The position numbers and the translations under genes are program-made. A stretch of 56,789 nucleotides of DNA from Halanaerobium saccharolyticum (GTDB taxonomy: Bacteria > Bacillota > Halanaerobiia > Halanaerobiales > Halanaerobiaceae). This document shows positions 1-56,789 of this stretch, piece after piece. The DNA is taken from assembly GCF_003259895.1 (NCBI RefSeq), contig NZ_QLME01000021.1, positions 1-56,789 of the forward strand, in the 5' to 3' direction. The notes beneath the pieces are model-generated. The model had not been told where the DNA came from, searched no databases, and worked only from the letters and a program-made list of their open reading frames with translations. Within the stretch, counting starts at the first letter, position 1. Every line of letters starts with the position of its first letter.

Positions 1-280
1 TATTTAATATAAGCTTTAAACTATAATTACTTTTAAGTTTTAACACTCAAAGTATATTAACGTTGGCTTGCTGTTTAATTTTCAAGGTTCAACGCGCCTT
101 CTTCCATAAACAAAATGGATGGCGCCTTGCTAGGGGATTGACCCCGTCGCACACAATCTCTTTTATAGAACAAATTGATATTTTCAGACTTGCCCATTGA
201 GGGCAGCGCATAATATATTTATTCCTGTTTAGAGATAATGTTTTCTTCTTTTGTTTCTGCCACGTTTTTTATCAGCGACA
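1..280 (-). other. Probable rRNA operon leader; operon lies beyond left edge
   Basis: No open frame of note. Read leftwards from the promoters at 287-705, the transcript contains a hairpin (94-98 GCGCC pairs with 121-125 GGCGC, 104-107 CCAT with 115-118 ATGG), a GGGG-attga-CCCC hairpin (133-145), and, at 71-90, CCTTGAAAATTAAACAG. This last resembles the boxA-like CTTTGAAAACTAAACA found in Firmicutes rRNA leaders and spacers. Together with four strong tandem promoters this suggests that a 16S gene starts just left of position 1. The rRNA itself is not visible, so the identity is inferred. Confidence 0.55.
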
Positions 281-286
281 TTTAAT

Positions 287-315
287 ATCTTATCAACTGT
301 GCCTCACTTTGTCAA
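287..315 (-). promoter_or_regulatory. Tandem promoter P1 (sigma-A)
   Basis: Minus strand: -35 TTGACA (315-310), 17-bp spacer, -10 TAAGAT (292-287). A-rich sequence lies upstream of the -35. This is the promoter closest to the putative rRNA leader. Confidence 0.8.
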
Positions 316-489
316 GAACTTTTTAGAAAAACTTTTAAAAGTTTTCTCCGCTTCAAAACTCTGCCTTTTCTCTTAATATATATAAAGAAGAGAAATTTTC
401 AAGTTTGAAACTCAAGTTCTTTTCAACCTCCAGATTAAGATCAATTTAACTCTCAATTTTTGCTGGAGATTATTTGTGCGACGCTTATT

Positions 490-518
490 ATCTTATCAGT
501 CTCCTTTTGCTTTGTCAA
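490..518 (-). promoter_or_regulatory. Tandem promoter P2 (sigma-A)
   Basis: Minus strand: -35 TTGACA (518-513), 17-bp spacer, -10 TAAGAT (495-490). The flanking AAAAAGTTCTTGACAAAG matches P1 closely, so the two look duplicated. Confidence 0.8.
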
Positions 519-583
519 GAACTTTTTAAGATAATTTTGTCGGCCAAAAAAATATCTTTCATAACTTTTCAGCGACATACATT

Positions 584-612
584 ATCATAACATCAAATCT
601 CTCTTTTGTCAA
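584..612 (-). promoter_or_regulatory. Tandem promoter P3 (sigma-A)
   Basis: Minus strand: -35 TTGACA (612-607), 17-bp spacer, -10 TATGAT (589-584). Confidence 0.8.
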
Positions 613-676
613 GACTTGAAGAGGAATTTTTATTAAGATATTGCAGGCAAAAATAATTATTGCTGCAACGTTTAAT

Positions 677-705
677 ATAGTACCATTTAATTAATATACT
701 GTCAA
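677..705 (-). promoter_or_regulatory. Tandem promoter P4 (sigma-A)
   Basis: Minus strand: -35 TTGACA (705-700), 17-bp spacer, -10 TACTAT (682-677). It shares AAAGTTCTTGACA with P1 and P2 and is the outermost of the four leftward promoters. Confidence 0.75.
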
Positions 706-734
706 GAACTTTCTTAAAAAAACTTAAATATTTT

Positions 735-785
735 AAAAGAAAACAAACTCCATTTAAGTAAAATCATTAAATGGGGTTTGTTTTC
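735..785 (-). terminator. Terminator after the D,D-carboxypeptidase gene
   Basis: A long hairpin (arms 741-757 and 768-784, AAACAAAC/GTTTGTTT outer part, CCATTTAA/TTAAATGG inner part) is followed on the minus strand by TTTTCTTTTAAAA. It lies 65 bases past the stop codon and separates this operon from the tandem promoters. Confidence 0.8.
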
Positions 786-849
786 CGAATTTTAAATATA
801 GAGTTTTGCCTTAAAATTAACAATAAGTAGATTCCTATCTACTATATAA

Positions 850-1998
850 CTAAGAGAATATTCCCTGAACGAAGTTAATTGTTGTTCTCCATAATCTAGT
901 CACTATATTAGCTCTTTCAATCTCCTGGCCTGCAATAACATCAACTGAAGAAATTACTTCTTCTCCACTATAGACAGTTAGTTTGCCAAGTACTCCACCT
1001 TTTTCAATTGGAGCCTTTAAATCCTCTTTGACTTCTACTTCCTGAGAAATTTCTCTTTCCTGTCCTTTCTGAACCATAACAAATAAATTTTCTGCTACTT
1101 TACCAACTGCAACTTTATCTGATGATTCAGCTACAGGTATGTTTTGAATTTGATCTCCCGCCGCAGCTATCTGTCTTTTGGAAAAAGCATTAAAACCATA
1201 ATCTAATAACCTAATTGTTGATTCTTCCCGCTCCTGCAGTGTATCTCCCTGCAAAACAACAGAGATTAAACGAGTGTCACCTTTTTTAGCAGTAGAAGCA
1301 AGGCAAAATCCAGCTTCCTGAGTATGTCCTGTTTTTAAACCATCCATGCTGGGATATTTATTTATTAAACTGTTAGTATTAACCAGCATAGCTTCTCGAT
1401 CAGGTAATTGGATAGTTTCTGTCCAGATCGAAGCCCATTCTAAGACCTGAGGATATTTTGCTAACTCACGTGCCATAATGGATATATCACGAGCAGTTGA
1501 ATAATGATTAGGATCTGGCAAACCAGTTGAATTAGCAAAATTGGTAGAATCCATTCCCAGTTCTTCAGCCTTATCATTCATCATAGCAATAAAATTACTA
1601 TATGTACCCGCTATATATTCTCCAATTGCCACACTGGCATCATTACCCGAAGCAATCGTTACTGCTTTTAGGAGTTTTTCCAGCGAAACCTGAGTGTTAG
1701 CAGCCAGAAAAATTTGAGAACCACCCATAGATTCTGCATATCTGCTAATAGTTACCTGATCATCTAAAGAAATGCTTCCTTCTTCCACTTTTTCCATTGC
1801 AATTAAAAGAGGCATTATTTTAGTAACACTTGCCGGTGGTAACTTGCGATCTGCATTTTTCGAAAATAATACCTGTCCTGTTTCTGCTTCTAATAAAATA
1901 GCTGAATCTGTTGCAACATCAAAAGCTGCTGCCGGGGTCAATATTGCTAAACTAAATAAAATACTAATAATTGAAATAGTAATTAGTTTTCTTTTCAT
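850..1998 (-). CDS. D-alanyl-D-alanine carboxypeptidase (PBP5 family)
   Basis: Membrane-anchored low-molecular-weight penicillin-binding protein that trims the terminal D-Ala from peptidoglycan pentapeptides outside the cytoplasmic membrane. The protein of 382 residues starts with a signal peptide (KRK, then a hydrophobic stretch ending TPAAA). Serine-protease-like motifs follow in order: SVTK (S57-K60), SGND and KTG. A PBP5-type beta-rich C-terminal domain and an amphipathic C-terminal anchor helix (RLWRTTINFVQGIFS) complete it. The ATG at 1998 is chosen because AGGAGG lies 9 bases upstream and the signal peptide begins there; an in-frame start at 2055 would overlap mazG and lacks this. It is the last gene before the terminator and follows mazG by 29 bases. 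Confidence 0.9.
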   Translation of the reverse strand: MKRKLITISIISILFSLAILTPAAAFDVATDSAILLEAETGQVLFSKNADRKLPPASVTKIMPLLIAMEKVEEGSISLDDQVTISRYAESMGGSQIFLAANTQVSLEKLLKAVTIASGNDASVAIGEYIAGTYSNFIAMMNDKAEELGMDSTNFANSTGLPDPNHYSTARDISIMARELAKYPQVLEWASIWTETIQLPDREAMLVNTNSLINKYPSMDGLKTGHTQEAGFCLASTAKKGDTRLISVVLQGDTLQEREESTIRLLDYGFNAFSKRQIAAAGDQIQNIPVAESSDKVAVGKVAENLFVMVQKGQEREISQEVEVKEDLKAPIEKGGVLGKLTVYSGEEVISSVDVIAGQEIERANIVTRLWRTTINFVQGIFS

Positions 1999-2027
1999 CT
2001 TTGATAATCCTCCTGTAAATTGATTTT

Positions 2028-2873
2028 CTATTCCTCGCTTTTGGCCTGATTCCAAATTTCATCCAGCTGCTCTAAATTATAATCTTCGAATTCTGCCCTT
2101 TCCTCAATAATTCTCTGCTCAATAAATTTAAATCTTCTTTTAAACTTCGAAATAGTTTTTAATAATGCTAGTTCTGGATTAATATTTTTAAATCGAGCCA
2201 GATTAACTACAGCAAATAACAAATCTCCAATTTCGGCTTCCAATTCTTCCTGTTCTTCAATATTTAAATTCTGATCAGCAAATAAAGTGTTGTCAGGATT
2301 AGCTCCAATAATTTCTTTACACTCCCCAAACTCTTCTTCTATTTTATCCAGCACAGGTTCTAAATTATCCCAGTCAAATCCAACTTCAGCCGCAATTTTT
2401 TGAATATCATAAGCCTGATTTAGAGCACTTTGTCCCTGTTTAAACTTATCAAGGAGAGAATTGATTTGATTTTTACCATTCTTTTCGCCCTTTTTAATCT
2501 GTTCCCAATTTCTCAACACTTCCTCAGAACCATCAACTTCAACTTCTGCAAAAACATGGGGATGACGGCGAATAAGTTTCTCTCTTAAGACTCTTGCTAC
2601 CTCAGCTAAATCAAAATCACCCTTTTCATAGGCCATCTGGGATTCAAAAACCACCTGTAACAAAAGATCACCTAATTCTTCTTTAAAAGCTTCAATATCA
2701 TTATTTTCTAAGGCCTCTACAACTTCATAGGCCTCTTCTATAATATTCTCTTTTATCGAGTAATAATCCTGCTTTTTATCCCAGGGACAACCCTCCGGCC
2801 CCCTTAAAACTGCCATGACTTCAATTAATTTATCCAATTCTGCCAGAATTTCTTTTTTCTTTTCTTTTTCCAA
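2028..2873 (-). CDS. mazG: Nucleoside triphosphate pyrophosphohydrolase MazG
   Basis: House-cleaning enzyme that hydrolyses NTPs to NMP and pyrophosphate. Two tandem MazG domains are visible: the first with GCPWDKKQ and the EEAYE metal-binding helix (about residues 25-60), the second with EEFGE and a later EAEIGDLLFAVVN stretch. A TTG start at 2873 is preferred because AGGAGG (2881-2886) lies 7 bases upstream, whereas the TTG six bases further upstream would leave only one base. Position after the spoVB-like gene matches the Bacillus order yabM-yabN. Usual length for the family. Confidence 0.92.
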   Translation of the reverse strand: MEKEKKKEILAELDKLIEVMAVLRGPEGCPWDKKQDYYSIKENIIEEAYEVVEALENNDIEAFKEELGDLLLQVVFESQMAYEKGDFDLAEVARVLREKLIRRHPHVFAEVEVDGSEEVLRNWEQIKKGEKNGKNQINSLLDKFKQGQSALNQAYDIQKIAAEVGFDWDNLEPVLDKIEEEFGECKEIIGANPDNTLFADQNLNIEEQEELEAEIGDLLFAVVNLARFKNINPELALLKTISKFKRRFKFIEQRIIEERAEFEDYNLEQLDEIWNQAKSEE

Positions 2874-2946
2874 GATCAAACCTCCTCTAAATTAAGATTA
2901 TCTCTCCTAAGACTGATAGCCAGTCTTTATTATTAAATTGATTATA

Positions 2947-4575
2947 TTATTCTATAATTCTGTATTTCCTCAATAACTCAGCCAACTTTTTTCCAAAGAG
3001 TGGCAGCATAGCCAGATCATTATATTTAATCTCTTTAAGTATTAATAATAAAACAAAGTAAAAAATTGCTGCTGCAGCTACAGTAGTAAAGGTACTTATT
3101 TGATAAGCATAAGCCAGCTCATTTGCTTCTAATAAACGATTTAATAGATTATTAAAAACTTCGACAAAGACACCCATTAAAAATACTGCGGTTAATGGCT
3201 TTAATATCATTGTTTTAGCATCTATTATAAAACCACTTTCTTTTTTTACATAATACAGGTTTAAAAGAGCCGCAATAGCAAAACCGATTGTGGTTCCTAA
3301 AGCTGCACCTCTAATTCCAAAAGCAGGTACTGCAGTTAGTGTATAATTAATAAAACCATTAAAAACTGCCCCAATCATTAAATTACGGGCCGGAATAGAA
3401 GTTTTACCAATTCCATTTAAAATACCAGTACTGGTCTGCTGGAGGGCGATAAAAAACACTCCCCAGGCAACAAAGCGCAGAGGAACAGCGGCCCCGGGTT
3501 CAGCAAAAATAATTTCAGTCAGCGGTTCTGCCAGCAGAAAAAGGCCGGCGGCTGCAGGCAAAGAAATTAAAACAGTTAATCTTAAAGCTGTCTGGGTCCT
3601 GTAATTAATTAATTTCTCCTTACCAAGAGTGAAGGCCTCAGCAATAGCAGGCACCAGACTTGCTGCTAAGGAAACAGTAATAATAGTGGGGAAATTGACT
3701 AAAGGCATTGCTACAGCAGAAAACATACCATATAAGGCGGTTGCTTCTCTAACCATATACCCGGCAGCCTGCAGTCTATTTGGAACAAAAACTAAATCAA
3801 CAAGGCTCATCAAGGGCATTACAAGAGCCCCTAAAGTGATGGGAACACCTAAAGAAATAATTCTTTTTACAACATTTTTAGTGCTTAGTTCTACTGAATC
3901 AGAACCCTTCTCTAAAAAACTAAATATTTTTTCTCGTCTTTTTGCATAAATATATAAGAGAATCAAAAGTCCTCCGAAAGCCCCACTTACAGCCCCAAAG
4001 CTGGCACCAGCAGCTGCATAATCAAGACCATAGGGAACTAAAAAGACAACCAGTCCCACCATCGTAAACATTCGGATGAACTGCTCCAAAATTTGAGACT
4101 TGGCAGTTGGAACCATATCCTGAAGTCCCTGAAAAAAACCGCGATAGGAAGCCATAATTGAAACCACAAAAATCGCTGGTGAAATCGCCAGAACTGCATA
4201 ATAGGAACGGGGGTCAAGTGAAAGCAGTGAAATTAAGGGTCGGGCAGATAGAGCCATAATAATTGAGATTATTAAACCAACTATAAAACTCATCTTTCTG
4301 GCAACTTTAAATATCTTATATGCTTCTTTTCTTTTATCGGCTGCAATTTTATCTGCAATTAATTTGGCAAGGGCCACAGGAATACCTGAACGAGAAACAA
4401 CCAGTAAAACAGTATAAATCGGATAGGCCATCTGATAAAGACCCATTCCTTCAGCACCTATGATTCTGGTTAAAATTACTCGATAACCAAAGCCCATTAC
4501 TCTGGCAGCAAGACCAGCAGCTGTCAGAATAGCTGCTCCTTTTATAAAACTACCCTGTTTTGTGTTTTCCGACAT
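2947..4575 (-). CDS. Polysaccharide/lipid flippase, SpoVB/MurJ-like (MOP superfamily)
   Basis: Integral membrane protein of 542 residues with about 14 predicted transmembrane segments, resembling stage V sporulation protein B and B. subtilis YabM. The family moves lipid-linked cell-wall or polysaccharide precursors across the membrane. The N-terminal SFIKGAAILTAAGLAARVMG and the following IGAEGMGLYQMAYPIY are typical of the group. The ATG at 4575 is favoured: GGGTGG lies 6 bases upstream and overlaps the alternative GTG at 4584. It sits between mfd and mazG, the place YabM holds in Bacillus. The exact substrate cannot be told from sequence. Confidence 0.85.
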   Translation of the reverse strand: MSENTKQGSFIKGAAILTAAGLAARVMGFGYRVILTRIIGAEGMGLYQMAYPIYTVLLVVSRSGIPVALAKLIADKIAADKRKEAYKIFKVARKMSFIVGLIISIIMALSARPLISLLSLDPRSYYAVLAISPAIFVVSIMASYRGFFQGLQDMVPTAKSQILEQFIRMFTMVGLVVFLVPYGLDYAAAGASFGAVSGAFGGLLILLYIYAKRREKIFSFLEKGSDSVELSTKNVVKRIISLGVPITLGALVMPLMSLVDLVFVPNRLQAAGYMVREATALYGMFSAVAMPLVNFPTIITVSLAASLVPAIAEAFTLGKEKLINYRTQTALRLTVLISLPAAAGLFLLAEPLTEIIFAEPGAAVPLRFVAWGVFFIALQQTSTGILNGIGKTSIPARNLMIGAVFNGFINYTLTAVPAFGIRGAALGTTIGFAIAALLNLYYVKKESGFIIDAKTMILKPLTAVFLMGVFVEVFNNLLNRLLEANELAYAYQISTFTTVAAAAIFYFVLLLILKEIKYNDLAMLPLFGKKLAELLRKYRIIE

Positions 4576-4631
4576 TTTTTCCACCCTTTAATAATTCTTC
4601 ATTTTAATAATTTGCCTGTATTTACATAAAA

Positions 4632-7600
4632 CTAAATGTTTTTAAGATCTTTTAACATTTTCAATAATTGTTTATCTATATCTTCTGGATCATCAATTTT
4701 AATTAACATCAGAGGCTTTTTAGCAGATTTAATTTTTGTTTTTCTTCTATATTTCTTGCTGAATTCAACTAATTTACTGCCATCAACTACTTCTGGACTA
4801 AGGAACTGACATTTTATTTTGCCGCTATCTTCTTTAATTAACTCAATATTTAATTCCGCAGCTATAAACTTTAGTCTTGCTGTATTAACCAGACGCATGA
4901 CCTCTACAGGTGGCTCTCCAAATCTATCAATTAATTCATCAATAGTATCTAAAGCATCTTCTTCTTTTTCAATAGATTTGATTTTCTTGTAAATCTCTAT
5001 TTTTCTTGCTTCATATTTAATGTAATCATCAGGAATATAAGCATCCAGGCTGAGATCAATTTCCACTTCGATTTTCTCCTGATCTGATTTACCTTTAAGC
5101 TCTTCTATAGTTCCCTCTAATAACTTAGTATATAAAGAAAATCCAACTGCTGCAATATGTCCACTCTGTTCTGGACCCAATAAATTACCTGCGCCCCTGA
5201 TTTCTAGGTCACGCATAGCAATTTTAAAACCAGAACCCAGAGAAGAAAATTCTTTAATTGCTTCCAGTCTTTTTTCAGCTACTTCCGGCAGGATTCTATC
5301 TCTTTCGTAAAGTAAATAAGCATAGGCAATCCTATTTGTACGACCAACTCTACCTCTTAACTGATAAAGCTGTGATAAACCCATCTTATCTGCATGATTA
5401 ATAATAATTGTATTCACATTAGGAATATCCAGTCCAGTTTCAATTATTGTTGTACAGACCAGTATATCAAATTTATGGTGATAAAAATCATACATTATTT
5501 TTTCCAGACGTTTTTCATTCATTTGACCGTGAGCAACAGCTATTTTTGCCTCCGGCATCAACTTCTGCAATTTACCGGCAGTTTTCTCAATATCCTTAAC
5601 TCGGTTATGAACAAAATAAATTTGTCCTTCCCGGGCTAATTCTCTCCTGATTGCACTGGCAATTAGTTCCTTATTATGCTCCTTAATAAAAGTTCGGATC
5701 GGATACCTATTCTCTGGTGGAGTTTCTATAAGGCTCATATCTCTAACTCCAACTAAAGCCATATGCAGAGTTCTTGGAATTGGTGTTGCTGTCAGAGTTA
5801 AAACATCAACATTACGTTTTAAATTCTTTAATTTTTCCTTATGAGTAACTCCAAAACGCTGTTCTTCATCAATAATCAATAATCCCAGATCATCAAAAAT
5901 AACATCTTTAGATAATAACCGATGAGTTCCAATTAAAATGTCAATGTCGCCTTTAATTAATCTTTTTAAAGTTTTACGCTGTTCAGCTGCTGTATTAAAA
6001 CGACTCAACATCCCTACTCTAACAGGAAACTCCTCAACTCTCTCGGAAAAAGTATTATAGTGCTGCTGAGCTAAAATTGTTGTTGGGACTAAAACTGCGG
6101 TCTGTTTACTGTCAAGTGCAGCTTTAAAGGCAGCTCTAATTGCAACTTCAGTCTTTCCATAACCTACATCTCCACATAAAAGTCTATCCATTGGTTTTTC
6201 AGATTCCATATCAGACTTAACATCTTGAATAGCTTCTTTTTGATCCGGAGTTTCTTCAAATGGAAATGCATCCTCAAACTCCTGCTGCCAGACATCATCT
6301 TCGGAAAATTGGTAACCAGTCAGAGTTTCTCTTTCAGCATAAAGTTCTAATAAACCAACAGCCATTTCTTCTACAGATTTTTGTACCTTTTCTTTTACCT
6401 TTTTCCAGTCACTGCTGCCCAATTTATAAAGCTTAGGATTACCAGCATCTGAACCAATATATTTTTGGACAAGGTGGATTTTTTCAGTTGGGACATAAAG
6501 TTTATCTTCTCCTGCATATTTTAAAACAAGATAATCCTTATGCTGACCCTGAATTTCTAGAGTTTTAACTCCAAGGTATTTACCAATACCGTGATTTTCG
6601 TGGACAACATAGTTGCCAGCTTTTAAATCATCAATACTGGAAATTTCAACACCTTCTTCAAAATCCCCAATTTTTCTTTTTCGTTTTTGTTCATTACCAA
6701 AAACTTCTTTATCACTAAAAACTGCAAGTTTTATATCATCAAAAATAAAACCTTCTGCCAGACTATCTGGAAAAATAACAATTCTACTCTCATCAAAATT
6801 ATCACCAACTACAATGTTTTTCTCTTCCAGAAACATTTTGACTCTTCTTTTTTTGCTGGCAGAATTGAGGGTGATTGCAATTCTATATTTTTTCTGCAGC
6901 AGCTCCATAATCTTATCACTGAACAATTCCAGCTGGCCGTGAAAAGGTTCTAAAGATGAAGTATTAAAATGTATATCATTTTCTGCAACCTGTTCATCCT
7001 CAAATTCAGAATTAATATCAACTACCCGATTTTTATTGATTTCTTTTTTGAACTCATTTTCCGTAATGAAATTATCCAGATATTCAGGAAATACCATTCC
7101 CTGTTCTAACAGACGAGTATGTGTTTCAGTAATCTCCTGATAATAATCATGAGTCAGCTGCTCCATCTTGTTTGGGCGAACAGCAAAAACAAGACTTGTT
7201 TCTAAATAATCAAAGAAATTAGCAGTCTCCTCGTAATAAAACGGTAAAAACTGTTCAAATCCTGGAAAGCGATGTTTTTCTTTTAAATCTTCCAGCATTT
7301 TTTTAGCTTTTTCCCTGAGATAGGATGCTTCCTCCTGATAATTATTTTCCATAAGTTTTGCTACAGCTTTAGAATATGCTGCTTCCAGTTTGGGATAGGC
7401 TCTGTTAACTACATCTTCGTCAATAACTAAATTTGCAAAAGGTGGAATTGTTATCTTAGATACTTCTTTTTTGGAACGCTGAGCAGTTAAATCAATTTTA
7501 CGAATTGAGTCAACTTCATCTCCAAAAAGCTCAATTCTAAAGGGCTGCTCATCTAAAAGTGTAAAAACATCAATAATTCCACCGCGAATACTATATTGTC

Positions 7601-8114
7601 CAGGAGCCTCAACCATTTCTTCTTTTTTATACCCCAGGGCAAAAAGCTGCCTTCGCAGTTGATCAATATTAACCTCACTTCCGGTTTTGATATTTATACT
7701 TTTTTTCTGATAAATATCTCTGGGAGGTAATTTCTTAAAAACAGCAGCCGGTGTTGTTAAAATAATTTTCTTTTTTTGATCAATTGAAAAAAGAAGTTCT
7801 GTCAGAACTTTAGTTCGTTCACTCATTGTTGTGAGATCAGGCATTAACTGTTCGTGAGGAAGTATTTCTTCCTCTGGAAAAACTAAAAATTCATCTTTCC
7901 CGATCAGGCGAATTAAATCTTCCTGCATCTGCTGCAAATAATAATTATCCGGCAAAAAGAAAACTATATCTTTTTCTGCTTTTTTTAAAAAATTAACTGC
8001 AAAATAAGAAATCCTACTTCCACTCAAACCGCTAATTGACTGAGCAGAGCTATTTATATTTTTTGCAATTTTTTTAAATTTTTGATTTTCTAATAACAAA
8101 TCCTTAAAATTCAT
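4632..8114 (-). CDS. mfd: Transcription-repair coupling factor Mfd
   Basis: Large SF2 translocase (1160 residues, normal length) that removes RNA polymerase stalled at DNA damage and recruits UvrA. Order of parts: UvrB-like N-terminal module; CarD-like RNA-polymerase-interaction domain (about residues 490-560, with the VVHENHGIGKYLG motif); RecA-like motor domains with Walker A GDVGYGKTE (about 640), DEEQ box (IIDEEQRFG) and a QLRGRVGR motif VI; C-terminal TRCF domain. A GGAGC ribosome binding site lies about 10 bases before the ATG. It has its own promoter and is isolated from pth by a terminator. SpoVT, which follows mfd in Bacillus, is absent here. Confidence 0.97.
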   Translation of the reverse strand: MNFKDLLLENQKFKKIAKNINSSAQSISGLSGSRISYFAVNFLKKAEKDIVFFLPDNYYLQQMQEDLIRLIGKDEFLVFPEEEILPHEQLMPDLTTMSERTKVLTELLFSIDQKKKIILTTPAAVFKKLPPRDIYQKKSINIKTGSEVNIDQLRRQLFALGYKKEEMVEAPGQYSIRGGIIDVFTLLDEQPFRIELFGDEVDSIRKIDLTAQRSKKEVSKITIPPFANLVIDEDVVNRAYPKLEAAYSKAVAKLMENNYQEEASYLREKAKKMLEDLKEKHRFPGFEQFLPFYYEETANFFDYLETSLVFAVRPNKMEQLTHDYYQEITETHTRLLEQGMVFPEYLDNFITENEFKKEINKNRVVDINSEFEDEQVAENDIHFNTSSLEPFHGQLELFSDKIMELLQKKYRIAITLNSASKKRRVKMFLEEKNIVVGDNFDESRIVIFPDSLAEGFIFDDIKLAVFSDKEVFGNEQKRKRKIGDFEEGVEISSIDDLKAGNYVVHENHGIGKYLGVKTLEIQGQHKDYLVLKYAGEDKLYVPTEKIHLVQKYIGSDAGNPKLYKLGSSDWKKVKEKVQKSVEEMAVGLLELYAERETLTGYQFSEDDVWQQEFEDAFPFEETPDQKEAIQDVKSDMESEKPMDRLLCGDVGYGKTEVAIRAAFKAALDSKQTAVLVPTTILAQQHYNTFSERVEEFPVRVGMLSRFNTAAEQRKTLKRLIKGDIDILIGTHRLLSKDVIFDDLGLLIIDEEQRFGVTHKEKLKNLKRNVDVLTLTATPIPRTLHMALVGVRDMSLIETPPENRYPIRTFIKEHNKELIASAIRRELAREGQIYFVHNRVKDIEKTAGKLQKLMPEAKIAVAHGQMNEKRLEKIMYDFYHHKFDILVCTTIIETGLDIPNVNTIIINHADKMGLSQLYQLRGRVGRTNRIAYAYLLYERDRILPEVAEKRLEAIKEFSSLGSGFKIAMRDLEIRGAGNLLGPEQSGHIAAVGFSLYTKLLEGTIEELKGKSDQEKIEVEIDLSLDAYIPDDYIKYEARKIEIYKKIKSIEKEEDALDTIDELIDRFGEPPVEVMRLVNTARLKFIAAELNIELIKEDSGKIKCQFLSPEVVDGSKLVEFSKKYRRKTKIKSAKKPLMLIKIDDPEDIDKQLLKMLKDLKNI

Positions 8115-8174
8115 CTAAATACTGCTCCTTAAACAAAGACCTTTTAACAAATAATTTTTCTTCATTTTATATTT

Positions 8175-8204
8175 TTTATACATTTATCTCTAAAAAAATG
8201 GCAA
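8175..8204 (-). promoter_or_regulatory. Promoter of mfd
   Basis: Minus strand: -35 TTGCCA (8204-8199), 18-bp spacer, -10 TATAAA (8180-8175), about 60 bases upstream of the mfd start. The -35 overlaps the U-tract of the pth terminator. Confidence 0.6.
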
Positions 8205-8231
8205 AATAGCCCCTACATGAGATGTACGGGC
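8190..8231 (-). terminator. Terminator after pth
   Basis: Hairpin GCCCgTACAT / ATGTAgGGGC (8209-8231) directly after the pth stop codon, followed on the minus strand by TATTTTGCCATTTTTTT. Confidence 0.7.
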
Positions 8232-8234
8232 TTC

Positions 8235-8792
8235 TTATCCATTATACTTATTCATTGCTTTCATTATGTCTTCTTTTAACATCAATTCAACTGCTGAAGC
8301 AGCTTCTTCAACAACTCTTCTGGAAATATCCTTTTCTTCACCCTGAAAAGTTGTTAAAACAAAATCTGGTACCGGCAAATTTTCTGGGGGTCTGCCAATT
8401 CCAATCTTTAATCTTTTAAATTCATCAGTGCCCAGATTATTGATAATGGATTTAATCCCATTATGGCCTCCACTACCTCCATTTTGTTTAAACCTCATCT
8501 TTCCAAGTTCAAGATCTAAATCATCATGAATTACCAGTAAATCAGCAGGCTCTATTTGAAAATAGTCCAGTAGTTTAAAAATGGGTTGACCACTTGTATT
8601 CATATACTTCATTGGTTGAAAAAGAATAATCTTTTCTCCCCCAAAGAAAAAATCCCCCACAAGACCATCAAATTTATAGCTGCTGTTAACTTTAAATCTA
8701 TCTGCTAATTCTGAAATAACCATAAATCCTATATTATGTCTGGTAGAAGCATATTTTTCACCTGGATTTCCAAGACCAGCAATTACTTTCAA
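8235..8792 (-). CDS. pth: Peptidyl-tRNA hydrolase
   Basis: Releases tRNA from peptidyl-tRNAs that drop off ribosomes. The 185-residue length and the N-terminal GLGNPGEKY with N9, the catalytic H19 in TRHNIGF and the later DDLDLELGKMRFKQNGGSGGHNG block are classic. Translation starts at TTG (8792) with GGAGG 8 bases upstream. Located between ctc and mfd exactly as in Bacillus (spoVC). Confidence 0.97.
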   Translation of the reverse strand: MKVIAGLGNPGEKYASTRHNIGFMVISELADRFKVNSSYKFDGLVGDFFFGGEKIILFQPMKYMNTSGQPIFKLLDYFQIEPADLLVIHDDLDLELGKMRFKQNGGSGGHNGIKSIINNLGTDEFKRLKIGIGRPPENLPVPDFVLTTFQGEEKDISRRVVEEAASAVELMLKEDIMKAMNKYNG

Positions 8793-8819
8793 ACTTTAAA
8801 CCTCCATTAAGAACAAAAT

Positions 8820-8846
8820 GAAGCGCAGCTGTTCAGGCCGCGCTCA
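8820..8846 (-). terminator. Possible weak terminator after the L25 gene
   Basis: Stem-loop GAGCGC / GCGCTT with a GC/GC inner pair (8820-8845), followed on the minus strand by ATTTTGTTC. The U-tract is poor, so partial read-through into pth is likely. Confidence 0.4.
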
Positions 8847-8861
8847 ATTTCTGCACTAAAA

Positions 8862-9545
8862 TTATTCCCAGGGCTCTGGTTCGTCTGCCCCTTCTTCTCC
8901 TTCTTCGCCTTCTTCTTCTTCCTCTTCGCCAATAACTTCTGGTTCTAAGAATTCTTCTTCTTCCTCTTCTTCCTCTTCTTCAATCAGTTCGGTAGGTGTA
9001 ACAACAGTTACAATAACTTCGTCACTGTCTGTTACAAGATCAATACCTTCAGGAAGTTCAAGATCAACTACAGATAAAGATTCTCCAACCTCAAGCTCAG
9101 AAATATCAATTGTAATTTCCTCAGGAATTTCTGCAGGTAATGCATCAATCTCAATTTCACGTAAGAGCTGCTGTAATACTCCCCCATCGCGAACTCCAGC
9201 TGCTTCTCCTTCTAAATGCATTGGTACAGAAACAGTAATTTTCTCATCCATAGAAATAAATTGAAAATCTACGTGAAGCAGATTACGCTTGATTACATCT
9301 TGCTGATAATCTTTGATAATTACAGTTGCTTCATCTTCTTCTCCATCTTCTCCGACAAAAGTCAGATCAAAGATAGCATTTGAATGGAGAAGCTTTTCGA
9401 TATCCTGTGGATCCATTTTAATAGATCGTGGTTCATTTCCTCTTCCATAAACAACACCAGGAATTAGTCCGTTTCTTCTTATTTGACGGGCTACTCCCTT
9501 TCCAGTTTCCGACCTCAGTTCAGCTTCAATAGAATGTTTCTCCAT
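8862..9545 (-). CDS. rplY: 50S ribosomal protein L25 / general stress protein Ctc
   Basis: Binds 5S rRNA in the large subunit. The 227 residues comprise an N-terminal L25 domain (about 1-92, GKGVARQIRRNGLIPGVVYG), a TL5/CTC beta domain (about 95-185) and a tail of some 40 residues that is almost wholly Glu/Gly with Asp/Pro, ending EPEPWE. The acidic tail is longer than in most mesophilic relatives and may reflect a saline lifestyle (inference). GGAGAGGA precedes the ATG. The gene has its own promoter and stands between prs and pth as in Bacillus. Confidence 0.95.
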   Translation of the reverse strand: MEKHSIEAELRSETGKGVARQIRRNGLIPGVVYGRGNEPRSIKMDPQDIEKLLHSNAIFDLTFVGEDGEEDEATVIIKDYQQDVIKRNLLHVDFQFISMDEKITVSVPMHLEGEAAGVRDGGVLQQLLREIEIDALPAEIPEEITIDISELEVGESLSVVDLELPEGIDLVTDSDEVIVTVVTPTELIEEEEEEEEEEFLEPEVIGEEEEEEGEEGEEGADEPEPWE

Positions 9546-9633
9546 GACTATCCTCTCCTTGCATAAATTAAATTTTAAGCCAGATTAAACTATAATCCTG
9601 GCAAATCTACGATAATAAGACATAACAAATTTT

Positions 9634-9662
9634 ATTATAACATCAAAGCTCATTTTGAGCAA
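9634..9662 (-). promoter_or_regulatory. Promoter of the L25 gene
   Basis: Minus strand: -35 TTGCTC (9662-9657), 17-bp spacer, -10 TATAAT (9639-9634), about 90 bases upstream of the start codon. Confidence 0.6.
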
Positions 9663-9695
9663 GTGTTTTAGAAAAATTATTTATCAAATTATTTC

Positions 9696-10637
9696 TTAAA
9701 ATAATACACTTACCGATAAATCCTTAAATATACGGTCAATAGCTTCTCCTACCAGGGGCGCAACAGAAAGCACTTCCAGATTCTCAAGTTCATGCTCTTT
9801 CTGAGCAATTGTGTTGGTCACAATTATTTTTGTAATCGGTGCCTTTTTTAAACGTTCAATCGCAGGCCCCGAAAATAAAGCGTGAGTTCCACAGGCATAG
9901 ACATCTTTAGCCCCTTTTTCTTTAAGAACCTCAGCTGCTGCTGAAATAGTACCTGCAGTATCAATTATGTCATCCAGCAAAATAACATTTTTTTTATCTA
10001 CTTCTCCAATTACATTCATAACCTCTGCCACATTGGGTTTGGGTCTTCTCTTGTCAATAATTGCCATCGGAATATTTAAACTCTCAGCAAAAGAACGCAC
10101 TCTTTTTACCGAACCAACATCCGGGGCAACAGCAATCAAATCTGAACGATCAAAATCTTTAAAATAATCGACCATTATTGGAGCTGCATATAAATGATCA
10201 ACCGGTATATCAAAAAAACCCTGAATCTGAGGAGCGTGAAAATCAATTGACAGAACTCTACGAGCCCCAGCCTCGGTTAATAAATTAGCAACCAATTTAG
10301 AAGTTATTGGATCCCGTGGTCTTGCTTTTCTATCCTGTCTTGCATAACCATAGTATGGAATTACAGCTGTTATTCGTCTGGCAGATGCTCTTCTTAAGGC
10401 ATCAATAATTACCAGCAGCTCCATTAAATTTTCATTTACAGGAGGTGAAGTTGGCTGAACTACAAAAACATCGGCCCCTCGCACAGTTTCATAGGTGCGA
10501 ACACCAATCTCCCCATCTTTAAATCTTGTTACATCAGCATTAACCAATTCTGTTCCCAGATAGTCACACAGATCCTGAGCTAAACCAGGATGTGAATTTC
10601 CTGTAAATATTTTTAACTGTTCACTATAACTGGACAT
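9696..10637 (-). CDS. prs: Ribose-phosphate pyrophosphokinase
   Basis: Makes PRPP from ribose 5-phosphate and ATP for purine, pyrimidine, NAD, His and Trp synthesis. Visible signatures: FKDGEIGV, the catalytic flexible loop region DRKARPRDPITSKL, VAPDVGSVKR, and the PRPP-binding loop VILLDDIIDTAGT. The ATG at 10637 gives 313 residues and has AGGAGG 7 bases upstream; the in-frame start 30 bases earlier has none and would be adjacent to glmU. It follows glmU by 33 bases, so the two are cotranscribed as in Bacillus gcaD-prs. Confidence 0.97.
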   Translation of the reverse strand: MSSYSEQLKIFTGNSHPGLAQDLCDYLGTELVNADVTRFKDGEIGVRTYETVRGADVFVVQPTSPPVNENLMELLVIIDALRRASARRITAVIPYYGYARQDRKARPRDPITSKLVANLLTEAGARRVLSIDFHAPQIQGFFDIPVDHLYAAPIMVDYFKDFDRSDLIAVAPDVGSVKRVRSFAESLNIPMAIIDKRRPKPNVAEVMNVIGEVDKKNVILLDDIIDTAGTISAAAEVLKEKGAKDVYACGTHALFSGPAIERLKKAPITKIIVTNTIAQKEHELENLEVLSVAPLVGEAIDRIFKDLSVSVLF

Positions 10638-10670
10638 TTTTTGACCTCCTGGTTTATTTTTTTTCATTAT

Positions 10671-12041
10671 TTAGTCTTCCTGCTTTTTAGATTTATAAAT
10701 TCGAGCAGGGACTCCCATTACAATATCACCAGAATTAACATCTTTAGTTACTACTGAACCAGCAGCTGTTTTTGCCTGGTCACCAATTGTTAATGGTGCA
10801 ATTAAAATAGAATCACTGCCAATAAAAACATCTTTTCCTACTTTTGTTTGGAACTTATTTTCTCCATCATAGTTCGCAAATATTGTACCAGCACCTATAT
10901 TTGTTCTCTCTCCAATTTCTGCATCTCCTGCATAACATAAGTGAGGAACCTTGGCTCCACTTTTAACTGTAGTCTTTTTCAATTCTACAAAATCACCAAT
11001 TTTACAATTATCCTCTACTATAGAACCCGGCCTTAAATAAGCAAAAGGACCAACATTAGTTCCATCTCCAACTTCACTTTCCTTTATAATAGTATTAGCT
11101 AGAATTTCTACATTCTCCCCGATAACTGCATTTTTCAATTTACAGTTCTGATTAATAACAGTATTTTTAGCTACTTTAGTTTTACCTTCCAGATAATTAA
11201 AAGGATAAATTGTAACATCCTGCTCAATTTCTACTTCAGCATCTATAAAGGTTGTATTTGGATCAATTATTGTAACGCCATTAGTCAAATGCTGATCAAT
11301 AATTCTTTCTCTTAATATTTGTTCGGCTTCAGCCTGCTGTTTCCTGCTGTTGATACCAATTATCTCATCCGAATCCTGAACAGTATATGTATTGATCTTC
11401 TTATTTTTATTTATAGCAAATTCTATAATATCAGTTAAATAATACTCCTGTTGAGCATTATCATTATCCATATTCGCCAGAAAATCCTGCAGTAGTTCAC
11501 TATCTATACAGTTGACACCGCTATTTATTTCTTTTATCTTTTTAATTTCTGGATCAGCATCTTTTTCTTCTACAATTGCAGTTAAATTTCCTGCCTGATC
11601 TTTAACAATTCTGCCATAACCCTCTGGGTCATCAAAAAATGCTGTCATTATAGTTAAATCAAAATTGTTCTGCTGATGGTCTTTTACAAATTCAGCGATA
11701 GTTTCTTTTCTTAATAAGGGGGTATCCCCATAAAGTATCAAAACTGGCCCTTCATGTCCTGCAATATAATCCTCTGCCTGTTTTACGGCATGGCCTGTAC
11801 CAAGCTGCTCAGATTGAATTACATAATTTAAATCCCATTTATCTAAATCCTCTAGCTCAGCCTTTACTTTTTCTTTCTGATGGCCGATCACATTAACAAT
11901 TTTGCTATTTAGTCCATCTAAAGTGTTCAAAACATGTTTAATTATTGCCTTACCAGCAACCGGATGTAAGACCTTAATTTTATCTGATTTCATCCTGGTA
12001 CCTTTACCGGCAGCCAGAATAATACTTAAAAGATCTGTCAT
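10671..12041 (-). CDS. glmU: Bifunctional UDP-GlcNAc pyrophosphorylase / GlcN-1-P acetyltransferase
   Basis: Makes UDP-GlcNAc for peptidoglycan and, in diderms, lipopolysaccharide. N-terminal uridylyltransferase domain (LAAGKGTRM, K at about 23, YGDTPLL, GYGRI) is followed by a C-terminal left-handed beta-helix of hexapeptide repeats with the acetyl-CoA site motifs LRPGS, LKKTTVKSGAKVPHLCYAGDA and NYDG. 456 residues, the usual length. AGGAGG lies 9 bases before the ATG. Confidence 0.97.
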   Translation of the reverse strand: MTDLLSIILAAGKGTRMKSDKIKVLHPVAGKAIIKHVLNTLDGLNSKIVNVIGHQKEKVKAELEDLDKWDLNYVIQSEQLGTGHAVKQAEDYIAGHEGPVLILYGDTPLLRKETIAEFVKDHQQNNFDLTIMTAFFDDPEGYGRIVKDQAGNLTAIVEEKDADPEIKKIKEINSGVNCIDSELLQDFLANMDNDNAQQEYYLTDIIEFAINKNKKINTYTVQDSDEIIGINSRKQQAEAEQILRERIIDQHLTNGVTIIDPNTTFIDAEVEIEQDVTIYPFNYLEGKTKVAKNTVINQNCKLKNAVIGENVEILANTIIKESEVGDGTNVGPFAYLRPGSIVEDNCKIGDFVELKKTTVKSGAKVPHLCYAGDAEIGERTNIGAGTIFANYDGENKFQTKVGKDVFIGSDSILIAPLTIGDQAKTAAGSVVTKDVNSGDIVMGVPARIYKSKKQED

Positions 12042-12138
12042 CTACAATATCCTCCTTTAAATAAGGAATATATTTTCCCATATTTATAAATATTATAACC
12101 AGACACTATTAGTCCATCATAGTGCTTTAATCGCTTGA

Positions 12139-12167
12139 AGTATAACAGAGAAAAAAGCTTTTGTCAA
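12139..12167 (-). promoter_or_regulatory. Promoter of glmU-prs
   Basis: Minus strand: -35 TTGACA (12167-12162), 17-bp spacer, -10 TATACT (12144-12139). It sits just past the spoVG terminator, giving glmU-prs an independent strong start. Confidence 0.8.
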
Positions 12168-12187
12168 GAGTGCGAAATCAAGGAGTA

Positions 12188-12225
12188 AAAATAACACTAC
12201 CCTGCCCAGAGTAGTGTTATTTAAA
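12188..12225 (-). terminator. Terminator after spoVG
   Basis: Hairpin AAATAACACTAC / GTAGTGTTATTT with a 10-base loop (12188-12223); minus-strand continuation is TTTTTACTCC. Symmetric A/T flanks would let it work in both directions. Confidence 0.8.
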
Positions 12226-12257
12226 CAAACTATTAAACTAATAATAAAAATTGAAAA

Positions 12258-12524
12258 TTAAGCACTTGCCAGTAACTCATCAAACTTTTCTAAAACTTCG
12301 TTTTCCATTAGATCCCTTAATTTAGCGGAAATTGGAAAACAGACATCCTGATAGTCTCCGTTTCTCTTCCGTCTTGCAGGCATTGAAAGAAAAATCCCGT
12401 TCTTACCCTCAATAACCCGCATATCCCGTACCACAAAAGAGTCATCAAAAGTTACCGTTGCATAAGCCTTGACCATACTTCCATTAATTTCGACCGGAAA
12501 AACTCTGACATCTGTAATTTTCAT
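12258..12524 (-). CDS. spoVG: Regulatory protein SpoVG
   Basis: Small nucleic-acid-binding protein that affects sporulation septation and other post-exponential traits in Firmicutes. The 88 residues begin MKITDVRVFPVE and include the family block ATVTFDDSFVVRDMRVIEGKNGIFLSMP. The ATG at 12524 has AAAGGCGGTG upstream; longer in-frame starts run through the promoter. Directly upstream of glmU as in Bacillus, but here a terminator and a new promoter separate the two. Confidence 0.96.
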   Translation of the reverse strand: MKITDVRVFPVEINGSMVKAYATVTFDDSFVVRDMRVIEGKNGIFLSMPARRKRNGDYQDVCFPISAKLRDLMENEVLEKFDELLASA

Positions 12525-12558
12525 AAATACACCGCCTTTGGAATTATTTGTTAATAAC

Positions 12559-12587
12559 ATTATAATTCCATTAAATGTAAATGTCAA
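12559..12587 (-). promoter_or_regulatory. Consensus promoter of spoVG
   Basis: Minus strand: perfect -35 TTGACA (12587-12582), 17-bp spacer, perfect -10 TATAAT (12564-12559), immediately after the stop codon of the preceding gene. In Bacillus spoVG is driven by sigma-H; a full sigma-A consensus here points to constitutive expression. Confidence 0.85.
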
Positions 12588-12590
12588 GGC

Positions 12591-13595
12591 TTATTTGCTT
12601 ATTTTTTCAATAAATTTCCATAATTCATCTTTTTCTGGAACTTCAAACTCTCTTTTTTCTCCTTTTTCTTCCAGATGAATTCCAGCCTCAATCAATCTTC
12701 CCACCCGTATTATTTCAATTTCAGTTTTTGCAAAAACTGACTTTAGATCAATCTCCGGGGGAGCAGCCATTAACATAGCTCCGGAAGAAATTAAGGCAGC
12801 TGGATCTAAATCTAATTTACTGCAGAGCTCTTTTACCTCAGACTTTAATTTGAAATTATCTTTTTCAATTATAAATCCCAGTTCTGAGGCAGCAGCCATT
12901 TCTGCTATTGCTCCATAAACCCCACCTTCAGTTACATCATGCATCGCCTTAACACCATTCTGGCGTGCAATTCTGCTTTCAGGAATTACACTTAAAAGCT
13001 CTAAATATCCAGAAACTTTAGCTATAGCTTCTCTGCTAACACCATTTTTTAATAGATGATCCTGATAATCACTGGCTAAAATATAACTTCCTTCAATCCC
13101 CATCCCTTTAGAAATATAAAGAATATCACCAGCTTCAGCATCTGAACTGGAAGTTAGCTCTTCTTTTTTAGCTTTACCCAGAGCAGTAACGGTAATTATA
13201 GGTTTCTGAACCAGATCGGTTATTTCTGTATGTCCACCCAGCACCTCAATCTCAATTGATTTAGCGGTACTGACTATTTCGCTCATTAACTCTTCGGCTT
13301 TCTCTTCGCCCAGTCTGGGAGGAAGTAATAAAACTACCTGAATCCCAAAAGGTTCAGCTCCAGCTGCTGCAATATCATTACAGGCAACATTAACAGCCAG
13401 ATAACCAGCGTTTTTTTCGGCACCTGTTATGGGATCAGAAGATACTACTAATAAAAAGTCTCCCAGATCAATTACTGCACTATCTTCACCCGGGCCAGCA
13501 GGGACTATTACATCAGAACGAAAATGATCTATCTTATCCAGTATTGTTTTCTTTAATTTTTTTCCTGACATTTTTCCAATTTCCAAAACTATCAC
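12591..13595 (-). CDS. AIR synthase-related (PurM/ThiL/HypE superfamily) protein, HypE-like
   Basis: Dimeric ATP-dependent enzyme fold: N-terminal half with GPGEDSAVIDLG and SSDPITGAEKNAGYLAVNVACNDIAAAGA, C-terminal half with MHDVTEGGVYGAIAEMA. 334 residues. Overall closest to the HypE-like group, but the C-terminus ends IEKISK and lacks the terminal cysteine that HypE uses to form thiocyanate, and no hyp genes are nearby. It is therefore probably not a [NiFe]-hydrogenase maturase. The GTG start overlaps the stop of the upstream ECF transporter gene (GTGA), implying translational coupling, so the substrate may be what that transporter imports (inference). Confidence 0.75.
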   Translation of the reverse strand: MIVLEIGKMSGKKLKKTILDKIDHFRSDVIVPAGPGEDSAVIDLGDFLLVVSSDPITGAEKNAGYLAVNVACNDIAAAGAEPFGIQVVLLLPPRLGEEKAEELMSEIVSTAKSIEIEVLGGHTEITDLVQKPIITVTALGKAKKEELTSSSDAEAGDILYISKGMGIEGSYILASDYQDHLLKNGVSREAIAKVSGYLELLSVIPESRIARQNGVKAMHDVTEGGVYGAIAEMAAASELGFIIEKDNFKLKSEVKELCSKLDLDPAALISSGAMLMAAPPEIDLKSVFAKTEIEIIRVGRLIEAGIHLEEKGEKREFEVPEKDELWKFIEKISK

Positions 13596-14128
13596 TTCCC
13601 AAAATAATTATCAAGATGGTGAGAAAGAGGAATAGCCAAAACTCCTCCAATTAACATCTGAGCAAAATCAATTCCAATCTCAGGTAAAACAACTGCCCAA
13701 CTTAGCAAAAATCCTTTGGCCAGTGCATATCCCAGAATCATAAGATTACCGCCAACAATTATTGCAAATATTTTTCTGTCAAACTTTTTCTCCTGCTCCT
13801 GACTTGCAATTTTACCGACAACTAATCCCTCCAGCCCCTTGATCACAAAAGTAAAAGGAGCCCAGATTGAATAACCCAGGATAATATCCATTAAAGCAGA
13901 ACCAACCCCTCCCGCAATTCCTCCGGCTTTAGCACCAAAGGTTAAAGCAATTGTATAAATTGCTACTTCTCCCAAATTAAAGTAGGAGCTGCTGGGACCA
14001 GGAATATGTAAATAAGTCGCCACAGCTGTAAAGGCAATAAATAGAGCTAAAAAAGATAGCGACCTGGTGTCAAGATTGCTCAGTTTAACTTTCTTTAAAT
14101 GTTCCTGAATATTTTCTCTACCTTCCAT
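13592..14128 (-). CDS. ECF transporter S component
   Basis: Substrate-binding membrane subunit of an energy-coupling-factor vitamin/micronutrient transporter; it would use shared EcfA/EcfT encoded elsewhere. 178 residues, about five to six hydrophobic helices, with FNLGEVAIYTIALTFGAKAGGIAGG and the Ala/Gly-rich first helix typical of the family. The ATG at 14128 has GGGGGG 7 bases upstream. Substrate not determinable from sequence. It lies between glnA (22 bases upstream) and the HypE-like gene (4-base overlap). Confidence 0.8.
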   Translation of the reverse strand: MEGRENIQEHLKKVKLSNLDTRSLSFLALFIAFTAVATYLHIPGPSSSYFNLGEVAIYTIALTFGAKAGGIAGGVGSALMDIILGYSIWAPFTFVIKGLEGLVVGKIASQEQEKKFDRKIFAIIVGGNLMILGYALAKGFLLSWAVVLPEIGIDFAQMLIGGVLAIPLSHHLDNYFGK

Positions 14129-14150
14129 GCTTAATCCCCCCAACTAAAAT

Positions 14151-15482
14151 TTAGTAAGTCGTTAAATATTGATCAATTTCCCAGCTGTGTACCTGTTTTC
14201 TATAGACAGACCACTCGATTTTCTTTGCTTCGACTAAGTGATTAAAAATATGTTCTCCCAGAGCTTCTTTCATAAATTCGCTTTCCTGAAAATACTTAAG
14301 AGCTTCCTCCATTGAACCTGGTAAACTGCTAATCCCTCTGGATTTTCTTTCTTTATAACTCATCTCATAAATATTATCAGTAGTCTGTTCTCCTGGATCA
14401 ATTTTATTTCTTATCCCATCAAGTCCGGCTCTGAGCATTACAGCAGTTGCCAGATAGGGATTTGCTGCTGGATCAGGATTTCTCAATTCTAATCTAGTTC
14501 CATTACCTCTTGCTGAAGGTACTCTAACTAAAGCACTGCGGTTTTGAGTTGACCAGGAGATATATACTGGTGCCTCATAACCAGGAACCAATCTTTTATA
14601 AGAGTTAATAGTAGGATTTAAAATAGCTGTAGTCTCTTTAGCATGTTTTAGTAATCCACCTATGTAATAATATGCGATTTCACTTAATCCGTATTCATCT
14701 TCTGGATCATAAAAAGCATTTTTTCCATCTTTATATAATGACTGGTGAACATGCATCCCGGAACCACTCTCTCCATAAATTGGTTTGGGCATAAAAGTAG
14801 CATGTAAATTATGCTGCATTGCTATATATTTCGTTACAAATTTAAATGTTGCTATATTATCTGCAGTTCTTAAAGCAGGTGTATATTTAAAGTCAATCTC
14901 ATGCTGACCTGGAGCTACCTCATGGTGTGCAGCTTCAACTTCAAAGCCCATTTTTTTAAGAGCCAGTACAGTATCACGCCGGGCTTCTCCACCTAAATCA
15001 ACCGGGGAAAGATCAAAATATCCACCTTTATCATGAGTTTTAGTTGTTGGATTACCATCTTTATCTTTTTCAAATAAGAAAAATTCCGGCTCAGGTCCGG
15101 CAAACATCTCATATCCCATTTCTTCTGCTTCAGCCATTGCTCTTTTTAATGTACCGCGAGGACAGCCAACAAATGGTTCTCCATCAGGCAGGTAAATATC
15201 ACACATCATTCTGGCTGTACAGCCACCACTGGCTCCCCAGGGAAAAATTGCAAATGTATCGTAGTCTGGTTTCAAATACATGTCGGATTCGTGGATACGT
15301 GTATAACCCTCAATAGATGAACCATCAAACATTATCTTCCCATCAAGTGCCTCAGGCAGCTGTTCAATTGTAATTGCCACATTTTTAATAATCCCCAAAA
15401 TATCAACAAACTGCAGCCGAATAAATTCCACATTCTTTTGTTCAGCAATCTTTAAAATCTTCTCTCTACTAAATTTTTCCAC
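14151..15482 (-). CDS. glnA: Glutamine synthetase, type I
   Basis: ATP-dependent amidation of glutamate to glutamine, the main ammonium assimilation step. 443 residues, the short GSI-alpha form of Firmicutes. Motifs: MFDGSSIEGY, the metal-binding PEPEFF and EVAPGQHEIDF blocks, the ATP-binding GSGMHVHQSL and the KRLVPGYEAPVYISWS region. No adenylylation-type NLY motif is seen, so feedback/regulator control as in Bacillus is expected. GTG start immediately after the regulator's stop (TAAGTG), with the GGAGGAGGAA site inside the end of the regulator gene. Confidence 0.96.
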   Translation of the reverse strand: MEKFSREKILKIAEQKNVEFIRLQFVDILGIIKNVAITIEQLPEALDGKIMFDGSSIEGYTRIHESDMYLKPDYDTFAIFPWGASGGCTARMMCDIYLPDGEPFVGCPRGTLKRAMAEAEEMGYEMFAGPEPEFFLFEKDKDGNPTTKTHDKGGYFDLSPVDLGGEARRDTVLALKKMGFEVEAAHHEVAPGQHEIDFKYTPALRTADNIATFKFVTKYIAMQHNLHATFMPKPIYGESGSGMHVHQSLYKDGKNAFYDPEDEYGLSEIAYYYIGGLLKHAKETTAILNPTINSYKRLVPGYEAPVYISWSTQNRSALVRVPSARGNGTRLELRNPDPAANPYLATAVMLRAGLDGIRNKIDPGEQTTDNIYEMSYKERKSRGISSLPGSMEEALKYFQESEFMKEALGEHIFNHLVEAKKIEWSVYRKQVHSWEIDQYLTTY

Positions 15483-15869
15483 TTATTCTTCCTCCTCCTG
15501 AGAGTGTTTTCTATTACTCCGGGAAAGTTTTTTTATCAATTCTGAACGATTGGAAACAGGATAAAGCGAATCTAAATCAACATCTGAATAATCATCAAAA
15601 TGATCATCAAAGTCTGCTGCAGCCTCAAAATCTTGATTAACTTCCGGTGCCTTTAATTTTGAACGTACAGTTTCTATACTATTACCGGCTGCCAGAAGAT
15701 CTTTAATTTTGACAAGTCTCTTAATATCATTTCCCGAAAAAAGACGCTGATTACCGCTGCTGCGGGCAGGAAAGATTAGATCCTGCTGATCATAATATCG
15801 GATCTGCCTGGAACTTAATCCTGTTTTTTCCTTTGCTTCCTTCATTGTGATATTTTTTTCCCTTTTCAT
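15483..15869 (-). CDS. glnR: MerR-family regulator upstream of glnA (GlnR-like)
   Basis: DNA-binding repressor/activator of nitrogen genes. N-terminal winged helix: MKEAKEKTGLSSRQIRYYDQQDLIFPARSSGNQRLFSGNDIKRL; the remaining tail is short and acidic, then Ser/Lys-rich (128 residues), like GlnR/TnrA. The promoter at 15910-15938 puts the transcription start near 15903, so the longer in-frame start at 15944 is impossible; ATG 15887 is an alternative. Directly precedes glnA, as glnR does in Bacillus, and a 24-bp dyad in its promoter suggests autoregulation. Confidence 0.8.
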   Translation of the reverse strand: MKREKNITMKEAKEKTGLSSRQIRYYDQQDLIFPARSSGNQRLFSGNDIKRLVKIKDLLAAGNSIETVRSKLKAPEVNQDFEAAADFDDHFDDYSDVDLDSLYPVSNRSELIKKLSRSNRKHSQEEEE

Positions 15870-15909
15870 AGCTATCACTACTCCCATAGTCCTAATAATT
15901 ATTGCAGAA

Positions 15910-15938
15910 AGTATAACATGAATCCAAATCCATGTCAA
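15910..15938 (-). promoter_or_regulatory. glnR-glnA promoter with MerR-type dyad operator
   Basis: Minus strand: -35 TTGACA (15938-15933), 17-bp spacer, -10 TATACT (15915-15910). An imperfect dyad TNACATGNAT-NNNN-ATNCATGTNA (15914-15937) fills the spacer and overlaps both hexamers, the standard location for a MerR-family operator. It differs in order from the Bacillus GlnR box TGTNAN7TNACA. Confidence 0.75.
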
Positions 15939-15974
15939 TCTCATGTTAGCTTTAATTTTATCTTTTTATCCTTT

Positions 15975-16838
15975 TTAATAACTATCAATTGTTTTAACCG
16001 CTGTAACAAAATCATTTTTTCGGGGCCAGCCAGCAGCAACCTTTTCTGCCTTCTCTCTGCTGTCATAAACTGAGAATACTGTTGGCCCACTGCCGGAGAT
16101 CCTTGTAAATTCAGCCTCACTATTTTTAAATATATCTTTAATTTCAACAATCTCAGGACAGATATTTTCGGAAGCTCTTTTTAAATCATTTTTATAATCC
16201 AGACTCCAGTCTATCTCTTCCTCACTCCTTAAATTATCCAGGATTAAATCAAAATTGAATTTTTGATAACCCTGTAATTCATCATATAATTTATACACTG
16301 CTGGAGTAGAAATTTTAAAAGCTGGAGTTACTACAACCAGATATTTTTCACCTATAAAGGGGAGCGGTTCTAAAATTTCACCTTTACCAGAGGCATAAAC
16401 TGTACCTCCTTTGAGACAGTAAGGTACATCTGAACCAATTGCTTTCAGATCCTGGTGTAGTTTCATGAAATCCGCCTCCAGTTCAAAAAGCTGATAAAGC
16501 CCCTTCATCACTGCAGCAGCATCTGTACTTCCACCAGCCATCCCTGCAGCAATTGGAATATTTTTTTCGATATAAATTTCAACTCCCTGATTAAGCTCAG
16601 GATTCTGTTCAAAGAAAATTTCTGCTGCCTGATAGGCCAGGTTCTCTTCTCCTGTAGGTAGTTCAGTGTGTGATGTTTTGAGAACAATTCCTCCACTTTT
16701 TTTCTTTAACTTTATTCGATCTGCCAGACTAATACTCTGCATAATCATCTGCAGTTCATGGAAACCATCTTCCCTCAACCCTTTAATATGTAGGGCTAGA
16801 TTTATTTTTGCCGGTGCTTTTAAATATAATTCTCGCAT
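15975..16838 (-). CDS. ispE: 4-diphosphocytidyl-2-C-methyl-D-erythritol kinase
   Basis: GHMP kinase of the non-mevalonate (MEP) isoprenoid pathway. 287 residues with APAKINLALHI at the N-terminus, the ATP loop PIAAGMAGGSTDAAAV and a C-terminal RISGSGPTVFSV. GGGGGAT precedes the ATG. In Bacillus ispE lies between veg and the purR-spoVG block; here it remains near spoVG but glnR-glnA and two other genes have come between. Confidence 0.95.
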   Translation of the reverse strand: MRELYLKAPAKINLALHIKGLREDGFHELQMIMQSISLADRIKLKKKSGGIVLKTSHTELPTGEENLAYQAAEIFFEQNPELNQGVEIYIEKNIPIAAGMAGGSTDAAAVMKGLYQLFELEADFMKLHQDLKAIGSDVPYCLKGGTVYASGKGEILEPLPFIGEKYLVVVTPAFKISTPAVYKLYDELQGYQKFNFDLILDNLRSEEEIDWSLDYKNDLKRASENICPEIVEIKDIFKNSEAEFTRISGSGPTVFSVYDSREKAEKVAAGWPRKNDFVTAVKTIDSY

Positions 16839-16868
16839 AATTATCCCCCAGATAAATTTTAATAAATA

Positions 16869-16897
16869 AATTTACTAATGCTCTTTAAATAGTTCAA
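16869..16897 (-). promoter_or_regulatory. Candidate promoter of ispE
   Basis: Minus strand: -35 TTGAAC (16897-16892), 17-bp spacer, -10 TAAATT (16874-16869), divergent from bioY. Confidence 0.5.
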
Positions 16898-16926
16898 TGT
16901 TTGTGATAACATTATTTAAAGCTATT

Positions 16927-16939
16927 TGACCATTGGTCA
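16927..16939. promoter_or_regulatory. Perfect palindrome in the ispE-bioY intergenic region
   Basis: TGACCA-T-TGGTCA, a 13-bp perfect palindrome, 43 bases before the bioY start and overlapping a TTGACC that could serve as its -35. It does not look like the usual BirA operator (TTAACC..GGTTAA types). Probable operator of an unidentified repressor. Confidence 0.45.
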
Positions 16940-16981
16940 GTTTTTGATTGTTTAATAGAAAAGAAAGGAGTTGTAAATAAA

Positions 16982-17491
16982 ATGAAAACTAATAAAATGA
17001 TTAAAGCAGCTTTAATGGCAGCTCTTACGGCAGTGGGAGCCTATATAATCATTCCAATTGGCCCTGTGCCAATAACTCTGCAAACATTCTTTGTCCTGCT
17101 TTCCGGTAGACTTCTCGGAAAAAAATATGGAGTTTTAGCTCAGACTACATACCTTTTACTTGGAGCTTTTGGACTGCCAATTTTTTCTGGAGGTCGGGGT
17201 GGACTGGGTGTCATTGCCGGACCAACAGGTGGCTTTTTAATAAGCTTCGTTATTGCTGCCTGGATTGCTGCTCATTACAGCGGCAATAATAAAAAGGATT
17301 TCTTTATCCTGGCAGCTGCTGTCACAAGTAATTATGTCATCGGAAGCATTTATTTCACTTTTGTAACAGGAACCGGACTGATTGCGGCTCTTAATATGAC
17401 AGTAATCCCCTTTACCCCGGGAGATTTATTAAAAATAATTCTAATTTTAATTCTAGCTCCAATAATTGAAAACAGACTTAAGTTTAACTAG
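16982..17491 (+). CDS. bioY: Biotin transporter BioY
   Basis: S component of an ECF biotin uptake system, in the cytoplasmic membrane. 169 residues, six hydrophobic helices, with the family signatures PIGPVPITLQTFFVLLSG, LLGAFGLPIFSGGRGG and GPTGGFLISF. AAAGGAG lies 11 bases upstream of the ATG. Monocistronic, with its own terminator. Biotin is needed in this organism for the carboxyl carrier encoded at 55.4-55.9 kb; no biotin synthesis genes are seen in the window. Confidence 0.95.
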   Translation: MKTNKMIKAALMAALTAVGAYIIIPIGPVPITLQTFFVLLSGRLLGKKYGVLAQTTYLLLGAFGLPIFSGGRGGLGVIAGPTGGFLISFVIAAWIAAHYSGNNKKDFFILAAAVTSNYVIGSIYFTFVTGTGLIAALNMTVIPFTPGDLLKIILILILAPIIENRLKFN

Positions 17492-17524
17492 AAATTAGTT
17501 AAAAAATTACTAGAATTTAAAAGA

Positions 17525-17560
17525 AATGCCACCTGTTTAAATTCAGGTGGTTTTGTTTTG
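17525..17560 (+). terminator. Terminator of bioY
   Basis: Hairpin CCACCTG / CAGGTGG (17529-17550) followed by TTTTGTTTTG on the plus strand. Confidence 0.9.
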
Positions 17561-17595
17561 CAATAAAGTCCAGACTTAAACTGTTTATTCCAGCT

Positions 17596-17907
17596 TTATC
17601 TAAAAGGAAGATTATTAAAATTAAAAATTCTCATCCGAATCTGAGGCATAAAATAAAAGGGCTGCTGATTTACCAGCATATAAATGAGATATAAGAACAA
17701 TCCAATCACTACTAACGGTACTATAAACCAGAATCGGCTTTTTTGAAGTAAAATATGAAATCCAAAAACAATCAGCAAAAGGGGCCAGTAGCTGCGGAGA
17801 AAAAATATCAGATTAAAATTATATTCACCCAGCGAGTCCCCCAAAAATATTATTCCTGCAAAAATTAAAATTATTGCAATTAAACTGCGATCTCTATTAT
17901 CTGTCAT
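17596..17907 (-). CDS. Small membrane protein, LiaF-TM/DUF5668-like
   Basis: 103 residues with three to four hydrophobic segments; RSLIAIILIFAGIIFLGDSL and the WPLLLIVFGFHILLQ motif resemble the LiaF transmembrane region found beside PspC proteins. Role unknown, presumably in envelope-stress sensing with its partner. The ATG at 17907 has AAAGG 9 bases upstream and overlaps the pspC-like gene by 11 bases. The C-terminus ends in a short cytoplasmic or extracellular tail with no recognisable domain. Confidence 0.65.
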   Translation of the reverse strand: MTDNRDRSLIAIILIFAGIIFLGDSLGEYNFNLIFFLRSYWPLLLIVFGFHILLQKSRFWFIVPLVVIGLFLYLIYMLVNQQPFYFMPQIRMRIFNFNNLPFR

Positions 17908-18433
17908 TATTATCACCTTTAAGCATTAATACTCCTGCTGCGATTAAAATTAAAGGCCAGTACTTTTCCCAGTATAGATCCGGGATCCAGATGTCAATTA
18001 AGAAAATTGAACCAACTAAAATCATGATCACCGCAAATAATTTACGCCGACTATTAGCACTGCTTTCTGAACTATGATCCTGATACTGCTGATAATATTC
18101 TTTTTCACTTCCTTTTTTCGCAGTTGACTCATGTTTTTTATTTTCTTCTTGCTCACTATCTGTATTATTTGTCTGCTGACTATTTTTATAATCATCCCGA
18201 TTTTCATCTTCAATATAGTAATCATCGGGCATTCTATACTCATTTTTAACAGGCTCCTCAGACATTACCAGCCAGGCAATAATATAAGCAATTAAACCTA
18301 TCCCCTGGAATAAAAATACCAACAAAACTCCCAGCCTAATTAGAGAAGAATCAACATTAAAATAATCTGCCAGTCCACCACAAACTCCAGCAATCATTCT
18401 ATCATCTCTAGAACGATATAATTTTTTGGACAT
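17897..18433 (-). CDS. PspC domain membrane protein
   Basis: 178 residues. An N-terminal PspC domain (about 1-62: LYRSRDDRMIAGVCGGLADYFNVD, then a hydrophobic helix with GLIAYIIAWLVM) is followed by a polar, Asn/Glu/Ser-rich linker and two more hydrophobic segments with the WPLILIAAGVLML signature. PspC-type proteins sense or buffer envelope stress. GGGAG lies 7 bases before the ATG. Transcribed with the small downstream membrane gene from its own promoter. Confidence 0.85.
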   Translation of the reverse strand: MSKKLYRSRDDRMIAGVCGGLADYFNVDSSLIRLGVLLVFLFQGIGLIAYIIAWLVMSEEPVKNEYRMPDDYYIEDENRDDYKNSQQTNNTDSEQEENKKHESTAKKGSEKEYYQQYQDHSSESSANSRRKLFAVIMILVGSIFLIDIWIPDLYWEKYWPLILIAAGVLMLKGDNNDR

Positions 18434-18512
18434 AATTAATCTCCCTTTCTTTATTTAAATTAATTTTAAATTCAATTTCAGGCTTCAAGATTGAAGATTC
18501 ATTTCTGTTTAT

Positions 18513-18541
18513 AGTATCGCAGATTTCTGCTCTCTTGTCAA
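18513..18541 (-). promoter_or_regulatory. Promoter of the pspC-like operon
   Basis: Minus strand: -35 TTGACA (18541-18536), 17-bp spacer, -10 GATACT (18518-18513). The -35 abuts the T-tract of the preceding terminator. Confidence 0.75.
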
Positions 18542-18571
18542 AGAAAAAAGTCGGGTTCAGCACCCGACTTT
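18542..18571 (-). terminator. Terminator of the ABC exporter gene
   Basis: Hairpin AAAGTCGGG / CCCGACTTT (18547-18571), with TTTTTTCTTT downstream on the minus strand. Confidence 0.9.
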
Positions 18572-18644
18572 AAGTAAGTTCTATAAAATTAAATCATTTT
18601 TAATATTAATTAACTTTCGGGTTTAATCAATTTAGTTAATCAAT

Positions 18645-20372
18645 TTAACCTGCCAGTTCTGCAGAAAACTGTTCATTATACAGCTGAGCATATTCTCCAC
18701 CATTTTTAATCAATTCTTCGTGCTTACCACGTTCAACTATGCCGTTTTCAGTTAAAACAATTATCTGATCAGCATTGATTACTGTTGACAGTCGATGAGC
18801 AATAACTAAGGTGGTTCTTCCTTCAGCTAATTTCTCCAGTGATTCCTGAATAATTTTTTCGCTGCGGTTATCAAGAGATGAGGTGGCTTCATCAAGAATT
18901 AGAATTGGAGGATTTTTCAGAAATGAACGAGCAATAGAAATCCTCTGTTTTTGCCCTCCAGATAATTTAACTCCTCTTTCTCCAATATCGGTATTATAAC
19001 CCTGGCTTAAATTCAGAATAAAATCATGAGCATTTGCTTTTTCAGCAGCTTCAATTATTTCTGCTTCAGCAGCATCGGCCATCCCATAGGCAATATTTTC
19101 TCTAACTGTACCATTAAATAGAAATACATCCTGCTGGACTATTCCAATATTGCGGCGCAGTGACTCAAGTGTTATATCTCTAATGTCAAGATTATCAATA
19201 GATAGTCTGCCATTATCAATTTCATAGAATCTGGGCAGCAGTTTAGTCAGAGTTGATTTTCCGGCTCCTGAAGGTCCTACAAAAGCCACAGTTTTACCGG
19301 GCTCAATTTCTATATCAATATTAGTTAATACTTTGCCGTGATTATCATAACCAAAGGTAACATCTTCATATTTAATTAATCCTTCAACATTCTTTAATTC
19401 CCGGGCTCCGGCTCGGTCAACTATTTCGGGATCAACCTCCAGCAATTCCTTAAATCGGCTAAAACCTGACATTCCCCGCTGCAGCTGTTCATTAAAGTTA
19501 ACCAGACGCCGAATGGGATTCATAAACATATCTACATAAAATAAGAAAGCTACCATCTGGCCTGCAGTTAAAGAACCATTATAAATAAAATATCCACCTG
19601 CTGCCAGAGTACTCAGACGAATTAAGTTAATAAAAAGATTCATTCCCGAATGGAACTGAGCCATATTTTTCATTGCCCATTCGCGAGAGCGTCGATAATT
19701 ATGATTTCCCTCACAGAACTTTTCATTTTCGTAATCCTCATTAGTAAAAGACTTAACCACTCTAATCCCACTTAAGCTGTCTTCTACTATTGTGTTTACC
19801 TCAGCCATTTTTTCCCGGATCACTTTAAAGGCATGATACATTTTTTCGCCTAATTTTTTGGAGAAAAAGAACATAATGGGAATTAAAGCAAAGGTAACTA
19901 AAGCTAACTGCCAGTGCATATTGATTAAAATAGTAAATGAACCAACTAATAACATGGCTGAAATCAAAACATCTTCCGGACCATGGTGAGCAAGTTCAGA
20001 AATGTTATTTAAATCATTAACTACTCTGGACATTAAATACCCAACTTTATTATTATCAAAAAACTTAAAAGATAATTTCTGGAGATGGGTAAATAAATCT
20101 GAGCGCATATCTGTTTCCATCCTGATTCCCACAACATGTCCCCAGTAATGGACTATATATTGGAAAATAAACCGTAATAAATAAATAACTAATAAAATGA
20201 CTGAAATTCTGATCATCATATTTAAATTTCTGGCCGGAAAATATTGATCTATTAGCTGCTGGATAAACATTGGATAGATCAAATCTAACCCAGACATTAA
20301 GACAGCACAGCTTAGTTCGGCTGTGAATAGTTTCCAGTGATTTTTATAATAATTTAAAAACATTTTTAGCAT
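18645..20372 (-). CDS. ABC exporter, fused permease and ATPase (MsbA/BmrA-like)
   Basis: 575-residue half-transporter that would act as a homodimer to export lipids or drugs. Six transmembrane helices occupy about residues 1-310; the ATPase part follows with Walker A GPSGAGKST (about 365), Q-loop VQQDVFLF, signature LSGGQKQRIS, Walker B ILILDEATSSLD and an H-loop IAHRLST. The ATG at 20372 follows GGGGGAT by about 11 bases. Monocistronic between two terminators. Substrate unknown. Confidence 0.92.
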   Translation of the reverse strand: MLKMFLNYYKNHWKLFTAELSCAVLMSGLDLIYPMFIQQLIDQYFPARNLNMMIRISVILLVIYLLRFIFQYIVHYWGHVVGIRMETDMRSDLFTHLQKLSFKFFDNNKVGYLMSRVVNDLNNISELAHHGPEDVLISAMLLVGSFTILINMHWQLALVTFALIPIMFFFSKKLGEKMYHAFKVIREKMAEVNTIVEDSLSGIRVVKSFTNEDYENEKFCEGNHNYRRSREWAMKNMAQFHSGMNLFINLIRLSTLAAGGYFIYNGSLTAGQMVAFLFYVDMFMNPIRRLVNFNEQLQRGMSGFSRFKELLEVDPEIVDRAGARELKNVEGLIKYEDVTFGYDNHGKVLTNIDIEIEPGKTVAFVGPSGAGKSTLTKLLPRFYEIDNGRLSIDNLDIRDITLESLRRNIGIVQQDVFLFNGTVRENIAYGMADAAEAEIIEAAEKANAHDFILNLSQGYNTDIGERGVKLSGGQKQRISIARSFLKNPPILILDEATSSLDNRSEKIIQESLEKLAEGRTTLVIAHRLSTVINADQIIVLTENGIVERGKHEELIKNGGEYAQLYNEQFSAELAG

Positions 20373-20454
20373 GATTTTTCATTATCCCCCTTTTTTATTT
20401 ACTAATTAGAAATTTTATCACAGCCCCAGAATTATTGCAACGAAAATTTATTCA

Positions 20455-20495
20455 GTTAAAAAAAAGATACACCCTTAAAAGAGTGTATCTTTAAA
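20455..20495 (-). terminator. Terminator after phoU
   Basis: Hairpin AAAGATACAC / GTGTATCTTT (20463-20492) with a run of T after it on the minus strand. Confidence 0.9.
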
Positions 20496-20543
20496 ACTGC
20501 TTATTAAAAGCTATTTAAATAATATTATAGAATCTTATTTAAA

Positions 20544-21203
20544 TTATTCCAGCTCTGTCCATTCCCCTGTCTTCATATAAACAGTCCGCTCACAAATATT
20601 GGTTGAATGGTCACCAATTCTTTCTAAAAAACGACTGATAAACATCAGCGAAGTCCCCTGCTCAATTGTTGCACAGTCATTTTCCATAACATTTAATAAT
20701 TCAGAATTAATCTGTTTATCAAGTTGATTAACTTTTTTATCTCTAGCTGCAACCTCTTTTGCCTTCTCAATATCCATATTGACAAAAGCTTCCAGACTTT
20801 CTCTTAACTGCTGGACAACAATGTCTTTCATTCCTGGTAGATCCTGCATCTCCTTAATCAAAGGCTGATCTCCAATATCCTTAACTCTGTGAGCAATATT
20901 AGATGCATTATCTCCAATTCTTTCTAAATCAGTAACCAGTTTAGAAATCACAATTATTTTCCTAAGATCAATTGCTACCGGCTGCTGTAGGGCAATTAAA
21001 CGGGTACAGTTTTCTTCTATATCAAGTTCATAATCATCTATTATATCGTCATCCCTTATCACCTGGTCAGCCAGCTTAACATCTTTTTTCATTAAAGCTT
21101 CAATACTTTTGCTGATACTTTCTCCAACTATACTACCCATTTTTAACATTTCTTTCTCCAAATTTTTCAATTCATCATGAAAACTCTTACGAGATTCCTC
21201 CAT
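20544..21203 (-). CDS. phoU: Phosphate-specific transport system accessory protein PhoU
   Basis: Negative modulator linking Pst transport to PhoR activity. 219 residues, two PhoU three-helix-bundle domains, each with the metal-binding motif seen here as LVTDLERIGDNASNIAHR (about 85-105) and FLERIGDHSTNICER near the C-terminus. GGGGAT precedes the ATG. It follows pstB by 140 bases and has a promoter of its own, so it can be expressed apart from pst. Confidence 0.95.
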   Translation of the reverse strand: MEESRKSFHDELKNLEKEMLKMGSIVGESISKSIEALMKKDVKLADQVIRDDDIIDDYELDIEENCTRLIALQQPVAIDLRKIIVISKLVTDLERIGDNASNIAHRVKDIGDQPLIKEMQDLPGMKDIVVQQLRESLEAFVNMDIEKAKEVAARDKKVNQLDKQINSELLNVMENDCATIEQGTSLMFISRFLERIGDHSTNICERTVYMKTGEWTELE

Positions 21204-21272
21204 AATTAATCCCCCTCAAACTATAATTTTCTTTTAAGGTATTTAATTTCATAAACTATAGATTATACATTA

Positions 21273-21301
21273 AGTATAACATCAATTTATAGTTTTACCA
21301 A
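21273..21301 (-). promoter_or_regulatory. Internal promoter of phoU
   Basis: Minus strand: -35 TTGGTA (21301-21296), 17-bp spacer, -10 TATACT (21278-21273). No Pho box repeats are visible here. Confidence 0.55.
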
Positions 21302-21343
21302 TAAGATACTAAGTTAAGCTAAATCAATAATTATAATTAACTA

Positions 21344-22102
21344 TTAACCAAAACGTCCTGTAATATAATCTTCCGTACGCTGATCATCAGGGTTTTCAAA
21401 TATTTTATCAGTTCTATCATATTCAACCAGATCCCCCATTAAAAAGAATCCAGTATTATCAGAAACTCTTGCTGCCTGCTGCATACTGTGAGTTACAATA
21501 ACAATTGTATAATTATTTTTCAATTCATCTATTAGATCTTCAATTTTAGCTGTTGCAACTGGATCAAGAGCAGAAGCTGGTTCATCCATTAATAAAACTT
21601 CTGGCTTAACTGCCAGGGCTCTAGCAATACAGAGTCTCTGCTGCTGACCTCCGGATAGGCCTAAAGCTGAATCATCAAGTCGATCTTTTACCTCATCATA
21701 TAAGGCAGCCCCTTTTAGACTTCCAATTACGATTTCTTCTAAAGTTTCATTATCCTTAAGACCATGAATTCGAGGTCCATAAGCTACATTATCAAATACC
21801 GACTTGGGAAAAGGATTCGGCTGTTGAAAAACCATTCCTATTCGTTTTCTTAATTCTACAACATCTACATCTTGATCATAAATATTTTTTCCATCAAAAA
21901 GCACATTTCCATCTACCCTGCTACCCTCAATTAAATCATTCATTCTATTTAAAGTTCTTAAAAATGTTGATTTACCACAACCTGAAGGGCCAATAAGAGC
22001 AGTAACTTTATTTGATTCTAAAGGTATATTGACGTCTTTTAAAGCTTGAAAATCGTCATAATAAAAGTCTAGATTTTTTACTTCCATTTTCAATTCATTC
22101 AT
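21344..22102 (-). CDS. pstB: Phosphate ABC transporter ATP-binding protein PstB
   Basis: ATPase of the high-affinity phosphate importer. 252 residues: Walker [10 protein letters not shown] (about 38-46), PstB-typical LNRMNDLI and [13 protein letters not shown], signature [15 protein letters not shown], Walker [13 protein letters not shown], and C-terminal EDYITGRFG. Follows pstA by 18 bases. Confidence 0.97.
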
Positions 22103-22120
22103 AAAATCATTCCTTTCAGT

Positions 22121-22987
22121 TTAATTGGCGTTTTTATTACTATATTTAATTCGCATAAAAATAGCAATTAAATTTATTAATAATACAAGAACCAGCAGTA
22201 CTACTGCTGTACCATAAGCAATTGGAACCTGTTTTTGCGGTGAAGTACCCGTAGCAACTAAAGCATAAATATTATATGGTAAAGCCATTACTTCTGAAAA
22301 AACCGATTTGGGTAACCGCATTGAAAAAAAAGTAGCCGCTGTAAAAATTATTGGGGCTGTTTCTCCTGCTACTCGGCCAACTCCCAGGATACATCCCGTT
22401 AAAATTCCAGGTATTGAAGCAGGTAGAACTACATGTTTGATAGTCTGCCACTTTGTTGCACCAAGAGCTAGCGAAGAACTTCTGTATTCATCAGGAACTG
22501 ACATTAATGCTTCTTCTGATGCTCTAATAATTGTTGGCAAAATAACAATTGCTAAAGTAAGGGATCCTGATAAAATTGAGACTCCAAAATTAAGATACTT
22601 TACAAATATTGATAAACCAAAAAGCCCAAAAACAACTGAAGGAACACCAGATAAGTTACTCACACCTATTCTAATAATTCTTATTAATTTACCCTTTTGG
22701 GCATATTCAGTCATATAAATAGCTGCAAAGACTCCAAGTGGAGTTGCCACCAGAATCGCTCCTGTGACCAGATAAAAGGATCCTAAAATAGCAGGCAAAA
22801 TTCCCCCTTCAGTCATTCCGTTCATAGGCATAGAGATCAAAAATTCCCAGCTAATTACTCCTACACCTCTTTTAAAGATGAAGAATATAATAATACCAAG
22901 AATTGCTATAGAAGAGAGCATCATTAATCCTAAAAACCAAAAAATTAATTTTTCTGTTGCTTTTCTTTTAGTAAATTTATTTTCCAT
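22121..22987 (-). CDS. pstA: Phosphate ABC transporter permease PstA
   Basis: Inner-membrane permease, 288 residues with six predicted transmembrane helices and the ABC permease EAA loop (EEALMSVPDEYRSSSLALGATKWQTI). GTPLGVFAAIYMTEYA is typical of PstA. The ATG shares one base with the pstC stop (TAATG), implying coupled translation. Confidence 0.95.
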   Translation of the reverse strand: MENKFTKRKATEKLIFWFLGLMMLSSIAILGIIIFFIFKRGVGVISWEFLISMPMNGMTEGGILPAILGSFYLVTGAILVATPLGVFAAIYMTEYAQKGKLIRIIRIGVSNLSGVPSVVFGLFGLSIFVKYLNFGVSILSGSLTLAIVILPTIIRASEEALMSVPDEYRSSSLALGATKWQTIKHVVLPASIPGILTGCILGVGRVAGETAPIIFTAATFFSMRLPKSVFSEVMALPYNIYALVATGTSPQKQVPIAYGTAVVLLVLVLLINLIAIFMRIKYSNKNAN

Positions 22988-23874
22988 TATTCTCCACTCA
23001 CCTTTTCCTTAAATCTCTGCTGGGCAATATCTGCAAAGATATTAAAAACCAAAGTAATTAAAAACAGTATAATTGCAATTCCAAATAAAGCTTGATAATG
23101 TTCACTGCCAACTGGAGCTTCTCCCATTTCAGCAGCAATTGTAGCTGTCATTGGTCTTACCGGTTTTAAAATATTACTTGGAAAAAGCGAAGCACCTCCA
23201 GCTACCATTAAAACTGTCATAGTTTCTCCGATTGCTCTTCCCATTCCCAATATTATTGCAGTTACAATACCGGAAGATGCTGTTGGCAGAATCACTCTAA
23301 TCATTGTTTCCAATCTGTTTGCCCCCAGAGCCAGAGAGGCATCTCTAAAACTTTTAGGAACAGCAGTTATTGCATCTTCAGACAGACTGACTATTGTCGG
23401 CAGAGACATTATACCTAACATTATCATTGCAGTCAGAGCTGTTAAACCTGTAGGCAGACCAAAAACTCCTCTTAAAAATGGACTTAAAATCTTCATTCCG
23501 AAAAGTCCATAGATAACAGAAGGCACACCAGCCAGCATCTCTATTGTTGGCTTAACTATATTTTTATATTTTTTTGGTAAGATATAAGAAATATGAACTG
23601 CAGATGCAACTCCAAATGGCACTGCAATAACCATGGCTCCTATAGTTACAACAATAGAAGCAGAAAGTAAATTAAAAATACCATATCCAGGTGGGTCATA
23701 GGTTGGGTACCAGTCACTGCTGAAAAGAAATTCAGAAATCCCTACCTTAGTAAAAATTGGAGCTCCCTCTCTAAATAAAACAATTATAATTCCTGTTAAG
23801 AAAAGTATTGATGAAAAAGCAAAAAGCATGAGTATATTTTTAATTATTTTCTCTTTAGTTGTCCAATTTAACAT
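22987..23874 (-). CDS. pstC: Phosphate ABC transporter permease PstC
   Basis: Partner permease of PstA; 295 residues, six transmembrane helices, EAA loop EDAITAVPKSFRDASLALGANRLETM, and AIGETMTVLMVAGG. The ATG at 23874 is preferred over the GTG nine bases upstream because GAGAGG then sits 8 bases before it. Confidence 0.95.
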   Translation of the reverse strand: MLNWTTKEKIIKNILMLFAFSSILFLTGIIIVLFREGAPIFTKVGISEFLFSSDWYPTYDPPGYGIFNLLSASIVVTIGAMVIAVPFGVASAVHISYILPKKYKNIVKPTIEMLAGVPSVIYGLFGMKILSPFLRGVFGLPTGLTALTAMIMLGIMSLPTIVSLSEDAITAVPKSFRDASLALGANRLETMIRVILPTASSGIVTAIILGMGRAIGETMTVLMVAGGASLFPSNILKPVRPMTATIAAEMGEAPVGSEHYQALFGIAIILFLITLVFNIFADIAQQRFKEKVSGE

Positions 23875-23920
23875 AAATTTCACCTCTCAAATGTAGAAAA
23901 ATTTTATAAATAAACATTGA

Positions 23921-23948
23921 GAAAAAGGGAGAGGCCTCTCCCCTTTTC
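23921..23948 (-). terminator. Intercistronic hairpin between pstS and pstC
   Basis: AAAAGGG-AGAGG / CCTCT-CCCTTTT (23922-23947) followed by TTTTT on the minus strand. Its place between pstS and the permease genes suggests partial termination or mRNA stabilisation that gives excess PstS over the membrane subunits. Confidence 0.75.
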
Positions 23949-24013
23949 CAATTGATACTAGTATATATGTTGTTTATCTATTTAACTGTTTAGTGTTACT
24001 TTTAAATTAATTA

Positions 24014-24835
24014 TTAGTGAAGAGGTACAAAACCTTGATCTTTAACTAACCCTTGACCTTCAGCACTTAAGACGAAGTTAATAAATCTTCCAGTTAAACC
24101 TTCTGGCCAGCCATCAGTAAACATGAATAATGGGCGGGCAATTGGGAATTCTCCACTGGCAACAGTTGCATTAGAAGGCAGAACTCCATTAACCTCAACA
24201 GCTTTTACTGAATCTGATAAGTATCCAAGTCCTACATAACCAATTGCTCCTTCAGTATCAGAAACAACACCAGCAACTGCACCATTAGATGCTTGTAATA
24301 GAGCACCTTGAGTCAGTCTTTCATCACCAAGTGTAATATCATTAAACACTTCAAAAGTACCAGAACTTGAGTCCCTGGAAACAACAACTATTTCCATATC
24401 AGCTCCACCAAATTCTGACCAGTTAGTAGCCTGACCACTATAAATCATTTTAATATCTTCTAAACTCAAGCCTTCAACTGAGTTAGCAGGATTGACTATA
24501 ACAGCAATTCCATCCATTGCTACTCTGTGAGGTACAGGATAGTTTCCATTTTCTATTGCAGCCTCAACCTCAGATTGTTTAATAAATCTAGAAGCATCTG
24601 CAATATCAACTGCGCCATCAATTAAAGCAGCGATACCATTACCTGATCCACCACCACGAACAGAAATGTTTACATCAGAATTTTGCTCCATATAAACTTC
24701 AGCAGCTTTCTGAGCAATTGGGAGTACTGTAGAAGAACCCTGGATTGTAAGTTCTTCCTGAGCCATTACACTAAAAGTCATAACAGCCACCATCAAAAGA
24801 GCCAACACAACAATAAAAGAATTAATTTTACGCAT
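24014..24835 (-). CDS. pstS: Phosphate-binding protein PstS
   Basis: Extracytoplasmic phosphate receptor. 273 residues: signal peptide MRKINSFIVVLALLMVAVMTFSVMAQ, with no lipobox cysteine at the cleavage region, so it is probably secreted to a periplasm, in line with a diderm cell (inference). Binding-site segments QGSSTVLP, VRGGGSGNGIAAL and SRDSSSGTFEVF are evident. GGAGG lies 9 bases before the ATG. First gene of pstSCAB, preceded by a PhoP box. Confidence 0.95.
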   Translation of the reverse strand: MRKINSFIVVLALLMVAVMTFSVMAQEELTIQGSSTVLPIAQKAAEVYMEQNSDVNISVRGGGSGNGIAALIDGAVDIADASRFIKQSEVEAAIENGNYPVPHRVAMDGIAVIVNPANSVEGLSLEDIKMIYSGQATNWSEFGGADMEIVVVSRDSSSGTFEVFNDITLGDERLTQGALLQASNGAVAGVVSDTEGAIGYVGLGYLSDSVKAVEVNGVLPSNATVASGEFPIARPLFMFTDGWPEGLTGRFINFVLSAEGQGLVKDQGFVPLH

Positions 24836-24906
24836 TAATTTTTTCCTCCTTAAGGAATTTTTAATTTTCTCTTTAACTTAACTCTAATAATAATTTACCA
24901 TCTGAA

Positions 24907-24945
24907 TGTTACGGCAGTATTTCCCTAATGTTAACAAAATGTAAA
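24907..24945 (-). promoter_or_regulatory. PhoP-binding Pho box upstream of pstS
   Basis: Minus strand: four hexamers with exact 11-base periodicity, TTTACA (24945-24940), TTAACA (24934-24929), GAAATA (24923-24918), GTAACA (24912-24907), each separated by five bases. This is the Bacillus PhoP box pattern TT(A/T/C)A(C/T)A-N5. A TATTAT at 24892-24887 is a possible -10. Confidence 0.8.
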
Positions 24946-24949
24946 CAAA

Positions 24950-24977
24950 TAAAAAAACCGCCCCGAAAGGCGGTTTG
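24950..24977 (-). terminator. Terminator of the arsR1-permease-thioredoxin operon
   Basis: Hairpin AAACCGCC / GGCGGTTT (24955-24976) followed on the minus strand by a T-run (TTTTTTTATTTG). It insulates pstS from the upstream operon. Confidence 0.92.
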
Positions 24978-25005
24978 AAAAATTTTATCTTACTTTTATT
25001 ATTAT

Positions 25006-25236
25006 TTATGCTATTAATTCTTTAATCTCATCTACTGTTGCAACTCTACCTTTAATTTTAACCTCTCCATCAATTCCAATTGCAGGTGTACTCATGATTC
25101 CAGCCATAGCAATTTTTTTCATATCTTCTACTTTAACGATTTCTGCTTCAACTCCTGTTTCTGCCACTGCTTTTTTAGCATTTTCAGCCAGCTTCACACA
25201 GTTTTTACATCCTGATCCATAAATAGTAATTTTCAT
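25006..25236 (-). CDS. Thioredoxin-like small redox protein (redox-active disulfide protein 2 family)
   Basis: 76 residues with a thioredoxin fold pattern: KITIYGSGCKNC (C10-x-x-C13), then helix, cis-Pro-like STPAIGIDGEVKIKGRV. Such small proteins commonly accompany CSCSS-type permeases and ArsR regulators and are thought to reduce metal or metalloid targets. The ATG at 25236 has GGAG 8 bases upstream. It is the last gene of the arsR1 operon. Confidence 0.85.
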   Translation of the reverse strand: MKITIYGSGCKNCVKLAENAKKAVAETGVEAEIVKVEDMKKIAMAGIMSTPAIGIDGEVKIKGRVATVDEIKELIA

Positions 25237-25280
25237 AATTAACACTCCTCAGATTTTAATTTGTAATTTTATTCTTTTTA

Positions 25281-25312
25281 ACCAGGTACAAATCAATTGA
25301 TTTGTACCTGGT
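25281..25312. repeat. 32-bp perfect palindrome (ACCAGGTACAAA family)
   Basis: Both arms of 16 bases are exact complements: ACCAGGTACAAATCAA and its mirror. Lies between the permease and thioredoxin-like genes. No T-run follows on either strand, so it is not a typical terminator. Related elements occur at 30505-30538 and 47149-47184. Confidence 0.85.
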
Positions 25313-25323
25313 ACTAAACTATA

Positions 25324-26280
25324 TTACATTATAAAGTTAAACATATAACCAACACCAATAATTGAAACTCCAACAACTGTTACAAAAACTGTAATTAGCT
25401 TTGGCTTTATAACTTTACGTAAAATAATCATTGCTGGTAAAGATAAAGCTGTAGTAGCCATCATAAAACTCAAGGCAGTTCCTAAAGCAACTCCTTTTCC
25501 CATCAAAGCTTCCACTATCGGAATTGTTCCCACAGCATTAGAGTAAAGTGGAATTCCAACAATAACTGCTGCAATTACAGATAAAGGGTTATCTGCTCCC
25601 GCATATTCAGCCAGCAGTTCGGCAGGTGCATAACCGTGGATTGCTGCTCCAATTCCAATACCAATTATTACATATTTCCAGACACGGCTCACAATTTCTT
25701 TAACTTCTGCCTTGGCGAAATCAATTCTATCACTCCAGTCTAACTCTTCAACTTCACTTTCACCGGAGCTGATCTGATAAACATATTCTTCAACCTGTTT
25801 TTCCATACCAAGTGTTTCAATGACAATTCCACCAACTATTCCAACTAAAATACCGCTGACCAGATAGAGCGTTCCAATTTTCCAGCCAAAGATTGTATAA
25901 AGCATCACCAGGGCCACCTCATTAACTATTGGTGAAGTAATTAAAAAGGAAAACGTGATTCCCAGTGGAATTCCTGACTCCACAAAACCAATAAAAATTG
26001 GCACTGAAGAACAGGAACAGAATGGTGTCACAACTCCCAGAAGTGAGGCCATAACATGGCCTGTTATTTTTCTATAATTACTTAAAAGTTTTTTTGTTTT
26101 TTCTGGTGGAAAATAGCTCCTCACAATTGAAATAAAAAAGATCATTATTGAAAGTAAGAAAATAATCTTAGTTGTATCATAGAAAAAGAAGTGAACTGAC
26201 TCTCCCAGCCTGGTTCCGGCTTGAAGGCCAAACAAACTATAAGCCACTAAATCTGCAAATCTCTCAAATATTATAAACAC
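25324..26280 (-). CDS. Permease of the DUF318/ArsP type (CSCSS permease)
   Basis: 318-residue membrane protein with about eight hydrophobic helices. The core motif TPFCSCSSVPIFIGFVESGIP (cysteines in a membrane segment) and FLITSPIVNE define a family that includes the organoarsenical exporter ArsP; other members are of unknown substrate. GTG at 26280 is the start: GGGAGG is 9 bases upstream and the codon overlaps the arsR1 stop by one base (TAGTG). Context (ArsR upstream, thioredoxin-like downstream) supports metal or metalloid export. Confidence 0.8.
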   Translation of the reverse strand: MFIIFERFADLVAYSLFGLQAGTRLGESVHFFFYDTTKIIFLLSIMIFFISIVRSYFPPEKTKKLLSNYRKITGHVMASLLGVVTPFCSCSSVPIFIGFVESGIPLGITFSFLITSPIVNEVALVMLYTIFGWKIGTLYLVSGILVGIVGGIVIETLGMEKQVEEYVYQISSGESEVEELDWSDRIDFAKAEVKEIVSRVWKYVIIGIGIGAAIHGYAPAELLAEYAGADNPLSVIAAVIVGIPLYSNAVGTIPIVEALMGKGVALGTALSFMMATTALSLPAMIILRKVIKPKLITVFVTVVGVSIIGVGYMFNFIM

Positions 26281-26642
26281 TAACAGCAACCTCCCTGAGA
26301 ACCTGTTTTAATTACTGCAGCTGTATCTAAAGTATCAATTTCATTTTTAAGTTCTGCCAAGTTTAAATCAATTAGTGAACTAGCCTTTAAAGAAATAAGT
26401 TTTGCCAGATAACTATCATAAACACTTCTATCTATAGAGTAATAAATCCACTTACCGCTTTTTTCTTCATCTAATAGCTCAAGCTCTTTAAAATAACTCA
26501 GATGCTGAGATACACTGGACTGAGATTTATCAAGTAATTTCTGCAGCTGACAGACACAGTACTGGCCATCTAAGAGCAGTTTTAATATTTTAAGACGATT
26601 TTCATCAGCTATGCATTTTAAAAAATTAAGTAATTCTTCCAT
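26280..26642 (-). CDS. arsR: ArsR-family metalloregulator (arsR1)
   Basis: Winged-helix repressor of 120 residues. DNA-recognition helix region SQSSVSQHLSYFKEL; a metal-binding CVC pair (GQYCVCQLQ) lies at the start of the recognition-helix region as in classic ArsR; a further CC ends the protein (GSQGGCC). First gene of the operon with the permease and thioredoxin-like protein. ATG 26642 is chosen with GGGAG 5-6 bases upstream. Expected to bind the dyad at 26660-26681. Confidence 0.9.
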   Translation of the reverse strand: MEELLNFLKCIADENRLKILKLLLDGQYCVCQLQKLLDKSQSSVSQHLSYFKELELLDEEKSGKWIYYSIDRSVYDSYLAKLISLKASSLIDLNLAELKNEIDTLDTAAVIKTGSQGGCC

Positions 26643-26659
26643 AAGCACTCCCTCGTTTT

Positions 26660-26710
26660 CATATTAATATTAACTAATATGATTGTATAGTATTATATTT
26701 TTTATGTCAA
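26660..26710 (-). promoter_or_regulatory. arsR1 promoter and operator
   Basis: Minus strand: -35 TTGACA (26710-26705), 17-bp spacer, -10 TACAAT (26687-26682). Directly downstream is a dyad CATATTA-N8-TAATATG (26681-26660) covering the likely transcription start, the expected layout of an ArsR/SmtB operator. Confidence 0.75.
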
Positions 26711-26811
26711 ATTAATTTTTAAACTTATATTAATATCAAAGAGCAAAGTTAGATTAAAACTACTATAGCAGCATCTATTTCTGATGACAAATAATATAAT
26801 AGATATATTCA

Positions 26812-26851
26812 GCATAAAAAAACACCTGCTCACATTAGTAAAAGCAGGTGT
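26812..26851 (-). terminator. Terminator downstream of acr3 and the usp remnant
   Basis: Hairpin ACACCTGCT / AGCAGGTGT (26822-26851) with a T-run on its minus-strand 3' side (TTTTTTTATG). Confidence 0.88.
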
Positions 26852-26861
26852 CAATTAGTAC

Positions 26862-27025
26862 TTATTTATTTTTACAGGGAACCAGCAGTACAGGGAGCGG
26901 AGATCTCAGAGCAACCTGTTCAGCAGTACTACCTACTAAGATGCCTTCCATAAATCCAGAACCTCTAGTAGACATTATAATTAAACCTGCATCTTTTTGA
27001 ACAAACAGTTATTTGCAATTTGTCC
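26862..27025 (-). pseudogene. 5'-truncated universal stress protein (UspA) remnant
   Basis: Minus strand 27002-26862 translates to VQKDAGLIIMSTRGSG, then FMEGILVGSTAEQVALRSPL and PVLLVPCKNK, then TAA. This is the C-terminal third of a UspA domain with the ATP-binding G-x-x-G-x(9)-G-S/T pattern intact. Immediately upstream the frame hits TAA; the adjacent frame reads MGQIANN, suggestive of a frameshift, and then the sequence runs into acr3. The first roughly 95 residues are missing, so the copy must be non-functional. Confidence 0.85.
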
Positions 27026-27049
27026 CATCAGTAAATAAATTATTGATTA

Positions 27050-28129
27050 CTAGTTATTTTCTACTTGCGGAAAATAATGACGGGTTTTATTTGCAATTTT
27101 AACTAGCGCCAGCATTACAGGAACCTCAACCAGCACTCCAACTACTGTAGCCAGTGCTGCTCCAGAACCAATTCCAAAAATTGAAATTGCAGCGGCAACT
27201 GCCAGTTCAAAGAAGTTGCTGGCTCCAATCATTCCAGCCGGTGCAGCTACTGAATGATCTATTTTCCATAACTTACCCCAGCCATAAGCAATAGTGAAAA
27301 TGAAAAAGGTCTGAATAGTTAAAGGAATTGCAATCAATAATATGTGTAGAGGATTATTGATAATTACATCTCCCTGGAACGAGAATAAGATTATTAAAGT
27401 TAATAATAAACCAATTACCGTAAAATTACTTAGTTTAGATAAAAATACATTCTCAAACCATTCAAGCCCCTTATTTTTAATTAAGTATTTTCGAGAAATA
27501 TAACCGGCCAGAAGTGGTACAACTATATATAAAATAACAGATAATAAAATTGTATTCCAGGGAACTGTCATATCACTTAAGCCCAGCAGGAACATTACCA
27601 GAGGTGCATAGGCAAAAACTAAAACCAGATCATTAACTGCAACCTGAATTAAGGTATAAGCGGGATCACCATCTGTTAGATAACTCCAGACAAATACCAT
27701 CGCAGTACAGGGAGCTGAACCAAGCAAAATCATTCCAGCAACATACTGGACACCTAAATCTGCTGGAATAAAATTTTGAAAAAAGACGCGAATAAATAAC
27801 CAGCCAAAGAAATACATACTGAAAGGTTTAATTAACCAGTTAGATACCAGAGTAACTGTCAAACCTTTGGGCTTTTTACCAGCCTCCAGAATACTGCTAA
27901 AATCAATCTGAACCATCATTGGGTAAATCATAAACCAGATCAATATTGCCACCGGAATTGAAACCTGAGCGTATTCCCAGCGGCTTAAAGTATCCGGAAA
28001 TGCCGGCCACAAACGACCAATTGCAACCCCAGCAGCTATACAGATTGCAACCCAGACCGTTAAATATTTTTCAAAAATACCTAAGCCTTTATCGACTGCT
28101 TCCTGAACATTTTCTTCTTTTTTATTCAT
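27050..28129 (-). CDS. acr3: Arsenite efflux transporter ACR3
   Basis: Membrane carrier of the BART superfamily that extrudes arsenite (and sometimes antimonite) using the proton-motive force. 359 residues, ten predicted transmembrane helices. Signatures: IWFMIYPMMVQIDFSS, LGSAPCTAMVFVWS with the essential conserved cysteine in helix 4, and GASNFFELAVAAAI. The ATG at 28129 has GGAGG 8 bases upstream; a start at 28180 would overlap the -10. Transcribed alone from its own promoter, with the usp remnant downstream. Confidence 0.93.
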   Translation of the reverse strand: MNKKEENVQEAVDKGLGIFEKYLTVWVAICIAAGVAIGRLWPAFPDTLSRWEYAQVSIPVAILIWFMIYPMMVQIDFSSILEAGKKPKGLTVTLVSNWLIKPFSMYFFGWLFIRVFFQNFIPADLGVQYVAGMILLGSAPCTAMVFVWSYLTDGDPAYTLIQVAVNDLVLVFAYAPLVMFLLGLSDMTVPWNTILLSVILYIVVPLLAGYISRKYLIKNKGLEWFENVFLSKLSNFTVIGLLLTLIILFSFQGDVIINNPLHILLIAIPLTIQTFFIFTIAYGWGKLWKIDHSVAAPAGMIGASNFFELAVAAAISIFGIGSGAALATVVGVLVEVPVMLALVKIANKTRHYFPQVENN

Positions 28130-28180
28130 TATAGAATCCTCCAATTTTATTTTTATATGTTTATATTCGATTTCACTCAT

Positions 28181-28209
28181 ATTATAAGCTTAAAAAAAAA
28201 TTTTGTCAA
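28181..28209 (-). promoter_or_regulatory. Promoter of acr3
   Basis: Minus strand: perfect -35 TTGACA (28209-28204), 17-bp spacer, perfect -10 TATAAT (28186-28181). The region between -10 and the start codon contains AT-rich ATATG..CATAT half sites, but a convincing ArsR dyad is not clear. Confidence 0.8.
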
Positions 28210-28232
28210 GCCTGGAAATCAATTAGTTTACT

Positions 28233-28448
28233 CTATTCTATAACAATTCTTTTAAAAATACCAAAGCCCTTCTTAAATACCATAGTTTTATTCTCCAATT
28301 TTTGATCATTAACTTTTTCCAAAATATAGACACTAATATCTTTATAATTTTCTTTTCTAAAATAAGAGGTCTCATCTTTAGGTTTTCCTATTTCCACTCG
28401 AGGTGGCATATCTACAGCCTGCTGACCAGCGAATTCTGATAGCTTATT
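28233..28448 (-). pseudogene. Orphan coding remnant without start codon, unidentified
   Basis: Open frame of 71 codons ending TAG at 28233 and bounded upstream by TAA. It reads NKLSEFAGQQAVDMPPRV, then EIGKPKDETSYFRKENYKD, then ISVYILEKVNDQK and KKGFGIFKRIVIE. There is no ribosome binding site, and the only internal ATG (28409) gives 58 residues. Codon use looks coding. The P-P-x-V-x-x-G-K-P-K-D and G-F-x-x-F-K pattern reminded me of small HesB-like/CC-Se-motif proteins, but this is a weak impression. Most likely the C-terminal part of a decayed gene. Confidence 0.5.
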
Positions 28449-28524
28449 TTATATTTTAAAGCATTGATTAATAAAAATTTAGCAATTAGCTTACAAATAA
28501 TAATTATTTCGACAGTTAATTTAC

Positions 28525-28574
28525 TTGACAAAGGAATCTTTTTTTAATAATATATAAATAGATTTAAATATATT
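28525..28574 (+). promoter_or_regulatory. arsR2 promoter and operator
   Basis: Plus strand: -35 TTGACA (28525-28530), 17-bp spacer, -10 TAATAT (28548-28553). A dyad AATATAT-N12-ATATATT (28549-28574) overlaps the -10 and the expected start of transcription. Confidence 0.7.
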
Positions 28575-28594
28575 AATTTAAGGATTGATTAATA

Positions 28595-28909
28595 ATGGTC
28601 GATAATAAAAAAATCGTAAAACTGTTAAAGGCAATTGCTGATGAAAACAGACTCCAAATAATTAACCTTTTAAGCTGTGAAAGCTTATGCAGCTGTCATT
28701 TTGTCAATATTTTAGAAATCAGTCAGCCTAATGTTTCCCACCATTTAAAAATTTTAAAAGAAGCTAGGCTAATTAAAGCTTCAAAAAGGGGACGCTGGAT
28801 AGATTACAGCTTAAACGAAGAAAATATTGCTTTAATTAAAAACGAGCTGAATAATATTCTAACAAACTATGAAGAAGACTGTCAGTGTACAAAAATTAAT
28901 TGTGATTAA
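28595..28909 (+). CDS. arsR: ArsR-family metalloregulator (arsR2)
   Basis: 104-residue winged-helix repressor: KAIADENRLQIINLLSCESL, CSC pair in SLCSCHFV, recognition helix SQPNVSHHLKILKEA, and a Cys-rich C-terminus (DCQCTKINC) that could add ligands for As(III) or another soft metal. AAGGA lies 10 bases before the ATG. Transcribed divergently from acr3 and followed 18 bases later by an FAD oxidoreductase, so it probably controls that gene and may control acr3. Confidence 0.9.
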   Translation: MVDNKKIVKLLKAIADENRLQIINLLSCESLCSCHFVNILEISQPNVSHHLKILKEARLIKASKRGRWIDYSLNEENIALIKNELNNILTNYEEDCQCTKINCD

Positions 28910-28927
28910 CTTAAAGGAGCTGAGCAA

Positions 28928-30277
28928 ATGAAAAAAGATGTGGTAATTATTGGAGCAAGTGATGTCGGGATTAGCGCTGCTCTCAGAATTAGAGAACTTG
29001 ATCCAAGTCTTAAACCACTGGTGATTGCTGATAATAATTTTCCCAATTTTAGTATCTGTGGAATCCCTTTTTTTATTGGGGGGGAAGTTGTTGAATCTTC
29101 TAATCTTGCTCACCGTAAAAAAAAGGATCTTAAAAATGCTGGAATGGAACTGCTATTGGAAACCAGGGTGGAAAAAATCATCCCTGAAAAGAAAAAAATA
29201 ATTGCTGTTAATGCTGAAGGCAGACAGGAAATATATTATGAAAAGCTGGTTCTGGGCACTGGTGGAGTCAATATTGAACCGCCAATTAGTGGTCTGGAGC
29301 TGCCAGAAGTATTTTTTATGCGCTGGATGGATGATGCCCTTGCTTGTGATAATTTCATCAAAAAAAATCAGCCTCAAAAAGCAGCTGTAATTGGCGGCGG
29401 TTATGTAGGGCTTGAAATGGCAGATGCCTTAAGTAAACGCGGCCTGAAAGTGACAGTAATTGAATTTATGGACAGTATTTTAACTACTGTAAATCTTAAA
29501 TTTAGAAAGTTAATTAAAGAAAAGCTGGAAGCAGAAGGAATTGAAGTTATTTTAAATACTGAAGTGAAAAATATAGAAAAAACTGATTCGGGCCTTAAGA
29601 TCAGCGGCAGTAATAATTTAAATCTTAAAGTAGATACAGCAATTGTCTCAGTTGGAACAATGCCCAACTCTTTTCTGGCAGAGGATACAGAGCTGGCAAC
29701 AAATGAGCGGGGAGCCTTTAAAGTTAATCAAAAAATGGAGACAAATCTTAAAGATATTTATGCTGGTGGTGACTGTGCAGAAACTCTGGACTTTTTAACA
29801 GGAGACTACAGATATTATGCACTGGGTACAGTAGCCCATAAACATGGGCGTATCATCGGCAGCAATATCTGTGGTCAAACAAGTTATTTTGATGGTTCTA
29901 TTGGAACTCAGTCAATTAAACTTTTTGATCAGGTAATAAGCAGAACCGGTCTTAATGAAAAAGAAGCAATAGCAGCTGGCTTTGATCCTATCAGCACAGA
30001 AATTACAACTGATGATCACAAAGCCTACTATCCTCCTTCTTATAAAACTTATATCAAAGTCATTGCCGATCAAAATACCCAGCGGATTATCGGAGCTCAA
30101 ATTTTAGGCAGTTACTATGCTGAAATATCAAAGCGAATTGATATTTTTGCAGCTTCCATTTATAATCAAATGACTATCGAAAAATTCAGTCAGCTTGATT
30201 TAAGCTACACTCCGCCTTTAAGCAGTCCCTGGGATCCTGTTCAGAAAGCTGTACAGCAGCTTGAACTTGAATTTTAA
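28928..30277 (+). CDS. FAD/NAD(P)H-dependent disulfide oxidoreductase (CoA-disulfide reductase/NADH oxidase-like)
   Basis: 449 residues of the one-cysteine pyridine nucleotide-disulfide oxidoreductase group. N-terminal FAD-binding region VVIIGASDVGISAALR, single redox cysteine C44 in NFSICGIPFF, NAD(P)H-binding IGGGYVGLEMADAL (about 155-170), second FAD motif DIYAGGDCAE, and a C-terminal dimerisation domain. Family members reduce CoA disulfide, CoA persulfide or oxygen. AAAGGAG precedes the ATG. Paired with arsR2, so a role in thiol homeostasis under metalloid stress is plausible; this is inference. Confidence 0.85.
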   Translation: MKKDVVIIGASDVGISAALRIRELDPSLKPLVIADNNFPNFSICGIPFFIGGEVVESSNLAHRKKKDLKNAGMELLLETRVEKIIPEKKKIIAVNAEGRQEIYYEKLVLGTGGVNIEPPISGLELPEVFFMRWMDDALACDNFIKKNQPQKAAVIGGGYVGLEMADALSKRGLKVTVIEFMDSILTTVNLKFRKLIKEKLEAEGIEVILNTEVKNIEKTDSGLKISGSNNLNLKVDTAIVSVGTMPNSFLAEDTELATNERGAFKVNQKMETNLKDIYAGGDCAETLDFLTGDYRYYALGTVAHKHGRIIGSNICGQTSYFDGSIGTQSIKLFDQVISRTGLNEKEAIAAGFDPISTEITTDDHKAYYPPSYKTYIKVIADQNTQRIIGAQILGSYYAEISKRIDIFAASIYNQMTIEKFSQLDLSYTPPLSSPWDPVQKAVQQLELEF

Positions 30278-30432
30278 TATACTATTATAATAATACTGAA
30301 AGCCTTAAAAATAAAAAAGTGATTAAGAAAATGCTAAGGGTTTATGAGTAAATCAGAATAAAGTTTATATTATTTCAACAAACTGATATACTAAGTGATG
30401 AGAATTATTAAATAATTATTAAATTAAAATCT

Positions 30433-30478
30433 TAAAAGAGTCCCTACCTCAAAATAATAAGTGGTAGGAGCTCTTTCT
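30433..30478. terminator. Bidirectional-type hairpin between convergent genes
   Basis: AAAGAG-tc-CCTACC / GGTAGG-ag-CTCTTT (30435-30476) between the convergent oxidoreductase and phoR genes. The minus-strand side is followed by TTTTAAGATTTT, better than the plus-strand side. Confidence 0.65.
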
Positions 30479-30504
30479 GCTTCAGATTGTATTTTTTTCA
30501 CCTG

Positions 30505-30538
30505 TACTAGGTACAAAAAGCCCTTTTTTTACCTGGTA
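30505..30538. repeat. Imperfect palindrome (ACCAGGTACAAA family)
   Basis: Arms 30505-30520 (TACTAGGTACAAAAAG) and 30523-30538 match at 14 of 16 positions. Close relative of the perfect 36-bp palindrome at 47149-47184. Lies between convergent genes, 24 bases past the phoR stop. Confidence 0.75.
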
Positions 30539-30561
30539 TCTATGATATATCACACATACTT

Positions 30562-32343
30562 TTATTCAGCAGCCTTTAAATAGAAGTAAAATTCACTGCC
30601 TTCACCTTCTCTACTCTTAACCTGGATTTCACTACCGTGCTGTTTAACAATATTGCGTACAATTGAGAGTCCGATACCCGTACCGCCAAGAACTCGACTA
30701 CGCGCCTTATCTACTCTGTAAAATCTTTCAAAAATTCTTTCCTGATCAGCCTTTGGGATTCCTATACCATTATCTTTAACGAAAAAATAGACTTTATCTC
30801 CCTCTTTTTCTACTTTAACCTCAATCTTTCCCCCGGCTGGAGTATATTTAATTGCATTATCAATTAAATTTATTAATACCTGTTTAATCTGTTCCCTGAC
30901 CATATAAACAGGTGATAAATTATCAGGTATTTGAACTGTAAAATCAATTTTCTTGTTTTCAGCATTTTTCTCCAGCAAGTTCACCACTTTGGTTAATACT
31001 TCTTCAAAGTTTTCTACCTTTAAATCAAAACTCTGTGACTCAATCTTTGATAAATTAAAGAGGTCTTTAATTAAAATTGAAAGTCGATCAGTCTCTTCTT
31101 TAATTATCCTTAAAAATCTATCTCTAGTCTCCTGATCTTCAATATCACTTTCTAAAAGTGTGTCAAGATAACCCACCATCGAAGTAAGGGGAGTTCTCAA
31201 TTCGTGAGAAACATTGGCCACAAAATCATTGCGAACTGTCTCCAATTTTCTCAGCTCTGTAATATCAGTTAAAACAATTACACCACCATTTATATTGTCC
31301 TGATCATCAAGCAGAGGTATAAATGTAGCCTGAATAATTTTCTGTTCTGGATTCTTATATTTAATCTCCCTGCTGATACTTTCCTTTTTATCAAATGCCC
31401 GCTGTAAATACATATCTATTCGATGGTTGAAAAGGGAACTTATAATTTCCTTTCCCTTTATTTTTTCGGCTTCAATATTAAAAATTCTGCGGGCTGCAGG
31501 ATTAATTAAAGAAATTTTTCCTTCTTTATCAACTGCTATTACACCATCTACCATACTTTCCAGGATTGCTTCGATTCTATTTTTCTCCTGAGAGATCTCG
31601 GTAATCTTTTCTTCCAGCTCTTCAGCCATGTAGTTAAACATCCGGGCCAGCTTTTCAATTTCACTATTATACTTTCTAACAGGTATGCGCTGGGTTAAAT
31701 CACCTTCCGAAATTTTTTCTGCAGTTTCTGTCACTGTCTCCAGGGGTTTAACTATACTATTGGTTAGCCGCCAGCCTAAAATAATTGTAATTACTGCCAG
31801 TATAACAAAGAAAAATAAATAACTCTTAATATCTTCAATTAAAACACTTCTAATAAACTCAAGTGGACGAGCAGTTCTTAAAATTCCAATCAGGTCCCCC
31901 TGCTCTCTTACTGGAACAGCATAGTAGAGCATTTCTTCGCCTATTGTGTTACTATAACGAATTGCATTACCGGAGCTGCCGCTGCGAATTGCCTGCACAA
32001 CTTCAGGACGGTCACGATGATTATCCATTTCATTAATATCATAATGTGAATCTGCCAGCACCTGACCATCAGCAGCAATAATAGTAATTCTGGTTTCTGA
32101 ATCATCCGACCATTCAGCTGCCTTAATTTCAAGACTCTGGCTTGAAGTTAATATTTCTTCTATTTCAATATTGTTAAGCATTAACTGAGAATAATGCTCC
32201 AGACTAATCTTTTCCTGTTCTAGATAAAATTCACGGTGATTTGAACTAAAATAATAAAAGCTTAAGCCAATTATCAAGAGTTGAATCACAATAAAAATAA
32301 TAATTAAACGGTTTTTTATACCTAGCTTATTCCATTTTAACAA
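30562..32343 (-). CDS. phoR: Phosphate-regulon sensor histidine kinase PhoR (PhoR/ResE/WalK type)
   Basis: 593-residue membrane kinase. Order: first transmembrane helix (about 12-32), extracytoplasmic sensor domain (33-170), second helix (172-192), HAMP (193-245), PAS (about 255-365), HisKA with phosphoacceptor H380 (NVSHELRTPLTS), and HATPase with NLIDNAIKYTP, DNGIGIP and GTGIGLSIV. TTG start at 32343 overlaps phoP by 17 bases and has GGGTGG 9 bases upstream. The PhoR assignment rests on the neighbouring pst/Pho box and Na/Pi genes; by sequence alone it could be another kinase of this type. Confidence 0.82.
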   Translation of the reverse strand: MLKWNKLGIKNRLIIIFIVIQLLIIGLSFYYFSSNHREFYLEQEKISLEHYSQLMLNNIEIEEILTSSQSLEIKAAEWSDDSETRITIIAADGQVLADSHYDINEMDNHRDRPEVVQAIRSGSSGNAIRYSNTIGEEMLYYAVPVREQGDLIGILRTARPLEFIRSVLIEDIKSYLFFFVILAVITIILGWRLTNSIVKPLETVTETAEKISEGDLTQRIPVRKYNSEIEKLARMFNYMAEELEEKITEISQEKNRIEAILESMVDGVIAVDKEGKISLINPAARRIFNIEAEKIKGKEIISSLFNHRIDMYLQRAFDKKESISREIKYKNPEQKIIQATFIPLLDDQDNINGGVIVLTDITELRKLETVRNDFVANVSHELRTPLTSMVGYLDTLLESDIEDQETRDRFLRIIKEETDRLSILIKDLFNLSKIESQSFDLKVENFEEVLTKVVNLLEKNAENKKIDFTVQIPDNLSPVYMVREQIKQVLINLIDNAIKYTPAGGKIEVKVEKEGDKVYFFVKDNGIGIPKADQERIFERFYRVDKARSRVLGGTGIGLSIVRNIVKQHGSEIQVKSREGEGSEFYFYLKAAE

Positions 32344-33016
32344 ATTTATAACCCACCCCTCTGACTGTGACTATATAATCAGCTTTAATCTTTTTGCGGA
32401 GTCTTCTGACATGAACATCAACTGTTCGAGTGTCTCCGGCATATTCATAGCCCCATATTTTTTCTAAAAGTAAATCACGGCTTAAAACTCGTCCCTGATT
32501 AATCACCAGATAACGGAGCAGTTCAAATTCTTTTGGGGTTAAGACTATCTTTTCTTGATCATAAAGAACCTCGTGTCTGGAAATATCTAATTTCAATTTA
32601 CCTGCTTCAATTATCTCATCTTTTAATTGTTCACTATCTGCTTTAAATTCTTTGAGACGTCTAAAAATCGCTTTAATTCGAGCCACCAGTTCCCTGGGAC
32701 TAAATGGTTTAGTCATATAATCATCTGCTCCCATTTCCAGGCCCAGAATCCTCTCAACTTCCTCACCCTTAGCAGTCAGCATAATTATTGGGATCTGACG
32801 CAGCTCTTCACTGCTTCTCATCCGGCGGCAGATTTCCATCCCATCAATTTCTGGCAGCATTAAATCTAAAACTACCAGATCAGTTTCTTCTGAAAGTTTA
32901 TCCAGAGCCTCTCGTCCATCCGCAGCAGTTTCAACCTGATAACCTGAGTTGTCCAGATTAAATTTAATTAATTCTCTAATATTTTTTTCATCTTCAACTA
33001 CAAGTATTTTTTTCAT
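32327..33016 (-). CDS. phoP: Response regulator PhoP (OmpR/PhoB family)
   Basis: 229 residues: receiver domain with E8/D9 acidic pair, phosphoacceptor D51 (VVLDLMLPEIDG) and K at about 102 (TKPFSPREL), then an OmpR-type winged helix with LTPKEFELLRYLV, TRTVDVHVRRLRKKI and a C-terminal VRGVGYKF. GGGAGG lies 8 bases before the ATG. Partner of the overlapping kinase; the 11-base direct repeats before pstS are the natural target. Confidence 0.88.
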   Translation of the reverse strand: MKKILVVEDEKNIRELIKFNLDNSGYQVETAADGREALDKLSEETDLVVLDLMLPEIDGMEICRRMRSSEELRQIPIIMLTAKGEEVERILGLEMGADDYMTKPFSPRELVARIKAIFRRLKEFKADSEQLKDEIIEAGKLKLDISRHEVLYDQEKIVLTPKEFELLRYLVINQGRVLSRDLLLEKIWGYEYAGDTRTVDVHVRRLRKKIKADYIVTVRGVGYKFVKME

Positions 33017-33105
33017 TATAAATCCTCCCGGATTTCTTATTTTTAATTGTTAAATAAAGTTCTGTAAGGATTTGATTTTATCAATCAAAAGTAAGTTTTT
33101 TATTT

Positions 33106-33693
33106 TTATTCAGCTAAATATTTATTTTTAATTTCTTTTCTGGCTTCAGCAGTCCACTTCTTAATAAATTCAGTTTTAGCCTCAGTATAACCATCTCGGT
33201 TATGCTTATATTCTTTTTTTAATTTCTCCTTTAGTTTTCCATATTTTTCTGCAATTTCAGGATGAGCAATTAAATAGTCCCTAAAATACAATTCATCCCA
33301 ATCACCTAAATAACGTAAATGAAGGTGAAAAACCCTGTCTGCGAATCCTTCTGGTGTGTATCCTTTATTAAAAACCAGGTCCAGTTCTTCGTCTTCTTGA
33401 TTTCTATGCATCAAAATCCAGCCTGTATTTTTAAGCCTACTTTCCACTTTTGAAAGCTCAGAGCTTCTGTTAATTTCAAGCAAAATATCAACCGTCGGTT
33501 TTGCCAGCAGTCCTGGGACTGCAGTACTACCAATATGATTGATTCGGGCAATACTTTTAGCTGACAAAATCTCCTTCAGCCTTTCTTTTTCTTCTAAATA
33601 CCAATTTTTATATTCAGGCTTATGTTCCTTTAAAATAATCGGAAAAAGCTGCCACAGCTCCTCCAGTGACATCTCAGAAAGTGATTTGCTCAT
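33106..33693 (-). CDS. GrpB family protein (nucleotidyltransferase fold)
   Basis: 195 residues of the GrpB/UPF0157 family, which has a nucleotidyltransferase-like fold: HIGSTAVPGLLAKPTVDILLEI carries the GS motif and the D-x-D-like acidic pair region. Biochemical role not established in general. GGAGG lies 6-7 bases before the ATG. Stands alone between phoP and the repeat element. Confidence 0.85.
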   Translation of the reverse strand: MSKSLSEMSLEELWQLFPIILKEHKPEYKNWYLEEKERLKEILSAKSIARINHIGSTAVPGLLAKPTVDILLEINRSSELSKVESRLKNTGWILMHRNQEDEELDLVFNKGYTPEGFADRVFHLHLRYLGDWDELYFRDYLIAHPEIAEKYGKLKEKLKKEYKHNRDGYTEAKTEFIKKWTAEARKEIKNKYLAE

Positions 33694-33711
33694 TGAAAAC
33701 CTCCTTAAACC

Positions 33712-34060
33712 ATCATTAAAACAATTAATTAAACTTAAGATACCTACTCATATTTCAAGTATCCCCAAAGAAAAGGATTTACTTAAATTGAGACTTTAGT
33801 CGGAATAGCCTTGATTAGATTTTATTGTTTTATCATTAAAACAATTCGTTAAACTAAGATACATGCACAAACTCCAAGTATTCTTCAGAGAAAAGATTTA
33901 TCTGATTTAGTACTTCAGACGGAATAGCTTTGATTATAATTTATTTGGAAATAGACTGCCTATTGTCTGACCAAAGTGAGTTAAGGCAGTCCCAAATAAA
34001 TTATATATGAAAAGCGTTAATGGAGTCTGTGGCTAAATCAGATAATCCTTATCTCCATTA
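33712..34060. repeat. Decayed repeat element: two direct copies plus an inverted copy around a hairpin
   Basis: This 440-base gene-free gap holds a composite repeat. Copy A (33712-33817) and copy B (33832-33936) are direct, about 120 bases apart, both starting ATCATTAAAACAATT and ending GGAATAGC-(C/T)TTGATTA. Copy C (33992-34060) is an inverted relative of 33878-33948 (shared CTAAATCAGATAA and CCAAATAAATTATA). B and C flank a hairpin: ATAATTTATTTGG (33936-33948) and GACTGCCT (33954-33961) pair with AGGCAGTC (33984-33991) and CCAAATAAATTAT (33992-34004). On the minus strand copy B reads KAIPSEVLNQINLFSEEYLE before a stop, so the unit may descend from a small gene. Confidence 0.65.
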
Positions 34061-34064
34061 TAGC

Positions 34065-34095
34065 AAAAAGAGCCTCCTATAAAAAGGAGGCTCCA
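34065..34095 (-). terminator. Terminator of the Na/Pi cotransporter gene
   Basis: Hairpin GAGCCTCC / GGAGGCTC (34070-34093) with TTTTTGC following on the minus strand. Confidence 0.88.
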
Positions 34096-34133
34096 CCCAA
34101 ATAAAGCTATTTAAATGTTAAATCTTTGTAAAC

Positions 34134-35834
34134 TTATACTACATCCACTTCCTGAACATCTCTACCTGTACCATCATCTTCATAAATTTCAATTACACTA
34201 TAAGCAATATCAGCCATTTGATCACTGATATGTTCGAGATCATCAAGAAGTTCTAAAAGTATTATACCTGAATTTGGATCATTGATACTTTTATCGGAAC
34301 TTTTAATTCTGCTGATACTTTCTTTTCTAAACTGAATCTGCATCTGGTCTAATTTTTCTTCTGCTTCTAAAATCTCAGCAGCAATTTCTAAATTATCAGT
34401 CTTAATTAACTCTATAGTTTTATCTAATACATTACAGACAATAGAATATACTTCCTGAATAGTGGACTGAGCATCACTTGAAAATTTAAGTTTGTTTTCA
34501 AGACGATTTTCAATTAATTCTGCAATATCATCAGCATCATCAGCAATGCTTTCAATATCATCAACAACTGCAAAATATTTATCTAAAGTTCTAATATCTA
34601 CATCATTTAATTGACCCTGTGGTATTTTCTGAATAAAGTGAAGTAATTCTTCTTCCATTTCATTAACTATATCTTCGTGTCTCCTTATTTTTTTAACTAC
34701 ATCTCCGTCTTTGTTCAAAAATCCCTCTACAGACTCACAAACCATATCCCGGGAAATTCCTCCCATTGCTACAATCTCCTTTTTAACCTGATCAATTGCA
34801 ACATAAGGAGTGCTTAACATTCTCTCATCAATAAAAGTAGTTCCTCTTTTTAAAGTCAAGTCTTCTCCTGGCAGCATTTTTTTAACTAAATAAACCATAA
34901 AACCTGTAAATGGCAGCCAGAGCATAGTATTTAAAATATTAAAAAAGGTATGTGTATTGGCCAGCAATCTCTCTTCGGAAGGATTAATCTGACCAAAAAA
35001 GCCGCTAATATCTAAAATAAAATTCTCAATAAATCCAGCAAAATCAGGAACTATATATAAAAACGCTATCATAATACTGGCACCCAGTACATTGAATAAA
35101 AAGTGGGCGGCAGCTGCTCTCTTAGCAGTTAAGTTGGCTCCAATAGCAGATAAAATTGCAGTAACAGTTGTACCAATGTTACTACCTAAAAGAATTGGGA
35201 TGGCAGCTTCGTAATGAATCGCTCCTGCTGTAACAAGACCTAATAAAATACCAAATGAAGCAGAACTACTCTGAACAGCAACTGTGACAACAATACCAGT
35301 TAATACACCTAAAATAGGATACTGGGCAAAACTTTCCATCCAGTTGACAAAAACAACTGAATCTTCTAAAGGAGCCATTGTATCTCCCATTGTTTCCAGC
35401 CCTAAAAATAATAAACCGAAACCAAGTAAAACCTGTCCAATATATTGAAACTTTTTGCTTTTAGAAAATAGATATGTAAAAGAACCAATTGCAATTGCAT
35501 GAAGAGCATAATCACCAAGCTTAAATGCAATTAACTGAGCAGTTACTGTAGTACCAATATTGGCACCCATAATAACTCCAACCGACTGGAACAGAGTCAT
35601 CAACCCTGCATTAACAAAACCTACAACCATAACTGTTGTAGCACTACTACTCTGGATAATTGCAGTAATTATTGTTCCAACTCCAACACCCATAATTGGT
35701 TTTGAGGTCATAGCAGCTAAAAAATGACGCAGTCTTTTACCGGCGGTTTTCTGTAAACCCTCACTCATCTGCTTCATACCATAAATAAAGATACCCAGAC
35801 CACCAAGTAAACTTATAGCCATATCAAATCCCAA
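34134..35834 (-). CDS. Na/phosphate cotransporter with C-terminal PhoU domain (NptA/YjbB type)
   Basis: 566 residues. The membrane half contains two inverted PNaS repeats, each with the QSSSATT / QSSSASF signature (about residues 50 and 185), and GANIGTTVTA / GSNIGTTVTA loops. The last roughly 200 residues are a cytoplasmic PhoU-like helical domain. It would couple sodium to phosphate movement. TTG at 35834 is preferred: GGGGAG lies 6 bases upstream, whereas the ATG at 35852 lies inside that site. Lies between phoPR/grpB and veg, forming a second phosphate system in the window. Confidence 0.88.
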   Translation of the reverse strand: MGFDMAISLLGGLGIFIYGMKQMSEGLQKTAGKRLRHFLAAMTSKPIMGVGVGTIITAIIQSSSATTVMVVGFVNAGLMTLFQSVGVIMGANIGTTVTAQLIAFKLGDYALHAIAIGSFTYLFSKSKKFQYIGQVLLGFGLLFLGLETMGDTMAPLEDSVVFVNWMESFAQYPILGVLTGIVVTVAVQSSSASFGILLGLVTAGAIHYEAAIPILLGSNIGTTVTAILSAIGANLTAKRAAAAHFLFNVLGASIMIAFLYIVPDFAGFIENFILDISGFFGQINPSEERLLANTHTFFNILNTMLWLPFTGFMVYLVKKMLPGEDLTLKRGTTFIDERMLSTPYVAIDQVKKEIVAMGGISRDMVCESVEGFLNKDGDVVKKIRRHEDIVNEMEEELLHFIQKIPQGQLNDVDIRTLDKYFAVVDDIESIADDADDIAELIENRLENKLKFSSDAQSTIQEVYSIVCNVLDKTIELIKTDNLEIAAEILEAEEKLDQMQIQFRKESISRIKSSDKSINDPNSGIILLELLDDLEHISDQMADIAYSVIEIYEDDGTGRDVQEVDVV

Positions 35835-35927
35835 GCCTATCTCCCCTTTCATATTATTAGATTATCCTGTTATTATCTTATTTTGTTATAATAATCAAAT
35901 CATATTTTTTTAATAAAAAATAGCAGG

Positions 35928-35953
35928 AAAAAAAGCAGCCGCCCCGGGCTGCT
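35928..35953 (-). terminator. Terminator of veg
   Basis: Hairpin GCAGCC / GGCTGC with a CGGGGC loop (35935-35952), followed on the minus strand by TTTTTTT. Confidence 0.9.
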
Positions 35954-35981
35954 CTATTAAATTTATTTACTCTATCTAAAA

Positions 35982-36239
35982 TCAAACTCCTATCTTAACC
36001 TCATCATCTTTAGATTTAACGACAACATTATCTGTTAATAAATCAGAATAAGAATAAGACAGCCGCCTAATTTGGTTGTGATCTTTAATCCTCACTATAA
36101 AAACATTCTCATGCGTTTTTTCTAAAACACCTTCTTTTTCCACAGCTTTTCGCCTACCCCGATTAGCCTTAACACTGACTCGGTGGCCAACAAAAGATTT
36201 TACTTCCTCTTTTATTTTATCCAGAACATTTTCTTCCAT
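35982..36239 (-). CDS. veg: Veg family protein
   Basis: 85-residue small protein of the Veg/DUF1021 family, which in Bacillus affects biofilm matrix genes. Recognised by SFVGHRVSVKANRGRRKAVEKEGVLEKTHENVFIV. The ATG at 36239 has GAGGTG 6-8 bases upstream; the GTG nine bases earlier overlaps that site. In Bacillus veg lies beside ksgA and ispE; here the hydrogenase pair separates it from rsmA. Confidence 0.92.
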   Translation of the reverse strand: MEENVLDKIKEEVKSFVGHRVSVKANRGRRKAVEKEGVLEKTHENVFIVRIKDHNQIRRLSYSYSDLLTDNVVVKSKDDEVKIGV

Positions 36240-36275
36240 CAGATTCACCTCATTTTAAAAAACAATTCAAAAGTA

Positions 36276-36304
36276 ATTATATCATAAGATGTCTGCTTTA
36301 GCAA
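36276..36304 (-). promoter_or_regulatory. Promoter of veg
   Basis: Minus strand: -35 TTGCTA (36304-36299), 17-bp spacer, -10 TATAAT (36281-36276), 37 bases before the start codon. Confidence 0.7.
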
Positions 36305-36359
36305 AAATCCGGATAACAAGATTTTTAAGTTAAAAAAATATTTTATCTACCAAAATGGA

Positions 36360-37865
36360 TTATTTATCTGTCTCATTTAGCTTATCATTTTCAAAAGCAA
36401 ATTTATATGGAGATTGATCAGCAAACTTACTTACATTTTTAGCCCCACGGTTTGTTGCCAGTAAAGTACCAGGACCTCCAACACAGCCACCTTCACAGGC
36501 CATTCCCTCAATCAAGTGACCCTCAAGCACACCAGCTTTTGCCTTCATTAAAGTTTTTTTGCAATCTGCTAGCCCATCTGCTTTAGTAATTGGAGGATCA
36601 ATCTCATATTTTTCTTTTAAATTCTGCCTGATAGCTTCTGCTACCCCACCGGCATTGGCATAAGCACGACCATAATAGGAAGCATCATTGATTTCTTCTT
36701 CAGCATCAACTTTAGTCAGCTCAATATCTGCTGCTACAAATATTGCTGCCAGTTCTTCAAAAGTAATTACAAAATCCACCTCATCTTTAACTTTTTTACT
36801 TAAAGCTTCCAGTTTTTTAGAAACACAGGGACCAATAAAGACAACTTTACTGTCCTGATTATTTTCTTTTACAGACTGGGCTGCAAAAATCATTGGGGAA
36901 CTGGACTCTGAAATATTTTCTCTAACCTCAGGTACATGTTTATCTGCAATATAAGTCCAGGACGGACAGCAGGAAGTTCCAAGATAAGGCTGCTCTTCCG
37001 GAACATCTTCGGCAAATAATTCAGCCTCATGCAGAGAAGCAAAGTCTGCTCCCAGGCTGACCTCTCGCACTTCTTTCATTCCTAGTTTTTTTAAGGCAGC
37101 TACAATTTTTTCCGCAGAAACCAGAGGTCCAAACTGACCCACAAAAGAAGGTGCAATAATTGCCCGCACATCTTCTCCCCTATTAATTGATTTTAAGAGC
37201 TGATAGATCATAGACTTATCGGCAATAGCTCCAAAAGGACAGGCGATAATACACTGTCCGCAGCTGACACATTTATTTTGATTAATTCTGGCTCGGTTAT
37301 AGTCATCACTTTCTATAGCACCAACACCACAGGCAGCTGCACAGGGTCGCTCATAATTAACAATCGCCTCATAGGGACATGCTTCTTTACATTTACCACA
37401 ATTAATACACTTTTCCTGATCAATTACAGCCGCATGCTCTTCAATACTAACTGCATCTACCGGACAGACAATACTGCAGGGATGCGCTAGACATTTACGG
37501 CAGTTATTGGTGACAAAATGAGCATTAGTCGGGCATTTTTCACAGGCAAAGCGAATGACATTGACCAGCGGTTCTTTTAACTGATTATCATTATTTAAGA
37601 AATCTCTGATTCCTTCTGAAAGCAATTTATGTTCCTGGTTTATTTCATAATCCATACCCAGTCCCATCCGGACTCGAGCAGCAACTATTGCTCTTTCTTT
37701 AAAAATACTTGAGCGATATGTAGCTTCTTCGGTGTCAATAATCCGATAAGGAATTTTATCAAATTCTTCACACTTTGCATCTTTGAGAGCAAGACCGGCC
37801 AGCTCAGCAAAGACCATCCGTCGGATTTTTACTATATCAGTATAAATACCCTTTAGTTTGCTCAT
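36360..37865 (-). CDS. Monomeric [FeFe] hydrogenase (group B type)
   Basis: 501 residues. The N-terminal half carries a Cys-rich segment and several [4Fe-4S] motifs (CRKCLAHPCSIVCP, CINCGKCKEACP, CVSCGQCIIACP). The H-cluster domain has L1 TSCCPSW, L2 GPCVSKKLE (Gly in place of the Met of classical hydrogenases) and L3 EGGCVGGPG. These variants and the domain order match group B, ferredoxin-linked monomeric enzymes. It likely catalyses H2 evolution or uptake in fermentation. GGAGAGG precedes the ATG, which overlaps the upstream small ferredoxin gene (ATGA). Maturases HydEFG are not in this window. Confidence 0.9.
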   Translation of the reverse strand: MSKLKGIYTDIVKIRRMVFAELAGLALKDAKCEEFDKIPYRIIDTEEATYRSSIFKERAIVAARVRMGLGMDYEINQEHKLLSEGIRDFLNNDNQLKEPLVNVIRFACEKCPTNAHFVTNNCRKCLAHPCSIVCPVDAVSIEEHAAVIDQEKCINCGKCKEACPYEAIVNYERPCAAACGVGAIESDDYNRARINQNKCVSCGQCIIACPFGAIADKSMIYQLLKSINRGEDVRAIIAPSFVGQFGPLVSAEKIVAALKKLGMKEVREVSLGADFASLHEAELFAEDVPEEQPYLGTSCCPSWTYIADKHVPEVRENISESSSPMIFAAQSVKENNQDSKVVFIGPCVSKKLEALSKKVKDEVDFVITFEELAAIFVAADIELTKVDAEEEINDASYYGRAYANAGGVAEAIRQNLKEKYEIDPPITKADGLADCKKTLMKAKAGVLEGHLIEGMACEGGCVGGPGTLLATNRGAKNVSKFADQSPYKFAFENDKLNETDK

Positions 37866-38101
37866 TTTATCCTCTCCATTACTTTACTGATTACAATCTG
37901 ATTCTGAGCTGAAGTAATAAGTTCATCATCAACTTTAACAACTGGAGCTTTTTTGATATCCTCACACTTATCCAGACATTCAACTCTTTCAATCTGAATC
38001 TGGTCGGGATATTCTTTCTGCAGTTCTTCTAAAGTCTCTAAAATATTTAAGGCTCCTACAAGTGAGCAGTGACTGCCTGCACAAATCTTTACTTTAACCA
38101 T
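37862..38101 (-). CDS. Thioredoxin-like [2Fe-2S] ferredoxin (NuoE-like)
   Basis: 79 residues with cysteines arranged as in NuoE/thioredoxin-like ferredoxins: CAGSHCS near the N-terminus and CLDKCED in the middle. Probably an electron carrier or subunit for the hydrogenase, with which it overlaps by four bases. The ATG at 38101 has GAGGAGG 7 bases upstream. Full NuoE proteins are about twice as long; this is the C-terminal cluster domain only. Confidence 0.85.
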   Translation of the reverse strand: MVKVKICAGSHCSLVGALNILETLEELQKEYPDQIQIERVECLDKCEDIKKAPVVKVDDELITSAQNQIVISKVMERIK

Positions 38102-38158
38102 TTTTCTGCCTCCTCTCAAAAATTCATTAAACCATAACTTTTATTTATAAACTTCTAC

Positions 38159-39061
38159 TTAATTAGATTCTGCTTTGTTTCTCATTTTATAAATTCTATT
38201 GCTGATAGAAATCATCTCAGAAATTGATAGCTTTTCTCCTCTTTTTTTCAGTCCAATTCCCTCATCCTCCAGAGCCTGAGTTACAAGATCCCGATCAAGA
38301 TTAATTACCGCAGATTTGCTCAAACTGTTGCGCAGAGTTTTGCGGCGCTGCTGAAAAATAGATTTAACAATCTGGAAAAAGAACTTTTTACTTATTACCT
38401 TTTCCTGATAAATATTTTCTTCATATGGTGATAAACTAACAATCACTGAATCAACATCGGGCTGTGGAATAAATACTGAAGCTGGTACTTGATGAACAAT
38501 CTCCGGCTGCATGTGATACTGAACTGCCACACTTAAAGAACCAAATTTTTTGGTTTCCGGGCCAGCACAGATTCTTTCTCCAACTTCCTTTTGCACCATA
38601 AAAACCATCTGTTCCAGCTCAAGTTCACTTTCTAAAACTCCCATAATAATGGGAGTTGTCACATAATAGGGGAGATTTGCAATCAGCTTTATCTTCCTAT
38701 TCTCAGTATTATGTTCAGTCACCATTTCTTCCCAGTTTGTTTTTAACGCATCCTGATTGAGAAGAGAAAGTCTTTCTTCTCCCGCAAAAATATCCTCTAG
38801 AACTCCTACCATGGCAGCATCTTTTTCTACTGCCAGCATTTTACCACTGTCCAGTTTTTCTAAAAGTGACTGAGTTAAAGAACCTATTCCAGGTCCAATT
38901 TCAATTAAAAATTCATCACCTTTAATATCTGCTGCTGCGGTAATAATGTCAATGATATTTGAGTCAACTAAAAAGTTCTGACCCAGACTCTTTTTTAAGT
39001 TTAAATTGTGCTGGCGGAGAATCTTTTTCGTTTCCGAAGGTGTTGCAATTTTATTTTCCAT
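38159..39061 (-). CDS. rsmA: 16S rRNA dimethyladenosine transferase
   Basis: RsmA/KsgA dimethylates two adjacent adenines in helix 45 of 16S rRNA. 300 residues: KKSLGQNFLVD, SAM-binding IEIGPGIGSLTQ, VEKD, and catalytic NLPYYVTTP. The ribosome binding site is weak (AAGGATG about 13 bases before the ATG). Upstream of the hydrogenase pair by 57 bases, so cotranscription is possible. Confidence 0.96.
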   Translation of the reverse strand: MENKIATPSETKKILRQHNLNLKKSLGQNFLVDSNIIDIITAAADIKGDEFLIEIGPGIGSLTQSLLEKLDSGKMLAVEKDAAMVGVLEDIFAGEERLSLLNQDALKTNWEEMVTEHNTENRKIKLIANLPYYVTTPIIMGVLESELELEQMVFMVQKEVGERICAGPETKKFGSLSVAVQYHMQPEIVHQVPASVFIPQPDVDSVIVSLSPYEENIYQEKVISKKFFFQIVKSIFQQRRKTLRNSLSKSAVINLDRDLVTQALEDEGIGLKKRGEKLSISEMISISNRIYKMRNKAESN

Positions 39062-39099
39062 ATTAATTTTAAATCATCCTTAATTTATTATTTGTTATA

Positions 39100-39128
39100 A
39101 TTTTATCATATTTGCTTAAATCAGGCAA
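39100..39128 (-). promoter_or_regulatory. Promoter of rsmA
   Basis: Minus strand: -35 TTGCCT (39128-39123), 17-bp spacer, -10 TAAAAT (39105-39100). Confidence 0.6.
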
Positions 39129-39181
39129 AAATTAAGTTCTAAGAAAAAGAACCATCTTAAACTTTAAAAAACTACTTAGTA

Positions 39182-40078
39182 CTATGCTTCAATCACTTTT
39201 GCGGCCAGACGATGAGTTAATAAATCAGCTGCCAGTTCCTCTTTGTCATTTTGTCCCATTTTAACCCTCTTTAAAAATTCGGCAATCATATCTACAAAAC
39301 CGCGATCATATCCCATTTTATTCCAGCCTGCAGTCTGAGAAAATTTTTCTCCATTAGCTGTGTAATCAACTATCTGAGTAATATTTTTAATTTTTTTCTT
39401 TACTTTCAGCCCCATTACTTCAAGTGTTTCTTCAGTAATTGCATTATCACGGTTCATAATTCCAACTGCTGTATTTTCTCCATTTTTGAGAGTTACAAGC
39501 ACCTGAATAAGTTTGTTTTTCCGCTTAATTTTGTTAACTTCAATTTGATCGAGATTAACTTCTCCCATTAAATAAGAAATAGTGTCTATTACATGAATAA
39601 AGTCATCTAGAATAAAACTGCGGGGCTCTCCAGGCTGATGAGTTCTATTTTTTTCCATAATAATTGTTTGAGGTTTTTCAATTTCCAGAAGCGAACGATA
39701 AGTTGGAACATAGCGGCGGTTAAAACCAGTCATTAAAACCACATTATTTTCTTTGGCCAGTCGGATTAACTCTTCCGTCTGTTTTAAATGATAGCTAATT
39801 GGTTTATCAACAAAAGTAGGAATTTCATTTTGCAGCAGTTTTTTTACTAAAGAATAATGGGCCTCTGTAGCAGCATGAACAAATGCCGCATCTAAATCTT
39901 CTTTTAAAAGCTCTTCTAAGGAAGTAAAAAGTTTATCAACTCTATACTTTTTGCCAAGCTGCTGAAGTGTACTTTCAGTTCTGGTACAGAAATATGGTTC
40001 CACCTCTTCCAGCTGAGTAATTAATGGTAGATAGGCTTTTTGTGCAATATCACCCAGTCCAATAATTCCAATTTTCAT
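39182..40078 (-). CDS. Gfo/Idh/MocA family oxidoreductase
   Basis: 298 residues. N-terminal Rossmann domain IGIIGLGDIAQKAYLPLI, the catalytic-region motif DKPISYHLKQTEEL (EKP variant) and TGFNRRYVPTY, then a C-terminal alpha/beta domain. Such enzymes oxidise or reduce sugars, inositol or related substrates with NAD(P); which one cannot be told. GGGAGG precedes the ATG. It lies between rsmA and tatD, where Bacillus has yabE and rnmV. Confidence 0.85.
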   Translation of the reverse strand: MKIGIIGLGDIAQKAYLPLITQLEEVEPYFCTRTESTLQQLGKKYRVDKLFTSLEELLKEDLDAAFVHAATEAHYSLVKKLLQNEIPTFVDKPISYHLKQTEELIRLAKENNVVLMTGFNRRYVPTYRSLLEIEKPQTIIMEKNRTHQPGEPRSFILDDFIHVIDTISYLMGEVNLDQIEVNKIKRKNKLIQVLVTLKNGENTAVGIMNRDNAITEETLEVMGLKVKKKIKNITQIVDYTANGEKFSQTAGWNKMGYDRGFVDMIAEFLKRVKMGQNDKEELAADLLTHRLAAKVIEA

Positions 40079-40122
40079 TTTAGCTGCCTCCCGGTTTAAT
40101 TTTATTTGAATTTAATTTTAAG

Positions 40123-40890
40123 CTAAAAATTATAGATTCTTTCGGCATTCTCAGTTGTAATTTTACCCATTTCCTCAGCTCTAATCCCTTTAACTTCTGC
40201 CGCTTTTTTTACAATATGCTCTAAATAAGCTGGTTCATTTCTTTTCCCTCTATTAGGAGCTGGAGTCAGATAAGGAGCATCAGTTTCCAGCAGAATTCTA
40301 TTTAAAGGCATTTTTTTTAAGGCATCTCTGATTGGCTGAGCGTTTTTAAAAGTAATTAAACCGCCAAAAGCTACATAATAATCTCTTTTTATTATTTCCT
40401 CAATCTCTTCTGGCCCATAAGCATAACAGTGAAAAATTAAATTTTCCGCAAAGTCAGCTGTCTGATCTATAATTTTTAATGTTTCAGCTATCGCCTCTCG
40501 TGAATGAACAACAACCGGCAGTTTAAGCTCCAGCGCTAAATCAAGCTGTTTTTTAAAAGCTTCTTTTTGAGTTTGCCGGGGTGAGTTATCATAATAAAAA
40601 TCAAGTCCACATTCACCAATTGCCTTGACTCGAGAAGAAGCAGCTAATTTTATTATTTCAGCCAGACTCTTTTGATTAACTGAGTCTGCCTCATGAGGAT
40701 GAATCCCTACTGCGGCATAAATATCATCGTACTTTTCAGCCAGTTCAACAGCCCTCCTACTTCCTTCCAGATCTGCACCAATGTTAACTATTTTTTCCAC
40801 TCCGATTTCACGAGCTCTCTTAAAAACTTCTTCTCTATCTCTATTGTAATCATCAAAATCAAGATGAGCATGGGTATCTATTAAACGCAA
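40123..40890 (-). CDS. tatD: TatD family metal-dependent hydrolase
   Basis: 255 residues of the amidohydrolase-fold TatD DNase/RNase family. Metal ligands are seen in DTHAHLDF, E in IGECGLDFYYD, PVVVHSREA, HCYA and LETDAPYLTP. TTG start at 40890 with AGGAGG 7 bases upstream. Corresponds to Bacillus yabD, near ksgA. Confidence 0.95.
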   Translation of the reverse strand: MRLIDTHAHLDFDDYNRDREEVFKRAREIGVEKIVNIGADLEGSRRAVELAEKYDDIYAAVGIHPHEADSVNQKSLAEIIKLAASSRVKAIGECGLDFYYDNSPRQTQKEAFKKQLDLALELKLPVVVHSREAIAETLKIIDQTADFAENLIFHCYAYGPEEIEEIIKRDYYVAFGGLITFKNAQPIRDALKKMPLNRILLETDAPYLTPAPNRGKRNEPAYLEHIVKKAAEVKGIRAEEMGKITTENAERIYNF

Positions 40891-40968
40891 TTTTTTTCCT
40901 CCTAGTTGTTTTTTAAGTTCTAATGATATTTGCTTCTTTAAGAAAAATATTTATAATTAACCATCTTT

Positions 40969-40977
40969 ATTATATCA
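40969..40977 (-). promoter_or_regulatory. Extended -10 promoter of tatD
   Basis: Minus strand TG-A-TATAAT (40977-40969), an extended -10; no good -35 is visible. Confidence 0.5.
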
Positions 40978-41098
40978 CTAGAAGTTAAAAAATAAAATGA
41001 TTGCAAAAAACTTGGTTCAATTCTTAATCATATATAGCGATAAATAAATTATTTTACCTGATTTCTATCCCCTAGCTGTTTATTTCTTTTACTATTGG

Positions 41099-41107
41099 TG
41101 GTATAAT
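41099..41107 (+). promoter_or_regulatory. Extended -10 promoter of iscS-thiI
   Basis: TG-G-TATAAT at 41099-41107, 33 bases before the iscS start; the -35 region (TTTATT) is weak. Confidence 0.55.
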
Positions 41108-41140
41108 AAAATTTAGTGTTTTAAATTAGGAGTGAGTTTA

Positions 41141-42289
41141 ATGGAAAGAGAAATATATTTAGATAATGCCGCAACTACTAAGGCACTGCCGGAGGTTACT
41201 GCAGCCGTAGTTGATGCCTTAGAAAAAAGTTATGCAAATCCCTCTTCTCTACATCGTTTTGGATTAAAGTCAGAAAAGATTTTGAAAAAGAGCAGAAAGA
41301 TAATTGCTGACTATCTCGGCGTCAAAGCTAAAGAAGTCATTTTTACATCTGGGGGTACAGAAAGCAACAACCTTGCCATTAGAGGAATAACAAAAGCCTA
41401 TAAGAATCGGGGCAGACATCTAATAACTTCCCCTATTGAACATTCTTCTGTAGCTGAACTTTTTAATGCTTTAGAAAATGAAGGCTGGCAGGTAGATACA
41501 GTTAATGTTGATCAGGGAGGCCATGTGGACCTTGAGCATTTAAGAAATTTAATTACTGAGGAAACAATTTTAGTCAGCATTATGCAGGTTAATAATGAAC
41601 TGGGGACTATTCAGCCTACTAAAAAAATTGCCGAGATTATAAAAAAGAAAAATCCACTCAGCTTTTTTCATGTAGATGGGGTGCAGGCTTTTGGAAAAAC
41701 ATACAGCAATTTAGGTCAGTGGCCAGTCGATCTTTATTCAATTAGCGGCCATAAAATCCAGGGACCTAAAGGAATAGGTGCCTTATATATTAAGAAGGGT
41801 ACTAATTTAACACCTCTGATTTACGGTGGAGGTCAGGAAAGTAATTTACGCTCTGGAACAGAAAACATTCCCGGGATTGCAGGGCTGAGAGAAGCAGTAA
41901 AAAAACTACCTCAGCTTTCAGCAGCAGAAAATACTGATAAAGATTTATCTAAAAAAAGAGAATATCTGTTTAACTTACTGCAGGAAATCGAGGAAGCAGT
42001 AATTAATTCTCCAGCTGCTGGGGCTCCGCATATTATAAATTTTTCTTTACCGGGGATCAAAGGGGAAACTATGCTGCATGCACTGGAGAGTCAGGGAATC
42101 TATATTTCGACCAGTTCAGCCTGTTCGTCTGATAAACAAGGCAGCAGAATCATCAATGCTTGCGGCCTCTCTCAAAAAAGAAGTGAAAGTGCACTCCGGG
42201 TAAGTTTAAATAACACCATTACTAATGATGATCTAGATTATTTTATAAAAACTTTAAAAGAACAGATTGATTTTCTTAAACTTTTTTAA
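41141..42289 (+). CDS. iscS: Cysteine desulfurase (IscS/NifS family, group I)
   Basis: PLP enzyme that takes sulfur from cysteine as a persulfide. 382 residues: YLDNAATT, SGGTESNN, the PLP lysine in SISGHKIQGPKGIG, and the group I active-site cysteine in the long loop SSACSSDKQ. The ATG at 41141 is chosen with AGGAG 8 bases upstream. Followed after 14 bases by thiI, so its job here is likely sulfur delivery to tRNA 4-thiouridine and thiamine. Confidence 0.94.
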   Translation: MEREIYLDNAATTKALPEVTAAVVDALEKSYANPSSLHRFGLKSEKILKKSRKIIADYLGVKAKEVIFTSGGTESNNLAIRGITKAYKNRGRHLITSPIEHSSVAELFNALENEGWQVDTVNVDQGGHVDLEHLRNLITEETILVSIMQVNNELGTIQPTKKIAEIIKKKNPLSFFHVDGVQAFGKTYSNLGQWPVDLYSISGHKIQGPKGIGALYIKKGTNLTPLIYGGGQESNLRSGTENIPGIAGLREAVKKLPQLSAAENTDKDLSKKREYLFNLLQEIEEAVINSPAAGAPHIINFSLPGIKGETMLHALESQGIYISTSSACSSDKQGSRIINACGLSQKRSESALRVSLNNTITNDDLDYFIKTLKEQIDFLKLF

Positions 42290-42303
42290 TGAGGTGAAAA
42301 AAT

Positions 42304-43524
42304 TTGTATGATTTAATAATTATTCGTTATGGAGAAATTGGCCTGAAAGGTGACAATATTAATGATTTTATTTCCCAGTTAATTTCAAATATTAAAAGGG
42401 CAACAGCTGACCTGGGAGATTTTGAAATAAGTACTGTTTACGGGCGAATTTTTCTTTATGCCGAAAGTAATCAGATTGAAAAAATTGTTGCACGGTTGGT
42501 AAACGTACCGGGGATTATTTCTTTAAGTCCGGCTCAGAGATTTAGAATTGGCAAAAAAATAGCTGATTTTAACGATCAGGATTTTGAAAAATTGAAAAAT
42601 AAGGCGGTTAAGCTCTTTAAAGCTGAGGTTCAAAACTATCCCACTACTTTTAAAATGGAAACTACCAGAGCAGATAAGTCTTTTCCGATTGAAAGTCCTG
42701 AACTTAATCGAGAGCTTGGAGGAGAGATTTTAAGGGAAGTTGAAGGACCAGAGACTCCGCTCAGTGTTGACGTCCATCAGCCTGAGCATCTTTTTGAAAT
42801 TGAAATCAGACGGGGTAAGATCTATCTTTTCATCAGACGAGAAGCTGGCCCGGGTGGGCTGCCAGTTAAGTCGTCTGGTAAAGCATTACTTCTTTTATCC
42901 GGAGGAATTGACAGTCCTGTTGCCGGCTGGCTGGGATTAAAAAGAGGTTTGTCTTTAAATGCAGTTTATTTTGATTCTCCTCCTTATACTTCTGAGCGAG
43001 CAAAAGAAAAGGTGATTGACCTGGCAAAGGTTTTAAGCCGTTATGGTGGAGAAATAAAACTACAAATTCCTTATTTTACAGAAATCCAGCAGGAAATATT
43101 AAAAAAATCACCGAGAAGATATACTGTAACTATTATGCGCCGCATGATGATTAGAATTGCCAACCGACTGGCAGAATTAAATAACGAGCTGGCTCTAGTA
43201 ACCGGCGAAAGCCTGGGCCAGGTGGCAAGCCAGACCCTAGAAGGACTCCGTTCCTCTGATGAAGTCGCTGAATTCCCAGTTCTTCGTCCTTTAGTCACAA
43301 TGGATAAAAATGATATTATTGCTCTGGGAAAAAAGATCGGAACTTATGAGATCTCAATTAGACCTCATGAAGACTGCTGTACTATTTTTGTGCCTGACAA
43401 CCCTGCCACCCAGCCCAAACTCGATACCATCCATTTTGGAGAAGAAGACTTAGAAATTGAAAAGCTAGTAAATAGGGCAGTAGAAAAAATGGAAGTTATT
43501 ACAATTAATGAAGGTGCAGAATAA
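42304..43524 (+). CDS. thiI: tRNA 4-thiouridine synthetase ThiI
   Basis: 406 residues: N-terminal ferredoxin-like/THUMP domains (RYGEIGLKGDN at the start), then an ATP-pyrophosphatase PP-loop LLLSGGIDSPVAGW (about 198-211). No rhodanese domain follows, as in other Firmicutes, so sulfur must come directly from the adjacent desulfurase. TTG start with GAGGTG 7 bases upstream. Confidence 0.95.
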   Translation: MYDLIIIRYGEIGLKGDNINDFISQLISNIKRATADLGDFEISTVYGRIFLYAESNQIEKIVARLVNVPGIISLSPAQRFRIGKKIADFNDQDFEKLKNKAVKLFKAEVQNYPTTFKMETTRADKSFPIESPELNRELGGEILREVEGPETPLSVDVHQPEHLFEIEIRRGKIYLFIRREAGPGGLPVKSSGKALLLLSGGIDSPVAGWLGLKRGLSLNAVYFDSPPYTSERAKEKVIDLAKVLSRYGGEIKLQIPYFTEIQQEILKKSPRRYTVTIMRRMMIRIANRLAELNNELALVTGESLGQVASQTLEGLRSSDEVAEFPVLRPLVTMDKNDIIALGKKIGTYEISIRPHEDCCTIFVPDNPATQPKLDTIHFGEEDLEIEKLVNRAVEKMEVITINEGAE

Positions 43525-43540
43525 CTGTTATAAAGAACTA

Positions 43541-43570
43541 AAAGGAGCAGTAATACTGCTCCTTTTTACT
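43541..43570 (+). terminator. Terminator of iscS-thiI, shared with the convergent peroxidase gene
   Basis: Hairpin GGAGCAGT-aat-ACTGCTCC (43544-43562) followed by TTTTTACTTTT on the plus strand; A-rich on the other side, so it can serve the convergent gene as well. Confidence 0.9.
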
Positions 43571-43571
43571 T

Positions 43572-44045
43572 TTATAATAACTCTTCAATATCGGCTCTGG
43601 TTTTTGTCGGCTCAGTTGTTGGAGCATATCTGTTAACTACATTTCCTTCCCGATCAATCAAAAACTTAGTAAAATTCCACTTAATTATACCTCCAAGTAA
43701 TGATCCAGTTTCTTTTTTAAGAAACTTGAATAACGGATGAGCATCATTTCCATTAACTTTTATTTTCTCAAACATCTTAAAGCTAACTCCATAATTAAGC
43801 TGACAGAACTCTTTAATTTCTTCATTTGTCCCAGAATCCTGATTGGCAAATTGATTACAGGGAAATCCCAGAATTTCAAAACCCTGATCCCCATATTCCT
43901 GATAAAGCTCTTCTAAGCCTTCAAATTGTGGAGTTAGTCCACATTCACTGGCTGTATTTACTATCATTAAAACTTTACCCTTATAATCTGACAGATTAAT
44001 CTCTTCTCCTTTAATATCATTTGCTTTAAAATCATATACACTCAT
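43572..44045 (-). CDS. Glutathione peroxidase family (thiol peroxidase, cysteine form)
   Basis: 157 residues. Peroxidatic C35 in [11 protein letters not shown], followed by the GFPCNQF block and the WNFTKFLI tryptophan. The active residue is cysteine, not selenocysteine. Such enzymes usually use thioredoxin to reduce organic hydroperoxides. Preceded by an OhrR-type regulator gene, with an operator-like dyad 31 bases before the start codon. Confidence 0.9.
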
Positions 44046-44075
44046 TTTTATCTCTCCTTTTTGAATTTTGTAAAA

Positions 44076-44095
44076 TTAAATTGTGTACAATTTAA
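44076..44095. promoter_or_regulatory. OhrR-type operator before the peroxidase gene
   Basis: TTAAATTGTGTACAATTTAA, a 20-bp near-perfect palindrome. It shares AATTGTG-NN-CAA-N-TTAA with the site at 44606-44622 upstream of the regulator gene. Confidence 0.7.
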
Positions 44096-44132
44096 AATAT
44101 AAAAATATAAGTTAAATCCTCTCTACAGGGAT

Positions 44133-44573
44133 TTAACTCTCATCTTTAAACTGTTTTAAGACCTGATCTAAACTGTTCTTTAAGTTAATCAAAGTTTCTG
44201 GTTCTCCCTCAAACTGAGAATATAATTTTTCCGGTATTTCTACTGCTTCTTTTTTCATTTCCCTGCCCTCATCAGTTAATCTTAGTTTGACTATTCTCTC
44301 ATCTGCCTGGGAACGATATTTTTCTATCAATCCCTGTTTAACCATTTTTTTAACCAGAGGAGAAAGAGTTCCAGAATCAAGATATAATTTTTCTCCCAAT
44401 TCCTTCAGTGAAATATTTTCTTTTTCCCATAAAACCAGCATGGTAATATACTGAGTATAGGTTAGATTATATTTATCCAGCAGAGGTTTATATAACTGAA
44501 TCACTTTACGGGAAAGGGCATAAAGGGGGAAACAAATTTGATTTTCCAACTTTAAATTTTCAAATTTACCCAT
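44133..44573 (-). CDS. ohrR: MarR-family organic peroxide sensor (OhrR-like)
   Basis: 146-residue winged-helix dimeric repressor. The conserved N-terminal C14 in LENQICFPLYALSRK is the peroxide-sensing cysteine of OhrR; DNA-binding helices include LYLDSGTLSPLVKKM and the wing RSQADERIVKLRLT. GAGGTG precedes the ATG. Located just upstream of the peroxidase; matching operator-like sequences lie in front of both genes, indicating autoregulation and control of the peroxidase. Confidence 0.88.
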   Translation of the reverse strand: MGKFENLKLENQICFPLYALSRKVIQLYKPLLDKYNLTYTQYITMLVLWEKENISLKELGEKLYLDSGTLSPLVKKMVKQGLIEKYRSQADERIVKLRLTDEGREMKKEAVEIPEKLYSQFEGEPETLINLKNSLDQVLKQFKDES

Positions 44574-44605
44574 AATTTCACCTCAATTTTAGTTTGATAT
44601 AATTC

Positions 44606-44655
44606 AATTGTGCTCAACTTAATTTATTATACCTTTTTCTTGTAACATTTGTCAA
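44606..44655 (-). promoter_or_regulatory. ohrR promoter and operator
   Basis: Minus strand: -35 TTGACA (44655-44650), 18-bp spacer, -10 TATAAT (44631-44626). Immediately downstream, 44606-44622 (AATTGTGCTCAACTTAA on the plus strand) matches the operator at 44076-44095. Confidence 0.75.
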
Positions 44656-44661
44656 TAGCTT

Positions 44662-45399
44662 TTAGTTAATTTTCGAAAATATTTCATCCACCTGAATCTT
44701 CAATCCCTCAAAATGTTCAGATTTCAAAATTTGATCCGAGAGCAGATCATTTACTGCTTCTATATCTCTATCCTCTGTAAAAATATACTGAGTTATTTTC
44801 ATGTTTTCGGGATCAACAATCCAATATTCTCTGACTCCACTTTTTGAATATAAATTCAATTTTAAAATAAGATCCCTTTTCTTAGTCGAAGGAGAAAGAA
44901 CTTCTACTAAAAGTTCGGGTACTCCCTGGTACTTATCATCCACAACATTTTCCGGATCACAGATCACCATAATATCAGGCTGAACAACATTTGGGTCCTC
45001 TTTAAATTTAGGTGCATATCCCTGTAGTTTAATGTCAAGGGGAGATGTTAAAGAACTGCATTTACTATCTTTAAAATAATTATAGAAAATACCAGCAATT
45101 TTATTTACAAGCATCTGATGTCTAAAACTGGGGGAAGCCATTAAAAATACCTCACCATCTATCAGTTCATAACGCTGATCAGAACCTTCTATAAGTTCCC
45201 GATATTCCTGATAGCTTACCCTCTTATAATTTTTCGAATTATAATCTTTAGCCTCTTCTTTAATATAATCTCTATAATCAAAGTAATTACTAAGCTTCGC
45301 CACAGCCTTACCATTTTTGAGCACAATAACATCCTCTTTTTCCACCAGTGCTAAATACTTACCAAATGAGTTCTGTAAATCAGTACTGTTAACCCTCAT
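44662..45399 (-). CDS. Phd-like antitoxin domain fused to Uma2 (DUF820) nuclease
   Basis: 245 residues. Residues 1-40 (MRVNSTDLQNSFGKYL..., ending VIVLKNGKAVAKLS) look like the DNA-binding N-terminus of a Phd/YefM antitoxin. From about residue 60 a Uma2-type PD-(D/E)XK nuclease follows: YELIDGEVFLMASPS, QPDIMVI, LLVEVLSPSTKKRD and the GVREYWIVDPE end. Uma2 proteins are common in bacteria but of unclear role. GGAGGGAGG precedes the ATG. Monocistronic, with paired TAGCTA sites around its -10, which suggests that the N-terminal domain represses its own gene. Confidence 0.8.
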   Translation of the reverse strand: MRVNSTDLQNSFGKYLALVEKEDVIVLKNGKAVAKLSNYFDYRDYIKEEAKDYNSKNYKRVSYQEYRELIEGSDQRYELIDGEVFLMASPSFRHQMLVNKIAGIFYNYFKDSKCSSLTSPLDIKLQGYAPKFKEDPNVVQPDIMVICDPENVVDDKYQGVPELLVEVLSPSTKKRDLILKLNLYSKSGVREYWIVDPENMKITQYIFTEDRDIEAVNDLLSDQILKSEHFEGLKIQVDEIFSKIN

Positions 45400-45415
45400 C
45401 TCATATCCTCCCTCC

Positions 45416-45446
45416 TTTAGCTATATTATATCATACATTAGCTAAA
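45416..45446 (-). promoter_or_regulatory. Autoregulatory-type promoter of the Phd-Uma2 gene
   Basis: Extended -10 TG-A-TATAAT (45433-45425, minus strand). It is bracketed by two palindromic TAGCTA hexamers (45418-45423, 45439-45444), 21 bp apart centre to centre (two helical turns), that also form an inverted repeat TTTAGCTA / TAGCTAAA. Confidence 0.65.
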
Positions 45447-45533
45447 ATTATAATAAAATTGACTAATATAATTAAAATTAGGCATTTAATTATGGAAAAT
45501 TAGAGATTCCGGGAACCTGTCAGTATATTGAAT

Positions 45534-46046
45534 TTAATTTTTTTTCTCAGAAAAACTTTCTACAACTTTATGATAATCGCCTTTCGCTTTTAAAAGATGA
45601 GTTAAAATTTCTCTAACTGCACCTTCTCCACCCCTGCATTCTGATATTAGATCAGAAACTTCTTTGACCTCTGCTGCTGCGTCACTGGGACAGCCTGCAA
45701 ATCTGGCTTCCTTCATTACAGCTAAATCATTTAAATCATCGCCAAGATAGGCTAGATTTCCATAAGTAATTTCTTTTTCCTCCATCAATTTTTCTAAAGC
45801 CTGCTTTTTATCTCTAACTCCCTGATAATATTCTTTTATTCCCAGTTCAGCCGCTCTGCGGGCCACAACTTCAGATTTTCTGCCGGTCATAATGATTATA
45901 TCATAACCCAATTTTATTGCAGCAACCACCATCAGGCCATCTTTAACATTGAAAGATTTAAATTCATTTTTGCCATTATCTAAATATACCCTGCCATCCG
46001 TCAGTGTCCCATCAACATCCAAAAAAATAGTATTAATATTCTTCAC
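45534..46046 (-). CDS. HAD-family phosphatase, KdsC-like (Kdo-8-phosphate phosphatase type)
   Basis: 170 residues of the C0-type HAD phosphatases: DVDGTLTDGRVYLDNG (nucleophile and acid Asp), MTGRKSEVVARRAAELGI, YQGVRDKKQAL and GDDLNDLAVM. These match KdsC, which makes Kdo for lipopolysaccharide, though related enzymes act on other sugar phosphates. GTG at 46046 is the start, with GGAGGGA 5-7 bases upstream. No other Kdo genes are adjacent. If truly KdsC, it implies an outer membrane. Confidence 0.8.
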   Translation of the reverse strand: MKNINTIFLDVDGTLTDGRVYLDNGKNEFKSFNVKDGLMVVAAIKLGYDIIIMTGRKSEVVARRAAELGIKEYYQGVRDKKQALEKLMEEKEITYGNLAYLGDDLNDLAVMKEARFAGCPSDAAAEVKEVSDLISECRGGEGAVREILTHLLKAKGDYHKVVESFSEKKN

Positions 46047-46139
46047 TCTGATCCCTCCATTTATAATCAAAAAACTTACAAACTACATTTATTATATGTT
46101 TTTAGAAAGCATTCTGCAATGTTTGCCGCCAAATCAATA

Positions 46140-46165
46140 AAACCCCCAGTTTTAGGCTGAGGGCA
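46140..46165 (-). terminator. Terminator of the EamA transporter gene
   Basis: Hairpin CCCTCAG / CTGGGGG-type (46144-46164), followed by TTTTATTGATTT on the minus strand. Confidence 0.7.
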
Positions 46166-46185
46166 ATGTTAAAGAGATTATTATT

Positions 46186-47088
46186 TTATATAGTACTTTT
46201 TTGCTTCTCTTTTTTCAATTTTAATTTAGCTGCTTTCTCTGCCTCTTCCTTTTCCTTGGCCCGATAATTTAAATAACCGGCTGAGATTATTAATACTGCA
46301 CCGAATACTGAAAACAGATCCGGTATTTCCTGAAATAAAAGTAGTCCAAAAATTGAGGAGAAAACAATATTAGCATAGGTATATATTGAAAGTTCTCCTG
46401 CCTCTGCATGCCGGTAGGCATTGGTCATAAACAGCTGAGCCGCTGCTGCAAATAATCCTAAAGCTAATAAGGCTACCGCCTGGACAGTTGTAGGAATTAT
46501 AAAACTACCACTGATCAGAAAAGGTATCATTGCCAGAGTTGAAAAAAGACTGAAATAGAAAACTACTGTAGCTGCTGAGTCAGTTTTGCGCAGCTGTCTA
46601 ACTATTGTATAAGCAACTCCCGCAAATAAACTGGACAATAAGGCAATTAAGGAGGGTATTATATTGGAATCAAAACCAGGTCTAATGACCAGTATAGCTC
46701 CTAAGGCTGCTGTCACTAGAGCAATTAGCTGTTTTTTGCTAATCTTCTCTTTTAAAAATAAAGCTGCAAAGACCATGACAAAGAATGGTGACATTTTATT
46801 CAAAATTACTGCATCAGATAGTTTGATATTTGCCAGTGCATAAAAATAGGCCGCAATTCCTAAAACTCCAAAGATACTGCGTAAGATTAAAAGCTTTTTA
46901 TTATTACCAGTCAGTGAGCTTCCGCTTTTTTTGACCAGACTGAAAGCTACAAAAATACCAACTAAATTTCTAAAAAATATCTTCTCTGCCGTCGGCATAT
47001 CTCCTAAAAATTTAACTGTAGCTGCCATCAGCGCAAAAAAGAGTGATGATAAAAGTATATAGGTTATTCCTTTTTTTCTATTTTCCAT
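46186..47088 (-). CDS. EamA/DMT family transporter
   Basis: 300 residues, ten transmembrane helices as two EamA repeats (FFALMAATVKFLGDM... and SLFAGVAYTIVRQLRKTD...), with a highly charged C-terminal tail rich in Lys and Glu. DMT proteins export amino acids or other metabolites; no specific substrate can be assigned. ATG 47088 has GAGGTGG 5 bases upstream. Its promoter carries a Fur-like box, so iron-responsive expression is likely. Confidence 0.88.
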   Translation of the reverse strand: MENRKKGITYILLSSLFFALMAATVKFLGDMPTAEKIFFRNLVGIFVAFSLVKKSGSSLTGNNKKLLILRSIFGVLGIAAYFYALANIKLSDAVILNKMSPFFVMVFAALFLKEKISKKQLIALVTAALGAILVIRPGFDSNIIPSLIALLSSLFAGVAYTIVRQLRKTDSAATVVFYFSLFSTLAMIPFLISGSFIIPTTVQAVALLALGLFAAAAQLFMTNAYRHAEAGELSIYTYANIVFSSIFGLLLFQEIPDLFSVFGAVLIISAGYLNYRAKEKEEAEKAAKLKLKKEKQKSTI

Positions 47089-47148
47089 TTTTTCCACCTC
47101 ATCTTATAATATTATCGGATTATAGAGTTATTAACAGTTTATCAACAG

Positions 47149-47184
47149 GTACCAGGTACAAAAAGGCCTTTTTGTACCTGGTAC
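47149..47184. repeat. 36-bp perfect palindrome (ACCAGGTACAAA family)
   Basis: Both 18-base arms are exact complements; the left arm reads GTACCAGGTACAAAAAGG. It lies in the long 5' leader of the EamA gene, just downstream of the Fur-like box. Related to 25281-25312 and 30505-30538. Confidence 0.88.
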
Positions 47185-47186
47185 GA

Positions 47187-47232
47187 TGATATTCGTTATC
47201 ATTATTATATAGATTATTTACTCTTATGTAAA
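47187..47232 (-). promoter_or_regulatory. EamA promoter with Fur-like box
   Basis: Minus strand: -35 TTTACA (47232-47227), 17-bp spacer, -10 TATAAT (47209-47204). Adjacent is TGATAACGAATATCA (47201-47187), 12 of 14 matches to the 7-1-7 Fur consensus TGATAATNATTATCA. Confidence 0.72.
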
Positions 47233-47262
47233 GTAAAAACTCCACCTTTTCGGTGAAGTTTC
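47233..47262 (-). terminator. Terminator of the suf operon
   Basis: Hairpin AAACTcCACC / GGTGaAGTTT (47237-47261), with TTTTTAC on the minus-strand 3' side, 20 bases after the sufU stop. Confidence 0.85.
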
Positions 47263-47281
47263 TAAAAATTATTTTCAAATT

Positions 47282-47713
47282 TTAGTTCCGTTCATTCAAA
47301 GCTTCTTTAAGTGTGTGCCAGGATAAAACTGCGCATTTAACTCGAGCGGGCATGTTCGAAATATTCTTTAAGGCCATTGCGTCTTTCAGCTTTCTTAATT
47401 CCTGCTGATCTTCTATATCTTTTTTAATCATCGCAATAAAAGTCTCTATCAGCTTCAGAGCCTCTTCAATGCTTTTTCCTTTAATCAAATCAATCATAAT
47501 TGAAGTTGAAGCCTGTGAAATCGCACAACCGCTGCCTGTAAAAGCTGCATCACTGATTGTATCACCATCAAATTTCAGTTCCAGAGTAATATCATCTCCA
47601 CAGCTTGGATTGTGTCCATGTTCACTCAAATCAGCATCTGCTAATGAATGTTTATTGCGGCTGTTTTTATTGTGTTCCATTATTAATTCTGTATAAACTG
47701 AATCAAGATCCAT
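47282..47713 (-). CDS. sufU: SufU zinc-dependent sulfurtransferase
   Basis: 143 residues of the IscU-like SufU family. C38, D40, C63 and C127 correspond to the zinc/sulfur-transfer ligands of Bacillus SufU (C41, D43, C66, C128). It accepts the persulfide from SufS. The ATG at 47713 has GGGAGG 9 bases upstream and overlaps the sufS end by 11 bases. Last gene of sufCBDSU. Confidence 0.93.
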   Translation of the reverse strand: MDLDSVYTELIMEHNKNSRNKHSLADADLSEHGHNPSCGDDITLELKFDGDTISDAAFTGSGCAISQASTSIMIDLIKGKSIEEALKLIETFIAMIKKDIEDQQELRKLKDAMALKNISNMPARVKCAVLSWHTLKEALNERN

Positions 47714-48977
47714 AACCAAAAACCTCCCTTACTTTCTCCAGGGCTTCCAGGAAGCGATCCACTTCTGCTTTAGTATTATAGAGATAAAAACTGATTCTTC
47801 CAGTAGAATTAATTTGATAATAATTCATTAATGGTTGAGCACAGTGATGTCCGGAACGAATTGCAATCCCCTCACTGTCTACTATAGTAGCCAGATCATG
47901 AGAGTGAACATCTTTAATATTAAAAGATATAATTCCACCTCGATTTTCTAAATTAAGCGGACCAGCTATTTCTACATAGTCAAGCTGCTTCATTTTTTCG
48001 AGGGCATAAGCTGTTAACTCAAGCTCATGTTCCTTAATTTTATCAAGTCCTATCTCTTCTAAATATTCAATTGCTGCCTGTAATCCTACTGCACCTTCGA
48101 CATTGGGAGTACCGGCTTCAAACTTTTCTGGAAGTGGGGCATAAGTAGAACCCTGTTCTTTTACATATTCTATCATACCTCCACCTTTTAGAAAAGGAGG
48201 TAATTCTTCTAACAGATCTTTTTTCCCATAAAGCACACCAATCCCCATTGGAGCCAACATTTTATGACCAGAAAAAGCATAAAAATCAGCATTTAAATCT
48301 CTAACATCAGTCTTAATATGAGGAGCACCCTGAGCACCATCAACAACAACTAAAGCGTCCTTTTGATGAGCTAGTTCTGCCATTTCTTTTACCGGATTAA
48401 TTACTCCACTCACATTTGACATCTGAGAGATGCTCAAAATCTTTGTTTTATCTGTCAGTTTTTCTTTAAGTTCTGACAGGGGAATTCTATAACTTTGATC
48501 TGGATATAAGAATTTTAAATTCAGATTTTTTCTCTCAGCCAGCTGCTGCCAGGGAAGTATATTACTGTGGTGCTCAAGTACGGAAATTAAAATCTCATCT
48601 CCCTCTTCCACCACAGCTTCCAGGCTGTTTGCCAGCAGATTTAGAGACTCTGTCGTATTCCGGGTGAAAATAATCTCTTCTGCTTTTTCTGCATTGATAA
48701 AATTACTAACCTTAGCTCTGGCATTTTCGTAAGCCTCAGTGGCCCGAACACTTAGAGTATGAGCTCCCCGATGTGGGTTAGCATTAATTGTACGGTTGTA
48801 ATTATTAACTGCTTCTAAAACAGCTTCTGGTTTCTGGGTTGTAGCCGCATTATCAAAATAAACAAGATCCTTACCATTAATCTGCTGATTTAGAATTGGA
48901 AAATCAGCCTTATACTTTTGGGCAAAATCATGATCCAATTTGTTTTTATTAACTGCGGATTCTTGTTTTGACGTCAT
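47703..48977 (-). CDS. sufS: Cysteine desulfurase SufS (group II)
   Basis: 424 residues: YFDNAATTQKP, FTRNTTES, the PLP lysine in FSGHKMLAPMGIG and the group II catalytic cysteine in IRSGHHCAQP. Start at ATG 48977, with AAGGAAG 8 bases upstream; this overlaps the end of sufD by 29 bases. Feeds sulfur via SufU to the SufBCD scaffold. It is the second desulfurase in this window, distinct from the thiI-linked one. Confidence 0.95.
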   Translation of the reverse strand: MTSKQESAVNKNKLDHDFAQKYKADFPILNQQINGKDLVYFDNAATTQKPEAVLEAVNNYNRTINANPHRGAHTLSVRATEAYENARAKVSNFINAEKAEEIIFTRNTTESLNLLANSLEAVVEEGDEILISVLEHHSNILPWQQLAERKNLNLKFLYPDQSYRIPLSELKEKLTDKTKILSISQMSNVSGVINPVKEMAELAHQKDALVVVDGAQGAPHIKTDVRDLNADFYAFSGHKMLAPMGIGVLYGKKDLLEELPPFLKGGGMIEYVKEQGSTYAPLPEKFEAGTPNVEGAVGLQAAIEYLEEIGLDKIKEHELELTAYALEKMKQLDYVEIAGPLNLENRGGIISFNIKDVHSHDLATIVDSEGIAIRSGHHCAQPLMNYYQINSTGRISFYLYNTKAEVDRFLEALEKVREVFGYGS

Positions 48978-50139
48978 TAATAACACTTCCTTTAAGGTCA
49001 TTAAGAGGTATTTTATCAAAAATTGGATTAAAAGCAGCTTCTACCATTAGCTGTTTGGCTTCCGCCTTTGTCATACCCCTGCTCATTAGATAAAATAAGC
49101 GCTGCTCATCAATCTGGCCTGCACTTACAGCGTGTTCTCCTTCCACATTATCTTCCTCAGAAAATAATGCCGGTATGGAATCAGAATCTACCGTCTTATC
49201 TAAAAGTAAAACTTCTTCCTTTTCTGAACCATTTGCCTGGCTGGCACCTTTCTGGAAATACAAATCGCCTCTAAAAACTTTTTGAGCCCTATCTTTTAAA
49301 ACACCCTTACTCTCAATTTCGCTGCTGCTGTGACGACCCTGATGGTTCATTTTAAAACCAAGATCCATTTTGCGGTCACCATCAGCAAAATAGACTGAAC
49401 TTATGCTGGCTCTACTGCCATCATCCATTAGAGTATTTTCATTATTTGTAACAGAATTTTTGCCGCCAAGTTCAATTGGAATCCAGTTTAACTCTCCCTG
49501 ATTGGAAACAAGAGAAATATTGCTGTCAAAATTATCACTCTGATCATTAAATCGCTGGACCTTAACAATATTTAAAACAGCGTTATCTTTAACAATTACT
49601 CTGGTTAAGCCATTATGAAAAGCTTCTACATTTTGATCCTGCATTCTGTAGTCAATAACTACAGTTAGCCTGGAATTTTCTTCAGCCACAATTAAATTAT
49701 TATCGATTAAAACAGGATTTTCCTGATCAAGCTGATAGAAAATCTCCACAGGTAATTTTAGTTCAACATTTTTTGGCACTTTGATAAAAAGACCTGTATT
49801 GTAAAAAGCTTCGGCCATTGCCAGATATTTGGGGTCAAGCCCCTGATTACCTTTTTCAACTTTTTTATCTTTAAATTGATCCAGATAATTTAAAATTTCT
49901 TCTTCATTATTTAAGTTATCTGTCATTTTTTTGATCAATAGTTCAGCCTGTCCTTTTTTCTCTTTTAAATATTCCTTATTATAAGGACTGTATTCCGGGA
50001 ACTGATAATTAATTAAATTTATTCTCTCATAATCACCCTGAGCCAGATCCTGAAAAAAATCAAAACTTTCTCTTCTTCTGCTGCTTAACAGCTTTGACTG
50101 GCCGGTGGTTAAATTATCTACTAATTTTTTATTGTACAT
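48949..50139 (-). CDS. sufD: Fe-S cluster assembly protein SufD
   Basis: 396 residues with the SufBD beta-helix core and the C-terminal motif block ISAGQIDEQRLFYLMSRGMTKAEAKQLMVEAAF (shown here in parts: SAGQIDE, YLMSRG, EAKQLMV). Partner of SufB in the scaffold complex. AGGTGA precedes the ATG; the gene follows sufB by 10 bases. Confidence 0.94.
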   Translation of the reverse strand: MYNKKLVDNLTTGQSKLLSSRRRESFDFFQDLAQGDYERINLINYQFPEYSPYNKEYLKEKKGQAELLIKKMTDNLNNEEEILNYLDQFKDKKVEKGNQGLDPKYLAMAEAFYNTGLFIKVPKNVELKLPVEIFYQLDQENPVLIDNNLIVAEENSRLTVVIDYRMQDQNVEAFHNGLTRVIVKDNAVLNIVKVQRFNDQSDNFDSNISLVSNQGELNWIPIELGGKNSVTNNENTLMDDGSRASISSVYFADGDRKMDLGFKMNHQGRHSSSEIESKGVLKDRAQKVFRGDLYFQKGASQANGSEKEEVLLLDKTVDSDSIPALFSEEDNVEGEHAVSAGQIDEQRLFYLMSRGMTKAEAKQLMVEAAFNPIFDKIPLNDLKGSVINDVKTRIRS

Positions 50140-50149
50140 CTCATATCAC

Positions 50150-51553
50150 CTATCCTATAGTACCTTCGAGTTCAAGGTTGATTAGATTGTTTAATTCTAC
50201 TGCATATTCTAGTGGAAGTTCACTGGCAATTGGCTCCACAAAACCGCGGACAATCATTGCCTTGGCTTCCTCTTCGCTGATACCTCTGCTCATCAGATAA
50301 AAAACAGCTTCCTCACTGATTCGTCCAACTTTTGCTTCATGACCAATGTCAATATCATCAGTCTGCAGCTTCATAATTGGCAAAGTATCTGATTTAGACT
50401 CATTATCCAGCATCAGAGATTCACAGGAAACTGAGGCCTTTGCTCCATGAGCATTTTTAGTTACTTTAAGCAGACCGCGGTAATAAGCATGACCACCATC
50501 TTTAGCAATAGAACGCGAATTGACTGTTGAAGTTGTATCTGGAGCATCATGAATCACCTGAGCCCCGGTATCTAAATACTGTCCTTCAGCAGCAAATGTA
50601 ACTCCTGTAAACTCTGCTCTAGCTCTGGCTCCCTTTAAAATACTCATTGGATAAAGCATTGAAACTTTTGAGCCAAAAGAACCGGAAACCCATTCTATAA
50701 CTCCATCTTCCTCTACTAAAGCTCTTTTGGTATTTAAATTATACATATTACGGGACCAGTTCTCTATAGTACTATAACGGAGTTTGGCACCCTTATTTAT
50801 AAATAATTCTACAGCACCTGCATGGAGATTATTAACCGAATATTTTGGGGCTGAGCAGCCTTCAATAAAGTGAGCATTTGCTCCTTCTTCCAAAATGATC
50901 AGAGTATGCTCAAATTGGCCTGAGCCAGGTGCATTCTGACGGAAATAAGACTGGAGAGGAATATTCACATCTACTCCGGCCGGTACATAGACAAATGATC
51001 CACCTGACCAGACGGCTCCATGCAGAGCTGAAAATTTATGGTCATTAGGTGTGATTAATTTCATAAAGTGTTGTTTGACTAAATCTTCATGCTGCTTAAC
51101 AGCATTTTCCATGTCCATATAAACAACACCCTGTTCGACCATTTCTTCTTTTAAATTATGATAAACAACCTCAGAATCATACTGGGCCCCTACCCCGGCT
51201 AAAGACTCCTTTTCTGCCTCAGGAATTCCCAGGGCATCAAAAGTATCTTTAATTTCTTCCGGAACCTGATCCCAGTCGCTCTGAAGATCCGCATCTGGTC
51301 TCACATAAGTGATAATATTATCCATATCTAAATCAGAAATATCTGCTCCCCAGGTAGGAACTTCTTTTTCTTTATATATTTCTAGAGCTTTCAACCTGAA
51401 TTCCAGCATCCATTCTGGTTCATTTTTTTCTCTAGAAATTTCTTTAATTACTTCAGGAGTTAATCCCTTAGCTGATTTATAACGATGTTTTTCCACATTT
51501 TTTTCTTCGTGCAGACTGCGGTCAATATCATTGACTTCTGTCTTTTCGCTCAT
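50150..51553 (-). CDS. sufB: Fe-S cluster assembly protein SufB
   Basis: 467 residues, normal length. Recognised by WGADISDLDMD, GSFVYVPAGVDV, HFIEGCSAP, VEWVSGSFG-like (here IEWVSGSFGSK) and the C-terminal AKVGRISEEAVFYLMSRG. The cysteines implicated in cluster assembly (GCSAPKY and SCESLMLD) are present. GGGAGG precedes the ATG. Confidence 0.97.
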   Translation of the reverse strand: MSEKTEVNDIDRSLHEEKNVEKHRYKSAKGLTPEVIKEISREKNEPEWMLEFRLKALEIYKEKEVPTWGADISDLDMDNIITYVRPDADLQSDWDQVPEEIKDTFDALGIPEAEKESLAGVGAQYDSEVVYHNLKEEMVEQGVVYMDMENAVKQHEDLVKQHFMKLITPNDHKFSALHGAVWSGGSFVYVPAGVDVNIPLQSYFRQNAPGSGQFEHTLIILEEGANAHFIEGCSAPKYSVNNLHAGAVELFINKGAKLRYSTIENWSRNMYNLNTKRALVEEDGVIEWVSGSFGSKVSMLYPMSILKGARARAEFTGVTFAAEGQYLDTGAQVIHDAPDTTSTVNSRSIAKDGGHAYYRGLLKVTKNAHGAKASVSCESLMLDNESKSDTLPIMKLQTDDIDIGHEAKVGRISEEAVFYLMSRGISEEEAKAMIVRGFVEPIASELPLEYAVELNNLINLELEGTIG

Positions 51554-51653
51554 CTAAAATACCTCCCTGTTCTAAAAACATTTAAATCTATATTAAAAAT
51601 ACCTAATTCCCCCAAATTAATTTACTAGATAAAGTATCATCTAAAAACCTGTG

Positions 51654-52430
51654 TTAACAATTACTTTTAGAATTACTCTCATCCAGAGCTGCTTCTTTAT
51701 ATTTAGCAAAACCTTCTTTTTCAATTTCTTCTGCCAGCTCCATATCTCCAGATTTGGCAATTCTACCGTCAACCAGTACATGTACATAATCAGGTTGTAA
51801 ATAATCTAAAATTTTATTATGATGAGTAATTATTATCATTGCATTATCTTCAGAAGCTACTTTTTTAATCCCTTCGGCAACTGTCTTTGTTGCATCAACA
51901 TCCAGTCCAGAATCTGTTTCATCTAAAATAGCAAGTTTAGGCTCTAAAACTGCCATCTGCAGAATTTCATTTTTCTTTTTTTCTCCACCAGAAAAACCTT
52001 TATTTAAATAGCGGTCTGCATATGATTGATCAATATTCAGCAGATTCATTTTTTCTTCCAGAAGAAATTTAAAGTCAAAAATACTCTGCTGTTCTCCACT
52101 GACTGCAGTTTTAGCAGTCCGCAGAAAATTTTCCACAGTTACTCCTGGAATTTCCTGAGGATATTGAAATGATAAGAAAATCCCTTTCTTAGCTCTTTTA
52201 TCTACTGCCAGTTGATTAATGTTTTCACCTTCAAATTCGATATCTCCATTTATAATCTTGTGTTCCGGGTGGCCCATCAAAACATTTGCCAGAGTTGATT
52301 TTCCAGCTCCATTGGGACCCATAATTACATGAATTTCACCTTTGTTAACTTTTAAATCAATTCCATTTAATATTTTTTCTTCTTCAACTTTTGATTCCAG
52401 ATTACAAATTTTAAGCAATTTTTTATCCAT
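51654..52430 (-). CDS. sufC: Fe-S cluster assembly ATPase SufC
   Basis: 258-residue ABC-type ATPase: Walker A GPNGAGKST, signature GFSGGEKKKNEILQ, Walker B LAILDETDSGLD and ITHH. First gene of the operon, driving SufBD conformational change. The ribosome binding site (AAGGAG) is 12 bases from the ATG, longer than usual, so initiation may be modest. 100 bases separate it from sufB. Confidence 0.96.
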   Translation of the reverse strand: MDKKLLKICNLESKVEEEKILNGIDLKVNKGEIHVIMGPNGAGKSTLANVLMGHPEHKIINGDIEFEGENINQLAVDKRAKKGIFLSFQYPQEIPGVTVENFLRTAKTAVSGEQQSIFDFKFLLEEKMNLLNIDQSYADRYLNKGFSGGEKKKNEILQMAVLEPKLAILDETDSGLDVDATKTVAEGIKKVASEDNAMIIITHHNKILDYLQPDYVHVLVDGRIAKSGDMELAEEIEKEGFAKYKEAALDESNSKSNC

Positions 52431-52483
52431 AATCTATGTCATCTCCTTTATTAAAGTTATCTGCTCAGCATACTGCTATTTAT

Positions 52484-52512
52484 ATCCTACAACATTGCTC
52501 AACTTTAGTCAA
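52484..52512 (-). promoter_or_regulatory. Candidate suf operon promoter
   Basis: Minus strand: -35 TTGACT (52512-52507), 17-bp spacer, -10 TAGGAT (52489-52484). No clear Fur or Rrf2/IscR-type operator was recognised. Confidence 0.5.
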
Positions 52513-52562
52513 GGTTTTAACTAAAAAAGTAACTCAATTTACAATAAAATTGGTACCATTAC

Positions 52563-52621
52563 AAAATGACACCGCAAAATGACACCGGGCACCTGGATAA
52601 ATTTACCAGGCGCCCGGTGCC
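52563..52621. repeat. Tandem 13-mer plus GC-rich hairpin (REP-like)
   Basis: AAAATGACACCG(C/G) occurs twice in tandem (52563-52575, 52576-52588) and runs into a strong stem: 52581-52596 (GACACCGGGCACCTGG) pairs with 52606-52621. The GC content is far above the surroundings. It lies between the sufC promoter region and the AI-2E gene and may also stop transcription. Confidence 0.65.
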
Positions 52622-52633
52622 AACACTATCTCA

Positions 52634-53707
52634 CTATATTTCTTGCTCAATATATTTTTTTCTAAACAGCAGTCTCAAAACCACATATAAAGGAACTGCT
52701 GTCAGAGCTCCGATAAACCCAAATAGATAAACTCCCGACAAAACAACAAATAAAACAACAATCGGATGAATTTCCAATCTTCTACCCTGAACCAGGGGTC
52801 TAATTACATTACCTTCTAAATACTGAGCAATCAAAATAATCACCAGCACTCCTAAAAATAAAAACCAGCTGTTAGTAACCGCCACAAAAACTGCAGGCAG
52901 ACTGCCAAAAAAGGGGCCGATAATTGGAATTAAGGAAGTTATCATGGCAATAAAAGAAAGCACAACAGCATTTGGAAGTCCAATTATCAAAAAACCAATC
53001 AGCATTACTAAACCCAGAAAAAAAGCAACTACCAGTTGAGAACTAATAAATGTAGACAGCAGCTGGTCAATTTCTACTGCCAACTTTTCCGTCTTTCTTT
53101 TTTTAGATTCGGGAACCACTGTCATCAGATTTTCGAATATTTTTTGATCATCTTTTAGAAAATAAAACAAAACAAAGGGAATTAAAACTATTATCAGTCC
53201 AAAGTTAGTGATCGAACTAAAAATACCCATATAATTATATGAAGAAATCCTCTGGGCCAAATCATTAGCATAAGAGAATATTCTTTCCCTTAAATTTAAT
53301 TCTTCTAAAAAAGCCTGGTCAAAATTTATATATTCCCTTAAACTTTCAACTATTCCCAGAATCAAATTATAAATATAATCATAATTTCCACTTACACTCT
53401 GGCTCAGTTCCTTACCCTGATCATAAATAATGCTGCCCCCAAAATAAAATACAATCGTTAAAATAGCAATCACAACCAGAAAGGAAATTACAATTGATAA
53501 GGCCTTGTTTTTTATCCATTTATGCAAAAATCTAACCAGAGGTCGCATTAGATAATACAAAAAGGTACTAAATAACAGCGGCAGCAGCACAAAGCTGAGC
53601 ACAGAAGTCAAAGGTGCCGTAAAATATGGTATCTGTCCTGCTAAGAATATAATAATCAGGAAAATAATTAGTCCATGGCCAATTTTAAAATAACGTTCAT
53701 TAAACAT
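52634..53707 (-). CDS. AI-2E family transporter (membrane permease)
   Basis: 357 residues with about seven to eight transmembrane helices in the AI-2E/PerM arrangement: two N-terminal helices, a large extracytoplasmic region, then the conserved IGLPNAVVLSFIAMITSLIPIIGPFFGSLPA segment (PIIGPFFG is diagnostic) and EGNVIRPLVQGRRLEIHP. Members have varied roles, including Na+/H+ antiport in some halophiles and signal or drug export in others. The ATG at 53707 has AGGAGAG 6 bases upstream. Follows the ComFB-like gene by 56 bases. Confidence 0.88.
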   Translation of the reverse strand: MFNERYFKIGHGLIIFLIIIFLAGQIPYFTAPLTSVLSFVLLPLLFSTFLYYLMRPLVRFLHKWIKNKALSIVISFLVVIAILTIVFYFGGSIIYDQGKELSQSVSGNYDYIYNLILGIVESLREYINFDQAFLEELNLRERIFSYANDLAQRISSYNYMGIFSSITNFGLIIVLIPFVLFYFLKDDQKIFENLMTVVPESKKRKTEKLAVEIDQLLSTFISSQLVVAFFLGLVMLIGFLIIGLPNAVVLSFIAMITSLIPIIGPFFGSLPAVFVAVTNSWFLFLGVLVIILIAQYLEGNVIRPLVQGRRLEIHPIVVLFVVLSGVYLFGFIGALTAVPLYVVLRLLFRKKYIEQEI

Positions 53708-53763
53708 ATAAATCTCTCCTAACAATATTTTTTGTTCGCCAGGCAACAAAAAGCAAAAGATAA

Positions 53764-54075
53764 CTAGTCATTATTATTATGATCATTTTCGGATACGACT
53801 TTAATTGCTCTGGTAACTACAGAAAGCAGATCAACTGAATGCTGCTGTTCAAGTCCCTCTGTTTTAGAAAAAACTTCCCCTTTAGAGGTGGCTACATATT
53901 TTGCCGGCAAACGGTTTAAAGCATAACTTGCCATATCCAGCAGGCAGTCTTCATCCTTACAAATATCCTTAAATTCCTCTCTCTGCAGCAGATCATCCAA
54001 CATATTTAAAACAACTTCCTCAGTTACATTATTCAGTCTTCCTTTTAAATGTTTTAACTTTTCATCTTTTATCAT
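53764..54075 (-). CDS. ComFB-like protein (late competence family)
   Basis: 103 residues. NNVTEEVVLNMLDDLLQ, CKDEDCLLDMASYALNRLPAKYVATSKGEVFSK (in parts) and VDLLSVVTRAIKVV match the ComFB pattern. Some ComFB proteins bind cyclic di-GMP; Bacillus ComFB carries four metal-binding cysteines, of which only two (CKDEDC) are present here. GGGGGT lies about 8 bases before the ATG at 54075. No other competence gene is in the window. Confidence 0.78.
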   Translation of the reverse strand: MIKDEKLKHLKGRLNNVTEEVVLNMLDDLLQREEFKDICKDEDCLLDMASYALNRLPAKYVATSKGEVFSKTEGLEQQHSVDLLSVVTRAIKVVSENDHNNND

Positions 54076-54199
54076 AATTTTTACCCCCATCTTTTCTCTA
54101 TTTAAAAATTATTTAATAAAAATTTAAAACTATGAACAGTTCTAATCTCAATATTAAAATAAAATTCTACTCTATATAATTTATATTTCTTTATAAATT

Positions 54200-54233
54200 G
54201 CAAAAACCCTGCCTAAAATTGACAGGGTTTTAA
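54200..54233 (-). terminator. Terminator of the decarboxylase operon
   Basis: Hairpin AAAACCCTG / CAGGGTTTT (54203-54231), 70 bases past the oadB-like stop, with TTTTTGC on the minus-strand side. Confidence 0.85.
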
Positions 54234-54299
54234 ATAATAATTAAATATTTCAAGCTTGATATTTTTTATTTTATTTAATTTTATTCAAATAAGTTAATT

Positions 54300-55430
54300 T
54301 TAACCAAGAATTGAAAGTAAAGTACCGGCTGCAATTGCAGATCCAATAACTCCGGCAAAATTTGGTCCCATAGCATGCATTAAAAGGTGATTAGATGGGT
54401 TTTCTTCCTGTCCCACCTTTTGCACTACTCTGGCTGCCATTGGTACTGCAGATACTCCTGCTGCTCCAATCAAGGGATTAACTTTACCTCCACTCAATTT
54501 ATACATCACTTTACCAAATAATACTCCAACTGCTGTCCCAAAACTAAAAGCTATTAATCCCAGCACTAAAATCCCAATTGTTTCGGCATTTAAAAAAGCC
54601 TCTGCACTGGCTGTTGCTCCAACAGTTAATCCTAAAAATAAAGTTACTATGTTCATCAGAGCATTCTGAGTTGTTTTCAGCAGTCTATCTACTACTCCCA
54701 CTTCCCGCATTAAATTACCAAACATCAGACTTCCTAAAAGCGGTAAAGCAGAAGGTACTAATAAACCTCCCAGTAAAGTTACTGCTACCGGAAAGATAAC
54801 TTTTTCTTTTTTAGTTACAGGTCTTAACTGCTCCATTTTTACCCGGCGCTCTTCTTTTGTTGTTAAAGCCTTCATGATCGGAGGCTGAATAATCGGTACT
54901 AAAGCCATATAGGAATAAGCTGCTACTGCAATCGGGCCCAGTAAATGTGGTGCCAGCTGACTGGCTGAAAAAATTGCTGTTGGTCCATCTGCTCCCCCAA
55001 TAATTCCAATTGCTCCTGCTTCTGCAGGTGAAAAACCTAAGGCAATTGCTCCAAAAATAGTGGCAAAAATACCAAACTGGGCTGCTGCTCCTAAGAGTGC
55101 AGTTTTCGGCTGCGCGATCATCGGACCAAAATCTGTCCAGGCTCCAACTCCCATGAAGATAATTGGAGGATAAATCCCTAATTTAACACCCTGATAAAGA
55201 TAATATAATAAACCTCCAACTTCTCCCTCTGATCCGGCTGCCATCAGTCCACCTAAAGGTAAATTAACTAACAGCATCCCAAAACTGATGGGCACTAATA
55301 GCAGCGGCTCATATTCTTTGACCACTGCCAGGTATAAAAGTATGGAGGCAATGATAATCATTATAAATTGTCCGAGTCCCAGATTTAAATAACCTGTTGA
55401 CTGGACAAATAGTGAAATCTTATCTAACAT
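54300..55430 (-). CDS. Sodium-translocating decarboxylase beta subunit (OadB/GcdB/MmdB)
   Basis: 376-residue integral membrane subunit that couples decarboxylation of a carboxybiotin to outward Na+ transport. The sequence [38 protein letters not shown] (with the catalytic Asp region) and [20 protein letters not shown] is characteristic. AGGAGG lies 7 bases before the ATG. Translated 11 bases after the biotin carrier gene. Confidence 0.95.
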
Positions 55431-55441
55431 GATTTAACCTC

Positions 55442-55879
55442 CTACTCAATTACCAGCAGTATATCTTCTGCATCAACACTGTCGCCGACTCTTACTTTAA
55501 TATCTTTAACAGTTCCTGCCTCAACTGCAGTGATTTCATTTTCCATTTTCATTGCTTCTAATACTACTAAAATATCACCCTTACTGACACTATCACCCTT
55601 TTTAACATTAATTTCTAAAATGCTGCCGGGCATTGGTGCTACAACATCACCTTCACCAATATCAGCCGGTGCTGCCATCTCTTGCTGTGACTCTTTTTTG
55701 GGGCTGGGAGCAGCTTTTTTGGGCTTTGCTTTTGGAGCAGATGCAGTACTTTTACTGCTGCTTGAGCTCCCTGCACTGGCTTTACTCCTGGCTGACCCGC
55801 CAGCGCTCGCTTCACTTCCAATTTCCTCAACATTTACAATAAATTCTTCACCATCTACCTCAACTCTAAATTTTTTCAT
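55442..55879 (-). CDS. Biotin carboxyl carrier subunit (GcdC/MmdC type)
   Basis: 145 residues: a short N-terminal beta segment (KKFRVEVDGEEFIVNVEEIG), an Ala/Ser/Lys/Pro-rich flexible linker (about 30-70), and a C-terminal biotinyl domain with the biotinylated lysine in EAMKMENEI. It carries CO2 between the carboxyltransferase and the membrane pump. Base composition of the linker is more GC-rich than its neighbours, as expected for Ala-rich coding. Confidence 0.95.
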   Translation of the reverse strand: MKKFRVEVDGEEFIVNVEEIGSEASAGGSARSKASAGSSSSSKSTASAPKAKPKKAAPSPKKESQQEMAAPADIGEGDVVAPMPGSILEINVKKGDSVSKGDILVVLEAMKMENEITAVEAGTVKDIKVRVGDSVDAEDILLVIE

Positions 55880-55893
55880 TCTCTATTCAGCTC

Positions 55894-56211
55894 CTATCTT
55901 TTCCAGTTTTGATTACTTTTTTGTATAGATATTATCCGATAATTTTTCTGCTCATTTAAACTCTCATAAATTGCTGCAGTCACTGCTGCAACTTTTTTAG
56001 GAGAAATTTCCTGCTGATTAATCTCTTTTTCTTTTGATTTTTCAACAATATCTACTTTTGCCGTTTTTACTTCTTTTTTCTTTTTAGAATCACTTTCTGG
56101 TCCCAGAAGTTTTCCACTAAAATGAAGGAAAACTGAGAGTAGATAAAGGGAAAGAAAAACTGTTCCCATTCCAATTACCAGTAACTCCAGACCAAGAACA
56201 TAATTATTCAT
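55894..56211 (-). CDS. Decarboxylase gamma/delta subunit (OadG-like)
   Basis: 105 residues: one N-terminal transmembrane helix (LGLELLVIGMGTVFLSLYLL, the OadG signature), then a Lys/Glu-rich stretch and a helical C-terminus with KKVAAVTAAIYESLNEQ. Holds the complex together and anchors the carboxyltransferase. AGGTGA precedes the ATG. Lies between the carboxyltransferase and the biotin carrier. Confidence 0.9.
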   Translation of the reverse strand: MNNYVLGLELLVIGMGTVFLSLYLLSVFLHFSGKLLGPESDSKKKKEVKTAKVDIVEKSKEKEINQQEISPKKVAAVTAAIYESLNEQKNYRIISIQKSNQNWKR

Positions 56212-56303
56212 ACTTTCACCTACTTATTACTTTTTTATAGTTATATAATCTCATTATTTTTTCGATAACCTGAATATTTTTAAGCTATTTTTGATCAACA
56301 ATC

Positions 56304-56789
56304 CTAGAGGGGAATGTTACCGTGCTTTTTGTCCTGACCATCTTCACGCTTATTGTTCATCATCTCTAAGCCATTGATCAGTTTGGCTCTGGTCTCTTCC
56401 ATTTTAATTACATCATTGACCATCCCTCTTTTTGCTGCGATGTAAGGATTGGCAAAATTATCTTTGTAATCATCAATTTTATCCTGACGCAGCTGATCCG
56501 GGTCATCGGCGGCTGCAATTTCTTTTCTGTAAATTACATTGGCTGCACCTTCCGGTCCCATAACTGCAATTTCTGCTATCGGCCAGGCATAAACAAGGTC
56601 AGCTCTGACTGAACGGCTGCCCATTGCTATATAGGCTCCACCATAGGCTTTACGCATAATTAAAGTAATCTTCGGTACTGTTGCTTCTGAGTAAGCATAA
56701 AGTACCTTGGCACCGTGACGAATTACTCCTCCATATTCCTGTTCTGTACCCGGCATATAGCCTGGAACATCAACTAAAGAAATAATAGG
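56304..56789 (-). CDS. Acyl-CoA carboxyltransferase subunit (MmdA/PccB-like), partial
   Basis: C-terminal 161 residues of a carboxyltransferase that runs off the right edge. The frame stays open to 56789 (PIISLVDVPGYMPGTEQE), so the apparent ATG at 56756 is internal. Motifs EYGGVIRHGAKVLYAYSEA, RKAYGGAYIAMGSR and MGPEGAANVIYRKE place it with methylmalonyl-CoA decarboxylase alpha and propionyl-CoA carboxylase beta. With the downstream carrier and membrane subunits, a Na+-pumping methylmalonyl-CoA decarboxylase is the likeliest complex, but glutaconyl-CoA cannot be excluded from this fragment. Confidence 0.9.
   Translation of the reverse strand, partial: PIISLVDVPGYMPGTEQEYGGVIRHGAKVLYAYSEATVPKITLIMRKAYGGAYIAMGSRSVRADLVYAWPIAEIAVMGPEGAANVIYRKEIAAADDPDQLRQDKIDDYKDNFANPYIAAKRGMVNDVIKMEETRAKLINGLEMMNNKREDGQDKKHGNIPL

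Follow-up and report, generated by a model that had tools for sequence, protein, structure and literature searches.

Gene context and architecture of the repeat

The window, that is the whole 56,789-nucleotide stretch of Halanaerobium saccharolyticum DNA that was analysed, contains a composite repeat between the genes for a Na/Pi cotransporter and a GrpB family protein (Table 1). We took the minus strand as the canonical orientation of the full element; the plus strand is the better-folding one. As the preliminary description had proposed, two direct copies, A and B, lie about 120 bases apart: the direct repeat D1 (33736-33826 / 33855-33945) has 71% identity at a spacing of 119 nt, and D4 (33712-33735 / 33832-33855) has 92% identity. 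The proposal that an inverted copy, C, folds with B was also borne out, the outer ends (33888-33910 / 34033-34055) being 87% complementary and the inner repeat (33935-33948 / 33992-34005) 100% complementary over 14 nt. The core had been described as a 21-bp stem; the hairpin is there, but its measured length is 14 + 8 = 22 bp, interrupted by the bulge. The apical 8 bp pair GACTGCCT (33954-33961) with AGGCAGTC (33984-33991), and outer stems extending to 33888 and 34055 enclose the inner stem. By eye, half copies resembling copy A were also seen at three further loci (L010, L011, and L012).

Table 1. Coordinates of the element, its parts, and its surroundings in the window
Feature	Position	Strand	Remarks
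GrpB family gene	33106..33693	-	PF04229, E 4.8e-46; downstream in the canonical direction
Copy A	33712..33826	-	isolated 3' half copy (arm + tail), partner arm absent; repeats D1/D4
Copy B	33832..33945	-	hairpin 3' arm + tail; repeats D1/D4
Full palindromic element	33888..34055	-	copies C + B face to face; 168-nt imperfect hairpin
Match to covariance model R1	33888..34056		173.9 bits; basis for the full element; R1 was built from 12 copies, this one included
Inner stem (33935-33948/33992-34005) + apical stem (33954-33961/33984-33991)	33935..34005	.	one-sided 5-nt bulge
Apical loop motif	33964..33982	-	1 mismatch to AACTCNCTNCGNTCARACA
Copy C	33992..34055	-	hairpin 5' arm; inverted repeats I1 + I3
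TATAAT, possible extended -10 (TGCTATAAT)	34057..34062	-	between terminator and element; read from the sequence
Intrinsic terminator of the Na/Pi cotransporter gene	34069..34094	-	directly adjoins the element
Na/Pi cotransporter with PhoU domain	34134..35852	-	PF02690, E 1.2e-70, PF01895; upstream in the canonical direction

Folded as RNA, both strands of the segment 33880-34065 did far better than shuffled sequences: none of 200 shuffles equalled the minus strand (-57.8 kcal/mol, z -8.2) and none of 200 the plus strand (-64.5 kcal/mol, z -7.6). Coding capacity was poor. No ORF of at least 60 aa overlaps 33888-34055, and none of the three minus-strand frames of copy A is open throughout. The minus-strand reading KAIPSEVLNQINLFSEEYLE noticed earlier in copy B is present inside a short stop-to-stop stretch, but it is no evidence for a gene. 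A coding remnant (the KAIPSEV reading) was thus rejected, as it is short, sits on a conserved nucleotide motif, and comes with no ORF of at least 60 aa. The idea of a decayed small gene array is likewise unsupported, because changes in the family of related hairpins described below obey base pairing and the open reading falls on that conserved motif.

Scanning window positions 33400-34400 and 21 further loci (7 + 14) against Rfam identified no element at the gathering score. The scan of the 14 loci returned two hits, T-box and Flavo-1, both away from the hairpins. Two sub-threshold matches touched hairpins, DdR12 on the window (E 0.94) and mir-3136 on L090 (E 0.3), and both appear to be fortuitous hairpin matches. 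The window copy, used alone as query, had no match among plasmids and phages, and we recognised no description of this hairpin element in the open-access literature (PubMed Central).

The same locus in the genus

A genus search found matches to the element in 11/12 genomes; in 7/12, counting that of the window, a copy separates the cotransporter gene from GrpB. At that locus, the stem sequences vary between genomes yet pair with themselves. Two genomes (G002 and G004) have an empty site behind the cotransporter, lacking both the element and the GrpB gene. In these two, a -10-like box and then a response-regulator gene come after the cotransporter terminator, with TGATACAAT at the equivalent position before the regulator gene. 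Given this arrangement, the element and the GrpB gene of the window probably lie in the leader of a regulator-kinase operon. The TATAAT at 34057-34062 may then be the -10 of the promoter of a GrpB-regulator-kinase operon, although a sigma-70 scan did not call it. In G001, GrpB and hairpin are absent from the cotransporter locus, but the first nucleotides of the element seem to be retained.

Comparing the window locus with its nearest ortholog (G005) revealed 8 variable stem pairs, and two other close pairs of genomes had 9 and 4; compensatory changes were 0 in all three comparisons. The apical mini-hairpin of the window copy is decayed as well, with A and G at both pairing positions and TG replacing CG. 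This absence of compensatory change, together with a loop off consensus at pairing positions, indicated that the window copy is probably decaying and no longer maintained, whereas the family at large is probably constrained.

The hairpin belongs to a dispersed, covarying family

BLAST against the host genome returned the element itself and weak pieces, nothing else, because the stems of dispersed copies do not align. Twelve copies, including that of the window, were aligned to give 33 consensus pairs and a covariance model, R1. Two-sided changes occurred at 23/33 pairs. R1 found matches in 18/61 related genomes, with 6 copies in the host, 14 in G025 (same order), and 13 and 4 in G038 and G050 (same class). 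Hence, the dispersed copies that the preliminary description had suggested looking for in Halanaerobiales do exist, and the element is not unique to its locus. Across 65 R1 matches (61 distinct rows), 30/33 pairs had changed on both sides, a count biased towards the model since the matches were aligned to it; in the 61 rows, 93.8% of cells were paired, as compared with 37-48% when partners were slid and 66.6% when they were shuffled. Covariation, which the preliminary description had proposed as a check on the hairpin, holds across the family. An element confined to one site and free of covariation, the picture that would have argued against the initial proposals, does not describe this family, even though the window locus taken alone has no compensatory change. 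The dispersed copies carry no gene inside.

A second host locus, behind a gene that we call YchF-like from its sequence rather than from a family search, allowed changes to be followed in situ. Among 12 genomes, 4 have a full element there, 2 have tandem half-unit relics, and 6 have none, absence being judged within 430 nt. Compensatory change had taken place in 2/8 variable pairs, and in one of them the intermediate was A.C, a wobble when read on the complement strand. Incidentally, we noticed runs of half-hairpin units (CTACTTCGATTGAATTCA...) behind the YchF-like gene in G007, G001, and G003 (L301, L302, and L303), suggesting repeated rearrangement at one site.

Copies in relatives bear marks of movement

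In G025, a complete genome, and in G027, both of the same order as the host, copies have inverted ends, the left TATATAAGCGTCTTGCATAAT-like and the right TATATAAGGCTCTTTCATAAT-like in reverse complement. We searched 19 loci and located both ends in 16 (15 from G025 and 1 from G027). Target duplications of 4 bp flanked 12/16 copies, as compared with 1.9 expected from swapped flanks, and duplications of 3 bp or 5 bp matched in 2/16 and 1/16 only. The four misses include L062, which has a 5-base match, and L067, which the pattern read incorrectly. Matching duplications also occur in L065 and L066, which contain a 55-nt internal insert, and in L093 and L104, which are internally deleted and have no apical loop. 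The latter pair raises the possibility that the hairpin is dispensable for movement: either the ends are enough for it, or the deletions arose afterwards. In the window copy, neither terminal inverted repeats nor target duplications could be defined.

The inverted ends and 4-bp duplications in relatives indicated that copies have moved as MITE-like elements. With the dispersal of copies and their presence or absence within the genus, this makes a MITE-like element the best supported of the natures proposed at the outset. Bacterial MITEs such as ERIC, Correia/NEMIS, and RUP share with the present family a short, gene-less body with inverted ends, target duplications, many intergenic copies, and long hairpins. 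In contrast to them, the stems here covary and differ by lineage, the loop and bulge recur across phyla, wobbles are tolerated mainly on one strand, and a partner transposase was not found in G025, the genome searched. The MITE with TATAG ends of Ca. Thiomargarita nelsonii is also a long hairpin dispersed mainly between genes, and its parental IS was not found by the authors (PMC4853749); unlike our element, it is found partly within a group I intron.

The search for an autonomous partner with the same ends in G025 combined a left-end search, the reading of 9 loci, and ORF and Pfam analysis, and none was found. The left end gave 21 matches at no more than 2 mismatches. Those outside known copies were L101/L119, where a reverse transcriptase region of group II intron-like type adjoins, and L108, L110, and L111, where the adjoining genes have no transposase Pfam match. 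A partner with more divergent ends, or one residing in another strain, may exist. At L119, the reverse transcriptase region beside the hairpin left end is apparently split into several ORFs.

Some copies hold extra modules. A second insert of ~55 nt, AACCTTAAACTG...GGGAGTGCCCYAGG, occurs in L052 (second copy), L065, L066, L083, L089, and L105, at the same internal-loop site CTGC^TCCG in G000, G025, G038, and G022, which represent three families; it may have inserted secondarily in a site-specific manner, or it may be an optional module of the structure. By eye, another module, GACGCACCGCTGTGC...CCATGCGT, splits the apical loop in one G001 and one G025 copy (L070 and L105), and a piece of it lies before GrpB in G007 and G010 (L011/L012). 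Pattern matches to such modules (GGGAGTGCCCYAGG and others) lie beside few of 199 loops.

We considered whether the copies might be a REP/REPIN family moved by a RAYT (Y1) transposase. Like REP/REPINs, the hairpins are palindromic, intergenic, dispersed, and sometimes arranged as inverted pairs (L325, L327, and L328); Y1 transposase genes exist in 42/61 relatives, and G025 combines one Y1 match in a long ORF with many copies. However, none of 13 RAYT-like loci, of which 10 came from genomes matched by R1, contained the loop motif, and their own inverted repeats are of a different kind. G009 has a copy of the element but no Y1 match at E 1e-5, and the Y1 matches of G038 and G050 read as IS200-like or as fragments. 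The sizes differ too, REPs being 20-40 bp and tagged by GTAG and CGTC (PMC3733652), as against ~170 nt or more here. A RAYT link was thus rejected on the Y1 census of 61 genomes and the 13 RAYT-like loci, and we regard it as very improbable indeed.

The apical loop recurs across phyla

The 19-base apical-loop pattern matched at least 118 stretches, as compared with ~8 expected (an estimate at equal base frequencies for 257 Gb, both strands). Among the 80 titles listed were Sphingobacterium, Flavobacterium, Myroides, Marivirga, Tepidibacter, Clostridium, Lachnospiraceae, Methylophaga, Arcobacter, Helicobacteraceae, Thermodesulfovibrionia, and Saccharibacteria. Viral contigs gave no exact match to one loop pattern. 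The pattern leaves the stem unconstrained, yet among the matches listed 82/114 had at least 8/9 pairs beside the loop, against 3.5% when arms were swapped between copies. By phylum, and again among the matches listed, this was the case for 16/18 in Bacteroidota, 17/33 in Bacillota, 12/14 in Campylobacterota, 6/6 in Nitrospirota, 5/5 in Pseudomonadota, 1/1 in Saccharibacteria, and 25/37 of the untitled. Six phyla therefore hold well-paired copies, Saccharibacteria through a single one.

The bulge recurs as well: the first bulge of the 3' arm starts 9-11 nt from the loop in 118/170 copies. When three loop positions were freed, ten genomes yielded 139 matches (41 of them in Tepidibacter mesophilus), and the reversed-pattern control yielded 5. 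Two of the freed positions formed a Watson-Crick pair in 69/75 entered loops, where 30.8 were expected and the maximum in 20,000 shuffles was 45. We infer that the multi-phylum hairpins and those of the window's class share descent, rather than having converged on one loop.

Two sets of copies deserve a description of their own. One Campylobacterales contig (L185 and L196) has five near-identical hairpins, and a BrnT toxin gene and a repeated ORF separate them; it also contains a bAvd-like ORF and a reverse transcriptase ORF (L196:3871-4933, PF00078), whose motif GLPIGNLTSQ is typical of diversity-generating retroelements. In Methylophaga and Tepidibacter, hairpins of different types form inverted pairs ~145-420 nt apart (L324, L325, L327, and L328), which resemble large REP doublets.

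One strand tolerates wobbles and folds better

Stems were scored symmetrically, and isolated mismatches were counted in the canonical orientation, i.e., on the minus strand of the window. In 60 copies of the window's class, A.C mismatches outnumbered G.U by 20 to 4 (28 other), and in 114 multi-phylum copies, among the matches listed, by 113 to 40 (133 other). A canonical A.C mismatch is a G.U wobble on the opposite strand, which is the plus strand in the window. The bias persisted when related copies were clustered with the loop masked (19 v 4 clusters with 13 ties; 17 v 1 with 9 ties at another setting). Unmasked clustering merged 122/170 copies through their common loop and gave 11 v 2. In line with this count, the complement strand folded better with RNA energies in 57/60 copies of the window's class and 106/114 multi-phylum copies among the matches listed, and with DNA energies in 143/170. 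As a positive control, terminator stems, for which the RNA strand is known, deviated in the right direction, but weakly (G.U 18 v A.C 11). The asymmetry may be due in part to mutation bias or shared descent, and in the multi-phylum set, mismatches that are neither A.C nor G.U (133) occur as often as A.C.

The loop sequence of the complement strand is C-GNA-G, with a covarying pair outside and G/A and A/G neighbours. GNA triloops closed by C-G are very stable DNA mini-hairpins. This resemblance favours, without proving it, single-stranded DNA as the recognised form.

These data bear on whether the element is a structured RNA, the third nature suggested by the preliminary description. The strong covariation of the family is what supports that view; the wobble-tolerant plus strand is antisense to both flanking genes. 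In its fullest form, it would hold that the plus strand, antisense to the upstream gene, is transcribed into a structured non-coding RNA whose short gene cassettes have spread and are maintained by selection. The paired changes at 23/33 and 30/33 pairs, the confinement of wobbles mainly to one strand, and the two pairs with compensatory change in situ behind the YchF-like gene, one of which passed via A.C, speak for it. However, no element reached the Rfam gathering score at the loci scanned, the promoter scan called no plus-strand promoter just before the element, close relatives differ by its presence or absence, compensatory change was 0 at the window locus, and the free N of GNA would suit DNA mini-hairpins better. 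We judge such an RNA family unlikely.

We also considered an attC-like recombination site folded from a single strand. Integron attC sites are imperfect hairpins of variable stem sequence with one-sided unpaired bases, folded from the bottom strand, in fixed orientation behind a gene, and in all these respects the element is similar. The five near-identical copies of L185 and L196 form two stretches, in each of which they are spaced ~1 kb and share one orientation; this would fit a recombination site with the adjacent small genes as cassettes. But what recurs in the present element is the apical loop and the bulge. Moreover, an integron integrase (TIGR02249) scored above cut-off in 1/12 genomes with the element, so that the integron link was rejected; the other 11, like 13/14 control genomes, had only weaker tyrosine-recombinase matches. 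By eye, the neighbours in the window's class look like ordinary chromosomal genes. An attC-like site is thus very improbable.

Placement relative to genes

Among 50 multi-phylum copies with a left gene no more than 200 nt away, that gene points towards the element in 42, and right neighbours split 15 to 15. In the multi-phylum set, the strand that tolerates wobbles is mostly antisense to a nearby upstream gene. The window's class shows a weak bias in upstream-gene orientation (22 v 12, counting genes within 150 nt), and neighbours are co-directional in 35/41 copies having both. Position alone is no proof, since perfect inverted repeats are generally enriched behind bacterial genes (PMC13155455). 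Terminator-like sites lay in the 80-330-nt flank of 19/104 copies left sense, 11 left antisense, 6 right sense, and 10 right antisense, so that insertion behind terminators is a trend only; by eye, several Tepidibacter copies and the window copy directly follow a terminator.

Such a placement could also mean that the minus strand acts as an mRNA hairpin at a 3' end or in a leader, where it would stabilise, terminate, or attenuate the transcript. The 42/50 orientation count points that way, and use of the 34057-34062 box would place the window element in the GrpB operon leader. In contrast, the mRNA-sense strand is the one holding the A.C mismatches and the one folding worse in 57/60 and, among the matches listed, 106/114 copies, and the cotransporter of the window already has its own terminator. 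We find an mRNA function quite unlikely.

A mobile hairpin and its proposed recognition as a folded strand

Throughout the family, the stems drift by paired changes, but the copies remain bulged hairpins with similar loops. The reading that we favour, and hold to be fairly likely, is that the window harbours a worn copy of a short, gene-less mobile element, a long palindrome whose mechanism involves both its ends and its folded strand. The element would have inserted directly after the cotransporter terminator, before the GrpB gene, and a rearrangement would have left the half copy A. A transposase acting in trans may move the ends. In addition, some protein would recognise the wobble-tolerant strand (plus in the window) in its folded state, as single-stranded DNA or RNA, possibly by way of the C-GNA-G mini-hairpin at its apex and the bulge that lies on one side roughly one helical turn further down. 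This mechanism goes beyond end-dependent movement, and the family seems wider and more constrained than ordinary MITEs.

A broader proposal, which we put forward tentatively and consider rather doubtful, is that these hairpins constitute one superfamily of mobile elements in at least six phyla. Its identity would reside, rather than in its ends, in the folded strand (C-GNA-G loop, bulge one turn below, and stems rewritten in each lineage), recognised by an enzyme as single-stranded DNA and set in fixed orientation behind genes. If so, the placement behind genes would make the gene-antisense strand the one that folds.

In our view of the field, short palindromic repeats are usually regarded as local, species-specific litter. 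Families such as this one escape BLAST because their stems do not align. The recurring loop and bulge, the private self-complementary stems, and the tolerance mainly on one strand point instead to recognition of a folded single strand, in which the contributions of loop, bulge, and strand are separable by binding and mobility assays.

Follow-up and report, generated by a model that had tools for sequence, protein, structure and literature searches.

The gene at 44662-45399 of the window (the whole 56,789-nucleotide stretch of Halanaerobium saccharolyticum DNA that was analyzed) encodes a Phd-type DNA-binding domain fused to a predicted Uma2 nuclease domain, and is in our judgment best explained, with good though not full confidence, as a solo, self-repressing nuclease with a Phd head. 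Self-repression is well supported by the sequence comparisons below. In the proposed mechanism, the N-terminal Phd domain, of antitoxin origin, would dimerize and bind TAGCTA palindromes overlapping its own promoter; accumulation of the protein would then shut off transcription of its own gene and so hold the C-terminal Uma2 PD-EXX-K nuclease at low levels. Direct and cooperative binding, an active nuclease and its target are all things that we infer, and the physiological role could lie in defence, mobile-element control or DNA repair.

A Phd-Type DNA-Binding Domain Fused to a Uma2 Nuclease Domain

The features of the gene and its protein are as follows (the end at 45446 in the original prediction took in the promoter, and the gene boundary itself is at 45399):

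44662-45399, minus strand: Phd-Uma2 fusion gene, 245 aa (open reading frame; Pfam domains; same-locus H. saccharolyticum ortholog 89% identical)
45280-45399, minus strand: Phd/YefM-type DNA-binding domain, residues 1-40, with recognition helix T6-D7-L8-Q9-N10 (PF02604; model; structural matches; dN/dS)
45229-45279, minus strand: linker, residues 41-57, replacing the toxin-neutralizing tail of an antitoxin (low-confidence model; end of the Pfam Phd match; tail kept in stand-alone antitoxins)
44689-45210, minus strand: predicted Uma2 PD-(D/E)XK nuclease domain, residues 64-237 (PF05685; fold matches)
44974-44976, minus strand: D142, predicted catalytic residue of the PD motif (unchanged across 45 fusions and viral Uma2 relatives)
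44902-44904, minus strand: E166, predicted catalytic (invariant in the same set)
44860-44862, minus strand: K180, predicted relocated catalytic lysine of the PD-EXX-K variant (invariant in the same set; compare the relocated Lys of TT1808, PMC551604)

The joining of a Phd segment to a Uma2 domain in one protein, as originally predicted, was borne out by both Pfam domains and folds. The Uma2 family (PF05685) matched residues 64-237 at 4.2e-30 and 104.9 bits, against a curated cut-off of 27. The match of PF02604 (PhdYeFM_antitox) to residues 3-49 of the protein (1e-6, 28.8 bits) fell below the cut-off of 29.8, whereas the same stretch reached 30.3 bits, above it, in a genome scan; 42 of 45 aligned fusions matched the Phd family, the best at 6.7e-11. 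The three predicted catalytic residues of the Uma2 part are intact and fit the PD-EXX-K layout (PMC551604).

Between the two Halanaerobium orthologs, dN/dS was 0.025 for the Phd part and 0.36 for the Uma2 part. The Phd part carries a single amino-acid change, and the substitutions are concentrated in one helix region of the Uma2 part (residues 98-115, window 45050-45110). E48 (45256-45258), which lies in the otherwise variable linker, was invariant in 45 fusions; in several plain and HTH_17 versions of the protein, a similar ExxxxY stretch can be made out by eye ahead of the Uma2 domain.

A first structure model had few alignment rows over the Phd part, which was poorly modeled, and viral Phd rows were added for a second. 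In the second model, residues 1-40 form a strand-helix-helix-strand-strand arrangement (pLDDT about 71-84), the Uma2 part is mostly above 80, and the linker (residues 40-57) is below 50 and probably flexible. The Uma2 part matched 6okh (Z 24.8), 3ot2 (Z 21.4), 9y1l (Z 20.4) and 1wdj (Z 19.9). The N-terminus, for which the original prediction expected a Phd/YefM fold over residues 1-45, matched the Phd chains 2odk (Z 6.8), 3hs2, 4zm0 and 4zm2, VapB46 (6jqy, 1.8 A over 41 residues) and YefM (6l8e), in agreement with that expectation. The Z values of these matches are modest, as is to be expected of so small a domain. Against the PDB, a sequence profile built on the Phd part gave weak matches only.

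Paired TAGCTA Palindromes Around an Extended -10

The features of the promoter region are:

45407-45416, minus strand: ribosome-binding site, GGAGGGAGG (sequence)
45418-45423, no strand: putative operator TAGCTA, just downstream of the -10 (exact; the +8 slot, here +7, of the subclade register)
45425-45433, minus strand: extended -10, TGATATAAT (sequence; no promoter with a good -35 came out of the scan at this place)
45439-45444, no strand: putative operator TAGCTA, just upstream of the extended -10 (exact; the -14 slot of the subclade register)
45460-45465, no strand: third operator copy, degenerate, reading TAGTCA on the minus strand (sequence; the slot holds an exact TAGCTA in the H. saccharolyticum ortholog)

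Two TAGCTA palindromes 21 bp apart around an extended -10 had been noticed from the sequence alone, and they are there exactly, separated by N15 (21 bp start to start), with the -10 TATAAT (45425-45430 on the plus strand) between them and a TG one base upstream of it. With up to one mismatch allowed, the pair matched once in the window against 0.25 expected, and TAGCTA-N14-16-TAGCTA occurred once in the whole 3.3-Mb genome. The third copy, which was absent from the original prediction, lies 21 bp further upstream; in the H. saccharolyticum ortholog it is an exact TAGCTA, and the most downstream copy is TAGTTA. A chance origin of the pair was ruled out by its conservation, which we name as the decisive evidence. 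A wider TAGCTA regulon was also considered and rejected: this genome has the one pair, and pairs away from fusion promoters in relatives lie mostly inside open reading frames, with a few intergenic exceptions (e.g., L167, L169).

Conservation of the Fusion and Its Operator

Uma2 is present in 12 of the 38 genomes of the order, and a protein search of 398 genomes of the phylum found 187 with a relative and at least 56 with a full-length fusion. About 100 Phd-Uma2 fusions were fetched from related genomes, and TAGCTA pairs recur with them, as the original prediction had proposed to look for. Fusions of clade A (helix STD/STE-x-QN) had at least one TAGCTA in 69 of 74 promoters (120 bp) and at least two in 60 of 74, a set of 74 that includes two misclassed clade B members (K-type: L110, L118), both among the five without a site. 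The TAGCTA clade averaged 1.96 sites per 120-bp promoter versus 0.13 in shuffles. In clade B (helix ITATE-x-K), none of 25 promoters had TAGCTA, and CGYAC or TCGTACGA motifs were found instead. The motif TCGTACGA occurred in 9 of 25 K-type fusion promoters, against 0.0008 expected per promoter (L103-L125, L017, L022, L027).

The register of the sites is fixed within subclades. With the -10 as reference, the subclade to which this gene belongs has site starts at about -36, -14 and +8; a second subclade has them at +11 and +28, and a third mostly at +11, +20 and +29. Cooperative binding by dimers is plausible given the fixed 21-23 bp register in this subclade. Since spacing varies among subclades (9, 17-18 and 20-23 bp), one fixed dimer-dimer contact would not be a general route to cooperativity.

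The Operator Follows the Phd Recognition Helix

We divided Phd domains into Q-type and K-type by residue 9 of the recognition helix. TAGCTA accompanied 65 of 68 Q-type fusions versus 3 of 29 K-type fusions, and paired TAGCTA accompanied 8 of 9 Q-type stand-alone Phd antitoxins versus 0 of 21 K-type ones; the Fisher values for these contrasts (4e-17 and 1.5e-6) ignore relatedness and thereby overstate the number of independent events. In the nuclease-domain tree the Phd fusions all grouped together and two operator changes suffice, and what gives the split its weight is therefore how long it has been conserved and that fusions and stand-alone antitoxins agree, rather than a large number of independent switches. 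Three K-type fusions with TAGCTA and one Q-type stand-alone antitoxin without it indicate that one residue alone does not set the helix code.

The Q-type stand-alone antitoxins with the pair (viral L233, L238, L240-L244; genome L245) have the helix ATEM/LQN and two TAGCTA sites placed around the -10 at a distance of exactly 25 bp, and the viral ones are followed by an overlapping gene for a PIN-like toxin. These Phd-PIN modules overturned an idea that TAGCTA was private to Uma2 fusions. That idea had come from a first set of 32 stand-alone antitoxins, in which one TAGCTA site was found in 2 and two sites in 0. A search of viral contigs with the strict promoter pattern gave no match.

As the operator follows the helix in fusions and stand-alone antitoxins alike, TAGCTA is very probably read by the fused Phd domain itself. 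The comparisons point to a Phd recognition code in which a Q-type helix goes with TAGCTA and a K-type helix mostly with CGYAC, true toxin-antitoxin modules included. On the simplest reading, the fusion acquired its DNA-binding domain from an antitoxin, operator code included. A role of TAGCTA as an operator of the gene's own promoter, as first proposed, is supported by the conservation of the sites and by an identity that tracks the Phd helix.

Different DNA-Binding Heads on Predicted Uma2 Nucleases

Uma2 domains are also fused to a different head, HTH_17; among 71 matched genomes of the phylum, most matches cover the HTH part (Pfam HTH_17). Promoters of HTH_17-Uma2 genes contained GTTGAT 44 times versus 2.4 expected (L008, L013, L016, L020, L024, L025, L173-L202), with TTGAY direct repeats at 10-bp spacing, and TAGCTA was found in 0 of 36. 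As these fusions independently carry GTTGAT repeats of their own, putative self-operators recur across different DNA-binding heads. At least three kinds of putative self-operator thus appear on Uma2 nucleases in this collection, each matching its own head, which suggests that keeping the nuclease scarce matters, whatever the target. A speculative extension, which we hold as a minority view, is that the Uma2 nucleases of these bacteria are self-policing defence enzymes with interchangeable heads (Q-type Phd with TAGCTA, K-type Phd with CGYAC, HTH_17 with GTTGAT), each head having been imported from another system with its operator code, and that repression would be released when the nuclease engages invading DNA.

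Locus Context and a Possible Role in Defence

The neighbours of the gene are a KdsC-like phosphatase gene and, downstream, a MarR-type regulator gene with its own consensus promoter; the fusion gene is therefore probably monocistronic. That promoter is a perfect TTGACA-18-TATAAT (44626-44655) located right after the stop codon of the fusion.

A role against phages or mobile elements, with self-repression lifted during invasion, is possible, although we rate it clearly below even chances; it would add a function to the self-repressing nuclease rather than exclude it. Foreign DNA might, for example, engage the nuclease and titrate the protein off its operator. Consistent with such a role, the Uma2 part (residues 57-242) matched the PADLOC candidate PDC-S03 (PDLC04832, 1.3e-58), PDC standing for phage defence candidate (PMC11514479), and it is through TAGCTA repeats that RptR represses a Type I RM/DarTG2 island (PMC12255303). 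Paralogue clusters occur, and the distribution is patchy: of the 12 genus members sampled 2 have the gene, and synteny is conserved around empty sites. The gene and its flank (44667-45550) are missing at the gpx-marR-kdsC-eamA site in four other genus members (L145-L148). Against it, PDC-S03 is a candidate label for which the literature searched gave no demonstration of protection, no release mechanism was seen, and the direct neighbours are mostly unrelated genes, a few of the 137 scanned (one gene on each side) being defence-like and most not.

At one of the empty sites, L147 (G016), about 30 bp of the 3' end of the fusion may be kept, which suggests a loss there. In H. saccharolyticum (L144) the variable segment is bordered upstream by a small palindromic repeat like GACAGGTACCAGGTACCTGTC, with a REP-like look, and the copy in the window (about 45505-45522) is degraded.

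Alternative Explanations

The suggestion that this is a one-gene toxin/antitoxin, in which a Uma2 toxin would be neutralized in cis by the Phd part, fared poorly and is in our view improbable. Uma2 was suggested as a likely solo toxin by Makarova et al. (PMC2701414), and there are antitoxins that resemble the Phd domain and have its helix and operator. However, the toxin-wrapping part of Phd/VapB is missing: the Pfam match of the fusion reaches no further than position 52 of the 74 in the profile and leaves out the neutralizing tail that stand-alone antitoxins keep, and the linker in its place is predicted with low confidence and probably flexible. Plain Uma2 genes without any Phd are common, and a search of 72,556 plasmid and 50,697 phage records gave no full fusion. 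Nor was a recurring partner family found next to the fusions, except Uma2 paralogues (6 of 73); the downstream neighbour was on the same strand in 49 cases and on the opposite strand in 46. This genome has one Uma2 gene and three other Phd/YefM genes, at least two of which lie just upstream of RelE/ParE-like open reading frames as read from their translations; no TAGCTA was found upstream of the three. Plain Uma2 genes without a DNA-binding head were seen on viral contigs (L155-L166), and a Uma2 match was seen on Dorea phage DO134P1.

About as doubtful is the reading that the Uma2 domain is a non-nuclease sensor or oligomerization domain of a repressor acting only on itself. The nuclease activity of the fusions is a prediction, and in the dN/dS comparison above the Uma2 part shows the faster evolution of the two parts; D142, E166 and K180 are nevertheless invariant not only in the 45 fusions but also in distant relatives.

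That the TAGCTA sites are bound by some other repressor acting in trans, for example a homologue of RptR, is very unlikely. RptR does bind TAGCTA, and its operator is similar to the 9-bp repeats seen in one subclade (PMC12255303), but the conservation of RptR is described across Gammaproteobacteria (PMC12255303), and a separate repressor would not explain why site identity tracks the fused Phd helix in fusions and stand-alone antitoxins. Least likely of all is that TAGCTA is the cleavage site of a restriction-like nuclease which the Phd domain could tether to it, given that Uma2 relatives without Phd exist and that genome counts support TAGCTA neither as a restriction target nor as an avoided site (111 copies of TTAGCTAA in the host genome, and no more in genus members without the gene, 94 in G012 and 81 in G016).

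Comparison With Known Systems

The open-access literature searched yielded no paper on a Phd-Uma2 fusion or its operator, and no binding, repression or nuclease assay of any member. Parts and principles are known, but neither the fusion nor its operator nor the helix-operator code appears to have been described there. Uma2 (COG4636/DUF820) proteins with solved structures (TT1808 1wdj, Ava_3926 3ot2, 6okh, 9y1l) share with the fusion the fold and the PD-EXX-K layout set out by Feder and Bujnicki (PMC551604), but the solved chains have no DNA-binding head, and no self-operator is described for them in the literature examined. Uma2 accounts for more than 2% of all protein-coding genes in one cyanobacterium (PMC551604). 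For this large predicted nuclease family without an established role, a conserved self-operator provides a handle on the timing of expression and a means of derepression.

Phd/YefM antitoxins (Phd-Doc, YefM-YoeB, Axe-Txe and VapB-type Phd by PIN toxins) have the same DNA-binding fold and repress themselves through paired palindromes over the promoter, as proposed for the fusion. The operators of YefM/Axe are TGTACA pairs 12 bp apart, centre to centre (PMC7730913); the Q-type stand-alone antitoxins beside PIN-like toxins have the TAGCTA pair in common with the fusion. The fusion differs from Phd/YefM antitoxins in general in having neither a neutralizing tail nor a toxin gene, in its fused PD-EXX-K nuclease, and in its TAGCTA sites with 21-bp spacing. 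The Controller (C) proteins of Type II restriction-modification systems likewise limit a nuclease through their own promoter (PMC12255303), but they are encoded by a separate gene, act as activator and repressor, and come with a methylase, none of which the fusion has.

A parallel in operator is RptR, an all-alpha repressor described in 2025 from enteropathogenic E. coli, where it binds repeated TAGCTA palindromes and so keeps a Type I RM/DarTG2 island in check (PMC12255303). Both systems have repeated TAGCTA palindromes in the repressor's own promoter and control nuclease genes, and RptR needs at least two sites. RptR is a 79-aa all-alpha protein from its own gene, whereas here a Phd fold is fused to the nuclease, and the likeness is one of convergent operators, not homology. 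RptR thereby shows at the bench, and independently of the fusion, that paired TAGCTA can serve nuclease genes as an operator (PMC12255303), and, taken together with the fusion, it indicates that unrelated repressors have converged on TAGCTA to restrain nuclease genes.
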